Shown here piece after piece: positions 1-64,000 of a stretch of 64,000 bases of DNA; the first letter of the stretch is position 1, and every line of letters starts with the position of its first letter. The translations under genes and the position numbers were made by a program. The notes under the pieces were generated by a model, which saw nothing but the letters and a program-made list of their open reading frames with translations, was not told the DNA's origin and did not search any database. Source of the stretch: Phanerodontia chrysosporium (taxonomy: Eukaryota > Basidiomycota > Agaricomycetes > Polyporales > Phanerochaetaceae); NCBI GenBank assembly GCA_001910725.1, contig MJGA01000018.1:620001-684000 (forward strand), written 5' to 3'.

Positions 1-475
1 CCCTCATTCACCCCGAAAACCCTCCGCGGATCGAGAAAGTGGTACGCACGAGGCTGCTCCCCTAGGACTGCGCTCACCCGAGTCCGCGCAGATCATGGGC
101 CCGAACATCGACGTGGGCGAAAAGCTGCAGCTGCTCGTCGGGAGCAACATTTGGAAGAAGAGCAAGCTGCTCGACGATGACGTTTCCGCCGCCGGTACGT
201 GCTCTACTTCATCCGTCTCCCTGGCGACGCGAGGCTCACCGCGTTGATTGTTCCTCGCACCCCCCTTCCCCGCGCCCCCGCGCTTCGTTGATACCCGCCG
301 GCGAGCAGACAAGGATCCCGCGAAGCGCGACCGCACGGGGTGTCTCATTACCGAGGTCGTCTTCCCCGGATTCCATTGGGAGGACCACAAGTACCTGAGC
401 AGGGCTGAGCTCGAGCGGCTCTGGAAGGGCAGGAGTGGCTGGGAGGAGTGGGCGCCGTTTGTCAAGAGTGAGTGA
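1..475 (+). CDS. DUF985/cupin-like protein, 3' part
   Basis: This is the 3' end of a gene whose start lies left of the window. Three exons can be joined: 1-41 (reading frame from base 3), 92-194 and 309-475, with GT-AG introns of 50 and 114 nt. The joined frame contains the stretches IMGPNIDVGEKLQLLVG, NIWKKSKLL, GCLITEVVFPGFHWEDH and LSRAELERLW. These match the small cupin-fold DUF985 (YML079W-like) family as I remember it. The family has a beta-barrel fold; its substrate is not established, so no reaction is assigned. The stop is taken at 473-475. A late alternative splice (GTGAGT at 468) would extend the protein but is less likely. The family assignment is firm and the function unknown. 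Confidence 0.75.
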
Positions 476-1580
476 ACATAGAGCTACGCTGCACACGTTA
501 CAGTGCTGCCGTGCCTGCCTTGGAGTTTCTTGCTAGGATCCCTTTTGGATTATTGGTTGTACCCCGTGCCTTACTCTTACGAATCACAAGAAAGCTTGGC
601 TGACAACGCTGCCTCCTCCCCGAACGTTCACGCGTTTGTTCGAGACCACTCGCAGCGTCCACATGGGCCCACGCTGACAATGTGCTGCACCATGTTGGCA
701 GCGCCCGGCTACAGTCCGCAACGCAGTGCCCGGTACCCTCAATCTCACTTTCATCCGGAGCCGAGAACCCTGAAGGCGCGGAGGGCGAACACTACAGCTG
801 CCGGATTCGGGCGACCGGAGGGTGCCGATCACACGGGCGCTCCGAGCGGAGGAACTGAGTCGCCCCGAAAAACCCATTTTCGTCCCGCTCATTTTCGCGA
901 CAACTGCGGGCCCACCGGGCTCTGCGCCAAGAGAGTCTTGCAAAGCAGCTCGCGGAGCCAATCCCACCTACGCGCTGCAACTCCATCGAGCGGCCGCGGG
1001 CTCTCTTTTGGCAGAAACCAGCAAGGAACGTCGAGGAACCCATGACGCAAGGGTGTGGTGGGTCAGCATAACGCGTGCACCACGCACACGCACGACGTAA
1101 GCCCTGCTCAGAATTTTTGCAGAGACATGCACACCCCCGTTCCTCGCGTTTCCAGTCCAGACCCGGACGGCAGGCCACGCGTACCCACCCGCACCGGCGT
1201 GCCTTTTGTCTCAGCGCTCAGCCGCAAGTCCATCCGTTGGGCTGCCGGGACCGAGGGTGCCCTGCGCTGCGCTGATTGGCCCGCGCTGCCTGTGCCGTCT
1301 CTGCAAGAGGCTCCAGGCCCTGGGCGTTTCCTTCCTCCGCCGCGCTGCCTGAATATTCGCGGCCCCAGCATCGTTTTTCGAGGGCAAGGCCTCTTCCCTC
1401 TGAGGTAATCATCGCGCTCCAAGGACGCGCCAGTGATTTGCGTGGATTTTCCGATCGCGTCGAGCCCGCGCGATCGCACCGAAATTATTCGGGTGTGCAC
1501 TTGGCGTCCGGGAGCTCTCTCCCAGCGCGCCGCCCCTTGTGGCGTGCGCGGCGCGCAGGCGCCGGGGGACTGCCGCCTCG
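476..1580. other. Intergenic region, no gene seen
   Basis: GC-rich spacer between the cupin-like gene and the expansin-like gene. Several long open frames exist on both strands, but none has a recognisable domain or splice pattern, and in GC-rich fungal DNA open frames of this length arise by chance. The right end is the promoter of the gene starting at 1764. Confidence 0.5.
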
Positions 1581-1584
1581 AGCG

Positions 1585-1592
1585 TATATATA
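1585..1592 (+). promoter_or_regulatory. TATA box of expansin-like gene
   Basis: TATATATA lies 172 bp upstream of the ATG at 1764, in otherwise GC-rich sequence. It is followed by a C/T-rich leader, as in highly expressed secreted-protein genes of filamentous fungi. Confidence 0.55.
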
Positions 1593-1763
1593 GTGCGTGC
1601 GGCGAGGTCAGGCAGTCCTCAGTCTGCACGTTCCAGTCAACGGTCGCAGCACCCCCCAGGCACCCCGGTCCCCTCTCGCAGCCCACCCGCTTCTCGCGCC
1701 CCCCCACTCGCTCGCAGCAGCCCGCACCCACAGCCTACGCTCACAGTCTTTACACTTTCGAGT

Positions 1764-2291
1764 ATGTTCGCCAAGTTCCTCGCTGTCGCTACCCTCGCCC
1801 TTGCGGCGTCTGCTGCCTCCATCCCCGAGAAGCGCTCTGCGAAGATCGCCGGGACCCACAACGGTGACGGTACGTCCAGGCCTATGTGTTTTTCGTGAAG
1901 CTACGATGCTGACAGGAGCTGCCGCAGGTACCTACTACGCCACCGGCCTCGGTGCCTGCGGCATCACCAACGTCGACACGGACCACATCGCGGCCGCGTC
2001 GCACGTGCTGTTCGACAGCTTCCCCGGCTACAAGGGCGGCAACCCGAACGCGAACCCCATCTGCGGCCGCAAGGCGACTGCCAAGTGTGAGTGCCCCCCA
2101 TCTCAATCTCTCTGGGCGCGCGAAAGGCTGACGGCGCCACCGCAGACAACGGCAAGCAGGTCACCGTGACGATCACGGACCGCTGCGAGGCGTGCAAGGA
2201 GTGGGACCTCGACTTCTCGCCCTCTGCGTTCTCGAAGCTCGCGGACCAGAGCGTCGGCCGCCTGCACGGCGTTACCTGGCACTTCGACTGA
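1764..2291 (+). CDS. Secreted expansin-like (RlpA-like double-psi beta-barrel) protein
   Basis: Three exons (1764-1869, 1928-2086, 2146-2291) encode 136 aa. Residues 1-18 form a signal peptide (MFAKFLAVATLALAAS) followed by a KR that may be a processing site. The mature part is a single double-psi beta-barrel domain with GLGACGIT, NPICGRK, VTVTITDRCEAC and the closing VGRLHGVTWHF. These are the marks of fungal RlpA-like/barwin-like proteins (loosenin, papain-inhibitor-like). The conserved cysteines and the DRC motif are present, and the length is usual for the family. Family members loosen or bind cell-wall polysaccharide without a proven hydrolytic activity; some inhibit proteases. The secreted location is inferred from the signal peptide. 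A paralogue with the same domain lies at 42997. Confidence 0.88.
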
Positions 2292-3198
2292 GAGTGCGCG
2301 CCCCGCGCTCGCTCTCCCCTGCCGCCGCCCACGCCCGTGGCGGCCGCCTGCACCCTACGCTCATAGACCACGCGCGTCCGCGACGCCTCACCTCGGATAC
2401 GGCCCCCTAACTTATTTTCGACGCGGTGATCCACCCTCCGCGATGCCCAAAAATGCACGCCCCCTCCCACCTACGACAACAGACGCCCCTCCCCTCGCGG
2501 GCCCACCTGCACCACCCTCGACGCCTGTGGCGTTCCCCGACTAGCACCCGGCGCGCGCGTGCGCGTTGCCCATCCGGTGCCTCTAGACGACGTCGGGGCT
2601 AGGAGGACACGGTCTCGGCCCGCGACAACTCCCTGCGCCTTCTGGAGCGCGGGGTCTACCTTTTGTAATGTTGCTCTATATCGCTTGTAGCTCTAGACGT
2701 TGTTTTGTTGTAGTACCTTTTTTGCGCTGCACGCGCAACCGCGCGTGCGCAGTTGTACTTTTGTCGCTCCTTGTTTGCTGTTTGTTGTAGATGTCGGTCG
2801 CGTTCGTCGTGCCTTCTTGCCGAGGGAAATACAAAAACCAGAGCAGCCTGCTCTTGCTGGAACATCGGTTGTGTGTCGTGTGCGGTAATTGGGCTCGTGT
2901 CATGAAGGGTACGCTCGCTGGGGCTGGGATGCACGCTTTGGCTAGAGAGCTAGCCCACTACCTTCCTGCAGCAATAGCCCCCACCGCTGCGTCAAAGCGT
3001 AGCGCCGCAGGAGCCGACGGCAGCACGCTCGCGAACACCAGAGGAAAACACACCCACGAGCCCGGTGGAATCTGAACCTGGCAGGTCATCATTCAGTGAG
3101 GCGTCTTCCAATGAAGTGTCGTTGTTCTAGGGTGTTCCGTCTCTGCAGCGCAAATGGTGACGGTCCACCAAAACAGTTCGGGTTTACGAGGTTCACGG
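2292..3198. other. Intergenic region, no gene seen
   Basis: 3' flank of the expansin-like gene and spacer up to the CACTA insertion. Short open frames only. The T-rich stretch around 2660-2780 could hold the transcript end, but no specific signal is clear. Confidence 0.45.
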
Positions 3199-3201
3199 AA
3201 T

Positions 3202-3239
3202 CACTGGTGGGTTCAGAACCCTCAAATTTCGCCCGACCG
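3202..3239 (+). repeat. Left terminal inverted repeat of the CACTA element
   Basis: Begins CACTGGTGGGTTCAGAAC. It pairs with 7858-7895 (30/38 identical), and is preceded by the target duplication AAT. Confidence 0.85.
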
Positions 3240-3380
3240 TCCGAGGAATTTTGCAGATTCGCCCGGAGACCGGGCTACACATGGTGAAAGGGGGAAAACG
3301 GGGCATATTTACCAGACTGTCCAAACGTAGTAGTACGGACAAAACAAGCACACTTTCGGGCGAAAACTCGCAGATGCAAT

Positions 3381-6077
3381 TCAAGGGTCTGCGTCGTCTG
3401 CGGAAATTACATGGGTAGATAGCAGGCTACGGTCGACAATGGCCCACATTGCACGGCCGTGCCGCGGAACCTGTACACACCCTACAAGGTATTGCACACA
3501 TGATAAATCGTATGTCTGCCATGTCCCCATGCCTTCGTAGAGTTTCATACCGAGTGGACCGTCGATGTCCGCTTTGCAGGAATGTATGTCGGCGAGAAGC
3601 AGAGCGGTGGGCTCCGGAAGGTCGAGATCGGGTGATGCTGGGAGATGCAAGACGACAAGGTGCTTGAGTTGACCATAATAGGTCACACGCTTGAGGTCCT
3701 CGCGTGCACGCCGATGTCGTGCATTCCGATCCACGAAGACATCATACTACGGTCATCATGTCAGCTTGCGTACATAGTTATACACCAAAGTTGACTTACG
3801 CGGACCCATGTCGCATCTCGGCAATCCTCCGTGACCGGGACGAGGCTTGTTGCGTTGATCGTATCGCCGTCGTCGGTCTGCCGCAGCTTGCCAAAGAGCT
3901 CGATGCTCGTGCTTGACACGAGTTGACATGCCCGCACTAGGCCGCATGAGTACCGGGTGTTCAGGTGCACAGCAATGCGCCTCAGAAGTGCAGCATTGAC
4001 TTCTGTCCCGTGGGGGAGCCGTGGCGGGAGGAGGGCAATATCAGGATCTGTTGAACTGGGGTCAATAGGCCGCACTCCTAGTAACCAAGACAGAGACCTA
4101 CATGAGAGCGGCAGCGTGTACTCCCCGTGCAAGGGGCGGTCTCGAGGTCTGCGCAAGGCAAGAACCTCGGTCATCCGGTACTGAAGGCCAAGCTGCACGA
4201 GACGGGCGGTCTTCATGACGTATATGTCGAGGCTGCTGTATGGGAACCGGCGGTTCTTGATGTGCCGCTGCAACAGGCCGCAATAGCGCTCCATCGGGAA
4301 CGCCCAATAGGCCCATACCGGTCCCGTCAACTCGATGCTGTCTGCAATATGGAGGATTGCGTGCAGCGTGAGCAAGCAGACGGAAAGCCGCTCCGCGTCG
4401 TACTGATAAGAATATCTACGATACCGGTCAGCTTGTGCAACACTCAGCAGAATACAAGACTTACTTCTCATAATCCGCAACCCAAGCGCCGAAACCTTTG
4501 CGCAGCTCCTCGAGGTCCGCAGAGCTTGCCTCGAACTGGAGGCAGATGTTGAGTAGCCAGGCAAGTTCGAGGAAATGCTTGTAGTATTTCGCATTCCTGA
4601 ACTTCCCATGCAAGAGCGCAGGGGTGAGCTGAAGTGTCCAAACCGACCACATGTCCGCCGTGTACTGGTTGCGTTGCGCTGGTTCCGAAATGTCACCGAG
4701 GCGTGGACCGAAAGCTGACGGGATAGTCGAGCCAGACGCAGTCGTCGCCTTGCCGATTTCTGACCACGTGCTCGGCTCGAGTTGGTATGTCTCTTGACCT
4801 TCGCCGAGGTCTTTGAAGTCACCTATCCAAAGAGATATTAGATTAGGTACAACGTTCTCCCAGATTTCATGCATGAAGTCATAGGGATAGGAGATTGGAA
4901 AGGAGAGGGAGCTAAGACAGCTCAGGATGGAGACTCCCTTAATTCCGTAGTCCTTTGCTGTCACGGATGTGATGGCACAGCCCTGTTTTTCGCTGATTTC
5001 TGGCTATTTTCCTCGATTAATCCAACGAGCGAGCAGCCCTCGCGCCGTCCGGAGTCCTAGCCGCCCACACTCAGTGCCCGGCCACCTAGCGCCAGCACCC
5101 TGATGGCGCATCACCCCTAGACGCCAGCGCATCCCGCTGCGCGCTCAGACACTGCCCGGATCACCGGTCTGCTCTGCAACCGGTCCCCCGGATCACCGAG
5201 GAGGCACTGTCATTCCTGATGACTCCCCTCGCCGAGACACGCCGAGCTGATCAGCCTGATGACACAGCCTCGGCCTGACGCAGCCTCGAGACACTGCCAG
5301 CTGACACAGCCTCGTGACATAGCCCCCGCACAGCCTCGCCGCGCAGCCCGCGTCGCAGCCTCGCTGGCTATGCCAAGCACTGCCCATCAGCTTAGGTAAT
5401 CGTATAGCCTGCCCTAAAGGACCTGTAGTATATAAGGGTAGCTCCCCTCGCTCCTGTCCGTCATCTCGACCTCTTGGTCAATACGGACAGGTAAGCCCAT
5501 TGTTTGTACAGTAGTCACTAGTGCTAATACACCTTGGTCAATACGGACAGTTGCGCAAGTTAGTTCGTCGCCGCGTGGTTCGCTCCGCTGCGCCCAGTCG
5601 TCGTCGTCCCCATCCGTCCTCCCTCGTGTAGCGTTGAGCCCTAGCTCCGCGACAGGCTTCGACTGTGACCTGAATTGCAAGATGAAGTCACTGAGAAGGT
5701 GTGTGGATTCTAAAGCTTACCTGACTTGATCCTAATCGTGCTCCTTCATCGAGTCTTGCGGGTCCCTGATCGCTTGCAAGAGCATGCAAATCTCCGGAGT
5801 CTCGGTGCTCTGCATCAATGCCATGATCAAGTACGGCATCCCGCGACGTGCAGGCACCTCCGGTGCCACTGCCCTGAGCCGTGAAGAAGGAAGTCGGGTC
5901 CTCAAAGGAGTTTGCACTCGAAGGGTCGACAACCGCATGAATGCGAGCACAGTACGTTAAAGCAGTTGTCTGAATGAGCGGGGCAGTTGGAACTGACGCA
6001 CTCTTGGTATGCCGCCAGCGTGTAGAGGGGACCACCATGCGATTGCAGCATGGGCAGAGGACGAGGTCGACAGGCAT
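3381..6077 (-). pseudogene. tnp2: Tnp2-type CACTA transposase, N- and C-terminal parts with central region lost
   Basis: The C-terminal part is well preserved in three exons: from about 4964 to 4465, 4415-3800 and 3746-3381, with clean GT-AG introns and continuous frame. It reads GIKGVSILSCLSSLSFP, YDFMHEIWENVVPNL, SGSTIPSAFGP, HILHIADSIE-like LHAILHIADSIE, PVWAYWAFPMERYCG and DRNARHRRARED, the usual order in basidiomycete Tnp2. A separate N-terminal exon at 6077-5721 begins MPVDLVLCPCCNRMV with a Cys-rich finger (CPCC..RWRH) typical of Tnp2 starts, and ends at a good GTAAGC donor. The roughly 500-700 residues expected between them, including most of the DDE-type catalytic domain, are absent. 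About 720 bp of unrelated sequence (4965-5690) lies there instead. I infer a deletion or replacement derivative that cannot make active transposase. Confidence 0.82.
4965..5690. other. Foreign spacer replacing the Tnp2 core; contains direct repeats and a TATA-like box
   Basis: This segment separates the two Tnp2 parts. It has a run of degenerate copies of GACACAGCCTCG / CGCAGCCTCG between about 5250 and 5365, a TATATAAG at about 5431, and an exact 18-bp direct repeat CTTGGTCAATACGGACAG at 5473-5490 and 5533-5550, exactly 60 bp apart. The composition and a promoter-like box would suit a solo LTR or other nested insertion, but I could not find matching TG...CA ends with a target duplication, so the class is left open. 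Confidence 0.45.
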
Positions 6078-6355
6078 AATATGCACAGAAGTACAGATGT
6101 GAGTGTCGTCAGCGTTGGCGTGGTGAAGTCCAGGACTTGACGAGCACGGAATACACATTAGCTCGGCATGGCAGGCGGTCTCGACACAGACCGCCGTGTT
6201 TCACTTACCGTCACATTGGCGTCACCGATGCCCTGCTGACGCGTCCCTGTATTGCCCGTCGGGCAAATTCAACGCGTCAACAGTTCACAACAACGCGGTT
6301 ATCTGTTGAATGCGAATCAACAGCAAGTCACGCACACCAGACCAAGTCTGAGATG

Positions 6356-6383
6356 CTATAAGTACTCGGAAATCTATAAGTAC
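6356..6383 (+). promoter_or_regulatory. Duplicated TATA-like box of the CACTA companion gene
   Basis: CTATAAGTAC occurs twice (6356-6365 and 6374-6383), about 80-105 bp upstream of the ATG at 6462, in the divergent intergenic region of the transposon. Confidence 0.4.
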
Positions 6384-6461
6384 GTCGCCTGTTGCCTCCC
6401 CCATTTCCTCATCGCAGCCTCACTGTGATTCCCCTCCTCCAGCACATTCTCCTCAAATACC

Positions 6462-7445
6462 ATGCCTCCCCGCTGCTCAAACACTCAAGACAGGCGCCGC
6501 GTCCAAGCCGCTGTCAATACCGGCAACGGATCTGCTGCCAGTGCCACCAACACTACCAACACCGCGACTCAGGCTCAGACTGTGCCGTCCACCATGTCCG
6601 ATGACCACCTTGTCGCCGAACAGACTGACACATCAACCCCCCCAGCCATGCGCATCGACACAACTCGTGCACCTACCCCTGCTGTCGACCCTTCGATTAT
6701 TCCCTGTGCCCCTTCCACTGTCGACCTCGCTGGCATTTTGGAGCAAATGCACAGGATGCAAGGTTAGTGGGCCTGCTGGTCTGCATCCTCCTCTTATACT
6801 CACTAACTTCGCTTGCAGAGCAACTCGACCGCTATCAAGGTGGGCAAGGTGCCCCTGGTACATCCCTCGAATCTGTCGCCACCACCACCTCCACCACGGC
6901 TGCGCAACAGGGAACCTCTGCCCGTGCCATGCAAGCTCACGAGAACGTCTCCGAAGGAAGTATCCCGAAGCCCAAGGGCTGTGCCGGAGGTGGCAAGAAG
7001 GGCTTCCATCTCCAGGAGGAGATGGGGCTTGCAGGCAATGAAGATGGCGACAGGATGTATAACATGATTCTGGTGAGTAGCACCCCGTCTTGCTTATTCT
7101 CGTACTGACCGATCAATTGTTATAGTCTACCATCCGGGAGCTGGCTTATGCCGCCCGCGTCGACCTCTCGCGTCCCTACCCTGATGTCCCTGCCGAGGAC
7201 CTGTCCAGGATCTTCTCCATGGTGCGTATGCTGTCTGCATCATGGTTCCTCTGTCAAGCTCAGACACAGCCTTCAAACAGGCGAGGAAAATGCACCCTTT
7301 CTTGTCGCGTTTCCAAAATGATTGGGCGACGGCGGCGATCTTGAAGCAATACATAAGCAGCTCCCGGTGCTATGGTAAGCGCAAGGGCTACTTCTCGTGC
7401 AGCGCGGAGGCTGGAGGACCCTGCCGCCGTCTCGATGACATGTGA
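6462..7445 (+). CDS. CACTA companion protein (basidiomycete transposon-associated, function unknown)
   Basis: Four exons (6462-6762, 6819-7072, 7126-7221, 7281-7445) join in frame to 271 aa. The N-terminal 150 residues are Ser/Thr/Ala/Pro-rich and low in structure. The C-terminal third has the conserved block IPKPKG, QEEMGL, a helix with YAARVDLSRPYPDVPAED and HPFLSRFQNDWATAAILKQY. I recognise this block from many short basidiomycete proteins found next to Tnp2-type transposases. By analogy with the second protein of plant CACTA elements (TNPA) it could bind the subterminal TTCGCCCG repeats, but that is inference. All splice sites are intact and the frame is open, so unlike Tnp2 this gene looks functional. 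It is transcribed divergently from Tnp2. Confidence 0.72.
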
Positions 7446-7857
7446 AGTGCCCTGCTGACTTATAAAGACATGTAAATGATTATTTCTTTCTTTATTTCTA
7501 TTCTATCTACACTACTGTACCATGTAACTGTAACCTATAAGCTTCAAATATGTCTTGGAAACCATGTGGAAATAGCCCGAAATATACCAGAAATTGAATC
7601 GTTGTATTTGTACCATGCTATCTTACCCCGCGTGCCTCCACTAAGATTCTACAGGTTATCGAGGTTATTTCTCATGATCGCTGTTTTGCCCGGATATCGT
7701 GCTAACTCCCTAGCCTGCTTTAACCTGATGAATGCGTCGGTCGAAACCTTTCATGTACGAGGCTATTTTTGCCTCCACACTTTCGCCCGGTAAACAGTTT
7801 ACGGACACCGGCAAACAGCCGCTTTCCACGCGTTCGCCAGGTCAAAACTGTCGGTCT

Positions 7858-7895
7858 CGGTCTGGCGAAATTCGCGAGTTCTGGACCGCACAGTG
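7858..7895 (-). repeat. Right terminal inverted repeat of the CACTA element
   Basis: Read on the minus strand it begins CACTGTGCGGTCCAGAAC and matches the left end at 30/38 positions. It is followed by the second AAT. Confidence 0.85.
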
Positions 7896-7934
7896 AATAC
7901 AAAATGGCTTTCAGCAGGGGGAAAAAGGATGTTT

Positions 7935-8027
7935 TGACGAGAGTGGGATTCGAACCCACGCCATTTCTGACTAGTAAATCCAACAAGGACCTGAAACTAG
8001 CGCCTTAGACCACTCGGCCATCTCGCC
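7935..8027 (-). tRNA. tRNA-Leu(CAG), intron-containing
   Basis: On the minus strand the gene starts GGCGAGATGGCCGAGTGGTC. The 7-bp acceptor stem GGCGAGA pairs with TCTCGTC (one G-U), and the T arm is GTGGG-TTCGAAT-CCCAC with discriminator A. The anticodon stem CTAGT pairs with ACTAG only after removing a 13-nt intron that follows the purine 3' of the anticodon, the canonical position. The loop is then TTCAGGT, anticodon CAG, so the gene decodes CUG leucine. A long variable arm fits tRNA-Leu. A T5 run just past the 3' end (complement of 7922-7926) is the probable Pol III terminator. The CACTA element ends 37 bp from the 3' end. Confidence 0.9.
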
Positions 8028-8035
8028 TTGATTTG

Positions 8036-8671
8036 TGTTCAAGAATTACTGGTCAGGTCGACGCTGGTCAACTATCACAAAAATGCGCTGCCCTAGCACC
8101 TATACACCAAACCAATCAGCAATACTCACTGGCAAAGGTTTACTTGGACTACAAAAGGTGTAGCCAAGCTTGAAGACGAGGTATAGAGACTAGAGAGGTG
8201 AGATGCGATGAGATTGAAGCTGGGGAGGCACCCCCAGCCCTCAGGGTTTATATACATGTGCACCAGGTCCCCAGGGACCAGTGTTCAGGGTCCTAGCTAC
8301 CTAATACCTACTACGCTATTGGCTAGTGCCCTACAGGCATTTCTACATTCTCCTACACGTTCCTAAATGTTCCTACGATGTCCCGGAAACCTCCAGAACG
8401 TTCCAGCACTGTCCGGACCTGTTCAGAGACCCCCAGGACTTTCTAGTCCATTCTGGAGTGTCTCGGCGCTTCCAGACCCTTGCCTGCTTCTAGACCTTTG
8501 ACCATGTGACCCTGGGATACCGCACGTGTGCGCATCACGTGACCGCCGTATCACGTGACCAGCCCTGAGCCTAGGGCTGTCACTCCAGCGCTTCTGCATG
8601 TCACAGTTCGGAGTAATCGCTTCTGTCACCGGCTGCCCCTAACCCTAAGGGTTGAGACAAAAAACTGTGAC
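8036..8671 (-). mobile_element. Probable solo LTR next to the tRNA gene
   Basis: On the minus strand the segment starts TGTCACAG and ends TTGAACA, giving TGT...ACA ends. It contains a TATATAAA box (complement of about 8246-8253) placed as in an LTR promoter. Its 3' end lies 8 bp upstream of the tRNA 5' end, a place favoured by Ty3-type integration. No 5-bp target duplication is visible (flanks ATTTG and TCAAC) and no second copy lies in the window, so it is a candidate only. The sequence is unrelated to the 425-bp LTR at 25650 and 34551. Confidence 0.45.
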
Positions 8672-8879
8672 ATCAACCGAGGGCACCAACACCCAGTGCT
8701 CCTGCAAAATGTCCAGATTTCAATCGATCTACACGACGACTAGCACAGTCTCATCGGTGTACATGAGACCTCTCTATTCAAATTGCATCTAAATGACGTT
8801 GCAATTCCTGCTTCGCCTCGTGGAGTCGAAGTCAAACGGAGATGTACATGAGAACAATCATTCAAACGTTTCGTCATGT

Positions 8880-10986
8880 CTAGCCATTCCCAATAGCGAG
8901 CTGATCGAATCCGGCTGGGCTCCCGCAAGCTGGAACCCTGCTGAACAGATTCGTAAGGCTCCGCCGGAAGCTGCTCATGCGGGTGAATCTGTATTGAAGC
9001 ATACCGTCAGAAGACTCTGATGGGTGCGGCAGCGAACTCGCGGGCGTTGTGACTTCGAGGGGATTGGTTGGGATGCCAAGCTGCCGGAGCCTGAGGTTGC
9101 TGAAGCGCTCCAGTGAGCCCGTCTGCACGTACGCCAGGCGGGTCTCTTCCTCCAGAACAGAGGGCAACTGCGGTGGCGTTCCATGCAGTGGGCTGTCGCC
9201 TGGAGGGCTGAGGCTATGCGGAGGAGACCAGTCGGGCGGATTGGGAAGGGTGATAGGGGAGTTGTCATGGGACTGTGCCGTGTAGAAGCTGGCTGCCTCG
9301 AAGCTGTTGTTAGGGCTGAACCGGCTGCGTCGACTGGAGATGGAGTGGGTGCTTCCGAATTGGCTGCTGGTGCGATCATTCTGCGCCGTTCTCGGTGACC
9401 CTCCATTCAGGAAGCGCGGCCTGAGGCTGGACTGGCGAATGGGAGACCGCGGTTTACGGCTGTGTACAGAGCTTGATGATAGTCTACGGCCCTCTGGCAG
9501 AGCCGGGCTCAAGGAGGGAGACGAGGATGACAGTGGCTTATCGCATGCAATAAACGCAGGACCTGAAGTGGTCGAGTTAGTGTAATGCTCCTCTGCGGGT
9601 TTCCGGGGCTCGTACCAAAAGCGTGATCAGAAACAATGTTTGGGCGGGTCTCTCGAAGCCTCGCTGCCACGTCATCCGGCCAGTCAGCATCCTGCGAGAC
9701 ACTTGCATTAGCTCGTTGATAACACACTCTTAATCTCACTACGTACCGCAAAGATGCCATATACATCGTCGTGACTAACAACGGCAATATCTGCGTCGCC
9801 AGATTGCTATCAGTCTCTAATCAGTGTGATTTACGGAGGCAAAAGGAGATGACACACCTCTAGAATATAATCCAAGACGGCATCGACAGGATCCATTGTC
9901 TGATAGGGTATAATATATCAACATACATCCCACACGAGAGAGAGTGAGACCTACAGTTTCCCGTCTCTCCAAACCTTCCACGTCTAACCCTGCGTGGCCG
10001 ACAGATGACTTTGCGGCAGTGTTCTTCCTCTTGCTGCGGTACTTGTAAAAGATGTCCAAGGGGAAGCAAGTCCAGGGCAGGCAGAAGTATTCGCTGCCCG
10101 GAATGTCTGACACGTCCTCGAGCGCAGCGTCAAGCTGAAGCTTGACAGTCCCCATGCCCCTGCGTTTGATCTTGTAATACGATATGAACAGGCACTGGTC
10201 CTTCGCCGCCGGTGTGGACGAATCAGCGTCATCCGGCCTTTGAGGCCCACTTCGTTGCTCCATGGACATCCTGACATGGTCCCGCGCCTCCACGCCCGCA
10301 CGCATTGAGACGAAGCTGCCCGCGGTGAGGGAGAACCCCATTTCGTGCTCGTTCTCACGGCTGGCATACGCCGCAAGCGCCCACGAGGAGGTCTTGACGC
10401 AGCCGTAGACGAGCACCAGCTCGGACGCGTGGACGTACCATCCGAGCCTTCGAGCAAACGCCTCCCACGATGCGTGGTGCGCGCATATATAGTCTCGACA
10501 GGCGCGGCTTCGCACGTATCGCTCCTGCTTCGCGTCATCGCGCAGCACAGCAATTGCACCGCGATCACCTTTACAGGTAAATTTGTAAGATAGCCCGATA
10601 CCGGCCTGGGGACTAAAGACGTCAGTAGGATTCTACAGCATGGACTGTGGGAATACAACTCACGCCGTCCCTACCGCCTCGACCTCCACCTTGTCCCATG
10701 TCGTCGACGTAGTGCATATCGGTCCTGGCGGGAGATACTGCTCCTCTGTATGGTGATGTAGATCCTCGTCGACCTTCAACATTACAAAGTCATCAGGAAC
10801 TCCCCATTTGTTGAGAGGATGATCCCGGGATCTCGTGACATTGAACAGCCTGTAGAAGTGACCATCTTCGACAAACCCGACGTCACCCATGTGGACTTCC
10901 CCGAATTTTGTCGGTTCCGGACGCCATAGAGGGAGACCATAGCCACGACTTAACAGTTGCTTGGCATAGATGGATGCCAAAGACAT
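8880..10986 (-). CDS. Basidiomycete-specific protein of unknown function, 613 aa
   Basis: Six exons (10986-10664, 10612-9955, 9899-9858, 9806-9747, 9691-9616, 9562-8880) join with continuous frame. The start is the ATG giving MSLASIYAKQLLSRGYG. The N-terminal block YGLPLWRPEP...GEVHMGDVGFVEDGHFYRLFN and the later blocks CRDYICAHHASWEAFARRLG and MDPVDAVLDYILEQSGDADIAVVSHDDVYGIF are hallmarks of a large agaricomycete family of uncharacterised proteins that I recognise. The C-terminal 220 residues are Ser/Pro-rich and disordered, with repeated SPxxSLSPP-like stretches that could be phosphorylated. No catalytic motif or membrane segment is seen and no function is assigned. Three small middle exons (42, 60 and 76 nt) all keep frame, which supports the model. 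Confidence 0.78.
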
Positions 10987-12068
10987 GATAGCTAAGAGAG
11001 AAGGGAAGGGAGGATAGATGCTGTAAGGGCGCGTCCTCCATTCGTCCGTCATAAAGGGCTCACGAGTGGCCGTGCCGGCCCTGAAGCCGCTCACGAGCTT
11101 TAATGGTGCGCTTATTGTTGAGATATGCTGTGCGACATGCATAGCAGTGAGTTCCAGTTGCGGCGGTGCAGTGGAAGCTGTCAAGGTACATTGGGAGGAA
11201 CCTTAACATCCGGGATTAAGCGCACAGTGTGGCTTTCCAACGCAGACTACTAGGTCCGCTTCATTGAATTTGGCTGCAAGGTCGCGCTTGAAGTGGCGTA
11301 CAAGTTCTGCGATTCCCGCTAGGTAGGACGAAAGGTGTGTCACCGGTGAGATTTGGGGATCGCAGATTGGGTGGATCTACTCGCAGTAGGTGGGATACTG
11401 AGCTAGGCACATAATTCCCTGGAAGACGGGTGATTCTTGCCTGCATAGAACGCTCTGTGGCTTGAGAGTTCAAAGCGAAAATCCGCAGTGAAAGAGTCTC
11501 TTGGTCCGTGGTACCTAGTATAACCTGTCAGGAAGGCGTGTACGTACGCAGCAGCACAGCCACTCACTGAATTGGATCTAGACGAAGTAGCCCTAGATCG
11601 AATTTGCATCTACGCATGTCGTCTATTGGACAACGAGACGGTGCATCAATGTCGACGTTAGGCGGAGAGATGCACTCCAGCCATGGAGAACTAGGGATCC
11701 ATGGAAAATCGCTTGAGAAGCCGCCAAGGAGGGTACAGAGGTCGAACGCCAGGCTCGCTGTCGCCAGATGTATCGAGAAGGAGCGCATCGAGATCGCGTT
11801 GCCCTAAGGGCATCCGTGTTGTCGACGCCACAGATCTAGCCGAGGAGTGATATACAGAGAGCGTGCAGACCGGGGGGGGGGGCGCAGAATATTCTTGTTT
11901 AAGTATGTTGGCATTACTCACGGCTCTTCTATCGCGGAAAGAACACTTTCGACTCTCTGGACTGCATGCTCGATGGTGTCCAAGTATGACAGGGTTAGCT
12001 TGATAAGATAATTAGGGTCCGCTTGCTCGGGGCATGGATAATGCATTCGAAAAGCTTCTGGAGTAAGG
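10987..12068. other. Intergenic region, no clear gene
   Basis: Short open frames only. On the minus strand between about 12060 and 11930 one frame reads DPNYLIKLTLSYLDTIEH and may be a 3' remnant of the broken gene at 12069-12880. A run of ten G sits at about 11871-11880. Confidence 0.35.
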
Positions 12069-12880
12069 TCAGGGGGGCTGGTCCAGTTTAGTCGACACGT
12101 CTCGTAAGCCTGAATCAGGGACGCACTTGTCTTCTAGCAGCTTATCCTGCATGTCAAAATAGATTTGAGCCGTCACTTCAAGGTCTTCACGCTCCTCCTC
12201 TGTCAGGTTGTAATGAAAGAGATATCGCTCAACAATGCCAGAGACGTCTTCCTGCCACAAGGACTGAATGGGAAAGTATAGAGTGAGAAGTTCCTCGAGT
12301 TCCTCATCTGCGGCCCATGTCTCGTACACATGCTAGCGCATATACTCAGCATTACGGAATGTTGCGAGATAATTGTCACGTACATAGAGTGAGAACCCGT
12401 TCACTATCTCCCTGTACGTCCTGCGCAGCTTCTTCCCTACATTGCTCTTCAGCTGCTTGATCTCTATCCTCTCGTCGCTGGTGAGCGGAGCAGCCAGAGG
12501 ATCCGCCTCGACCCGCAATTTGCGGTCAGCATCCAGGATGCCGTCAAGGTGTTTAGCGAACCGCTGGCGGATGCACTCGACATGGGCGAGCAGCCGGAGT
12601 GTGGCCGGGATCTGGGTGAGCACGATAGTGGGTTGGATGTTGGCGCGTACTGCATACGCAAGGACATGGAGCGGCGGGCAGTCAGTCTCGGGTGTGGTGT
12701 TAGGAAGGATGCGCTTGTGGATGTGGTCTACGAGCAAGGGTTGTTGACCGCGAATATCAAAGGCGAAGAGAGCGACGACGAACTGTAAATGGCAATGTGG
12801 CCTTTGCTTTTACTCGACAAAATTCCATCGCTAACTGCGCGGCGTGAAAGGGCGTCGATTTCTTGCGCGACGATGCTCAT
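12069..12880 (-). pseudogene. Unknown-function gene interrupted by an in-frame stop
   Basis: Exon 1 is 12880-12836 (MSIVAQEIDALSRRA). A 53-nt intron (12835-12783) leads into FVVALFAFDIRGQQPLLVDHIHKR. The frame runs as a plausible globular protein (HVLAYAVRANIQPTIVLTQI, then KQLKSNVGKKLRRTYREIV) down to NYLATFRNAEYMR, where a TAG at 12333-12335 ends it. The same frame continues directly after the stop as HVYETWAADEELEELLTLYFP and LTEEEREDLEVTAQIYFDM for another 85 codons. No intron of credible length removes the stop. Either the gene is a recent pseudogene or the 164-aa N-terminal product is what remains. I do not recognise the family. Confidence 0.5.
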
Positions 12881-13399
12881 GGTCGTCGCCCCTTGGACTT
12901 TGGGTGTCGGGCGTCGGAGGCGGGAGAGGGGAGAGGGGATGCGTGGGAAGTTACCAACGCGTGACGTCACGCTCAACAGTTACAGCTCATCTTATCTTAC
13001 AGTATCGCGCCCGATAACCGATGTCCGCTTTACGTTCTCCCACCACGACCCGTCCATGCATTTCAGCTACACAGTTTTAAAATGGCGTCCGTAAGTAGAT
13101 CTGCTCTCTTTCCTTGAGCTGTTATAGGCTTATACCGCTCAATTCGATGGCCGATGCACTTCACTTTCCCAGCAGTCAGCAATCAGGCCTGCCAGCAGGC
13201 TCGTTTCCTGTGGCTGTTCGGTCCATGATGCTGAAACACTACCTCTGACTGGGACAGAGGGACGCTTGTCTCTTTCTCTCTCACTTCACGAGCATCTCGA
13301 TCCCACCGGCTTTTGTACACGAACACCTGGCTTCGTGCGTATGCCCTCTTATACTGTCAGGACCGCTGTAGTTGCCGGCTAACTAACATACATCCCGAT

Positions 13400-14400
13400 T
13401 TCACGCTGCATGCCGTTACTCGCCAACCTTCAGAACTTACACGTCAGAGACCTCACGCTGACCCCTGACCTTGCCGCTTCTGACATTATCTTTGCGAACG
13501 CTGGCCGTCTGCCTTTCAATATTCTTCCAGCTCCCCATGGCACACCTGTCGTCCCACCCAGACGTAGGTGTCTCAGGACCACAGATAACGACGCTGGTGA
13601 GCGTGTTCTTGTCAATTCTCACGTTTACGCCCATGCGTCTTAACAGCGGCACGCCGAATATCCCCCTCGCGTTGCCACATACTGCCATTTACGCTTTTGG
13701 TTGGTCTCGCGGCGAGCGACTACGAATGCCTTCGTGCAGCTTGCACGTCGCCACATCGCTCGACGTTACATCGCCCACGCTACCTGACCGCACGCCGTAC
13801 TAGCTAGGATTGAGCCGCTTCAAAGGCTGCTGGCCGCTGCAGGCCATCAACTCATGCATCTTGCGCTCGGGGCGCGGGTTTTCATTACTCATCGGCTCGT
13901 ATTTTGTGAGTGACTCGTTTATGTGGCAGTGAACGGGTCCTCTAACATTGGTTTCGCCAGAAACGGCTTCTGGAGACACACGGGTATTCGCACTCTGCAT
14001 GAATCTCCGCTCCTCGATTTTACAGATAAGGCTGTCCTGCTATTCGGAGGAGCTTGCGATGGACCTCGCCGACATCATGTACGCATTGCGGCGCACCTCC
14101 CTGCGGCACGACATTTCTGTCCCGAACTCCGCACGCTACACCATGAACTTGTTAATTGGTACTTTGCGTAAGGGCACACTTACGGGGCAATGCGAGTGAT
14201 TTGTGACGCTAGATGATTCAATGGTGACCCTGTTCGACCGTCGGTCGATAGGTTTTGTCTCAGACATCAACGTGCGGCAGGAATCCGCGATTCCTTCTGA
14301 GATGACTCTGGACACTGTGAAGGCAGTTGTAGCTGGTGTGCTACCAGGGTCCTGGAACAGGGCTGACAAATTCTCTCATTGTCGCGTATGTCGCAGTACT
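13400..14400 (+). pseudogene. Possible F-box-like gene remnant
   Basis: Fragments in different frames read like parts of one basidiomycete F-box-type protein: LQNLHVRDLTLTPDLAASD near 13425-13480, LAMDLADIMYALRRTSLRHD near 14058-14118, and DDSMVTLFDRRSIGFVSDI near 14212-14270. Joining them needs one frame change near 13500 that I cannot explain by splicing, though GT-AG pairs exist for the later junction. It may be a decayed gene or one whose exons I failed to resolve. The F-box-like label is by overall resemblance of the C-terminal blocks only. Confidence 0.3.
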
Positions 14401-14503
14401 GATATGCACAGGAGTAAAAGAATAGGACCTAGTTCCGAGTCACAGAGAGCGTGTAGCCAACAACATGAACACGTCGGCCGCTAGCGTAGCTAGACTGCTA
14501 GGA

Positions 14504-14876
14504 TCATGCTGTACATACGATCCTAATCGAGCAATCACCACTTGAAAAGACACTAGCGAGCCAATTGGACTCCGTGATCAGGCGAGGCTGTTGCTCGACA
14601 TCGGAAGACTCAAGGTAGAGGTATATCTTGCTCTTCGGTACATCCTTCAGTACCTCCCTGAAAGTCTGGTTGATGTAGCGAATTGCGTCCTGCTCGAGAA
14701 TATCAAGGGCATTCTGCAATTAAGTGATTTCGGCTTACCTTATAGGAACTCGGAGCCTCGCACGTCTCGACCTGGTGTTGGTATTTAAAAGTGGCTTCGC
14801 GAGTATGCGCCCTACCGCCTGTAGGTCGGGTACAGGTAGTGCGGGTGAGATGAGCGTGAACACGGGTTGGGGGCAT
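14504..14876 (-). CDS. Small beta-grasp (ubiquitin-like) protein, copy A
   Basis: Exons 14876-14739 and 14713-14504 give about 115 aa; the 5' end is uncertain. The core reads TFKYQHQVETCEAP, then SYK|NALDILEQDAIRYINQTF across the junction, then KIYLYLESSD. It aligns with copies B (15810) and C (16804): strand, turn, strand ending P-x-x-Y, helix, strand. The intron falls at the same codon in all three, just after the S/T-Y-x that starts the helix. In this copy the intron would be only 25 nt, shorter than any other in the window, so splicing here is doubtful and the copy may be degenerate. The ubiquitin-like fold is inferred from the beta-beta-alpha-beta pattern, not from residue identity. Confidence 0.45.
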
Positions 14877-15253
14877 GTTTGTATGTGCGCCACGCCGGAT
14901 ATTACATCGAGCTATATAAACGATCCCACACCATTTGTAGATATGAGGACAAAGGCGAATTGACCACATTCTCGGCCCCTTTCTGAGACACGGAAAGCAG
15001 CCGTAATAGTCAATATTATCTGGAAAGAACGAACACTGGATTTGCCAGCACAGACCACCGCGGCAGTGCCATTGCTTTATTGTTTACAAAACACATGGCA
15101 AGCCTCTTCTTCTTTGAGCAAGGATATATGTGGCGCAAGCTCTGCATCATTCATCGACTTGACAAGAAGGTCTGAAGTTTGCTGACAACACAGCACAAAA
15201 GGTTGCTAAGGGCACGACCAGTATTCCTTCACGGCGATCAAGAGGTGCAGAGA

Positions 15254-15810
15254 CTAGTGCGGAGCAAGCCTCCCAGTGTGGCCAACGGTCGGCACAAAGA
15301 GGTATTTCGGATCAATGTTCGACTTGGGTTCGTGTATCCTGTTGCCTTCATTTGGAGGGCTGATGTTGACCTTTGGGACGTCGATATCCCGTAGCGCGCT
15401 GTCGAGGTGGACGTGATCCAGCTGTACGAGGAGGTCACTCACGGTCGGGCTCTGGGAGGCAACTCCTGGTGCGGTGTTCGGGAGCCTGGCTTGGCACACT
15501 TCAACGTAAATAGCCTTCCCTTGCTCGAAAGTAGGCGCAAGAATGTCCCAAGCCGATTCGCTAATTCCGACTAGGCCGTTGTTCCCTCCGTCTACGCACA
15601 GCTTGATGGTGCGGTAACCAAGCTGTGAGGCAATCTCCGGGAAAATTGCATAAACAACATTGATGGCATCCTTATGTGAGAGGCAGAACTGTTAGACGAG
15701 ATTGTGCAACGTTGAAGAGGCGTCGCGAGGCGTACCGCATATGTTCTCGGGATAGAGATAGGGACAGATCGCTCCTGATACCGGTAGATGATGCAGTTGT
15801 CGGTAGGCAT
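15254..15810 (-). CDS. Small beta-grasp (ubiquitin-like) protein, copy B
   Basis: Exons 15810-15736 and 15670-15254 join in frame to 163 aa. The first 85 residues form the shared domain: IIYRYQERSVPISIPRTY, a helix DAINVVYAIFPEIASQL, then RTIKLCVDGG, SESAWDILAPTF and AIYVEVC. The C-terminal 75 residues are a low-complexity tail specific to this copy, with DVPKVNISPPNEGNRI. A TATATA-like box lies at about 15881-15888 (minus strand), roughly 70 bp upstream of the ATG, and the 65-nt intron is canonical. The copy looks intact. Similar short proteins are common as uncharacterised 'ubiquitin-like domain' entries in agaricomycetes. No conjugation-type C-terminal GG is present, so a role as a modifier is not supported. 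Confidence 0.62.
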
Positions 15811-16461
15811 TAGGGAGACTGAGCCACAGTAGTGGTCTACGCAGAGGTGTTGGTTGAGCTGTACCTGCTGACAAAACGGCTTATATATGCTAGCGAGTGG
15901 CTCTGTACCCGATCTTCTGCATAGCCTTGTCACTGGTATCGTTGCGGCCTTGCGCCTTGTCCGTGGCCTTTGACACAAGCAGATCTTGCACAAGGAGACC
16001 ATTCCGGTGTTTCCAATGCAGCATCTATGCCGTTCTGTGTGGCGATGGTGACTGCAGAGGGCATCGTTGGCACTTGCAGGGCCGCCCCATCCTGGAGCAG
16101 GCCACTTTCTAAACCTGCCTAATCGGGCGCAGCGTGTTTGAGCGCTTGTTGCTGGCGGTGCGATTGCGGCGAGTCAACGAATGCCTCCCTTGCTCACCTC
16201 ATTGTACCAATGGCCCGGCATACAGTCTTCCTCTTTGTCTTTTGTTGTGCACTAACAGGCGCGATTTTGTCGGAGGACTTGCATCAAAAGACTGAAAGAC
16301 TGTGCGTCGGTCACCGATTGGTTTTAGATGGTATCCGGCGACAGCGGCTGGCAGGCTGCCGAAGACGCGGTCGACCCAAACCTACAGGCTCAAACTAAGA
16401 TGGACGCGAAAAGCGTGTCATGAGGAGTATGCCTATCTGATTCGAGACCTTTGCATTCCTT

Positions 16462-16804
16462 CTAGGACGTGTTCTCAAGATCTATGTCTATGATCTCGTA
16501 GCAGGGGATTTCGCGGATGACCCTCTCCCATATCTCTGGATCTATGAGACGCATTGCGACTTTCTTGCCACCCTGCAGGTAACACTGGACCCTGAACTTG
16601 AAGCAACTCGCAGGGGCGTGCCTTAGCTCTGCGTATGTCTCCCGCGCTAGTTCTATGGCTGCCTACGCATCCGACGTGAGTATCGGAACGGCGAAGTAAC
16701 CTGCAGCGCCTTCGTACCTCGTATGTTTGCGGCGATTGGACGTACACCATCTCCTCGCCGTACCGGTATGTCACCAATTTTACCGAAGCTGTTGAGGACG
16801 CCAT
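16462..16804 (-). CDS. Small beta-grasp (ubiquitin-like) protein, copy C
   Basis: Exons 16804-16718 and 16662-16462 join in frame to 95 aa, separated by a 55-nt GT-AG intron. The protein is essentially just the domain: VTYRYGEEMVYVQSPQTY, helix EAAIELARETYAEL, strand CFKFRVQCYLQ, then KKVAMRLIDPEIWERVI and YEIIDID. The start ATG is followed by a short Ser/Thr leader. The intron sits at the same residue as in copies A and B, which argues for duplication of one ancestral gene. All three lie on the minus strand within 2.4 kb. There is no GG tail and no other domain. The function is unknown. Confidence 0.65.
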
Positions 16805-17212
16805 GACGAGTGTCCGAGCTCAGGTTGTGTGGGGTATGTGAAGAGCACTGAAGTAACATCGAGTCCTAAATATCGTCGCAGCCTCGTTCCCGAAGACGCC
16901 CAGCCTCGGAACTGGTATTCTACTACGGGTCTAGAAATCCTGTCCGTCATTCTGGCCCTGGTACCAAATGACAATACTCCTTGCGTACCGATCATGAATG
17001 GACAACAAGCCAACAAGACGCCACTCACGTATAGCTGTGCAGAAAACCACGGGTGGCTCACGTATATCTGGGCATTTGTGTCCAGGACAAACAGGCTGCA
17101 GAATTCTAGCTGAGACCGGGTGATCAAAGTCGATTTCCCCCTTCAACGAAGAAATGTCCAGTAGAATCGGGCATAAGGCATACAAAGCATACGAGCATAT
17201 GTGACGGGACAA

Positions 17213-18683
17213 TCACTGGCTGATCGCCGACTGCAGAACTACCTGAGGCTTCTGCAGCACTGTGACCTCCCACTGCGAGTTGGCATCTCCGTCCATTTTC
17301 ACCTTCCTGCAGCGGCGGAGGCCAAGGCCGGCCGTGCACAGCACGTTCTTCGACGCCGGGCCTGCGGTGACGCCCTCGAAGGCATCGATCATGCCCGCCG
17401 CGTCGAACGCGTCGCCGGGGTGGATGAGAATCGTCTCGAAGTCGCATGAGATGACGTCCTCGCCGATGGCGGCGCGTAGCTTGATCGCGGCGTCGACCAC
17501 GCTGCGGAAGTTCTCGCGTGTGCGCGAGATGAGGTTGTCGATTTGGAGGGCCGAGGAGCCCGCGACGAGGAGCAGGTTGCGCACGTCGCCAATGAACATC
17601 TTCGTGAGCTCGTCGACGAGGTTCGGCATCCCCTGCTTGGCGTATCTATGTGTCAGGGCGCGCCAGCGGCCCAGGACGATTTGACTCTCTGCAAGATCAT
17701 TAGCGTGGACCCTACATGTACAACATGAGGTACGCACCAGAGTTCATGACGTATTTGTAAGTTTCATCCAGAATCTGGTCGTGCTCGTGCATGAAGCTAT
17801 ATGACGAGGAGATCCACGACGAGAAGGCGACGGCCATCGCCTGGAGCGCAGCTTGAAGCAAGACGGCGTTGCCGCGATACTGTGTCGACAGCAGGCCAGG
17901 CAGCGCAGAGCCGACCCAGCCTTCGATAGCAGCCGCAGCGTCCATAGCGACCTTTCCGTTCGCGCGAGTGTTGCGGTCGAGCTTGAAGAGGTCCTTAGCG
18001 GACTTCGCGGTGCGCGCGATCTCGTCGTTGAGGTTCTTCAGGAGCTGCACAACCTCGGGCTCGGCGACCTTGTCCATGCCGACGATGCGCTGGAGCTGCT
18101 CGACCTCGGCGCGGCGGGCCTCGAGCGTGTCCTTCAGGCCCTGCTGCTCGCGCTTGCTGTCCTCAAGCTCCGAGGACACCTGGCGGAGCTCGTTCTGTGC
18201 GCGCTCTACATGCGCCTCTGCCTCGCGGATAGCCTCTTCACGCTCACGCGCGAGCCGCTCCTCCGCCGCGCGCACGGCCTCCTCGCGCTCGCGCATGAGC
18301 TGTTCCTCTGTCGCGCGCACGGCCTGCGCGGCCTGCTGCTTGAGCTCCTCCTCCTGCTTGCGCCACGTCTCTTCCGCCTCCACGCGTACCTGCCCGAGGT
18401 CGTGTACGAGGCGCTGCATCTCGGTGTGCAGCCGGCCAGCCTCTTCGCGTAGCGAGTCGCGCTCCGCGCTCGTCTTGTCCGCCAGCGTCTTCCAGTGCTC
18501 GAGCTCCTCCCGCCAGTGCTCGACGACGGGCTCCGGTGCCGGGGCTGGTTCTGCTACGGGAGCTGGCGTAGCGTTTGCTGGCTGGGCGGGCGTCGGTGGT
18601 GGTTCGATGGTGTGTCGGAGAGCAGGGAGGAAGGTGAAAATGCTCTGCATGAACTGCGACTGGAGGAAGTGTTTGAAAGCCAT
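17213..18683 (-). CDS. Coiled-coil protein of unknown function, 473 aa
   Basis: Two exons (18683-17738 and 17688-17213) with a 49-nt intron encode 473 aa. Residues 35-60 are Pro/Ala-rich. Residues 65-190 form a long coiled coil rich in E, R, A and Q (for example EREEAVRAAEERLARERE). A helical C-terminal domain follows, with KSAKDLFKLDRNTRANG, GWVGSALPGLLSTQYRG, SQIVLGRWRALTHRY and AIGEDVISCDFETILIHPGD. I recognise the C-terminal domain from a large basidiomycete family of hypothetical proteins in which RWRAL marks the second half. The ATG chosen (MAFKHFLQSQ) is the last in-frame Met before the conserved part; upstream Met codons would add an unlikely leader. The long antisense open frames over the coiled coil are by-products of its codon bias. 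Confidence 0.78.
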
Positions 18684-19225
18684 AGTGTTAGAATCGAAGG
18701 CAGGTATGCGTTGTCCAGCAATGCAGATAGGGTGATGGGTGGGTAAAGTGAGAGTGCACGTCGCCCGCGGAAGTGTGTAATATTTGTGTGCGGGGAAGCC
18801 GTCCTCATTGCGGCCTGCGAGCTTCATAACCTGTGCAAACATGAGTTCGACTCCTGCCTGTATGGTTAACGTTGAAGTGCGGAGAATGAAGGAAGAACGC
18901 TATTACAGTTACATGAGGGGCGGCAGGCGAGAGGACGCGTTTCTGTACACGCACGGACCACGTGTTGGGCGGTGCGCGTCGGCTGGGAGCTGAAGCGTAT
19001 CCTCGCGTTCACGTCGCAGAAACATGCTTGCAGACACATCAGTTGAGCAGCCGATCAAGCAGGAGCAGGACGCATGGAGGCATCATTGGCGTTATTGGAG
19101 AGCCAGGGCGACGCTAGGAGCTGCAGCCAACTTTCGACGGGATTATCAGGAGAGAAACAATTTAATGTATACAAGATGATCCAGACGGTTAATCCAGTTT
19201 CCATGGTACAATGAGCATGCGTCGG
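18684..19225. other. Intergenic region, no gene seen
   Basis: Spacer between the start of the coiled-coil gene and the 3' end of the mitochondrial carrier gene. No conserved reading frame was found. Confidence 0.45.
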
Positions 19226-20824
19226 TCATACACCGGTTAGCTCTAGCAGGTACTCTGGCGGAAGCTCGGAGTTAATATGCGCATCTGCAACGTGTAACGC
19301 AGCTGCTCACCTCGAGTGATCTCGAAGGCAGCAAAAGTGCTCGCTGCTGCGGGTATGCTGTAGTATCGCTCGTAAGTCTAGCCCAGGTACGAATAGACTG
19401 GTTGCCACGCTCACCTTCTCAGCACTGTACAAGTTGAGGGAGATGTCAATCAGGGCGTTAATTTTGAATTTGGTGCGACTTACATGACGGTGTGAGCCCT
19501 TTGAAGAGGCCGGAGCTAGGGTCGCATTAGCAGCTTTCCTTGCAACGTGAGGGGTGATAAGACGCACAATCCGGACTCCGCGAGGATGGTGCGCAGTTCA
19601 TGGGAGATATAACGCACAGGGTTGCCTGTCGGAGGGGTCGTTCTTTGCTGAACTCGCGACTTCACGACATCTGAAGCACGGTCAGCTGATGGTCTGTGAC
19701 GTACGCTATAGGACTTACCGAGAGGATAGCATGATAACCAGTAGGCTATCTGGTGCCGAGTGAGTACGAACAACTCTGAAACGCTGGACGGAACATACCC
19801 CGCCGGTAGAACCGCTCGCCAGCAGGGCCCACACCGGGATATCTTTGCCGTATTTACTGCCAAACTGCCTTTTCGAGAACTCGAAGGCTGTATCTGGCGT
19901 TCAGCGTTGAGTTGAGAGTGCGCAGCGTGATAGCTTGCCTGTGTAGAATCTAATCTTTGGAGGTCAGCGTCGCCTTTAAAAGCATCTGTGTACATACCCT
20001 GCATATGCTGGAATCTCTCTTGCGACGGTAACCTATCATACGTCCATTCAGGATTTCATGCAGTGCATATGGCGGGACACACACCCAGTATCCACGCATA
20101 ATACCGTTCCGAAAGCCGTACTTTGACCATTCTTCCCGTACTACCTCTCTCAAGCGTTTGTCGTCTTTGCCACCATACTGGGCCTGCATTCGTACTTTGA
20201 ACATCTCGACTGGCACAGATCTTGTTGGTGAGCTTTCGGTGAAAATGATAATATGACCGAACCTGGGCTAGCGAGGATAGCGTTCGCCGCTCCCGCCATT
20301 GCTCCCGCAGCAGCTATCTGCTGAAGAGATAGCTGAGGGAAGGGAGAGATGATACGTTTCGAGATGCCGTAGGCAGCGAAGAGCAAAGAGTTCACGCCGG
20401 CGATCCCGATCAAGGGGCTGGCCATGCCTTTGAGCCGTGTCAGTCGTATGTCTCTCGATGTCCGCGAAAGAGTGACCTTTATACAGGGCGAGGAAACCTT
20501 CATTGCGCAAGGTCTGTTTCAATATGTCCATAGGCCCTGTCTATCGCGTGCACTGTTGGCTCGGACCTGTGCTGAGCGAAATGGATCACTCACAAACATG
20601 CCCTCTGGTGCCGACGCGTCAACAGGAGCAAACTCGGTCAAAGATAGGTCACGGACTAGGAGCAATCTGTGCACGAGTTTTGATAGTGTCTAGAGGCTGC
20701 CCGACTGAACCACGGCAGGTCAATACATGTGACGTCTGCGGAGGTGTCTATGCAGCTCACCGAGCACCTGGGCGGCGCCGCCGACGCTGCCGGCAAGTAG
20801 TTCGTTGACCGTACGCAGATCCAT
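19226..20824 (-). CDS. Mitochondrial carrier (SLC25) family protein, 15 exons with microexons
   Basis: The 295-aa product has the three carrier repeats with their signatures: QPLDTIKTRAQ, SPVEMFKVRMQ and YPLDVVKSRVQ. Other family blocks are GFLALYKGMASPLIG, YWVTVAREIPAYAG, PVWALLASGSTGG and IPAAASTFAAFEIT. It would sit in the mitochondrial inner membrane. The closest remembered relatives are the YMC/ornithine-carnitine-like carriers, but the substrate is not assigned. Exons (minus strand) are 20824-20768, 20705-20657, 20604-20594, 20540-20477, 20427-20263, 20209-20085, 20032-19998, 19949-19939, 19887-19799, 19749-19719, 19670-19568, 19515-19484, 19424-19415, 19357-19311 and 19284-19226. Exons 3, 8 and 13 are only 11, 11 and 10 nt. 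The intron after exon 8 uses a GC-AG pair. The first junction is the least certain. Every other junction keeps frame and conserved residues. Confidence 0.82.
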
Positions 20825-21068
20825 GGCCTACAGAGGGTGGTGGTGGGCAAAAAGAGCGAGCCTACGCCCGCCGACGACGGGGGAGATTGCGAGCATCTTG
20901 CACGATCAACGCAATGCGGGGTGTGCGAACAGGAGCCGTCCCTACCACGTGGTCTCCACGTGCACCTAGCGCGCGTGCAGAGAAAGTGTGCGCGGACGAA
21001 CATACTCTTTCCACCGCATGAGACTCACTCGACGGCTAGCTGTATCCCTCGTCCGCGCCCTGTCCGTC

Positions 21069-22482
21069 ATGTCTCCGAAGGCTACGCCTTCGTCTGCCTT
21101 GCCATCCGCCAACTGGCTTGCTCTGCAAAAGGTCTGCCGTGCTCAACTTGTACTTGTCCGAACTGTCTGCTGAGTCCTGTCGGACGGCCGGTAGAAACTC
21201 AAACCTGACACCAGTACCTCGACCCTAGGCCCTCGTAAGAAACGAAAAGTTGCACATGGGCACACTCGCGAGATGTCGACAGCTTCCAGTGCGGCCGATG
21301 CAGCGTTGGAAGCTGTGGACGGGAGCTTCCCTCGCGGCATCGAGGAACCTATCGCATCGACGTCCGCAGTCAAGGTCGAGGAGCTTCAGTCCAAAGGGGT
21401 CTGGAAGAATGGCGAGTCGGTGGATTTACTGCGGGATATAATAGCAGGGAGAAATAAACGCGATCGCAGTGCGAAAGGGTATGTCCCATATGTCTATACT
21501 CTGATCGGCTCACTTACAAATCTTACAGAGCCCATAAATACGTTGCCATCGATTGTGAGATGGTGGGAGTCGGTATAGGTGGGCAAGAAAGCTCTCTTGC
21601 GCGCGTCTCCGTGGTCAACTACTATGGGCATGTGCTGTTGGACGAGATCGTGCAGCAAAGGGAACGGGTGTTTGATTACCGAACAAAATGGAGCGGTATC
21701 CGCCCCTCGGATATGGCCAGAGGTGTGTAGATCGGCTATGTCTGTCAGTGGCCATGGTATCCTTATGCTGCAACACAGCCAAGCCATTTACCGAGGTCCA
21801 GAATAAGGTCGCGGAGCTTATTGAAGGAAAAATACTTGTCGGACATGCCGTCCACAACGATTTGAAGGTACAGTCTCCCAGACATGTACACGGAGTTTTC
21901 TTACCTTCTATCAGGCCCTGCTTCTGTCCCACCCCCATTATCTAATAAGGGACACTCAAGTGCTCGCCGGAAAGCATAAGATTGTCAACTCCAGACAGCC
22001 AGCTCTTCGTCATCTGGTAGAGAGCGAATTCGGCCTTGCTATCCAAGAGGGAGAGCACTCTTCAGTACGTTACAGCCGTGTATGGAATGCTTCGTCGGCC
22101 TCATCTGGATTCGCAGGTCACCGATGCAAGGGCCACGATGGCCATATACCGGCTATATCGTAAAGTCTGGGAGAGCAGCCTTCCTGCGTCGTACATCAAG
22201 GCCGCGTCCCTCGTTCACGCGAAGCGAGTTGCAGCGTCTACGAGCGACGTAGGACCCCATGGAACGAGCAAAACGATGGGTGACCTCGCAGCGCTGAAGC
22301 GCAAGGCGGAAGATAGTGGTGACGATGACGAAAAGGCGAATCTTGAAAAGACTCTACTCCGGGCAATGACTCGGTCACGCGCTGCGCCCGTGCCTCCGGG
22401 AGGCCGGAAGGGCATCAGCTCCGGTCTGTCGACCGTGGTCAAGCGCGGGGATCAAAAGACACTCTGGTGGAAGCAGTTATAG
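21069..22482 (+). CDS. REX4: RNA exonuclease 4 (DEDDh 3'-5' exonuclease)
   Basis: Six exons (21069-21131, 21195-21478, 21529-21722, 21779-21867, 21915-22064, 22117-22482) give 381 aa. The N-terminus [21 protein letters not shown] and the basic PRKKRKV segment (a likely nuclear localisation signal) match REX4. The exonuclease domain carries AIDCEMVG (ExoI, the D and E ligands), [17 protein letters not shown] (ExoII) and [19 protein letters not shown] (ExoIII). In fungi REX4 trims pre-rRNA in the nucleolus, near ITS1. The C-terminal 110 residues are charged and probably disordered. The His of the DEDDh class would be the H in the GEHSSVTDA segment. Splice sites are canonical and no defect is seen. 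The gene lies head to head with the mitochondrial carrier, 244 bp apart, so the two probably share a promoter region. Confidence 0.92.
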
Positions 22483-23580
22483 TAGTCCTAATGGGTGCGT
22501 TCAGTGGCTCGCCTCCTGCTACATACGAGCTAGTCACCCTGTCGTGGTGCCATACTGACCGAGCTTTCCAGTCGTATACATGTTGTCGATATGGTTGTTT
22601 CTATGGATATATAGGAGAGACTCCCCAATCTCCACGTAAAGTATGCTGTGATAGAGCCAACAAATGCTGAATAGCGATGACCAGGCCGGAAGACTACTCA
22701 CCGACCGTGTCTGCTGACGCAGGCCCCTTGCTGCTCGCAGAAGGTGATCTAACAAGTCCCCTATCGACAACGAAGCTTGTGCCCACGCGGGCCCTTGGTC
22801 GCTCACGCGCGCTCCGCGAGCGACGCGGCGAAACTTCAAAATCCTACTACCGGAAGTCTGGGCAGGGCCCACAGCTCTGCGACGCCCGCAGCCGGTACGG
22901 ACGTATACGACGCTTGTGGCGCAGACCTCTATGTCCGACTAGGAAAATGCAGACACCGCACACGGCGTTCGCATGACCTTCGTCGCCTCCCCCGCTGCCA
23001 ATGCGTTAGCACGCGTTATGTGTAACAGCGATGTTTCCGTATGACGTTACACGTCAACCGACGGCTCCGTGGGGCCCATTTGGAGTCCTTGAAATGCCTT
23101 GCTCCTCGCCGGGCTGGTTGCGCGGCTCAATCTCATTGTTCTTGTTCCTTTGCATCTATGCGCATGTCGAGACGCTGACCGATGAAGCGCTCATGCGGTT
23201 TCAGCCTCAGCTGTTGAGATGTTGCCCGAGCAGCTTGACACCTGTTCCCGCGAAACATCGTGGGTGGCAGCTATCTTCCGAGTATATGAATCTTGCTGCT
23301 CATCCCAGGACAACGCGGCAACCTCCCTCCCGCCGGACGCCCAATGACCGCCGCTCGCGAACGGGGATCATAGAGCGTATGCGATGCGCACCCGCCAGTC
23401 GTTGACCCGACGCAACTCATTTTTCATTCCAGGGCCCCTAGACTAGGCTGCATTGTCGTCGGAGCCGAAGACTGGTGCTGCCTCCGGCGAGTATTCGGTC
23501 GCCGTGCCAATGTACGGCGATCATCGACGTCTTCCAGTCCTCTCGATATGCAGATCGGGTGGCAGCATATACGCGCCCTC
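22483..23580. other. Intergenic region, no supported gene
   Basis: Open frames of 60-125 codons occur on both strands, but none shows a conserved block or a splice series. The right edge holds the MFS gene promoter. Confidence 0.4.
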
Positions 23581-23586
23581 CAACGG

Positions 23587-23592
23587 TATAAA
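23587..23592 (+). promoter_or_regulatory. TATA box of the MFS transporter gene
   Basis: TATAAA lies 39 bp upstream of the ATG at 23631, implying a very short leader. Confidence 0.5.
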
Positions 23593-23630
23593 GGGGCCCG
23601 GCGGAGGCCCACTCCTCTGCATCTCTTCCA

Positions 23631-25443
23631 ATGCCGTATGAAACGAGCCCTGCAGCCTCTGTCGCTGGACACCCCGCCTCTTCGTCGTCCACAAAGCTTT
23701 CGACTACCTCCCTCGATGACGTCGCAGACCGCAGGACGCATGATTTCGGATTTCTTCCCATCCCGACAAGACTACGATATGACCCGTCGAATCCTCCACG
23801 GTTAACACTGCTGCTCAATATCATTTTTGCTGCGACGACGACGATTTGTGAGCTTACCGTGGTCTCCTGCCAGGATTATCACGCTGACAACGTGTAGTTG
23901 TTTCCACTCTATATTACTGCCAACCCATACTCAGTGAGCACTATGCTCATTCAAGGACCCGAACATCATACTGAAATGCTTTCACCACCATATAGTACAA
24001 CTCTCTCAATCATTCGACGTCTCATACAGCCGCGTCTCAGACGTGCCAACGCTCATGCAGGCAGGGTGAGTGCCGTGTCTAGCTTGCCATCACCACGCAC
24101 TCACCGCCCTCCAGCTATGCCGCCGGACTGCTCTTCATCGCGCCTCTGGGCGACCTCGTTCCCCGGCGGCCGCTCATCCTGCTCCTGAGCGCCGCGACGT
24201 TTGTGCTCGTGCTCGGCGGCGCGCTGACGACGCATTTTGTCGTCTTCGAGGTGCTCTCCGTGCTCATGGGTGTCGTCTCCTGCGTCTCACAGATCCTCGC
24301 GCCGCTCACCGCGGACCTCGCCGCACCCGCGCGCCGTGCATCCGCACTCTCGATCCTCATCGCGGGTGTGCTCCTCGGCATCATGTGGGCGCGCATCTCC
24401 GCAGGCGTCATCGCGCAGTACGCGTCGTGGCGCATCGTATACTGCGTCGCGAGCGGTCTCCAGGGCGTCGCGCTGCTCGTGCTGTACTTCGTGCTGCCAG
24501 ACTATCCGGTCAAGAACAGGGGCATATCATACTTCCGGATCCTTTTCAGCATGGCAAAGTATTGTGTGACGGAGCCGCAGCTCATACAAGCTGCCCTTGT
24601 CTCCATGGTCTCCATGGCGTGCTTCACCAATTTCTGGGTGAGTATCTACTGTCAATTTAAACACGCAGTCCAGCGTCTGACCCGAAGTTCTAGGTGACAC
24701 TTACCTTCCTGCTCGGCGGCCCACCGTACTACTACTCAACGTATGTACATACCTGCTTCATTCGACAACCTACTCATAGTTTCCTCAGGCTTGTGATCGG
24801 GCTCTTTGGCCTTGTGGGCGTCCTGGGCATCGTAGTCGCGCCGCTGGTCGGACGCGCCGTGGATCGCCTCTTGCCATGGACGGCCGCAGTACTCGCCACA
24901 GTCGGGCTGCTCGTCTTCCAGGCCGTGCAGACGGGCGCCGGCGGCGTACACATTGCAGCCGTCGTGATCGTGTGCTTCGGCATAGACGTCTTCCGGCAGT
25001 TCCAGCAGGTCTCGCTGAACACGATCATCTTCGAAATCGAGCCTGCCGCACGCTCGCGGATGAACGCAGTGGTGCAACTATCGGTGCGTTTTCCCGGTCT
25101 CGAATAGCGTATACATTGGCTGATCGGATGCGTCGTGCAGGTGTTTGTCGGGCAGATCATGGGCACATCTGTTGGGACAGAAGTCTTCCTGAAATACGGC
25201 TGGAGACCTGCGGCAGCCTTGTCTGTTGCGTGGTCCGGCTTCACCTTCGTGGTTCTACTGCTTCGAGGACCTCATTGCAGGCGGTATACCTGGGTCGGCT
25301 ATGAAGGCGGCACTCACCTACGAAGAACCACGGAGGTCTGTGACGTCGTGGACAGTGATGCGAGAAAAGCAGACTCTACGGCAAGCAGGGGTGAAACGCA
25401 AGAGTGGGTTAGCTTTGGGGAGAAACCAACCTTAGAGGCGTAA
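23631..25443 (+). CDS. MFS transporter, DHA1-like
   Basis: Seven exons (23631-23847, 23898-23933, 23996-24065, 24115-24637, 24694-24740, 24789-25083, 25141-25443) join to 496 aa. After a 50-residue polar cytosolic N-terminus come about twelve hydrophobic segments: LLLNIIFAATTTIF, then YYCQPIL and SDVPTLMQAGYAAGLLF, then GDLVPRRPLILLLS, the family's loop 2-3 signature. Later segments include LTADLAAPARRASALSI and LVIGLFGLVGVLGIVVAPLVG. A major facilitator proton-coupled exporter of the drug/small-molecule antiporter type fits best; the substrate is unknown. The C-terminus is charged. Seven in-frame exons and the intact loop motif indicate a functional gene. Its stop converges on the disrupted hydrolase gene, 164 bp away. 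Confidence 0.85.
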
Positions 25444-25649
25444 TTTATGTTTTATTTGTGTTTGTTAGGATGTGAAGCTCCCGGTTACTAAATCTGTAGA
25501 CCAGCTCAAAGTCGAACACTGCTCGTTGATTACAAAGCTTCTGCTCAATTGTACACTATTCATACGCCTACAGCATCTTGGACCTATGCACATGTACATG
25601 AGAGGACTCACAGATGCTCGCCACCCTCCAGATCGTGTCCCTCCTCCAT

Positions 25650-26074
25650 TGTAAGGCTCCGCTTATGTAAGGCGCTAGACGAGTCGAGTTATCGGTGAGT
25701 CTTGCGGTTACTTGCTGAGCCTCGAGGATGAGACTTCGGGAGGTCGAGAAGTTCAGACGAGGATAGAGTGGGGAAGGTCTCGATTCTCGAGAAGCTACCG
25801 TACACCCAGGCTTTTCTACACTATATATATCCTACCAAGATACCTAGTCAGAGAGGAGGGACCGAGCAGGGCCCGAAACGAAGTCACTACCGAGTCAAAA
25901 GGAGGTGAAGGGAGTCAGAGGGATATGAAATGGGATAAAAGAAAGGAATACGAAACACAGGGGCGCGAAGAGGGCGCGAGGCCCAGACCGACGAGGCGGG
26001 CGCGCGCGCCGATGGCATCAGCGCCACGAGGTCCTGTCGTCGAAAAGGGTAAGGGTTAGCGCCAGACCCTTACA
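25650..26074 (-). repeat. 3' LTR of the chromovirus
   Basis: 425 bp, TGT...ACA ends, appears identical to 34551-34975. It contains a TATATATA box at about 25823-25830. Confidence 0.95.
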
Positions 26075-26140
26075 TTCGCCCTCCAGACTTGCAAACAGCA
26101 AGGCTCAGAGCGGAGACGACAGGAGGAGGACGCACCGAGT

Positions 26141-29100
26141 TTAATAAAAGACTTCATCGGAATCGATCGAGGGATCGAAGGCGTCAGCGAGCCGTGTGTC
26201 GGTCTCAGAAGGCTGGTAGCCCGAGGGAGACGAGGACGGCGCAGGCGAGGGCGGCCGAGAAGCGTCAGTCATGGGAGTGTCGGCATCGACTTGCACGGGC
26301 GCAGGAGGGGCGTCCTCAACAAAGAGGCTGTCGGGAGACGGCTCAGAGGGGCCAGAGGAGGAGGAGGCCGCGTCAGGGTCAGAAGTGCCAGCTGCGCCAG
26401 CGGGTTGCTTGCGGCGGCGGCGGTACTTCTTCTTACCGGCGTGAAAGGCGCGGTGTTTGTCCTGGCGGACGACGATAACCGTGAGCGGGAGCGCAACGGA
26501 GGGACGAAGGGGGGAGCTCACCTTAGGGCCAACCCGAGAGAAGAGAGAGCGGTCACTGAAGGACCGGCCGCGGCTGCGACGGCCGTCGCGCTCCATAAGT
26601 AGCTTAGTGGTATGGAGGGTGACATCGCGCAGGGTGTCGGCCTGGTGCTGGAGGAAAACCTGCAGCGCGTCGCCAGACATGGACATGCCAGCGGTGGCAG
26701 ACACGGTAGACGGCGCGGGCGGCGCAGCTGGCGGCGCAGCAGAGCGTGCCTCTGTAGAAGTGATGGGAAGGTTAGCAGCTCCGCACGCACGGATGAAGCC
26801 ACAAGGCGTACTGGGAGAGGGAGACTGCTGCTTCATGAGGACATGGACAAAGTCCTCTGGAAGCGGGGCATCCGGGTTCGACGGTTTGTAGTGCTCATAG
26901 TAGCCCCGCGGCGGTGAACCAGGGTAAGAGCCACGTCCCTGGATGCAGCGGAAGAAGGCGGCGACCCACTCGGCGCATTTGACCTTGCGGGAAGCGGTCC
27001 ACTCGCTGGCTGGGAGAGGGTTGGGCACTGTAGGGGTGGAGGGCATGAGCGCGTCGGAGGCCGGACGGGGAGCACCAGCAGGACAAGGCAAGAGTGCGGA
27101 CTGAGACGGGTCAAGTGACCGAGTCCAGCGAGGAGATACCGCCGCAGAAAGGAGCTGATTTATAGAGGACAGCGCAAGGGGGCCAGGAACGAGGAGGAAA
27201 TCGCTGGAGGAGACAGGTGGCGTCAGGCGGAGGCATGAAACAGACACAGAGTCCTCACCGGCAGGGGAATCGGCGGAGCGAGTGAAAAATGGCAGGTGTT
27301 TGGCCGAGTGGATGCCCATGGCCTCACAATAGGCGTCGAGGGCCTCAAGATGGCGAGCCTCGGAGTAAGGGAGCCATGTAATGTCACCATTAGTCCACTG
27401 AATTTCGAAATCAGCCGACGTACCACGGCCAGAGTGGGAGAGGACACGGTCAACGGCCCATTCTGTTGGAGTGTCGCCGAAACCAGGTATTTGATGAAAC
27501 TGGCGGCCGGGGAAGCGGCGGTCGTCATTGGGGACATGAGGGCGCAGCAAGGAGGCATGGAAGACGTCGTGAATGCCGCGCCGGGCGAGCTCAGGAGAGA
27601 GCTCAAGTCTATAAGAAGATCCTGGCTCAAGCTCAGCAGAAACACGGAAAGGGCCGAGGAATTTGGGAACCAACTTACGAGCACGCGCGCGGGGGAGACG
27701 TAAATTAGCGGTGGAGAGGTAGACCAGGTCGCCAGGCCGGAAAGGGGCCGGGCGGCGATGCTTATTGGCCTGGACGGCTTGGCGGACTCGTGCGCCAATG
27801 ATAGCGTCATGGGCAGCCATGATCGCGGTTTTCATCCGCTCCGCGAAAATGCGAACACCGGGATAAGGGGTATTGACCTGCCACGGAAGAGCACGAGGGT
27901 TCTGGCCATAGTTGAGGTAGAACGGGGAGAAACCAGTGGTGTCAGAACGAGCCGAATTCATGGCAAACTCGATAGCGGGCAGGCGAGACACCCAGTCGGT
28001 CTGATCGGCGGAAACACATTGGCGAAGCATTTGTGTCATCGTCCGATTAGCCCGTTCGGTGGCGCCGTCGGTTTGAGGATGGTAAGCGGAAGAGAGGCGG
28101 AGCTCCGTGCGGAGAAGTTCGTGGAGACGACGCCAGAATGTGCTGGTAAAGAGACTGTCACGGTCACTTACGATGCGGTCAGGCAGGCCATGAAGTTTGT
28201 AAACATACTCGAACACAACGTCGGCGACATCAGTAGCACGGTAATTCTGGCGAGTGGGAATGAGATGGACCATCGAGGTGAGATGGTCGATAACCACACA
28301 GATCATGTCAAACTCACCTAGGCGATTAGAAGAGGCAGGAAGAGGGCCGACAAAGTCGATGCCAATACTCTCCCAGGGGCGACGGGGAACCTCCAGCGGG
28401 CGAAGGAGACCTAGAGGGCTAGTAGTCGAGCCTTTCGAGGTGGCACAGACACCACAGCTGGAACAGAAACGTTTAATATCAACCACGAGGGTCTTCCACC
28501 ATACCTCAGAGCGAAGGTACTCGATCGTTTTGCGAGACCCAAGGTGAGCAAGCAAGCTGTGAGCATGGGAGATAACAAGTTCGCGAGCAGCGCGACCACC
28601 AATTAAGACGTCGGGAACGCAAAGCACAGGAGGAGCATCGGTACGAGTAAGGAAGATAAGACCAGAATCAACTTGAAAACCTTTGAAATCAGAAGGTCGC
28701 GTGAGTATAGGACGAAAGAAAGGATCTTCGGCATAGCGGCCACGTACCAGGTCCACAAGATCTAGGCCCGAAAAATCAGGCAGGAGCGAGCGCGGGAGAG
28801 CACCGGACCCATGGGGAAGTGACGGCGTCGAAGAGAGCACAGCCTCGCCGCCTTCAGAGTGCGCCAGAGAAGGGGGCGCAGAAGACAGGACTGAATCAGC
28901 AGGTGGGACTGAGGGATCCAGAGGGATGTCGTTAACCGCGGTATCGTCCTCCAGCAAGGCATCCACCGATCCGGAGCTATCGGTGGAGGAGAAGGGGGGC
29001 TCAGAGACCGCCGGAGCAGGAGAGGCAGAGCGTGGTGCAGCTGGCGCGGAACGGCGTCCACGGCGACGGGAACCAGTGCGGGCAGGTGGAAGTTGGGAGA

Positions 29101-32100
29101 CAGAAGGCGACGCTGAAAGAGGGTCAGGGCGCCCATTGGTGAGCAACTCCCGGTAATAGCCAGGCTGGTGGCTCACACGGCGAGGACGAGTATTGACCTC
29201 GGCCGAAGCAAGCAGGGCCGCGCCTGTATAGACAGGGCTTGCAGCTGCGAGCGCGCGGCGTAATGAATCAGGGTGAGTATGTCCGTCATCAGCATCAGAA
29301 GAGACATATTCGGATGGCGCACGTACCACACCTGCGGGTTCATCACTATAAATGCGGGACAAAGCGTCCGCGAGGTGGTTGGTATTGCCCGGGATGTAGC
29401 GAATGGTGAAATCGAATTCATTCAGAACATCGAGCCAACGGCATTGCCGTGGTGACAGGTGCTTCTGATGGACAAGGAATTCCAGAGCCTTGTGGTCAGT
29501 GCAGATGCGGAAGGGCGTACCATGCAAAAGGTTCCGGAAGCGCTTGAGGGACTCGATGACGGCGAGCAATTCCTGCTCGTGGACAGCGTAGTTCTGCTGG
29601 GCCGAGGTAAACTTACCGGACCAAAAGGCGACCACACGAGCAGAGGCAAGGTCGTCGCCCTGGCAGACATACCCACTGGCGCCAGTCAGAGACGCGTCGG
29701 TGACGAGGTTGATGGCAGGGGCGCCTGTGGTATAATCAAGCGCCACGCGGTGGTGGTTACGCCAACGATGAACCACGGCTTTTACTTCGTCGAAAGCACG
29801 CTGGTGAGTTGCCGTCCAACTCCACGTTTTCTTACAGCCAGTCAGGGGTGCCAGAACGCCCATGGGGATCCGGATACCCGGACAGTCAGGTGCGAGATAC
29901 CCAACCGCGCCGAGGAAACTACTGAGCAGGCCCTTGTTAGTGGGAACCTTCCAGTTGACGACCGCGTCAACTTTGTGAGGGTCCATCACTATACCGTGCT
30001 CGTCAATGACATGGCCGAGGATCTTGAGGCGCGACGCGAAGAACTGCATCTTGTCCGGGCTGAGGTAAAGTTTCTCACGTCGCAGAACATCAAAGACTTG
30101 TCTGATGTGGCGAATATGCTCTTCAGCAGAATCGGAATAAATGACAATGTCATCTAGATAAACATCCATGAAGACGCCAAGGTAGGGAGCAAATACATGA
30201 TTCATCAGGGTCTGGTAAGTCGCCGGGCCATTGCAGTCGCCTTGTTGAATGACGAGACTTTCCATTGTGCCGTCAGGGGTGGTGAACGCCGTACGGTTCA
30301 CATGCTCAGGGACGACGCGGATCTGTTCAAAAGCATCAACGCCGTCGATAAGAGAACGGAACCGACAGCGTGTGACATTGCGCAGGATGGCATCGATATC
30401 AGGCAGGGGCGCGGCAAGCTTCCGTGTATTGGCATTCTGCTCACGCTTATCCACACAGCACCGAATGCGCGGGGGGTCGCCGGGTTGCTTCGGCGGCTTC
30501 GGGATAATGAGTAACGGAAGGGCATTGGTGGCAGAGACGATCCGCCAACGGCCAGAACGCAGGTAAGCCTCTTTCTTATCACGCCAGGCAGGCTTCAGTG
30601 CTTCGGCGCACTTAGAGGGCCGCCACGAATAAGTCTTTGATTCATCAATCAACGGTATTGTATGATTGACAGCTCGTAAGGGCGGCAAAGCCGTGAGAGC
30701 AGTATCAGGGCAGAGGTCCGATGCCTCACGGCGGAGCTGCGCACGCAAAGGTTCAAGGCGGTCTTCCACGAGCTCGGCGACCGCAGAAGATATGTATGTC
30801 ACATCATCCCCTCGCATCGGCAGAGGCTGCGCTGACCCAACTGCGATGCGCATAGGATTCAATCCAACCATCACACGGTGTTGATAGATCCAGGGGGTAC
30901 CGAGGATCATGTCGTAGTTGTCGAGATTGACGACGTCAAAGCGACGGGGACCGTCGATATCCTGGTACGTAAATTGCACCGTAGTACTACAATTCACTTT
31001 TGACCTGGAGCCATGTACGGCAAGCTGTAGCGGGAGCGGTTTTGCGAGCACAGAGGTCGAGAGCTTGAGCTGGTCGACCAGGGTGGTGGAGACGAAATCG
31101 GCCATAGAACCAGTGTCCACCAGCGCACGCACAGGTGAGCCGTTCACATGCACCTCAATGACTAATAACTTCGGCAGGTTGCGTCGGAAATCAACAGTTT
31201 TCGAAGCGTTCCGTTCAAGAGCATCTACGCCCTCCGCTTGAGGTGTACGGGTGCGGGCTGCGCCACCACGCGGACGTGGACGGACAGCACCCAAGAGAAG
31301 GCGGTGTCGACGGCGACGCCGTCGTTCGAGCCGCGCATTGTTCTCCTGGGTACATTCAAGCTCCCAGAGGAGATCATCTATGATTTCAGGTGCGTTGAAC
31401 GAGCCAAGAATGGCGGTGCTATGGCTAATAAACACCGAAAACTCAAACATCGGTATAGATACAAGAAACCCGCCCTGGATAGGCGCGACAGACGGCGTCA
31501 CAACGGGTTCACTATCAAGACGCTGCGCAAAGGCACGACCAAACGCCCGGACCAATCGGTGGTTAAGCTCAGCGGACTCGGCGAGAGCAAACGGGAGGTG
31601 CGCAAACCGTTCATCGTCATAATCTGCAGGCGACGAAGGGTGCGCGAGGCTCCAGTCGATGAAACAGGACTGCCCGCTGACCGAGTCGGTCAAGCAGTAA
31701 CCACCAGGGATTAATGCCAGGTGGACACGCGCTTCTGCGTTCAAATCAGAGGGCTCGTCGCGTTCGAGGACATAGAAAATAGACTCGGCGAGCGATCGGA
31801 CCACCCGTGAGTCTTCTGCTGCTCTGATCGCGCGACGTTGTACCATTTGGAAGCTGATGCCATTCTGTAGTTCCTCGAGGGTGACCTCATAGGATAACAG
31901 GGGCATTACAGCGTCCAGGATAGCCCACGAGACGGGGCTCGTGTGGTACGCAACGAAGCGAGCACGGACAGCAATCTCACACCGAACTGCTTCCGCAGGG
32001 TCAACGGCTGCCAGACACCAAGCCTCTACTTCGGGAATGGCATACCGAGGATCAACCTGGAACCAACGGTTGTCAGGATTAGGTTCGTTGTTTAATTCAC

Positions 32101-34426
32101 GCAAGGGGACTCGGAGGCTATTGACATGAATACCATCGATGCGATCACGCTCTCGCGCGAGGTCGTCAAGACCGTCGATGCGCACCGTACCTGTGTGTAC
32201 GTGAGGGGCGCGGGCGGTCTGTCGTTTAGGACAGTTACGGGAGGTATGTCCCTGTTCCTTACAGTTGAAGCACATGTTCTCGGCACGCATATGGTCTAAT
32301 TCCTCTTTGGTATAGGTGCGTGTATGAGAACGGCGAGACTGCGGGTTAGTGGTCTGGGACCCTGTAGGGGTCGCGCGTCGCGAACTAGGGGCCTTCGGAA
32401 GGTCTGAACGCGTCGCGTTACCTGAAGGTCGAGGTTTAGGGGCATTCGGGGAGGAATCAGACGGTCGCCATGGCTCCGCGCGGCCGTCGCGGCTGGCAAA
32501 TCGTCCCCAGGTTCGTCCAGGTATTTTCCCACTGAATTCACGCTCCTCACGCTGTTGCGCTTCATAGGACGTTTCCCGTCGCTCAGCATACTTGACCAGC
32601 CGTTCAAGGCTGGTCAACTCCTGGCTAAGGCCCTTCTCACGCAAATAGTTACGTATATATTGGTGAGTCCCCTTCCAAAAGATTCCAGTAAGCTGACGCG
32701 AGGTAACGTCAGGGAATCGCACGGCTAGAGTCTCGAGATCACGAACGAAGTCGCGCACGGTTCGACGACCTTGGGTAGCGGTTTCGAGCTTCAAACGGAG
32801 GCGTTCTTTGTAGTCTGGCGGGAAGCAATAGTCAAAAAGACCCTTATATAATTGCTTGACCGTCCACTTGTGCTGCCGTGTAGAGACATGTTTCATAAAG
32901 AATTTACTGGCTTTCCCAGACATATAATTCACTATGACTTTGAGTACCAGATGGTCCTTATCTTTGAGCCCTACTAGTTCAGCCCAGGTATCAACTTCGT
33001 AGCTCCAGTGGTCGAGAACGTCGATGTCGGCCTGGCCATCGTAGATAAAAGGAGTTTTGATCTTCACGCCCTTCATGGCGCGCCTAATTTCACGCTGTCT
33101 CTTCCTAGCTTCTGCTTGTTTGCGTGACCTCGATTCCGTCTTCCGTACCTTCTCGCCTGGTTGTTCTTGCGCAGAGGAGGACGTCTCTGAGGAGCCAGAA
33201 ACGGACGATTGGTCGCTGGAAGAGTCACTCGAACTGGAAGAACCATCATCGTCGCCGGACGACGAGCTAGGAGGCGGCGTGCCATCGGATCCACCATCAT
33301 CATCAGCCTCGACGCTGGCTCGGAACCATCCTCCTGCGGGCAATTCGGAACTGTCGCGTTGGTAAGATCGGGGGGTGACTGGTGATGACAGGTGTGTAGA
33401 GCCGTGGCTAGGGGACGACTGATGAGGAGTGTTATCTGCCCCGGAGGGAGGTTCTTTGGCGACGAACTGCCTCAGAAATTCATGATAATCGGGTCCTCGT
33501 TCTTTAGGATCAACACCCTTGCCCTTGGAAGCCAAATCATCCTCCGGTTCATCGACCTCTACAATTACCGCCATAACTGGGGCAGAAGACTGGCCGGGTT
33601 TATGACAGGTAAGTGCTTGACTGTACAATACCCGGGATTCTTGCTGAGCCTCCAGCAGTTGTTCGACTTCGTCATCTGAGTCTATGGCGGGATCGAACTC
33701 CTCAAGATCATAGGTCAGCCGGGGGGTATCGTCCTTGACGGGAACAGTATCTGTTGCCCAGGACGCCGGTATGGGACCAAAATCATCTTCTGCGGTACGA
33801 TTCTCGCACAACTCAAACCAATCAGGCAGCAGGAAGCGAGAAGGTTGTACGGGAATAGGTGCGTAGACTTGCACCGTCGCCTGTCGAGCCGGCTTTCTAA
33901 CCGTTTGCCATCCTTTGGAATCAACCGAGGACGTCTCTACGATCCGGCCAGGCTGGAAGTTACGCCAGGTAAGCGCTTTCATGGAATTTCCGTCATGAAC
34001 TACTGCAGAATTATCTACAGGACTCGAAGGAGGCGCAGCCGGGTAGGCAGGCTCCTGAGATTTAGGACGGGTCGCCTGTTTAAGAGCTGGCTTGCTCTGG
34101 CGCCCTCCCGTCAACGTACGCCCTCCATCCGGACGCGGGGCCTCCCCCGCCGGGCCGCTAGCTTTCGCATAGCGATGGGCACGTCGAGTCGCTCTGCCAG
34201 TGATGGCGGCGTACTCGGAATCCTGAACACCCCACCGCCGAGCCAAGGAAGCTTCGGAAGCATCATCGACGGGGGTGACAGATAGGATAGGAGCGCTCGC
34301 GGACAAGACATCCGCGCCGTGCGCAACCTGCTCGCGAGTCTCGACCTGCGAGTCTCTAGCGAGATGTGAGACCTGGGGACCACCGACCGAGGCCGTGGTC
34401 TGATCCTTCTTGTAGGTCTTCACCAT
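26141..34426 (-). CDS. Gag-pol polyprotein of the chromovirus, single 2761-aa frame
   Basis: Domain order is as in Ty3 chromoviruses. An acidic, Ser-rich N-terminal region covers about 1-450. Retrotransposon Gag is at about 455-630 (FIYDGQADIDVLDHW to YAERRETSYEAQQ). A CCHC knuckle, MCFNCKEQGHTSRNC, is at about 715. The protease active site ALVDTGSMADF is near 1103. Reverse transcriptase has FMDVYLDDIVIYSDS near 1420. RNase H includes LVTDASLTGASGY near 1578. The integrase zinc finger (H-x-H, C-x2-C) is near 1955, with catalytic D in IDFVGPLP, D in IVSDRDSLF and E in TDGATERANR. A chromodomain follows at about 2317-2372 (EWAVDRVLSHSGRG, IQWTNGDITWLPYSEARHL). Some 385 more residues of unknown function come after it. 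Gag and Pol share one frame, so protein ratio must be set by processing. No stop or frameshift is seen. Confidence 0.95.
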   Translation of the reverse strand: MVKTYKKDQTTASVGGPQVSHLARDSQVETREQVAHGADVLSASAPILSVTPVDDASEASLARRWGVQDSEYAAITGRATRRAHRYAKASGPAGEAPRPDGGRTLTGGRQSKPALKQATRPKSQEPAYPAAPPSSPVDNSAVVHDGNSMKALTWRNFQPGRIVETSSVDSKGWQTVRKPARQATVQVYAPIPVQPSRFLLPDWFELCENRTAEDDFGPIPASWATDTVPVKDDTPRLTYDLEEFDPAIDSDDEVEQLLEAQQESRVLYSQALTCHKPGQSSAPVMAVIVEVDEPEDDLASKGKGVDPKERGPDYHEFLRQFVAKEPPSGADNTPHQSSPSHGSTHLSSPVTPRSYQRDSSELPAGGWFRASVEADDDGGSDGTPPPSSSSGDDDGSSSSSDSSSDQSSVSGSSETSSSAQEQPGEKVRKTESRSRKQAEARKRQREIRRAMKGVKIKTPFIYDGQADIDVLDHWSYEVDTWAELVGLKDKDHLVLKVIVNYMSGKASKFFMKHVSTRQHKWTVKQLYKGLFDYCFPPDYKERLRLKLETATQGRRTVRDFVRDLETLAVRFPDVTSRQLTGIFWKGTHQYIRNYLREKGLSQELTSLERLVKYAERRETSYEAQQREEREFSGKIPGRTWGRFASRDGRAEPWRPSDSSPNAPKPRPSGNATRSDLPKAPSSRRATPTGSQTTNPQSRRSHTRTYTKEELDHMRAENMCFNCKEQGHTSRNCPKRQTARAPHVHTGTVRIDGLDDLARERDRIDGIHVNSLRVPLRELNNEPNPDNRWFQVDPRYAIPEVEAWCLAAVDPAEAVRCEIAVRARFVAYHTSPVSWAILDAVMPLLSYEVTLEELQNGISFQMVQRRAIRAAEDSRVVRSLAESIFYVLERDEPSDLNAEARVHLALIPGGYCLTDSVSGQSCFIDWSLAHPSSPADYDDERFAHLPFALAESAELNHRLVRAFGRAFAQRLDSEPVVTPSVAPIQGGFLVSIPMFEFSVFISHSTAILGSFNAPEIIDDLLWELECTQENNARLERRRRRRHRLLLGAVRPRPRGGAARTRTPQAEGVDALERNASKTVDFRRNLPKLLVIEVHVNGSPVRALVDTGSMADFVSTTLVDQLKLSTSVLAKPLPLQLAVHGSRSKVNCSTTVQFTYQDIDGPRRFDVVNLDNYDMILGTPWIYQHRVMVGLNPMRIAVGSAQPLPMRGDDVTYISSAVAELVEDRLEPLRAQLRREASDLCPDTALTALPPLRAVNHTIPLIDESKTYSWRPSKCAEALKPAWRDKKEAYLRSGRWRIVSATNALPLLIIPKPPKQPGDPPRIRCCVDKREQNANTRKLAAPLPDIDAILRNVTRCRFRSLIDGVDAFEQIRVVPEHVNRTAFTTPDGTMESLVIQQGDCNGPATYQTLMNHVFAPYLGVFMDVYLDDIVIYSDSAEEHIRHIRQVFDVLRREKLYLSPDKMQFFASRLKILGHVIDEHGIVMDPHKVDAVVNWKVPTNKGLLSSFLGAVGYLAPDCPGIRIPMGVLAPLTGCKKTWSWTATHQRAFDEVKAVVHRWRNHHRVALDYTTGAPAINLVTDASLTGASGYVCQGDDLASARVVAFWSGKFTSAQQNYAVHEQELLAVIESLKRFRNLLHGTPFRICTDHKALEFLVHQKHLSPRQCRWLDVLNEFDFTIRYIPGNTNHLADALSRIYSDEPAGVVRAPSEYVSSDADDGHTHPDSLRRALAAASPVYTGAALLASAEVNTRPRRVSHQPGYYRELLTNGRPDPLSASPSVSQLPPARTGSRRRGRRSAPAAPRSASPAPAVSEPPFSSTDSSGSVDALLEDDTAVNDIPLDPSVPPADSVLSSAPPSLAHSEGGEAVLSSTPSLPHGSGALPRSLLPDFSGLDLVDLVRGRYAEDPFFRPILTRPSDFKGFQVDSGLIFLTRTDAPPVLCVPDVLIGGRAARELVISHAHSLLAHLGSRKTIEYLRSEVWWKTLVVDIKRFCSSCGVCATSKGSTTSPLGLLRPLEVPRRPWESIGIDFVGPLPASSNRLGEFDMICVVIDHLTSMVHLIPTRQNYRATDVADVVFEYVYKLHGLPDRIVSDRDSLFTSTFWRRLHELLRTELRLSSAYHPQTDGATERANRTMTQMLRQCVSADQTDWVSRLPAIEFAMNSARSDTTGFSPFYLNYGQNPRALPWQVNTPYPGVRIFAERMKTAIMAAHDAIIGARVRQAVQANKHRRPAPFRPGDLVYLSTANLRLPRARARKLVPKFLGPFRVSAELEPGSSYRLELSPELARRGIHDVFHASLLRPHVPNDDRRFPGRQFHQIPGFGDTPTEWAVDRVLSHSGRGTSADFEIQWTNGDITWLPYSEARHLEALDAYCEAMGIHSAKHLPFFTRSADSPAGEDSVSVSCLRLTPPVSSSDFLLVPGPLALSSINQLLSAAVSPRWTRSLDPSQSALLPCPAGAPRPASDALMPSTPTVPNPLPASEWTASRKVKCAEWVAAFFRCIQGRGSYPGSPPRGYYEHYKPSNPDAPLPEDFVHVLMKQQSPSPSTPCGFIRACGAANLPITSTEARSAAPPAAPPAPSTVSATAGMSMSGDALQVFLQHQADTLRDVTLHTTKLLMERDGRRSRGRSFSDRSLFSRVGPKVSSPLRPSVALPLTVIVVRQDKHRAFHAGKKKYRRRRKQPAGAAGTSDPDAASSSSGPSEPSPDSLFVEDAPPAPVQVDADTPMTDASRPPSPAPSSSPSGYQPSETDTRLADAFDPSIDSDEVFY

Positions 34427-34550
34427 GTTGTAGGTACCTATAAAAATGCAAATAAAATTCCACGAACGAGAGGAATGTTCGGGTGATCAGTCCGAACAGC
34501 GGTAGGGTAGGGGGATAGTGTATCGAGAAGAGAAAAAGACACTCAAAAAA

Positions 34551-34975
34551 TGTAAGGCTCCGCTTATGTAAGGCGCTAGACGAGTCGAGTTATCGGTGAG
34601 TCTTGCGGTTACTTGCTGAGCCTCGAGGATGAGACTTCGGGAGGTCGAGAAGTTCAGACGAGGATAGAGTGGGGAAGGTCTCGATTCTCGAGAAGCTACC
34701 GTACACCCAGGCTTTTCTACACTATATATATCCTACCAAGATACCTAGTCAGAGAGGAGGGACCGAGCAGGGCCCGAAACGAAGTCACTACCGAGTCAAA
34801 AGGAGGTGAAGGGAGTCAGAGGGATATGAAATGGGATAAAAGAAAGGAATACGAAACACAGGGGCGCGAAGAGGGCGCGAGGCCCAGACCGACGAGGCGG
34901 GCGCGCGCGCCGATGGCATCAGCGCCACGAGGTCCTGTCGTCGAAAAGGGTAAGGGTTAGCGCCAGACCCTTACA
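34551..34975 (-). repeat. 5' LTR of the chromovirus
   Basis: 425 bp. The element reads leftwards from here, and the TATATATA box at about 34724-34731 is the probable promoter. It is followed outside by TCCAT. Confidence 0.95.
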
Positions 34976-36211
34976 TCCATAACGCGCACACTATCAGACT
35001 CACTACCGACCATGTTCGCTCTTTCCCTGAACTTTGCATCTCCATCAACCTCTAGGCCAAAGCATCGAGCCGCAAAGCCAAATATCGTTCCCTCAACTTC
35101 CATCGCGTTCTTTGTCAGCCCATGGTGTCTCCTTCGAAGAGCCGCACCTCCCGCTGTCCGTCCGGGCGGTCCCCATACATTCGGTACAGGTTATGTGCGC
35201 AGCGCGGCGAGAGCGTGGTATCTCCAGTACCATGTAGAAGAAGGACCGGGCGGGGCGCCAGCTGTGCGATACCCTCCGTCTCGGCTGTCTGGGACGCGAC
35301 GGTCGCGACGCCGAGGACGCGCTCCTTCTCCTTTGCAGCGACGGTGAAGCACGGTGCGCCGCCGAAGGACCAGCCGACGAGCACGAAGTGCTGTGCCTGG
35401 AAGTGGTCGCGGAGATAGTCCATGCTGGCGACGACGTCTGGCGTGCAGTATTTATTCCGCGCGGGCTGGCGGTAGTCGAGCCGCACGCAGGGGATGTGGA
35501 GCAGCGATGCGAATTTGTCGGCAAGTGAGGGGTATATGCCTAGGCTAGGCTCAGTATACAACCCGGGTTTCAGGGAAGTGCTCGACTCACCGCCGTCCGG
35601 GCCCGCTGACGCCTCCCCCAGCTCCCGAAATGAGGATTGCCGCTAACCCTTTCGTAGACTCGGGGTCATAATCTTGCGGAGCGTGCAAAATCGCGGGAGC
35701 AACATGGTCTAATGGATCGTGTACCTTGATATCCACACTCTGGGCGAATACGCGCTTGAGTGAAGCGGGCGGAGCGTTTGGAGGGTGAAGCGGTCGGAGC
35801 GAGGACGCTGCACGCACTGCCATCTTCGTATGCGAAGGTACGAAAGCAGGAAAAGGTTGCAGGCTCTGGTAGTTGAAAAGTTGTAAAGTTCACTTCGTCT
35901 AGCATGCAGCCATCCAAACGGATCTACTGGATTATGACACCAGCCATGACCGCGGCCAGCACCTGACTGTAACCAACATCGTCGGTGGCATACAGGCTCC
36001 GCAAGCCGCTCCACGAACAGTATTCGTACGCAATAATCGCTGATGTTCGGAAAGATACTGGGATATACGTAGTCAGACTAGCTAGCAAGAACTGGATGAT
36101 GCCAACTCTCGCTCGCGCCCCTCCGAGGTCCCACGTGGCGTAGTTCACACGATGACGTCCTAGGCTTGGATGGCGGTGGGCGCCCGCAGGGTGACCGTCC
36201 TCCGTCTTGAC

Positions 36212-38039
36212 ATGGACTTTCAGAGTCTTCCAACTGAGATACTCGAGCGCATCCTCGGACAATGCAGCTTCGAAGACCTCATTCGATGGCAGCGGGTAAA
36301 CGGCCTCCTTTCCAGATGTCCTCGATTGCAGAGCGACTCGCTGACGCGTCATCCAGACATGTCGACTCTTCCATGGTGTGATTACCACGTCTCCGCTGCT
36401 TACCTACATCGTCGAGCTTGGCATGGCGGGATACACCGACGAGCATGTTAGCCCAAGCTGCAGCCGCGCCACGCGCCGACGCATGCTCGCGGACGCACAG
36501 CGCCTCTGGAAGCGCGCGGCGGCCTTCAAACTCGTGCAGACCCGCGCCTTCAGCCAGCTCTCCTACTGGCCGGTGCGATACGGCGTGCTGCTGCGCGCTG
36601 CACCGCGCTCAGACGACGACGCGGCCACGCACGGCGAAGAGACACGCCTCGACATCGACGTCGTCGGTCAGGGCCCAGGCGCGCCGACGCAAGGCTGGCG
36701 CGTGACGCTGCCCGTCGGCGAGAGTGGCATCCTGCACATTGACCCGGCGGAGGACCTCGTCGTCGTGCGCACCCCGCGCGACGCGATGCCGCTCCGCGAG
36801 GCGCTCGCCTTCTTCAGCTGCGCACCACTCTCGCTGCGCACCGGCCGCACTCACCCCCGCGCGCGCGAGCCGCGGCTGCGCTTCCGCCTCTCCGATCGCG
36901 TGCAGTCGCGCCCGCACTACACCCGCGTGCAGGTGCACGGCGCGACGCTCGCTGTCAGCATGGCGAGCGGCATCGCATTCTTCACCGAAATCGTCGTCTT
37001 CGACTGGACTTCCGGCGACCAGATCGCCGTGAGCGCGCTTGCTTTCCGTTCGAGGGCGATATTCTAACCTTTTCCACAGAGCTTCACTTCGGCGACGAAC
37101 ACGCACTGCACATGGGGAGACCCCGCCGTGCTCATCTCGCCGCGGTGCTTCCTGCTCGCGAGCTACGAACGCACAGACCAGACGCCGAGGATTGAAGTCC
37201 ACACAATTGACGAGGCACTGCCGCCCCGCGAGGACGGCATGCGCCCGACGACCCACATCGTATCGTTCTGCCTGCCGCGTACGCGCGACAGCGATGTGCG
37301 TCTGATCATGACTCCCTCGAGCCCGCATCGCCTGTGGGCGCCCGGCGACGCAGGCGCGGGCTTCCTCGAGACGCGCCAGGACTGCCTGATGCTCCGCGTG
37401 TACATCAGCAGCACGCAGGCGCAGCTTCAGGACGCAGGCTTCTTCGTCCCGCTCCGTCTCTTCCTGCGCGAATCCGACGCGTTCTACGCAGAATCACCGG
37501 CGGAGCGGGCGACGTACGAGACGCGCGTCGTGCGCAGCAAACAGTGGATGCACCAGACGCGCTGGCTGACGAACGAGCCAGGTTCGTGGCAGAGTGAAGT
37601 CCGCCGGAACCAGAACGGTGCGGGCTCACGGTACGCCTTTCCGAAGTACATCGTCGACTTTTCCCCACTCGAGCTCGCAAAAGAAGTTTATAACCGCAGG
37701 AAATCGGAGCCTGGGATCTCCAGCTTCGACAGCGACGTAGAAGGTTATACGACTCACTGTGATACATCGCAGTTGACATACGCTGGAGGCGCCGTCCTCT
37801 TCGATTCGGAATTCACATTCTCGCTGCCGTACCGAGAGAAAAAGCTGCCGCAGTTGCCGGAGTACTCTCCGGACAGCGATTTGCAGTTAATCGGCGATAA
37901 ACTAGTCAGTGTCGAGGTCAGTACCCTGAACCCTCTCGGATGATTCGCAGAGGTTCACTCTACCCATTGACAGGGAGGCGCATTAGACGAGGTAAAGATC
38001 TATCAGATTGTTCCGGAACCTTTCGAGATTACAGAATAG
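36212..38039 (+). CDS. F-box protein, 552 aa
   Basis: Four exons (36212-36295, 36357-37028, 37080-37916, 37974-38039) join in frame. The N-terminus MDFQSLPTEILERILGQCSFEDLIRWQR followed by TCRLFHGVITTSPLLTYIVELG is a typical basidiomycete F-box, with LP-x-E-I-L and the conserved Trp and Arg, split by an intron inside the motif. The remaining 490 residues form the variable substrate-recognition part. They have the family's recurring blocks ALREALAFFSC-like and FDWTSGDQIA and a C-terminal EVKIYQIVPEPFEITE. By family analogy it would link SKP1 of an SCF ubiquitin ligase to an unknown target. No WD40 or regular LRR pattern is visible. Splice sites are canonical. It is divergent from the hydrolase gene and convergent with the NTF2-like gene, whose stop lies 51 bp away. 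Confidence 0.82.
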
Positions 38040-38090
38040 GAGATCCTAGTCCATGAATTGCAACACGACTCCGCTGCTCCAAGCGCTACC

Positions 38091-38883
38091 TTAGAAGGTC
38101 TTCTCCGGGGCCTTGTCAGTACCGCTGTTATACTTCTTGACGTCGGCATGGTATTCCTCGCGATCGTCCTTCTTGAAGTACTGAACATCCTCATTATCCA
38201 TGTTCCCCGCCACTTTGTCCGCCTGCCACTTCTTGAACGCGAAGCCGGGACCAGTGTGCGAGTAGTCCTTGTGGTTCGCCTGGTCCTTGTGGTACTTGAC
38301 TTGAATAAAGTCCGAGTCCTGGGTTGCAGGGTCGAGCGACAACGAGACGATGGCGTTGATGGTGGTGGACTTGATACCGCCAGGGAAGGTCCAAGTCTAC
38401 ATCAACGCTGTAAGCGCTATCCTGGCATCAGACACTGCGTCTCACCTGTTCGTTCTTGAACTGGATAAGGCCCGGCTCGTTTACGACGACTTCGTAGCCT
38501 TCGTTGACGCTCGACTTGAAGAGCTTCGGGAGAGCGAACCACTGGCCGGCCATCTTGTAGCGGTCATTCGCATAGACGAACTGGTCGTCGTAGACGCAGT
38601 CGGGAGTGTAACGCTCGACGCGGCGGCGCGTGGGCTGGCATGAGTACAGCGCCAGAATGTCGTCGAGCAGCGCCTGCCGGTTCGGTGGGAGTGGAATTGA
38701 CTTGGAGGGGTCCGGATGGTAATCGTCTGAGGTGTGCGTCTGCCGCACCTCGAAGTGCTCGCCGGGAAGCGACGAGTCGGTCGGGAGCGTGTTCGTGGAC
38801 ATCGTCGTCGCGGACATGGTACGATAGGTGTTCAGAGTGAGTCTTGCGATGCGCGGTGAGGATGCACGGATGGCTGAGAGCAT
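38091..38883 (-). CDS. NTF2-like (SnoaL-type) fold protein, possibly mitochondrial
   Basis: Exons 38883-38446 and 38396-38091 join with phase 0 to 247 aa. After about 60 residues comes an NTF2-like cone: NRQALLDDILALYSCQPT (helix), CVYDDQFVYANDRYKMAGQWFALPKLF and GYEVVVNEPGLIQFKNEQTWTFPGG. It is followed by NAIVSLSLDPATQDSDFIQVKY and a basic C-terminus. Such proteins are common and uncharacterised in agaricomycetes. Starting at the upstream ATG (38883) gives an Arg/Ser/Leu-rich, acid-poor leader, MLSAIRASSPRIARLTLNTY, that looks like a mitochondrial presequence. Starting at 38817 (MSATTMSTNT) would give a cytosolic protein. A TATATA at 38953-38958 (complement) lies 70 bp upstream and allows either start. 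Confidence 0.7.
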
Positions 38884-39299
38884 GCTGAGACTTACTACAG
38901 TCGTGGACGGGAGAGAGAAGGTTTGGGTAAATGCCTCGCGGATGCTCGACGTTATATACTGCATACTGGCTTGCCCTATGATGTAGCGGTGTGGGGCACG
39001 GTGACGACGCTCTGGAGGGGAGACCGGTCGCTGCTGCTTCTGCTGGCGGGAGATCGCGCGGGCGACGACGCATTCCGTTTGCGGAAGAGGCATCAATCGA
39101 TCCAAGCCCGACTTGCTTCTCGAATTGGACAAATATGGATACGCATCTGCCATATGTGAGTGGAAGGGTGAAATGCCTGTGAGGACTTTGCAAAGGTACC
39201 GGTACTGTCGCCAATATCGTAGGCTTTCGAGTGAGAGGATGCTCATAAACCCAAAGATGACGTGCCTCACAGGTCACCCGATAATAATTTGTTGGGTGA

Positions 39300-42200
39300 T
39301 GAAAGGCGTGCAAAGTTTGCTACAGCAGCTCATCGCAAGTTGTGCCGAAGAATGTTACATCGAAGTAGAGGCTCCGTGCTCGTCATGATTGCTTTGCATC
39401 TCCTCATTGACTGGAACCCGGCTGCGCAAAGTTAGAAAATCAATGAACTATCGACCTCAAATCGTTCGGACAGCTCACTGACTATGTAATCTTTGAGGCC
39501 TTGAGATTAACTCCAGTGTAACTCGCAATTTGTTCGACAGTGTGCGACGCCTAGGGCATCATCATCTTTCGGTGATGGCGGGCGGCGGGATCACGGTGAT
39601 TGCCGAGGCGGGGAGCCCGAGTTCAACTTGCTGGCCGCCTTGACTCTCGACTTTACATCCACCATGCAATGGACAATTTGTTGCCCTTCCTTACCTCCAG
39701 GACCATCCGTTTGCTTGATCTCAACGCCCTGCAGCTCCGCAGCTCGCCTCTCCCAGTATCTGACGGTGAGCCGTAAGAGCTCCGAGTGTTCATCAGGATG
39801 CATCGATGGCTATGAGGTACGCTTACTGTCACATATCGTTCCTGTATTTGTCCACTAACTACATCCAACAGTACATAACATAAATATCGTACATGATGAT
39901 GAGCAGAGTACACCATCGCCGCTTCGGGTTGAAAACCGGCATTACGAAGTCTTGCGCTACGTAGCCGGATAGCCTCCGTCCAACGGCTCACGCACAGGCT
40001 CGCCTTGACAGGCGACTCACAGGTTACCGGACAATTTGCAGTATGCGGCCACTGTGCCGGGGACGCAAGGGCCATTGATGAGGCGTCTTATGTTCGGCTT
40101 TACTCGGTAACAAACGTAAGTATTACATACGGTAGTGAAATGTCCCATTGAAGTGGCAAACTCTCTAGACGCATTCAACGCCCTTGCCCCATAGGGTCAT
40201 TATTTTTAGGGACTGCCCGGACGGTGCTTGAAGACGAGTCAGTCGACGACACCACCACTTACGCCCTTGCACATGACGCCAAGGCGGCGCATTATAACCG
40301 ACTGTCCCGCGGCAAACTCACTTGCTCGAGGGATCATGTGCACAAACATAGGCATACGAATGAAGTTATGGTACGTCTTCAACAGTACTTCAGTATCATG
40401 CTTCTACACACTAACGCAGAGCGTTGTGCGGCAGCAGAAGTCGCCCGAGCCTGGATCCCAACCATTGCCCTTATTAAGGTGTGAAACGACCCTCCGCGCC
40501 TGCTCTGTCTTCTCGGGCCGCTGCCAGAATTCGCAGGGCGACGCGGTGGCGACTTGTCCAGTAATATGAGAGGATCTGCGGACTGGGGCCAGAGCGCCAT
40601 AGCATCACAGCTCAAACGCCGAGCGGGCGAGTTATGGCCCAGTATATTCGGCCTCGTGATGCAAGCAAGTAAGTCCGTGTCGCAGCCCAGGGTGATATTC
40701 CCGCTTACTGAGCATGGACTTACAGGGTTTGTGCCGGCCTGTGAACGTCTCTGTTACTGGCGCCAAATTCTAGCGCACGAGTAGCATGACATTTCCCATA
40801 TTCCAACGGCATTTTCTCCGCGGCATCTCACGAACGGGTTATGAGAGCTCCGTGACCGTGTACGCCGCACTGACCAGAAGGGCACCAGCGTCACGCCGGG
40901 GACTGACGACGAGATCCATGGGAGGCCGTCAGAGTAGTCCACCACGTTGGGGAGGGCTGTCGTAGCATCTAGACACTCATGAAGCTTGGCCATGGTGAGT
41001 TCTACTCGTCCCCTCGTCATAAACAGACATAGCTCACTCGCTTTCTAGATCTGTACTGCAGAAGGTCATACAGCCAGCGTTCGTCATGTATGGCATACCA
41101 ACAAACACCACGCACAAGCTGTCTGTACTCACTTTCCGAGTCCTCGCGACACGCCCTAATGCGCCCCGCATGAGTACCGTAGGGGGCCTTGGCGTTGCTG
41201 GACCCCACGATGCTCTCCGGCAGATGGCACGCACCCGGCACTGCTGCACGTACCTCTCACCCCTCGTCTGGCATCATGGTGCCTGTCCGCCCTGGGTGCG
41301 ACCATGGGCCGCCCCATCTCTCCCTCGCGATTGCACCTCAGCAAGCCATGTGACCAGCATTTTACCGGAGCTTTTCGCGCGTTTAAACATCATGGCCTCT
41401 TTTCTCTGCTACAAAGCGGGCTGCCGAGGCCCTCTCGGCCTTGCGGAGCTATGCGCAGGTGAGGGTAAATCCAATCTAGACCCGGCGTTTCTCTCATCGG
41501 AGTCAGCGAGGCTTCTGGAGATTACCTTTGCAGGCTTCGTGTTCGCCCTGACGTTCTCCTGCGATTGGGCAAGCATAATCTAGGGTTTAGAGCCCAAAGG
41601 AGCTGGAGCGGCATCCACGGCACATGGTTTGTAAGTGATCCCATAGGCTTTTCATTGATCATCGCACTGATTCCGCACGGAACCGCCCAGGATCCCGCGT
41701 TGTGGTCATTGCGTTCCATAACATTCTTCATCCCAGACGTGCGAAGGCCACCACTCGTTACGGCTGGAGACACCGTCTAACTCTCTGGCGAGCGTAACAC
41801 TCCCGAGGATGCCCCATGTGTCTGCACCAGCCCCACGTAACCTTTTACCCACCCACTCCACCCACGAATGATATTTGAAGCCCAGGGTCCAGACTCTGCC
41901 TGTACCGCGTGCGAGCCGTGCGAACCGATGGTGCACACGAACAAAGGAACACGAGCACTCGCGCCTCTCGCCCGTCCTCCGCCCGGCGACCTCCGCTCTT
42001 TAATGTTTTGATCCGTGGCGGAGCACGTTTCTCGGGGGAGGTTGCAATTCTGGGGTGCTTGCTACCATTCGAATGTCCCATTCCGCGTCCGCAGGGCGTT
42101 GCCGCAGGAAAGGTCCGAAGTATGGAAGAGATCCCCGCTCACTTCATCTCTTCGTTCTAGACTGGAAATTTGCCCTGGCCCTGCTCTCCGTCAGCTCTCT

Positions 42201-42840
42201 GCGCCTTGCGCAATTGCGCGCCCGCAGGGCAGCCCGCGACCCCACGCGGCTGTGGCGTGTTCTCGATGGCGGTGCGCGCGGCAAACGGCGACTAGACAAC
42301 CGTCGAGCCCGCCCGCACCGCGCCCGAGGGGCGTACGTTAATCCCGTCGCTTGTGCGCAGGACCGTCGCGACTTTACTCCAGCAAGCGCGCTTTTTGGGA
42401 GGATGTCGTCGGCCGGCTATTGTGTCTGTCTGCGCTGTGCGGACGCGCCATCAAGGACGTAATACGCGACAGCGGGCGCCTGTGCACCTGGGGGTGCATG
42501 GGCTCCGGCGCTGCGCACGGCAGCCCTGCACGAGGAATTACGACCGGCCCTTTTACAATTTACTGGCGTCTTGGCCGCCATGCCCTAACCCACCATGCCG
42601 TACATCTCCACGCTGCCCGGCACACCCGTCCAACCAGCGACACTCCCGGGGCTCGCGGGCTGCCACCAGCCAATGCCCGCGCGCGTGCCCGGCGAGGGCG
42701 AGCCATCAAGCAGGGGACCGCTCCCGCTATTGGCCCCTCCGTCCGTATGATTGAATTTCACTTGTCGTCCTCCCGCGTGCCTCGCGTTCACCCTGTTGTG
42801 CAGGCCCGAGAACTCTACAATTTGCCGCGTCCCCCCGTCC
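39300..42840. other. Poorly coding 3.5-kb region
   Basis: No gene is supported here. Fragments look weakly protein-like without joining: on the minus strand LRLTVRYWERRAAEL near 39700-39770 with RWTEAIRLRSARLRN near 39950-40000, and QLVRGVCWYAIHDERW near 41070-41120. On the plus strand LLEITFAGFVFALTF is near 41513-41560. They may be decayed genes or chance frames. No terminal repeats were noticed. Confidence 0.35.
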
Positions 42841-42845
42841 TGGCG

Positions 42846-42852
42846 TATAAAA
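42846..42852 (+). promoter_or_regulatory. TATA box of the second expansin-like gene
   Basis: TATAAAA lies 144 bp upstream of the ATG at 42997, followed by a C/T-rich leader as in the paralogue at 1764. Confidence 0.6.
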
Positions 42853-42996
42853 TCTGCACCTGCCATCCCCCATCAACCTCCCAACGCCACCCCAGCTTTC
42901 GCCCCCCGTCCCACGCTTTGCTCTGTTCTGTGCGCGTTCTCCTGCCTTTCCCCCTGAATAACTCTTTCCCTCCACGACACCCTTAAAGTTTTAGAA

Positions 42997-43611
42997 ATGC
43001 AGTTCTCATCTTTTGTTCTTGCTCTGTTCTTTTCGGTATTCCTGTCGCTCTTTGCGACGGCTGCGCCGGTCGCTGAGCCTGCCGCCGAGCTCGAGGAACG
43101 GACCTCGAAAAGCTCGAAGAGCAAGAAGGTCACCTACGTCGGCGATGGTAAGTTGTCATGCATTATGTGCATTTCGTCGTACTCAACTACTCGCAAGCTA
43201 CCTACTACGATGTCGGTCTTGGTGCATGCGGCGAATGGAACGTCAGCAGCGACCCTATTGTTGCTGTTAGCCACACCTTATTCGACACCTATCCGTAGGT
43301 CCCGCCCCCCGATTGTCCCCAACCCCACGCTGACTCTTCTTCATGTCCAGCGGATACGACGGAGCCAACCCTAACAACAACCCGATTTGCGGCAAGAAGC
43401 TCACCGCCACTTGTAAGTATAATAGCATGCGTTCCTAAGCGACATTATTGACATGTGGCCTACAGACAAAGGCAAGAGTGTCACAGTCACAGTGCGAGAT
43501 CGCTGCGTAGGCTGCGCACCGGACGACATCGACTTGTCTATCTCCGCCTTCGAGAAACTGGCGCCGAAGGCTGTCGGGCGCATGCACGACGTCAAGTGGT
43601 CATTCAACTAG
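42997..43611 (+). CDS. Secreted expansin-like (RlpA-like double-psi beta-barrel) protein
   Basis: Four exons (42997-43147, 43198-43294, 43351-43412, 43466-43611) encode 151 aa. The signal peptide (MQFSSFVLALFFSVFLSLFA) is followed by an acidic-then-basic pro-like segment ending ELEERTSKSSKSKK. The domain reads YYDVGLGACGEWN, AVSHTLFDTYPGYDG, NNNPICGKKLTATY, VTVTVRDRCVGCAPDDIDLS and VGRMHDVKWSFN. It is a clear paralogue of the gene at 1764. Introns 1 and 4 occupy the same positions and phases in both genes; the intron inside FDTYP|GYDG is extra here. It is probably an extracellular, non-hydrolytic wall-loosening or wall-binding protein. The gene looks intact. Confidence 0.88.
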
Positions 43612-44809
43612 ACTCCGTCGCCTCCGCCGCACAAACACGCATGCGACGACACCGTTAATTTAAAACCCACGCTCACGATGCCGCGTCACGAGCTGACACG
43701 ATAGATTCCAGTCTAATCTGTTGTAGAATATCGCCGGCGGTCCTGGTGGCCCCGCGCGCGCTGTACACCTACTAGGGCTCCGGGAAGTGTCTGTATTTGG
43801 AAACTAAAGGCTTTAGATTGTAACATAGACAAACACGCATGTATGTAACAGCGTAGATTAGATTGCGATACATGTCCGTGTACCATGCATGCCACGCGTG
43901 ATGCGCGAGTGTTGTGTGCCGTCTGCTTGGCATTCGTCGTGGCCGTGCGGGTTTCTGTTCCGCGCGGCTTGAGGACCATGCATTCCACGTTACGTGTACG
44001 CTGTTCTTTGGGGTATGTCACTTCTTGTTGCAGTGCGCAGCCGCTCTTGACTTCGGTCATGAGCCCGTGTTTCGCGTTAGGGCGTCCCCCGACGTCGGGG
44101 AAGGGCGCGCCTCGCCCACCAGCCCCACTCTATCACCATTAGCCTCGAACTTTGTCCAACGGCCTTTCATGCACGTCTAACACTTCTACCATGAATTCAT
44201 GCGCGATGCTGTCGTCGTCCTCAAGTTCTTTGCACCCCAGAACTTCAATTCGCTGGAGACGGAACCGAGGCCTTTCCTGGACATCGTTGGGGCGCTGTAG
44301 AGGCGCAGAACAGCGCTAGCACCCGCTGCTGGCCTCTCCCGGACAAGCCTCAGTTCCCAGCACATTGAGGATCACCATTACTTTACGCGTGTTATGGTTG
44401 CTCGCGGACAGCCAACAACGTCGAGGTTGCCGACCGCTGGCGCCTACCCATATGCAGACGCCGCATGTGAACTGCGCACTAAGAGTCCCGCACTTCGCTC
44501 GACGACTCAAGTCCGTAGAGACGAAGGCTCATGCCTACGACGGTTCGTCCCTAGAGAGTGATGGGATTGTCGCGACCACGGTGAAGAGAGGGTTTGGTGC
44601 CAGTGCCAGTGAGTGCTTGAACATACCACCTTCGAGATTTTGGTTGACCGATACCTTGGCGTCTAGGGATGCCATGATGTTCCGAGGGCTCTAGAGCAGT
44701 GTCGAAGGTCAGAACAGCTCATAATCCCATTAGATCAAGATGCATCAACGCCACGACGAATGAGCTGTGTTCGGACCGAAAGGCGATCTATACTGAATCT
44801 CGTCATACA
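43612..44809. other. Intergenic region, no supported gene
   Basis: 3' flanks of two convergent genes. A plus-strand frame near 44500-44694 (FARRLKSVETKAHAYDGSS, LESDGIVATTVKRGFG) is protein-like but has no recognisable family and no start. Confidence 0.35.
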
Positions 44810-45864
44810 CTAGGGCTCGGTAATCTTCTTCGCCAAGTACCAAACCCTAACTTCATTGAACGGTGTTTCAAACCTTGCCTCTTTCACAAGCTCGAGGCCG
44901 ATTGCGCTGTAGATAGCGACCTGCGGGAAAACCGGATCAGCGCGCCACTTCGCGAGAGCTCGACCAAAACGGACATTACGCTCGCTCGTCGCATTCAGCG
45001 CAACACGCGGGGCCGCAAGCTCGCGGGCCTGGGAACACAATGCAGGCAGGTCAGATAGGGGTGCCGTCCGAGGGCCCGGCGGGACGTACCCTGGCAAATG
45101 CGGCGCGGAACAGCGCAGAGCCTACGCCCTGGCCCTGGTGCCCGGCCCGGACCATCGCGAGGTGGACCCAGTACGATGTTATCTCAAGCTGCACGCGATA
45201 AGGTGAGAAGGGGTGCGTCACGGGGCGGCCGGCGCACGCTGCTGCTTACCTCTTTGGCGGGCAGATTCGTCTCCAGCGGCACCTTCGCGAACTGCGTGTG
45301 CGGCGTCAGAGCGTGATTTCGCTGTGCAACGAGGCTACAACGCCTACCGAGTCTTTGAATAGCTCGCACGCACGCGGATCCAGCTTTGGATTGCTCGCGT
45401 AGGTGTAGTACCCGTGAGATCGTGATGCTTCCCTGGAAAACTGACGTCAGGGACAGTGGTTAGGGGTGTGCCAAAAATGTGGATATACGTGGTAAACAGC
45501 GGTTGTCCTGGCATAGTGGCCACAACGAAGCCTATGATGCGACCGTCATTGTCTGTCGCGGTGAAAATGTCGCCCACGCCAGGAACAAGCGCAGTGCCGC
45601 CGACCATCGCACGCGCAAGCATCGGTAGCAACGACACATCGTCCCCTGTCACCGCGATTGCAAAGGCATCTGAAGCAAGACATAATCTAGAACTTCATCT
45701 CGTTCTCTTAGCGGTTGATTATCCTAACCGTCATTCATCAGGGAAGATATAATGTCTACAGTCTCTTGGACGAATGCCTCTGTGCAGGGACATCAGCAAA
45801 TCAAGCGTTTTAAATTTCATGACGCACCATCCGACTTCTCCAGTCCCTGTACTTGGACCGGCAT
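44810..45864 (-). CDS. GNAT-family N-acetyltransferase
   Basis: Eight exons (45864-45828, 45779-45729, 45669-45489, 45432-45348, 45321-45250, 45188-45090, 45028-44975, 44920-44810) join to 229 aa from MPVQVQGLEKSD. The acetyl-CoA-binding motif is WVHLAMVRAGHQGQGVG, with Q-x2-G-x-G, followed by SALFRAAFARARELAAPRVALNATSERNVAIY. The latter is the alpha4/beta5 part, where the substrate's neighbours N and Y sit. The N-terminal part has VDIISSLMNDDAFAIAVTGDD and DGRIIGFVVATMPGQ. Small soluble GNATs of this group act on unknown small molecules. The length is usual. The junction around 45348/45321 is the least secure. No defect is evident. Confidence 0.75.
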
Positions 45865-46525
45865 ACGGGCTACAACGTCAGATCAAGGACTTTCGAGGAC
45901 CACTTCAACGCTGAGCGAAGTCAGTACACGACTAGGTGAAAAGCAACACCAGCCTGACGAGGAGAAACTCGATCGACCTTCCCGGCAAGATAGCACGTCC
46001 CTTAAATAATATACTGTGGTTGACCGCAGTGTTTCTTCCATATGCCTGTGGTTGCCCGCAGCCGACTATCCGCAGCTCTGCGGTATCAAAAACGTTTTGT
46101 CTGATCCGAGAGAGGACGTAATCGAATGTCCATTTTTTCTGGCTCCAAAGCGAATCTTGAGTACGGTCAAATTGCACACTGTTGTGTCGTAGCATGTCGG
46201 AGACTGGCCCGTATGGACGGTGAGGGTGGAGGTTCAACTACAGGGTTAATCCAAACCGGGCAACCTGAGCCTTCTGATCCTAACAAGTACAAACAAAGGC
46301 GTACGCACCAACTTCGGTCCTGCGACTCTTCGTGACGCTGACGATGCTCTGGAGCTCTTCTGCCTCTGTATGTCAGACGTCCGATTTGATGCCCTCCAGC
46401 ACCTACAGCTCTCCCCCAGTGATGTCATCCGTGGTCATGGACACATATAACGTCGCGTCCTAGCTCACGCTCTCGCCGAGACCTCCCTCTCGCTCTCGTC
46501 TTGCACCTTCATACCCAGACCCGCC
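45865..46525. other. Divergent intergenic region
   Basis: Promoter region between the GNAT gene (minus) and the esterase gene (plus). Nothing else is recognised. Confidence 0.45.
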
Positions 46526-47708
46526 ATGCCCGATGCCGTGACCACCAGCGTTCCGGAGAGCATTCGACGCGGGAAGCTGGATCCTGAGATTGAGCACTTC
46601 CTCAAGGAGAAGAATCTCCGACTCGGCGGCAAAGAACCCTTCACAGACGAGCGTCGCCACCACACCGAAGTCCTCGCTGTCGCGCCCCCGCAACACCTCT
46701 CTCACGTCCGAATCGAGCCGCTCATCATTCGCGGCCCGGTGGGTGACTTCAATGTCAGATGCTATCATCCCTCCGACAACGTCTCCGGTACGGCGAAGGC
46801 CGCCAAGGAGAAAGGCGCCGCCTTCATCTACATTCACGGCGGAGGGTGGACTGTCGGTAGTCTGCCGGAGTTTGACACTTTCTTCCGCATCATGGCGGAG
46901 GAAGGAGGAGTCCAGGTGTACGCCATCGAGTATCATCTTGCGCCGGAACACAAGGTATGTTCTCATGTGGTCCGTATGCGCGTCTGTCTAACAATCTTCC
47001 TCCCCTAAAACATGTAGTACCCAACTCAACTCCGTGAAGTCGAAGCGACTCTGCGTTGGCTCCACCAAAACGCTTCCGGGCGTGGTGTCGACCCAGACCG
47101 CATCGCTGTCGGAGGCGATAGTGCGGGTGGAAACATGACTGCTGTTACTGCCCTCCGCATGCGCGAGCTCAAAGGCCCCAAGATCGCGCTTCAAGTTCTC
47201 GTTTATCCGGAGGCAAAGGTGCCCTTTGAAACCCTCGCTGGCGCAGAGAACTGCACGGGCCTCTACCTCGAGACTCAGGGCGTCTTCCTCTTTGCATGGA
47301 ACATGCTTCCTCAGGGTACGCCCCATGTCCAGCCATCTCTAAACCGTCGGCTTACAGCCAAAAATAGGCAAAAATCATACCGACTATGATATAACGCCGC
47401 TTTTGGCTGACAAGACGTTGCCTGACGGTCACAAGAACCTTCCCAAGGCGTTCGTCATCACGAATGGCTATGACCCTTTGCGCGATACTGGCTTTGAGTA
47501 TGCCAAGAAGCTGAAGGCTGCTGGCAACGAGGTCAGTACAAAGCATGCTCCGCCACATACCAATCTAACCACAGGCTCAATCTAGGTTCTCTACGTGAAC
47601 CACGAGGATCTGACACATGGCTTCATCCAGTTCACCAAGTGGAGCAAGCGCGCTATGGAGGAGACGGTCGAGCTTGCCCGGATCGTCGGTAAGGAACTAT
47701 CGGCCTGA
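46526..47708 (+). CDS. Alpha/beta hydrolase fold-3 esterase/lipase
   Basis: Four exons (46526-46954, 47018-47315, 47368-47531, 47586-47708) give 337 aa. It has the hormone-sensitive-lipase family marks in order: oxyanion motif YIHGGGW at about residue 100, the YHLAPEHKYP block, nucleophile elbow GGDSAGGN at about 170, the catalytic Asp in TNGYDPLRD and the catalytic His in LTHGFIQ near the C-terminus. All three catalytic residues are present. There is no signal peptide, so it is probably an intracellular carboxylesterase. Candidate substrates are short-chain esters or lactones, but nothing in the sequence narrows this. Splice sites are canonical. Confidence 0.9.
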
Positions 47709-47992
47709 GTATCCCTTCTCATTCAAGACCTTTCTATGCATGTTGTTATCGCTATTGTTGACATCTTACAAGTTGAACAAATGCACAATCGTTCCATAGT
47801 GCACGCTCATCTCTCGGGGAAATACAGTATGGGGCCTATCGGTATCCTACAGCAACTCACATTAGCTTCTGAGAAGCGCTCGCCAAGCTCTCCACATCCG
47901 ATTGGCGTCGGGTAAGAATCCCGATCTATATCGCTCTGCCTGTCATGAGACTTATGGTTAAAGGTGCGCGGCTGATATTGATGGCAGACACG

Positions 47993-48000
47993 TATATAAG
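47993..48000 (+). promoter_or_regulatory. TATA box of GFA gene 1
   Basis: TATATAAG lies 47 bp upstream of the ATG at 48047. Confidence 0.5.
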
Positions 48001-48046
48001 TGAGCGAGGACATTTACTTGCCCTCCAACATCCGCAACGTTCAGCT

Positions 48047-48490
48047 ATGTCGACGACTACCAACCCCGAGAAAGAATACGTTGGCGGCTGTCACTGCAAG
48101 CGGTTCCGTTACAAGTTCAGACACGAGGCGTTCGACCACGGCGAGTCGCTGATCGACACCTGCACCTGCAGCATCTGTATGCAGAAGGGTGCCGTCTGGG
48201 CGTACGTCGCCCGCTTGTATCTGCTCGCCCATAATCACGCTCATCACCGGTCCCTTGGCAGAATGACGCCCGAGGCGCAGTTCGAGTTCACGGAGGGTAC
48301 GCTCGGCGAGCTGACGCTGTATGAGTTCCACAAGAAGGTCTTCAAGCACTACTTCTGCCCGACGTGCGGCGTGCAGCCGATCCTCACCGTGCCCGAGCAG
48401 CAGATGGTGTACGTGAACGTGCGCACGACGGATGATGTTGATGTGTCGAAGGTCAGGCTGAAGGTATTTGATGGGAAGAACCTGCTGTGA
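48047..48490 (+). CDS. GFA/CENP-V-type zinc protein, array copy 1
   Basis: Exons 48047-48201 and 48262-48490 give 127 aa. All zinc ligands of the GFA fold are present: GGCHCKRFRYKF (C-x-C), CTCSICMQKGAVW (C-x-C-x2-C) and HYFCPTCGVQPIL (C-x2-C). The family ending VYVNVRTTDDVDVSKVRL...FDGKNLL is also present. The Pfam name refers to glutathione-dependent formaldehyde-activating enzyme, but most fungal members are uncharacterised and may bind or conjugate other small aldehydes. The single intron lies just after the second zinc motif, at the same codon as in the other intact array members. The gene is intact. Confidence 0.87.
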   Translation: MSTTTNPEKEYVGGCHCKRFRYKFRHEAFDHGESLIDTCTCSICMQKGAVWAYVARLYLLAHNHAHHRSLGRMTPEAQFEFTEGTLGELTLYEFHKKVFKHYFCPTCGVQPILTVPEQQMVYVNVRTTDDVDVSKVRLKVFDGKNLL

Positions 48491-49339
48491 GGTGTTGGGT
48501 GTCGACTTCAAGGGTTGTGGGGTGGGCGACGAGTGCTCATAAAATTGCACGTAGGCGTGTACGAATCGAACTGTTAAGCGAACCTCCGCCCGACTTTGCT
48601 GCTTCGGAGATAGGATTTAGGTCTGATGAACCTGTGGGACGAGCATGCGCACGCGTCAACGAGGCATCATCACCCTCCAATGCAGGCAATCAATGATAAG
48701 CTGCGCTGTTACATGTTAAGTTGAGAATGTGTGCTTACCTGCGCTATTGCGTTTTCAGCGGGTCGTGGAGATGGCATTCTACTGACGGCGAGCAGATGCC
48801 GTTCGCGTCACTGCATATCCACCCTACACCCTTGATGATGAGCGTGCGGTGCAGTAGATGGTACCGACGCAAAACGAATCATGCAATCGGCATGTTACGA
48901 TGGCAGAAGCGAACGTAATGAAGGACTCCGTCAACACAGCCGGCGAAGCCTACTCGTGCAACTCCGTTGCTAGTTCTGAATTCTCCACGGATGCACATAC
49001 AGGACAGACTCGTTAGTGAACGACTCGTAGATGATGTGTGAGACGCTTGGAATCATTCCTCCTAAGACGCTCGAGCAGTACGAGCCTGCGTTTGGCCCGC
49101 CTTATTCTACACGGTCGACAAAGTCGTGATCATTGGTGTTACTGCTGATTACGCCACTAAAGTATGGTTTCCTGGCTGGCGCATAGGATAACGAGCGGTC
49201 AGCATCGTCGCAGGTACAGGTGTGGTGTAAAGGCAGCCATCCATACCGGTTCAACAACAAGGAATCTTCATGGCTCCTACCAGAGCTGGGCTAGGTCGTT
49301 CCTCTTTCCCGTATTATACCCTACCTGTGTTCATATTTT
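48491..49339. other. Intergenic region, no gene seen
   Basis: Spacer between GFA copy 1 and the dehydrogenase relic. No conserved frame was found. Confidence 0.4.
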
Positions 49340-49640
49340 CTGTCCTCCAGAAACGAGTTCATCCTCCAGCTTGAGGTTGGCGATGTGCGCACATGCACTT
49401 GTACAGGGCGATGGGGTCGTGGCAACCCCACGCACTCCCGCTGCGCTCGAGCCCCTCGGACGCAAGTACCCACGGATGCGCTCTTGGTGGTACCGCTCGA
49501 CATGACGAAGCCAGACGAGATTGTCGCGGCCTTCCGCGCCGCGAAGGAAAGTTTCAGACGCGTCGACGTCGTCTACTGCCGTCGGAGAGATAGAGGGCAC
49601 CCCGGACGCGGACGCGCGTGACTTAACTGGATGTGCGTCT
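49340..49640 (+). pseudogene. Short-chain dehydrogenase/reductase relic
   Basis: Three fragments in different frames match one continuous SDR stretch: GDGVVATPRTPAALEPL near 49408-49460, TDALLVVPLDMTKPDEIVAAFRAAKESF near 49470-49556 and VGEIEGTPDADARDL near 49578-49622. SDR enzymes have this order after the Rossmann beta-2 strand (R-x-P-x-x-L, then LDVTKPDEI, then the NAG region). The Rossmann GxxxGxG start and the YxxxK active site are absent and at least two frame changes are needed, so this is a non-functional remnant inside the GFA array. Confidence 0.6.
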
Positions 49641-49904
49641 CGCCATATCGGAGGCAGGCGTTCTCGTTGGGCCTGGCGTGCGCGTAGTTCGACGTGTCAA
49701 AGTCTCGCCATGAGCCACAATAAAGAAACAATAACTTGATAACAGAGTCAATACCGCAATGCGTATATAGAGGGATCGTCAAACCAAGTCCGCATACCGT
49801 TCTTGCAGCCATGTCGCCACCAGCATAGGAATAGTAGACCGGAGACCGCCCCTGCCAGATACTCCGATATCAGTCCAGGCACGGGCCGCTCGATCATGGT
49901 GAGA

Positions 49905-50165
49905 GCGAGGTCGAGACATGCAGCTGTAGCATCTATGCTCACAAAGGCGCGGTTTGGGCGTATGTGTCCTGCTTTACAGGTTAGATATAACACTGACCAC
50001 TGGCGTGAACGAGCGCCTGGGAGCAAGATCTCACTCACCGGGGGCACAGTAGGGGGGCTGATGCATTACTTCTGTCCAGCATGTGATGTACAGCTCATCC
50101 TGGACGTCCCGGAGGGGACGTTTGTGCACGTAAACGTACGCACCGCGAACGGGATGGAAGTAGGA
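49905..50165 (+). pseudogene. Decayed GFA-type gene, array copy 2
   Basis: CSCSIYAHKGAVWA at about 49918-49960 corresponds to the second zinc motif (with Y in place of a zinc-ligand C). After an intron-like gap, LMHYFCPACDVQLIL and VHVNVRTANGMEV at about 50058-50160 correspond to the C-terminal half. The first zinc motif is missing and the C-terminal F-D-G block is lost, so this is a remnant. Confidence 0.6.
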
Positions 50166-51223
50166 GGGCAGGGGGATCGAGGCAATGCTGTTTCACAGGA
50201 AAGACCTTCCGTAAACCTTGCCCATTGTGTGCCGCCCAATATATTGTGGATAAAGTTGGAAACAACGTACAAGAATGTCTTGGCACGAGTCGGCACGAGT
50301 CACCTATCGAGGACGAGGTGCTGACAAAACATCGGTACCGAGGTGCTGTGCAGGCATGTGCGGACTAAGAGGGACGATCACGCTGCGCGACGCGTAATTA
50401 GGCTCTTTCCGCCAGGTACGCGTCCCGCAGACCCCTATTTTCATTGTCAGATTGCGTGTCGATTTTGGCGCGACCAGCGCCGCGGAAATATAAGCAGGGC
50501 CCGCGCCCTCAACGGCGACCATACACCCTCATCGCCCAACAATGGCAGAGACGAAGGAGTACACAGGCGGATGTCATTGCAAACGGTTCTGCTACAAGTT
50601 CCACCACGCACCATTCGATAATGGTGAGCAGGACGTCGTCACTTGCAACTGCAGCAGGTGCAAGTCTGGCGGATTGCTGTTCGTGTGAGTGAAATACGTC
50701 GATCATAGCTGCCCGCCTACCTGCTGATGCGATATGAAGCTACATTCCGATAACCGCCTTCGAGCTCACTGTCGGCAACCTGGACGAGCTCACGTGTCAG
50801 AACTTTGAAAAGCGCCTCGCGAGATTAGGGTCTCGGGCTGCCCCGGGCGCTACCTGTCAAAGTCTCGTGATGGCCTTGTGAGAGGCCCATGAGATTGTCT
50901 CGATGCCGAGCCAAATCTCATGATGTCATCGCGAGCCAACCAGAAGCCTCGGTCAACATCACGAGGCGCTCACGATAATCAAAGGGATGAACGGCGGTGA
51001 GAACGTCGTGCACATCGTCCACAACTTCCCTCCACGCTGCGTCTGCTTTCCCCCTTCTATACTGACTTGAGCTTTGCCTTCCCGACGCACCGCAGACCTC
51101 ATATCCAGAAGATCCTACCACTGGCGTGAGTGCAGCGCTGTCTGGGCTCCTCAGTGACAATCTACTTACCACTGCTTGCCGTGTCGCCTCCCGTGCTAAC
51201 AGGTTGGCATCCCCCGGCTCAAT

Positions 51224-54200
51224 ATGGCTGGTGGAAGTCGTCGCAGGCGAAGAAGTGATGTTATGGAGTGCGACATCTGCCACGGGATGTTCGCAGAGGG
51301 AGGTTTCGGCCATCACTACGCGCGATGCCACCAGAAGAAGCAGGACGAGGAGGATGACCTTCGTGCCATGGCGCACCTTGCTCAGCAGAGCCCCAAGCGG
51401 AAGGCCAGTGAGTACAGCACCTTGTCATCTGGCCAAGACCTATCTCATGCCCTTGAACCTGCAAGAACGTCGTAAACGAACACATAGTACGGCCGGTCCT
51501 GCTCACGACGCCGTGGGAACGGCCATGAACCTGCCACCGTTACGTGAGTTCTCGCCATCGTTATTACCATTGCTCGTACTCAATCCATGTGCTGTCAAGT
51601 ACACACTCGCAACGCATCGCTTGGCCCTGGCGTGCAGGATGAGGGAGCTCAGGCAGAAGGTTCGTCGACGAATTACCTTTTTCAGTGTGGGATCGCTAAT
51701 GAGAAGGCCTCGTTATAGCAGTGCATGCGGATCTGCCTGTCGTCGACTTGCCACCCTCTCCCATACCGCCGCACGTTCAGCTACCAGCGCGCCCACTCCA
51801 GCAGCCGGCCCCAGTGCTCGAGCAGCTCACGTCGCCTGTTCCTTCACCTCAGGACGCACCCGTAGCAGCAGAAGGCTCGCACGCTACCACTTCGACCACC
51901 TCGTCGGCTCCAGAACACGAAATTCATGTGGAGTACCATCCTGCAAGCGGTCGAGCAGCTAAGACCAGCCCTATTTCCCAGTATGAGCGTGAGCGTCCAC
52001 CATGCCCATCGCCTGAAGGTCTGGACAAGGCGTACTCTCCATTCAACTCGCTGGAGGATTACCAGTTTGCCGAGCTCGCACTGGACGCAGGTTTGAAGAA
52101 AGAACAGGTGGACAAGCTGTTGAATTTCGTGACTGCAGCTCGGCATGGATCTTCAAAGCTGACCTTCCAGTCGTCAGCAGATGTTGACCGTGCATGGGAG
52201 CAAGCTGCGGCTTATCATCCACCAGTGCGCATCATGGGTTCACATACACATGTCTATAGTCTGTATTAATTTGCTGTATGAATTTCTAGTTTGAGAAGCA
52301 TACCTTCACAGTGGACTACCAGAACAAGCCTTACGAATATGAGGTATATTCCCGTGACCTATGGGCATGGGTGGAGACCATTGTCAAAGACCCAACTCTT
52401 GCATCACATTGGCAATGGGATGCGCAGCGACTTTCCAAGTGGGATGGGGAGAAGTGGGAGTCCTATTGGGAGGATCCATGCACCTCAGAAGATATGTGGG
52501 AGGTTCAAGTATGATATTTCATGCTGCATATTCTGCAACGCTGGTCACTAAACATAGATCTAGACTACATTGCAGGAAGCTGGCATCAACGGAAAGCCAC
52601 TGGGTATTATTCTCTTTGCTGATAAGTCCAAAATCTCCAGTTTTGGAACACAGGAAGGCTATCCTGTAGTTGCTCGCATAGCAAATCTGGATGACTCTAT
52701 CCGGAATGGCACAGGGTTTGGCGGTGGCTGTGTTGTCGGCTTTTTACCAGTGGTGCGGATACATACCATTGCAATTCCTGGAAATACTTACATATTTGTC
52801 TAGGTCAAAGATCGCCCCAGTGAAGAGAAGAAAACAGCTTGGGTGGACCACAAAAAACGAGTCTGGCATGAAGCTGTCTCATACATCTTACGCACAGTGG
52901 CACAGTGCTCTAAGACGGGCCATACAATGTGCTGCGGTGATCAAGTCATCCGCACATTGTTTCCATATATTCATATTTTATCTGCAGATTATGAAGAACA
53001 GTGTGTATTAATTTTTTCTGTGATAAGTGGATACTAACTTGGATAGATGTGTTATGTCTCTCATACGGGGCACTCAAGGGCTATGTTCCTGCCCTATATG
53101 TTTGGCCCCAAGTGATGAGTTATCAGACTTGCGTGGAGAATGGCCACTGCGCACAACAGAAGCAACACGTGCGCTTGTTGAAGCTGTTTATCCAACTAAA
53201 GCAGCTAGAGAAGAAGCTCTAAAACCTGAAGGGCTACGTCCAGTCCAGGTACCCATAAAGCATATTTGATGACTGTACTGCTAACATATTTATGTCAGAA
53301 CTGTTTCTGGGCAATTGCAAACACGTGCATATACAAGGCTCTATCACTTGATCGCCTGCATTCATATCACATTGGATTGTTTGGAAAGCACTTATGGGTT
53401 GTATTCAAGAAAATTGTCAACCACAAAGGATTTTCCCGACACCTTCGAGATATGATTGACAAAGGGTATTCCATTGCAGCTTTTAGCGAGTTTTACCTAT
53501 GGCTTATTTTCACTGAACAGTGCTGCTGCTATGCCACGATGGCGTGGTTTGCACCATTTCAAGGCGATTTTATTAGTCGACTTCACAGATGGCACCAAAT
53601 ATCAAGATCTCTCCAGGGTACGCTCTTTCATACATTTCAAACTTTCTGCTCACAATTTCTAGATTCTTGTGTTTGCTGCATGCAATGCTATGACCCGAAC
53701 ATCAAGTCCCGCAGGATATATGCTTCTTCAGCTTATTCGAAAGTACCTAGAGTGCGACATGTACCTGGGCCTGGAGGTGCACACGGAGACAACACTTCAG
53801 GCACTTGACAATGCAATCATTGAGTTTGGTGATATGCTCGATGTAAGCTCAGACTTATAATCTGTGTTACATCACATTATTGACGTAATGCCTTGCATAG
53901 AACTTCCGGGACTACTACGATGGTATACGGCCTGCAAAGGAAAAGATGAAGTCTTGGGATTTCCCTAAAGTTCATGCTCATAAACATGCAGTGCGTGATA
54001 TTAAGGGAAAAGGTGTTATTCAGCACATGAGCACTAGATTATCGGAAAAGTGCCATGGACCCATTCGCAAGTGGGTGAAGAATCGGACTAATAATAAAGA
54101 CATTTTCAGTCAGGTGAGTAGACAACACATTTACTATATCATAGACATTGAGTGATATTTGATAATAGGTGATCAAAATTGACCACCAATTCCTTTGCTC

Positions 54201-54968
54201 GTCCTCAATCCGGCACCGCATCAATGACTGGGAGGCGTGGGCACAGGAAAATGAAGACAGCAAGTTATTCACTGCCAACGAAGCCTTCCAGTTCGGACCA
54301 CGATACTTAGGGTCAAGACAGAAGCCTACAAGCTGTAAAGCACTAGAGCAGCGCAGCGTTACAGATAAAGCCTACAAGAACTTCACCAGCAATCTGCAGC
54401 TGACGTTAAAGCAGTTATATGCTGCTCGCAACAGCTCAGACACTCCATCACTCGATTCTGAGAGGCTAGCTGTACGTTCTATATATATATCAGTGTTGCA
54501 ATTGCACACATCTCATAATTTACCTATCAGATAACAGAATGTCGACTTGTCGAAGTTGATTTTGCATCAATAGTCACCTGGCGCACAAACACCGATCTTC
54601 TTCGCTGTTCGCCATCCTTCTTCGGAGAACCTCGATACGACAGCATCATGTTCCACGACTACGGAGATGTCGTCACGCATGCGAAGCTTGTCTCCGCGTT
54701 CGTCTGTCAGCTGGATGATGGCAACCGAGAGCCAATGCTCTTAGTGCAGCCTATGAAGCAAGTGTCGCGCAGAGTCATGGACCGTGAACTTGGCCTATAC
54801 CCACTCAAAGAAAATCCACGCCATCAATGCAGATTCATACCTTTGGTTTCACTCATTCGCGGAGCAGTTCTATATGAAGACAGTGCTCGAGCCAGTCACT
54901 ACTTTGCAGTTGACACTCTGGACTCTGACATGTTTCTCAGAATGAAGTCAGTATTCACAAAGCCATAG
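51224..54968 (+). CDS. Plavaka-type transposase, many exons
   Basis: The gene starts with a zinc finger, CDICHGMFAEGGFGHHYARCH, encoded from 51224 or the next ATG at 51263. Conserved Plavaka blocks follow in order through roughly ten short introns: NSLEDYQFAELALDAGL, TFTVDYQNKPYEYEVYSRDLW, HWQWDAQRLSKWDGEKWE, PLGIILFADKSKISSFG, KKRVWHEAVSYILRTV, CPICLAPSDELSDL, LDRLHSYHIGLFGKHLW, YMLLQLIRKYLECDMYLGLEVHTE, KVHAHKHAVRDIKGKGV, SIRHRINDWEAWAQEN, and the end block SIMFHDYGDVVTHAKLV. Every block is in an open exon and nearly all junctions have GT-AG. The acidic residues in LFADK and EVHTE are candidate catalytic positions, an inference. I saw no stop or frame break in the conserved part, so the transposase may be active. 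The first two exons are not fully resolved. Confidence 0.82.
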
Positions 54969-56715
54969 TAATTATATCTTTTTGCATCTTTATCAATTCT
55001 ACGCACAGAGACAAGTGGAGAAGTTGTGCATCTTTATCGATTCTACGCACAGAGACAAGTGGAGAAGCTGAGGATTCATCAGGAGAGCGGAAAGGTTTGA
55101 GTCTTTGTGGCGCTGATGTATTGATGCCATCTCAGCGCCGGCCCTCCGTCCGTTGGTCAACACAACCATGCGCTCACGCACTGGCGTACCACACGTAAGC
55201 TCCTCGTGCAAGCTTCAGCCCTGCGCCCCCACTGAAGCAGCCGCGTGCGCAATATTCAGAGCAGGCAGCTTCAAAGGCGAGGGCCTCCAGGTTCTACCCT
55301 ACAAATCCCAACTCAACATCAAGGTTTGTAGTCACTCCGTAGTCACTCCATGTCCCAACTCAACGTCAGGCTCATAGTCTCTCCAAATCCCAACTCATCC
55401 CCGACCAGATCGAATGAAGCAAACAACAGTTAGGCGTCAGTAGCAAAAGACCCAAGTGCCAGGCCACATGTCGTTCCCAGCAACCGCGCACGACTTCCAT
55501 CCATTTGCACGGGATTTGAGGTACGTAGAATCTACCTAACATCTACACTAACACTACACTTACCCAGCAATGCAGCTCCATCGCCCCCGCCCCCCTTCTT
55601 CTCGCACACCGCCAGCCTCGATCCGCGCAAACGCAGATGGCCTGCAGGCGAGGCACGTTTGTACGCCTTGAGCGTGCGCAATAGTCAGGAAGGTGAGTAC
55701 TGAGATCAGCATCGGGGCTCACGACGGATGCAGGACGTGACCGAGAGCGCGCGATGCAGTCAACGGCGCAGTTGAAGGCGCAGGAGCAGATTCCTAAAGC
55801 GGGAGAGAGAGTGAGTATCGAATGCGCGACGAAGACTGCCAGCGACGCACGATAGGAGCGCGAGTGTGAACGACACACAAGGAGCGAGAAGCAGCGGCAA
55901 GGTGAGGGGTGGGGAAGGGTCGGTAGGGATGTGCCAAGTGGGGAACAGATCAGCAAAGGCGCGGACGGCTGCTGTCCGAAGTTGGGGGCGAAAGGTGAGT
56001 TAGCGAGGGGCTTAAGGGTACCGAAGAGGTGTACTCACCTGCTCGACTCAACACCGCTCCCCTTGCAATGTAGGTCGCGCCTCAGTGTGCCCGATGCAGC
56101 CGCCACTGACCCTCCCAACCCCAACCCCAACCCCAACCCCTAGGAACCTGAACCGTAGACTTACACAGTCCGCCGCGTCAGCCGGGGGGGGGGGGGGGGC
56201 TCATGATTTGCAAGGCAGCGCTGTGCTCGGCGCGTCGCACCTGCGGGATTGGTTGGCTGCCAGAAGCGTAGCGTGCACTGCCCGGAGGCAGGCAGCTTGA
56301 GCCAGCTGGTTCTGACCGCCTCCGCGACATATGCAGCTTCACGCATCCACAGGGCTGGTCAGCCCCGCGGGCGCGTCGCGCAAATGTCGGGATAGCGGCC
56401 GAAAAACCGTGGGCAGCAGCAGCGGCGGTTGAGGAGCCGCGTCGCCCGCCCGCGCGGCGCATCCGTCAGGTTGGTCAACCCATCGGTGCGCGGCGCGGCG
56501 GCATGAGCGCACTCTGACCGACGAAGTGCAGAGCCCAGGCTGGTACTGGCGGGGAGGGGAGGGGGGAGGTGGTGGTTGGGGGGAAAGGAGCGCAAGGCGA
56601 AAATTTGAGGCCACGCGTGACCGCATCGAGTCACGCTCTCTGCGCGTGCAGTCACGGCAGGCCTCTGCGCTCTCCCTTCTCCTTCTCTCCTACCCCAACT
56701 CATTTCCCCCTCTCC
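54969..56715. other. Spacer between transposase and TET/JBP genes
   Basis: It contains a 44-bp tandem duplication (54983-55026 and 55027-55068, with TGCATCTTTATC and ACGCACAGAGACAAG in each), a (CCCCAA)n-like run at about 56114-56140 and a run of about 17 G near 56181-56198. No gene is supported; the 3' end of the transposase transcript and the promoter of the TET/JBP gene should lie here. Confidence 0.5.
54983..55068 (+). repeat. 44-bp tandem duplication after the transposase stop
   Basis: Two near-identical units differ at a few positions (CAATT versus CGATT). The first begins 15 bp after the stop codon. Confidence 0.75.
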
Positions 56716-56764
56716 ATGCCTAGTGTGATACCAGTAAGTTGCCACCGCTTCTCACCGAAGGGCT

Positions 56765-58374
56765 GTGCTTACCAGTTGGTCCTCCCTGCACGCCAAGGTG
56801 TCCCTTCCGACCCCGGGGGCCGACGACCCAGAGCACATCGCCCTCCTTTTGCGCGGATGCAGCATCAGCGCCCAACTTCGCGCTGCTGTTGAAGAGCGTG
56901 ATCAGCGCGAAGATCTCGGCCTCGGAGACACTGAAGATGGGCAGCATCTGCGGTATCCCCAGTCTCCCAGCCTCGATCCCGCCCTGCTAGACTCACCGCT
57001 CACATCCGCGCCCTCGTCACCAGAGCAGCAAGCCTCTGCACCCTCCTTCGACATTCCCCCGCTTATCCTCGATGGCCCCGCACGTCCACCAACGACATCT
57101 GCACCGCTAAACCACAAGAAGAGAAGCAAGTCTGCGAAGGCAGCCAAGCTCCGTGCGGCTGTTCGGCCTAGTGCGAAGAAAATACGGTCAAGTCTTTCGC
57201 GCAATCACCGAAAGCACCCCGGCGTCTTGCTCGAAGACTTCCGTATGCTGGAGCTGAAGACGGCGGCTCGAGGGGCTTGGATAGCGCTTCGCACCTCGGT
57301 GTGTAAACGTTACAGTTCACTGGAGGAAGTCGTGTCAGAAGGACTTCGTGTCGTGCGCTGGGACGGCCAGTGAGTGTTATTCCTTGTTCTAGTCTTCAAT
57401 GCTTACCCGACGGTGTCTAGAACTCCGACGCTGCTGATTGACGAAGACCGTGAAGTTTGCAGTGTGCTGGGAGGGTTCCCCGGCCTGCCCGAGGTCTGGA
57501 AGGGTGTGCGTGCAGAGGCGAATGACGCCGTGGCGGAGGCAGGGAAGAGCCTTCGATTTAGCAAGCACGGCGATCGACGTGGGCCGTTTCGCACCATTGC
57601 TGTCGGGGTGTCCTATGGAGGTGGCCAGAAGGTGCGTGCTGATATTCCAGCGTCATTGGCTCTACGCTAACGATCCGCAGCGGCCTGGCAAGCTTCGGCA
57701 CTCTAGGCACAACGAGAGGGTGCTTGCCCGCCTCATGGCCAATCCTGCAATCAAACGGATTGCCGGCTTCGCTAGCAGTACGTCCTTGGCCCCTTGAAAC
57801 GCGTACTCCCGCTCACCTGGCTGCAGGCGTGTTTGCTTTCTTCGCTCCCAAGATGTACCGCGACTATGCCACGAAACTTGACGCGCTGTTCGAACACTAC
57901 CCAGAACTCGATTACAATTGGAACAACAGCGTTTTCCCTGCGGCGTCGTTCAACTTCGGGCCTAACTCTGCGAGTTACGAGCACAACGACCACGGCAACC
58001 GCGCTGCCGGCTGGTGCTCGATATATTGCGATGGATCTTTTGACCCGCGGTATGGCGGGCATCTCATTTTACGACAATTTGGAATTGTTGTAGAATTCCC
58101 CCCTGGCTCCACGGTCCTCATTCCATCCGCGTGCATCACGCACGGGAATATTCCCGTACGAGAGGGCGAAACCCGGTGGTCCTTTGCTCAGTACGCGTCG
58201 GGTGGGTTGTTTAGATACGTTGAGTATGGCTTACGCTCTTGGGCGAACCTTAGCAAGAGCGAGAAAGAGAAATGGGCAGAGCGACGCGCCACCCGATGGG
58301 TAGAGGAGCTCAGCCTTCTCTCTCGTGTTGAAGACTTAGCTCGAGATCAATGTACTGCCGGCCTCCTAGCATGA
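56765..58374 (+). CDS. TET/JBP-family 2-oxoglutarate/Fe(II) dioxygenase (candidate 5-methylcytosine oxidase)
   Basis: Exons 56765-57369, 57421-57631, 57681-57777 and 57827-58374 join in frame to at least 487 codons; the true start is upstream and unresolved (ATG at 56716 is a candidate). The first 120 residues are Ser/Pro-rich, then a basic stretch with NHKKRSKSAKAAK. Known fungal TET/JBP blocks follow: GGFPGLPEVW, FRTIAVGVSYGGGQ, NERVLARLMANPAIKRIAG and FAFFAPKMYRDY. The catalytic core has EHNDHGN (H-x-D iron ligands), CDGSFDPRYGGHLILRQF, EFPPGSTVLIPSACITHGN (third His) and GETRWSFAQYASGGLFR (Arg for 2-oxoglutarate). All four expected residues are present. Relatives oxidise 5-methylcytosine stepwise in fungal DNA. 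Its position inside a transposon suggests a role in countering DNA methylation or marking the element, which is inference. Confidence 0.85.
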
Positions 58375-58864
58375 CCGTGAAAGTAATATACATGTAATCA
58401 GTGCTCAATACACCAGCGTGCAGGGCATTGACACCTTCGAAGCGAGGCTGGTGCGTGCACCTCGGCGCTTCTCGTACCTTTTCCTTCTTCCGCCACCTCG
58501 TTCTTCATGATCCTTCAACATTGCCCTCTTTCTGTTTCCCCCTCTCTTTAAAAACATATTACGTACATCTGTACCCATGCTCTACCTGCTATTCCACCAT
58601 GGGCGTCCGGTTGGCGGTTTTTACGTTGACATCCAGCACACATGTTTCGCGCAAGTTTCTGGCCTAACCGAAGGCTATGCTCACTAGCCAACTCCTGTAA
58701 GTGCATCATATCGCAGCTAACACCGGCATGCACCTCTGACGCTCACAGATTTTAGATAAATAGTTGCGTCGTCGCGCCAGACATCACGCACCAGTAGGTT
58801 CGTCCCTCGAACACTTGCCCACATCCTTCTCTCAGCAATCTTCTCTACCTCTACGCTCAACGCA

Positions 58865-61137
58865 ATGTCCAGCGACTCAGGTGACAATTCAACCAGTGAT
58901 GAGGAGCTCGAGTATGAAGAGGGCGACGTAAGTGAGGGTGAGGACGAGGGCACAGACGACGACGGGACCGCAGCCGAGAACGCAGCCGAAGGTGAAGACA
59001 ATGACCTAGACGGCCATACTCGTGCCCTCCTCCAGGTCCCTCGAGCACCCAGCTCGCTAGCGACAACCGATGAGCTTCGAGAGGTGAGCTCTATGGTGTC
59101 TAACTTGGCAGAATGTACCTCACGCACCTGATTTCGCTTTTGCAGGCGCTGTCTAGTCTCCAGCTGCGCTATGCTGAGCTGACAGTTTTGTATCGGGAGA
59201 TGCGAAGGGAGTTCAAGGTTTTGAAAGGTGCAGCTGTGAAGAAGCGCGATCGCACTGGGGGGAAGGGTCCGGCCGAGCTCGCCGTCTTCGAGGGTGACAT
59301 CATAAGGGCCGGCAAGAAGTCCACCCTATTCTTCGACATCTGGCCTCAGCCAGATGCATTTGAAGCGAGAGCTCGGCCCAATATTGACCTTCTCTCCCCC
59401 ACACGCTTTGCGAACGGGCGAAACGAAAAGCGCGCGCGTCAGGCGGAGGTCTTCGACGCGATGCCAGATCTCACTGCGCCGTGCAGACTCAAGCTACGTG
59501 AGGCTATGGGGTCAGTCAAGTGGATCCAGAAAGTGGTATGTCCTGTTGTTCTATCTATTGGCGGCGTACTGAGCACATTTGTAGTATACATCTGCGGCTG
59601 GAACGCAGAAGAGTCATCTTGTTGACAGTGCGAAGAAGCACTTCTTGCTATGCCTTCCCGAGCATCTCCGCCACCTGCCGCTGCACGACCTCCAGGGCCT
59701 AGCCGAGCACCCTGATGCTATGTCCCTGCGCAGCACTCCCGACGACCCTATGCCCCCATTCGTCTCGCCCCCGAGTACGCTGACGACCATCACTACATCA
59801 TGAGAAGCCCTATCCTTGTCAAGGTAAGCCTAATTAGTATCGAGATGTCTATTTCTCATGTCGTTACGCAGCTTTTCATCGTCTGTATGATCAGCAAGTC
59901 GGGGCTCACCGCAGGTCGTGTGCGGAAGAGCAAGGCCGCAGGAAGTACGGGGCAAAGCAAGGCGACCGCGAAGAGCAGCGGCGGAAACAAGTCGAAGGCT
60001 GATATGTGGGATGCTGTGGGCGTTATCAGGCCAGAATTCATGGCTTTCAGCTTTGTTATGGTGCAGTTTATTCCCTTTCTTCCGCTTTCAGGTCACTTAA
60101 TCTCCTTACAGTGCCGATTTGTCTTGTCGGGCGACGAGACCTTCACACCGAAAGGCTCCTACGACTACCAAGGCGACTACAACTTCTGGAAGAAAGAGCT
60201 CATCATGCGGTGGCACGAACCTGAAATGAAGGAGACGCGTCGATGGTGGAAGGCATGTGTATGGAACGGGCACGACCTTGACAACCTACACTTCGACGGT
60301 CCTCAACTCGACAAGGCGCTCACGCCTGCTCAAGCCCGCGCGCAAGCCCTCTTTGCGAAGATGGGTCAGCAGCCACGCGTCTCGGCCGAAGAGTCGGTTT
60401 CCTCGCCGCCCACCCATGCCACCATCTCGGCTACCCACTCTTCGCTCGCTCCCTCTGCCGGCCCTCCATTGCCCTCCATCGCAGGGGCTGCTGTGCCTTC
60501 GCATCCGTCGGCTCCCGCCCTGCCTTCACATCCGTCGGCTTCCGCCCTGCCTTCGCATCCGTCGGCTCCTGCTCCGCCTTCGCATCCGTCGGCTCCTGCT
60601 GCGCCTTCACGTCCCTCAGCTCCCGCCGTATCTCTGCATCTCCCCGCTTCCGCCTCATCTACGACGTCTGGCCGTAGTCGCATCTCTACGCAGGCTGCAC
60701 CAATGCCTATCCCCAGTGCACCCGATGAATCCGAGATCGACACCTTGGAGACCGGCGTTGCGGCAATGACTGTCCGTGCACCTACGCCAGGACCTGCCAC
60801 TGAGGTTGCCGACACACTTCAGGGTCCCCGCGATCCCACTCCTGCGCCCGAGCCCGAGCCCCCCGCGAAGCAGAAGGCAAAGGCACCTGCAAAGGGCAAA
60901 CCCAAGAAGAAGGTCGCCCCTGAAGCTGCAGAGCCAGATGTCGAGCGCGTCGCCCCGCCGAAAGCGAAGGCGCAGCCCTCCAAACCGACGAGCGCACGCG
61001 CAGGCTCTGCTCGTCTTCGCGCAGCTTCAGAGCAGGCAGCAGAGGACTCTGAAGAAGAGCCACCTCTCGCGACGAAGGCGAAGACCAAGGTTATGCGCCG
61101 TAGTGCGAGGGCCAATGCTCGGGCCGCCGACAAGTAA
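58865..61137 (+). CDS. Transposon-associated protein of unknown function (third gene of the element)
   Basis: Exons include 58865-59083, 59146-59535 and one from 59585; later boundaries are uncertain. The acidic start MSSDSGDNSTSDEELEYEEG leads to ALSSLQLRYAELTVLYREMRREF (coiled coil), FFDIWPQPDAFEARARP, KSHLVDSAKKHFLLCLPEHLRHLP and LAPEYADDHHYIMRSPILVK. Then come KADMWDAVGVIRPEFMAF and CRFVLSGDETF...YQGDYNFWKKELIMRWHE, blocks I know from many agaricomycete proteins near Plavaka and related transposases. The C-terminal 200 residues are low complexity: near-repeats of PSHPSAPA (about 60493-60640), then basic A/K/P-rich tracts ending RRSARANARAADK, which may bind DNA. The frame of the LPEHLRHLP exon and that of LAPEYADD differ by one base near 59740, so a frameshift or an unseen splice exists there. 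Confidence 0.6.
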
Positions 61138-61980
61138 TGTTGCCGTCTTTGTATACATGATATTCTTTTGTTGTTGCACATTCCCTCTCTCTCTGTTAGG
61201 CTCCTGGAGAGTCTTGGTTACAGTATCTTTGTGCTTTCGCCAGAATTGATTCATTGCCTGGTGCAACACTCTGCCTTCTCATGAGGCGATGCTTGAGACT
61301 CATGTGCGCCTCACGAGGTTCCTAGAAATGCGTCCTCATTAATGAAGTAACAATACAGATATGGCCCTTTAGCGTAGACGTTTTGACTCGTGGTAAGTGA
61401 ATTCAAGGTCGCTGGTTCGAATCCCACAACTAACTCGGAAAAGAAACCTCTAGGATGATCATAAACCGCGATAGTAAGTAATTGATACTGTAATATGTTC
61501 AAAAAGCTAACCCCCCCAAGTAAGCAGGTAAGTCCAGTAAGGTAAAGCGGTAAGTAATCAGTAATTGAACAGGTTCAAAAGCTAAATTCCACAGTAAATA
61601 GGTAAGTGAGGTGGTAAGTATAGAAACTGACTCGCTAATGAAGGGTAATAAAACCTCGGCGCTATTTTTTTTTTGCTTGGCTCTCGCTGCGCGCTCGCGA
61701 GACATCACGAGACAATCAAAGTCATCACGATGCATCGCGACGGTCTCCCTGTATCATATCATCGATAGACCACATGAGGTAACTATGAGATATGTGGACT
61801 CCTCATGAGGCAAGTATGAGATATCGTCTCTGTCTCACGAGACCACATGAGGCGCTAGCAGCTCTCGCGAGACACTCGCGAGGATTAGGTTTTCCTCGCG
61901 ATGTGCCGTGATCCAGCGCTCTGCCTCAACCAATCGTGAGGCATCACGGCGCCTCAAGGGAGGGCGTTAAGAGTTCTGAC
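61138..61980. other. 3' terminal region of the transposon
   Basis: Non-coding right end. It holds a Pol III-type A/B box pair (see 61370), a stretch of short GGTAAGT-containing near-repeats at about 61466-61616, a T10 run near 61667, and from about 61690 the dense subterminal CTCGCGAG / TCACGAG / ATGAGGC motifs up to the terminal repeat. Confidence 0.55.
61370..61424 (+). other. tRNA-like Pol III promoter pair, possible SINE remnant
   Basis: TAGCGTAGACG (61370-61380) fits the A-box consensus TRGYNNANNNG, and GGTTCGAATCC (61414-61424) is an exact B box, 33 nt apart as in tRNA genes. The sequence does not fold as a complete tRNA: the acceptor stem is missing. A tRNA-derived SINE nested in the DNA transposon is the simplest reading. 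Confidence 0.4.
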
Positions 61981-62516
61981 ACGCGTTACACGTTCAACAC
62001 GAAGCAGTGCTACCATCAATTCTGCCCCACCTGCGGAACGGAGATCATGGGCAGGGTAGGGGAGAAGGCCGGGATCAACGTGCGCACTGTAGACGGCATA
62101 GATTTAGAGAAGTTGAAGTTGAAGTTCTTCGACGGAGCCAAGCTGCTATAGGGAAAGCCGTGGAATACAGCGAGCGGTCCTGTAAAGTCCTATCCTTGAC
62201 AAAGGGTCACTTTCTTTCCTTGCATTGTCAATATTTAATAGCGACTTTACCGATGTTCCCTGTCGACAGGCGAAGATACGTGTCCTAGCATTGTGTGGTA
62301 TGAGTGACTCCCACAGGGGTATGATTGGAATCACCTGTCATCCGGAGCACCCACAGGCGTGATTTGCGAAGCACAGTCGAACCACGCCCCGCTGACCGCA
62401 GTCGATAACATGCCGGGGCATGCTGGAATCTCCTAGAATGGCTTGAGCGCACGGATCATCCATAAAGTCGATGCATTCTGGTTAGTGGGGCACCCGAACC
62501 TTCTGTTCATCTCAGT

Positions 62517-62953
62517 ATGTCTCTCCAGCCTCCTACAAACACAAAGCAGTACACCGGCCACTGCCACTGCGGCAAGTTCGCCTACACATTCACACATACT
62601 TCATTCGAGAACGGGGAGAGCGAAGTCTACAGCTGTAACTGCAGCATCTGCTCTGCGCAGGGCCTGCTAATGCTGTAAGTCTTAGACATCTACGCTCTAC
62701 ATCACGACCGCTCACCTATCGACCTTGCAGACTTGTCCCCAAGAAAGATTTCGCGTTCACAGCGGGCACACTCGAGGACTTCACGCGCTACACCTGGAAG
62801 ACGGGCAAATACCCTCACTACTTCTGCCCAGTCTGCGGGACGAAGTGCGTGATTGCGTACGACGACACTGTGTCGGTAAACGTGCGCACGGTCGACGGCG
62901 TGGACGTGACGAAGCTTAAGTTGACGCGGTTCGATGGCGCGAGCCTGCTCTAA
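62517..62953 (+). CDS. GFA/CENP-V-type zinc protein, array copy 4
   Basis: Exons 62517-62674 and 62731-62953 give 126 aa. Zinc motifs are YTGHCHCGKFAYTF, CNCSICSAQGLLML and HYFCPVCGTKCVI, all intact. The C-terminal block VSVNVRTVDGVDVTKLKLTRFDGASLL closes the domain. The intron is at the family position just after the second zinc motif. There is no leader or extra domain. The copy lies 366 bp after the 3' half of the split copy and 427 bp before copy 5, on the same strand. Apparently functional; substrate unknown. Confidence 0.88.
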
Positions 62954-63379
62954 ATGCGCGAGTGTCCCGGAGACGGGGATAGACCAGGGAAGACGAGTCG
63001 CCGGGTACCCTGTAGTACTTCGTACGTTGTAAAATCAGCGGTGGTCTACAGTTCCATTGTCAGCGAATGGAGATTTGGGGCGGTTGGATCCACGTGCATC
63101 AGGGGTACAAACAAATACGAGATTTGAGCTGTCGGGATGAAGTTCTCTGGCAAGTACGCGGCGACCAATCTGCGTAGGAAATTTGGTGCAATAGGAAGAT
63201 CAGCTGACTCACTATTGACATTCCTTGAACGGCCGCAATGGGCGGAAATGACTCGTGATGGGAAGCACCGCATATCGCGGCACCGATAGTGGCATATCCG
63301 GGTATGAGCTCGAGGGCTTGCATAAAGAGGCGACCTGCAGCGAATTCAGCCCCGAGTACCAAACTCGAATACTTTCACC

Positions 63380-63863
63380 ATGTCTGCTACACCCGGTACA
63401 TCACCTACGATAACGAACTACCAGTCTGCTGCAGCTGAAACCAAAGAATACACGGGTGGATGCCACTGTCAGCGATTCCGGTTCAAGTTTTCACATCCTT
63501 CGTTTGAGAATGGAGAGATGAAGGTCATGAGCTGCAACTGTAGTATATGCAATCAGCATGGCTTGTTACACATGTGAGCATCGCTGGGTTGGTGCAGCTT
63601 GCCGCCAGAGACCACTCACCGGTATCCCGAGCAGCTACGTTCCGAGGAAGCGCTTCGAGTTTACGATAGGCCAGCCAGAGCAGCTATCCTCTTATCGGCT
63701 GGAGGGAAAGTCGACCACGCACCACTTCTGCACGAACTGCGGGAGTAACATTATCGTCCAAAATGAGGAAGCGGGAGAGGTTGTCGTCAACGTGCGCGCC
63801 GTGGATGGTGTAGAAGTGAGCAAGTTGCGCTTGACCAACCTTGACGGGAGAAACAAGCTATGA
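63380..63863 (+). CDS. GFA/CENP-V-type zinc protein, array copy 5
   Basis: Exons 63380-63573 and 63635-63863 give 140 aa. A 20-residue Ser/Thr/Ala-rich leader precedes YTGGCHCQRFRFKF, then CNCSICNQHGLLHI across the junction and HHFCTNCGSNIIV. The end is VVNVRAVDGVEVSKLRLTNLDGRNKL. All zinc ligands are present and the intron is at the common position. It differs from copy 4 in about half its residues, so the duplication is not recent. It is the last gene in the window. Confidence 0.87.
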
Positions 63864-64000
63864 TGTATATTACAAGATGTTCTTGGCTCTTGAGTTTGCA
63901 TTTTCGATTGTTTGCGCTCTCGACCGTTCTTCCGCAAGCACCGCGGCTGAAACCCGAACCCTACTTGTTGTCGGGTTAGGAGCAGCATCACGTGCAGACG
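63864..64000. other. Right edge, no gene seen
   Basis: 3' flank of GFA copy 5 only. Confidence 0.4.

Follow-up and report, generated by a model that had tools for sequence, protein, structure and literature searches.

A Plavaka transposon in a GFA gene of Phanerodontia chrysosporium with a long-associated dioxygenase of predicted TET/JBP fold

The insertion and its ends

The window analysed here is a stretch of 64,000 nucleotides from Phanerodontia chrysosporium (contig MJGA01000018.1, positions 620,001 to 684,000). Within it a GFA gene is split by a transposon whose three genes all lie on the plus strand, as the original prediction had stated. The features are, in positions of the window:

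50542-50794, + strand: GFA gene, 5' part, comprising exon 1 (50542-50684), an intron (50685-50739) and the beginning of exon 2
50793-50794: target-site duplication CG, left copy
50795-61981, + strand: whole transposon, 11,187 bp, TGTCAGAACT...AGTTCTGACA; matched at both ends by the second copy, C124:552581-563777
50795-50804, + strand: left terminal inverted repeat
50795-51194: left subterminal region, six TCRYGA palindromes in 400 bp
51224-54968, + strand: Plavaka transposase of 985 aa with 13 manually placed exons; D345, D449, E717, C468-x2-C471, H693-x3-H697
56716-58374, + strand: 2OG-Fe(II) dioxygenase of predicted TET fold, 481 aa, 5 exons; H352-x-D354, H405, R416
58865-61137, + strand: DUF6698 gene (PF20414), start codon placed by eye; frame change in a C-run near 59,770
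61582-61981: right subterminal region, ten TCRYGA palindromes in 400 bp
61972-61981, - strand: right terminal inverted repeat
61982-61983: target-site duplication CG, right copy
61984-62151, + strand: GFA gene, 3' part, remainder of exon 2 with the stop codon

The 10-bp inverted ends are perfect. By itself this 10-mer is no proof of the ends, because with at most one mismatch the window holds six occurrences where 3.7 are expected, a count reached in 19 of 100 shuffles. One extra exact match lies within the element, at 53293. The ends are instead proven by the second copy, C124:552581-563777, which has the same limits: its blastn alignment to window positions 50794-61981 has 99.73% identity and stops there, and its flanks are unrelated to those of the window. 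Thus the 11.2-kb element with perfect inverted ends that had been predicted is confirmed.

When 50542-50684 and 50740-50794 are joined to 61984-62151, an uninterrupted protein of 121 aa results, and its score for the Pfam GFA family is 41.9 bits, above the cut-off of 24.3. The frame is restored on removal of the element together with one 2-bp duplication. Unbroken GFA paralogues of the same genome flank both sides (48071-48487 and 62541-62950), another lies on C80, and all three align across the break point. The two halves therefore rejoin in frame as predicted, but not at a single ACG codon. A 3-bp ACG duplication is ruled out and the duplication is CG, since the relatives on C61, C57 and C80 duplicate 2 bp (TC, CA and TA, respectively).

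Together with a fourth, on C91, these diverged relatives share the end type and the gene order transposase, dioxygenase, DUF6698. All six full elements (in the window and on C124, C61, C57, C80 and C91) have TGT..ACA ends. The 2-bp duplication is perfect in four of them; at C91 it is imperfect (TG/TT, one of two bases), and at the ends of the C124 copy no matching duplication was found (TG/GA). Copies of the three genes without such ends had been named as evidence against the element; in this one genome the other copies do carry them. At C63 we found no inverted-repeat pair with a matching duplication, the only pair listed being one of 10 bp at 3457/19562 without a TGTC start.

The three genes of the element

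The spliced frame of the transposase is open and scores 169.4 bits against PF18759 (cut-off 26.3, E = 1.6e-49). Among 19 aligned transposases, that of the window and 18 of 93 homologues, D345, D449, C468, C471, H693 and H697 are invariant and E717 is nearly so. The available text of Kojima 2025 (PMC12730594) gives as the Plavaka motif a DDE triad in which C(2)C and H(3-4)H lie between the second D and the E, and in our reading of the sequence these seven residues would be those of the motif. Significant profile score, open frame and kept catalytic residues all agree with the prediction of a Plavaka transposon whose transposase is apparently intact. No near-identical public protein was found; the best of the 8,000 candidates scored in this length-limited search reaches 50%.

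The prediction had also tied the element to KDZ-type transposons. This does not hold, as the same source, so far as available, classes Plavaka with EnSpm/CACTA. In place of a KDZ transposase and 7-8-bp duplications we find a Plavaka transposase and 2-bp duplications. The ends are of the PlavakaA type, TGT..ACA with 2-bp duplications (perfect in four of six elements, one base at C91, none at C124), and the PlavakaB sequence CATCA..TGATG is absent from both ends of the element. Another Plavaka family of the same genome has CATCTGG..CCTGATG, close to the PlavakaB ends, and in this family we found no dioxygenase.

The dioxygenase frame is likewise open after splicing, and its product is identical to the public protein P0001. 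The TET/JBP label rests on the predicted fold, for which CcTet, CMD1, NgTET1 and TET2 rank first with CcTet as top match. The dioxygenase gave no match to CcTet up to E = 10, by phmmer or profile, and its profile retrieved no TET from the PDB sequences up to the same value. Against Pfam Tet_JBP (PF12851), P0001 has no match at E ≤ 1 and the frame of the last exon alone gives E = 0.2. At E ≤ 1 the family is matched by 11 of the 25 aligned dioxygenase sequences (best 9.3e-5), and an exon by exon search of this genome gave two weak matches, neither over the cut-off. H352, D354, H405 and R416 are invariant in the 25 sequences; by analogy to CcTet we assign the first three as the putative HxD...H iron triad and R416 as the putative 2OG-binding arginine. 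HxD, and not the HxE of PE-type enzymes, is found in all 25 and in the seven copies listed for this genome. The catalytic exon is under purifying selection across the elements. With predicted fold, open frame and selection in line, the intact-looking TET/JBP dioxygenase of the original prediction is supported.

The third gene matches PF20414 with E = 4.9e-9 (query with X at the frame break). Its frame change is present in both genome copies, in the window and on C124, and the public protein P0119 is continuous at this place. A hidden intron is ruled out as the two frames abut. A homopolymer assembly error may be the cause, though both copies agree. The claim that the element looks complete is therefore right only in part: ends, transposase and dioxygenase stand, while the frame of the third gene is broken. 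A literature search found no papers on DUF6698.

The likely substrate of the dioxygenase

The CpG transition rate is 10.7-fold, in a spectrum that has no unmethylated control. It suggests that 5-methylcytosine is the mark which the element meets. CpG decay is seen in both copies, in the window and on C124, and thus methylation reaches the element in spite of the enzyme. CpG is also not favoured in the palindromes, because the 45 of 67 terminal TCRYGA sites holding one (five elements, C124 omitted) are about what random R and Y would give. The raised transition rate and the dense subterminal palindromes support a putative anti-silencing role, and the dioxygenase probably undoes host DNA methylation.

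It could also be that the TET fold serves another substrate or product (for example 6mA, an RNA base, thymine or a hypermodified base) and that the enzyme puts a mark on the DNA of the element instead of erasing 5-methylcytosine. The identity to the listed solved TET chains is only 10-16%, CMD1 and CcTet combine the same fold with other chemistry (PMC12730594, available text), and by naive offset from the HxD motif, not by structural alignment, C363 stands at the place of CcTet Asp337, which is needed for 5-methylcytosine. The four nearest folds, however, all act on 5-methylcytosine DNA, and the CpG decay points to the same base. We consider this alternative rather unlikely and favour oxidation of 5-methylcytosine.

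The dioxygenase in the element lineage

The dioxygenase has the same place and order in all six elements, and their branching agrees between the transposase tree and the dioxygenase tree (C124 being omitted from both). In the transposase tree five of the elements with a dioxygenase group in a single clade (100/97), and C63 branches outside it; the dioxygenase-bearing transposases are thus not one clade and the label needs two changes. From this tree P0113, one of 21 chosen homologues, fell out, and the row L047B, only 31% filled, has a very long branch. On the dioxygenase tree the Plavaka label needs three changes, though few of the other rows have a known context. Our three public-protein searches each scored the 8,000 candidates with the most words in common, and in two of them the nearest proteins are from Phanerochaete sordida.

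Constant place, selection and like branching together indicate that the dioxygenase has long belonged to the element lineage and is not a chance capture. That it is passenger DNA, riding along without helping the element, would fit C69, where the 20 kb searched contain the gene but nothing that matches a transposase, and the related Plavaka on C1, which has a transposase and DUF6698 and in which no match to the dioxygenase was found. Against the three observations above we regard this as improbable. A segmental duplication or assembly join that mimics an insertion, for which the missing duplication at C124 might speak, is hardly credible in view of identical ends at two unrelated loci, the end type shared by four diverged elements, four perfect duplications of differing sequence and the restored GFA frame.

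Our preferred reading, which we think quite likely, is a Plavaka transposon in a GFA gene with a long-associated TET/JBP-fold dioxygenase that most likely oxidises host-placed 5-methylcytosine. An autonomous-type, CACTA/EnSpm-related element has jumped into the gene of this agaricomycete. Its DDE transposase would recognise the TGTC..GACA ends, probably with the palindromes behind both, and insertion would give the 2-bp duplication found at these ends. The dioxygenase, carried between the transposase and the accessory DUF6698 gene, would oxidise methylcytosine on the element, and in this way the element genes could stay expressed and the subterminal sites bindable.

Transposon-borne TET enzymes are already known; new here is an HxD TET-fold enzyme in a PlavakaA-like element. 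The TET+ Plavaka that Kojima 2025 (PMC12730594) describes from Agaricus bisporus and Gymnopus confluens likewise join a Plavaka transposase and a TET/JBP-fold dioxygenase in agaricomycetes. They are, however, PlavakaB with CATCA..TGATG ends, Plavaka is listed there under the PE-type enzyme, and the available text does not mention a DUF6698 gene for them. PlavakaA families share the ends and duplications of our element, but in the survey, as far as its text is available, they have no TET and all TET+ Plavaka are PlavakaB. PlavakaA-type ends and HxD thus make our element a variant of the known TET+ Plavaka. Kyakuja/Zisupton with AG-type TET, relatives of CcTet (same source, in part), also carry an HxD enzyme and CcTet is the nearest fold, but their transposase class is another, their duplications are of 7-8 bp, and the dioxygenase here has no significant CcTet sequence match. 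Subterminal repeats are found in CACTA/En-Spm elements as well, such as soybean TgmR*, where methylation accompanies loss of activity (PMC4219821, available text). That plant element differs by CACTA ends, a 3-bp duplication and another repeat sequence, and no dioxygenase is mentioned in this text. Our search for literature on TET dioxygenases with Phanerochaete found none.

Tentatively, the enzyme might be a fourth sequence type of transposon TET/JBP enzyme, HxD and beyond the sequence reach of CcTet. It would have been taken up by a PlavakaA-like lineage already with DUF6698 and would act in cis, keeping CpG-containing palindromes unmethylated for binding by the transposase or DUF6698. Plant elements are known for sequence-specific anti-silencing, and a cis-acting dioxygenase, if true, would be the enzymatic counterpart.

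In summary, we find a transposon-borne TET-fold family that is missed by Pfam Tet_JBP. A single genome holds two near-identical copies and four diverged relatives, with known ends and a demethylase-like gene that has long moved with the transposase. It is debated whether transposons carry TET enzymes as a means of escaping methylation, and this idea thus becomes directly testable in one fungus.

Element ends and the interrupted GFA gene

The element had been predicted as a transposon of about 11.2 kb with perfect 10-bp inverted ends. The terminal 10-mer alone is not above chance, as 6 matches with at most one mismatch occur where 3.7 would be expected. The genome (39.0 Mb in 145 contigs; the window falls at C56:620001-684000) was searched with a portion of the dioxygenase gene, which located a near-identical match on contig C124. 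When 30 kb of C124 were compared by blastn, window 50794-61981 was aligned at 99.73% and the flanks were unmatched. Thus, the element ends are fixed independently of the GFA argument, and the genome search suggested in the original prediction did return a further copy, aligned over the element only.

Features of the element and its target (positions on the window unless a contig is named)
50795-61981: transposon, 11,187 bp, perfect 10-bp inverted repeats at its ends
C124:552581-563777: second copy, aligning with the window element
48071-63848: five GFA genes in tandem (48071-48487, 49838-50162, the element-split gene, 62541-62950, 63434-63848)
Other full elements: C61, 11,657 bp; C57, 10,867 bp; C80, 12,698 bp; C91, 10,975 bp

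Between the two copies, 20 substitutions occur over 11,187 aligned sites, along with one 6-bp and one 4-bp indel. A CCCAAC array and a poly-G run (window 56113 and 56183) in the interval between transposase and dioxygenase are of unequal length in the two. By eye, the right flank of the C124 copy resembles a cytochrome b5-like gene.

Deletion of the element together with one copy of a CG duplication restores a 121-aa GFA protein (Pfam GFA, 1.2e-10). Since the alignments with GFA paralogues at 48071, at 62541 and on C80 run unbroken across this junction, the split is explained by insertion, and the two halves rejoin in frame as proposed. The single ACG codon proposed as the joint, however, reflects a 2-bp target-site duplication: CG here, TC in C61, CA in C57 and TA in C80, each on both sides. 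It is perfect in four of the six full elements and imperfect in C91 (TG/TT), and C124 has no matching duplication (TG/GA). The GFA gene at 49838-50162 is partial in appearance.

The element family and its proteins

Dioxygenase DNA matches eight places in the genome, six of which are full elements. C56, C124 and C61 start with TGTCAGAAC, and C57, C80 and C91 with TGTCGGAAA. All six carry transposase, dioxygenase and the third gene, DUF6698, in this order on a single strand, in agreement with the three same-strand genes predicted. At C63 transposase and dioxygenase are present; no DUF6698 match lies within 22.5 kb, and the element ends are not fixed. C69:119334-120918 holds a dioxygenase of the same family with no transposase match in the 20 kb examined around it, possibly a stranded or host-kept copy. 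Additional weaker dioxygenase matches are found on C72, C80, C2, C127, C100 and C32; C127:26337-34414 and C100:19817-25424 each hold a pair of equal-scoring N-terminal pieces in opposite orientations.

The hand-placed transposase model (985 aa, 12 introns with GT-AG sites) has zero internal stops, matches PF18759 at 1.6e-49 and, in a 19-sequence alignment, keeps D345, D449, E717, C468/C471 and H693/H697. The dioxygenase model is identical, letter for letter over four introns, to the public protein P0001, and its catalytic exon is stop-free in all eight copies. Both proteins thus appear as intact as predicted. A second public protein, P0119, covers three introns of the third gene. Three dioxygenase residues differ between the C56 and C124 copies and a single residue (at 59893) within the P0119 range; P0001 and P0119 equal the window copy at these. 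Both have 'lgn' as their source, where the longest contigs are of 1,691 and 2,418 bases. We infer that this is Logan and that the proteins were read from spliced transcripts, since P0119 begins with M where the codon is GTG, which suggests a non-splicing caller; a splice-aware gene caller is the alternative. Relatives in Phanerochaete sordida, the dioxygenase PsYK624_034310 (70%) and the DUF6698 protein PsYK624_034300 (44%), have consecutive locus tags and both lie on contigs of 843,127 bases.

Descent and relation to other Plavaka elements

In 27 pairs of the dioxygenase catalytic exon, the near-identical pair left out, pN is 0.06-0.27 and pS 0.55-0.84, with dN/dS at most 0.16 wherever dS is finite. 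With the same omission, pN is 0.04-0.42 for the transposase exon (seven copies) and 0.27-0.39 for a DUF6698 exon (six copies). Pruned to C56, C61, C57, C80, C91 and C63, the transposase and dioxygenase trees both read ((C56,C61),(C57,(C80,C91))) with C63 outside, and the pN values of both genes are strongly correlated (0.97 across 15 pairs; rounded values, pairs non-independent).

A single uptake of the dioxygenase by the lineage is not supported by the trees. The dioxygenase-bearing label needs two changes on the transposase tree, because between C63 and the rest lie a divergent Plavaka on C1 and two homologues whose cargo is unknown, and the Plavaka-borne label needs three on the dioxygenase tree. 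There, two P. sordida proteins are closer to the window enzyme than is C61, so the dioxygenase family either is older than that split or has crossed from one species to another.

Plavaka itself is common in this genome, with 102 exon-level Pfam matches. A separate 6.9-kb family on C102 and C2 (copies 99.93% identical, ends CATCTGG..CCTGATG, duplications TG and TT) gave no dioxygenase match at its two places in the genome search. The C1 element (C1:1660001-1670000) carries transposase and DUF6698, and across the 10 kb read no match to the dioxygenase occurs. This is a hint that DUF6698 joined the transposase before the dioxygenase did, and C1 could represent a pre-capture state. Transposase and DUF6698 matches, as at C1, also occur at C81:154736-169909.

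In the parts of Kojima (2025, PMC12730594) available to us, TET-carrying Plavaka elements of A. bisporus and G. confluens are PlavakaB without exception, and Plavaka is placed with the HxE (PE-type) enzymes. PlavakaA is characterised there by TGT..ACA ends together with 2-bp duplications, and in Polyporales Kyakuja was the only TET-carrying group found. The element described here likewise has TGT..ACA-type ends and 2-bp duplications, a likeness to PlavakaA by ends, whereas its enzyme is HxD and it carries DUF6698; the combination of these three features is new. The Plavaka-TET link had been hinted at earlier, as Iyer et al. (2014), as cited there, implied it for five fungi, two of them Polyporales. 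Open-access literature on PlavakaA/PlavakaB, and on TET dioxygenase, Polyporales and transposon together, gave this one paper.

Subterminal palindromes and methylation

The palindrome TCRYGA, picked by eye on the window element, occurs 16 times in its two terminal 400-bp stretches against 0.7 expected from the interior; beyond the element the window has 1.16 per kb. Of the sites in C57, C61 and C91, 43 fall within the terminal 2.4 kb and 30 elsewhere, and the runner-up among the 16 palindromes of this form reaches 5. Within 400 bp C80 has right-side sites only, apparently because of extra sequence near its left end, and both ends together hold 8 against 1.5 expected. CpG is contained in 45 of 67 terminal sites of five elements, about the expectation for random R and Y, so that CpG is not favoured in the palindrome.

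Transitions make up 18 of the 20 differences between the C56 and C124 copies, and 14 of these fall in CpG, which holds 24.6% of the element's C/G bases (P 3e-6 for the excess). The CpG transition rate is 10.7 times that of other C/G bases, and the losses amount to seven CpGs per copy. In this comparison of the two element copies alone, such a pattern would be the trace expected from 5mC deamination. Together with the PF00145 methylase matches in the genome it suggests that the element is probably exposed to CpG methylation, which the dioxygenase probably does not fully prevent.

The original reading is thus confirmed in its observation and supported in part in its interpretation; the anti-methylation role is what we infer. 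In soybean, activity of the CACTA element TgmR* accompanies hypomethylation near subterminal repeats, according to the portion of PMC4219821 consulted. Among excerpts of PMC8290104, PMC9674265 and PMC8889193 is a description of low CpG methylation on active transposons of Marasmius oreades, which fits the anti-methylation premise. We suggest that the dioxygenase could keep the subterminal palindrome sites open.
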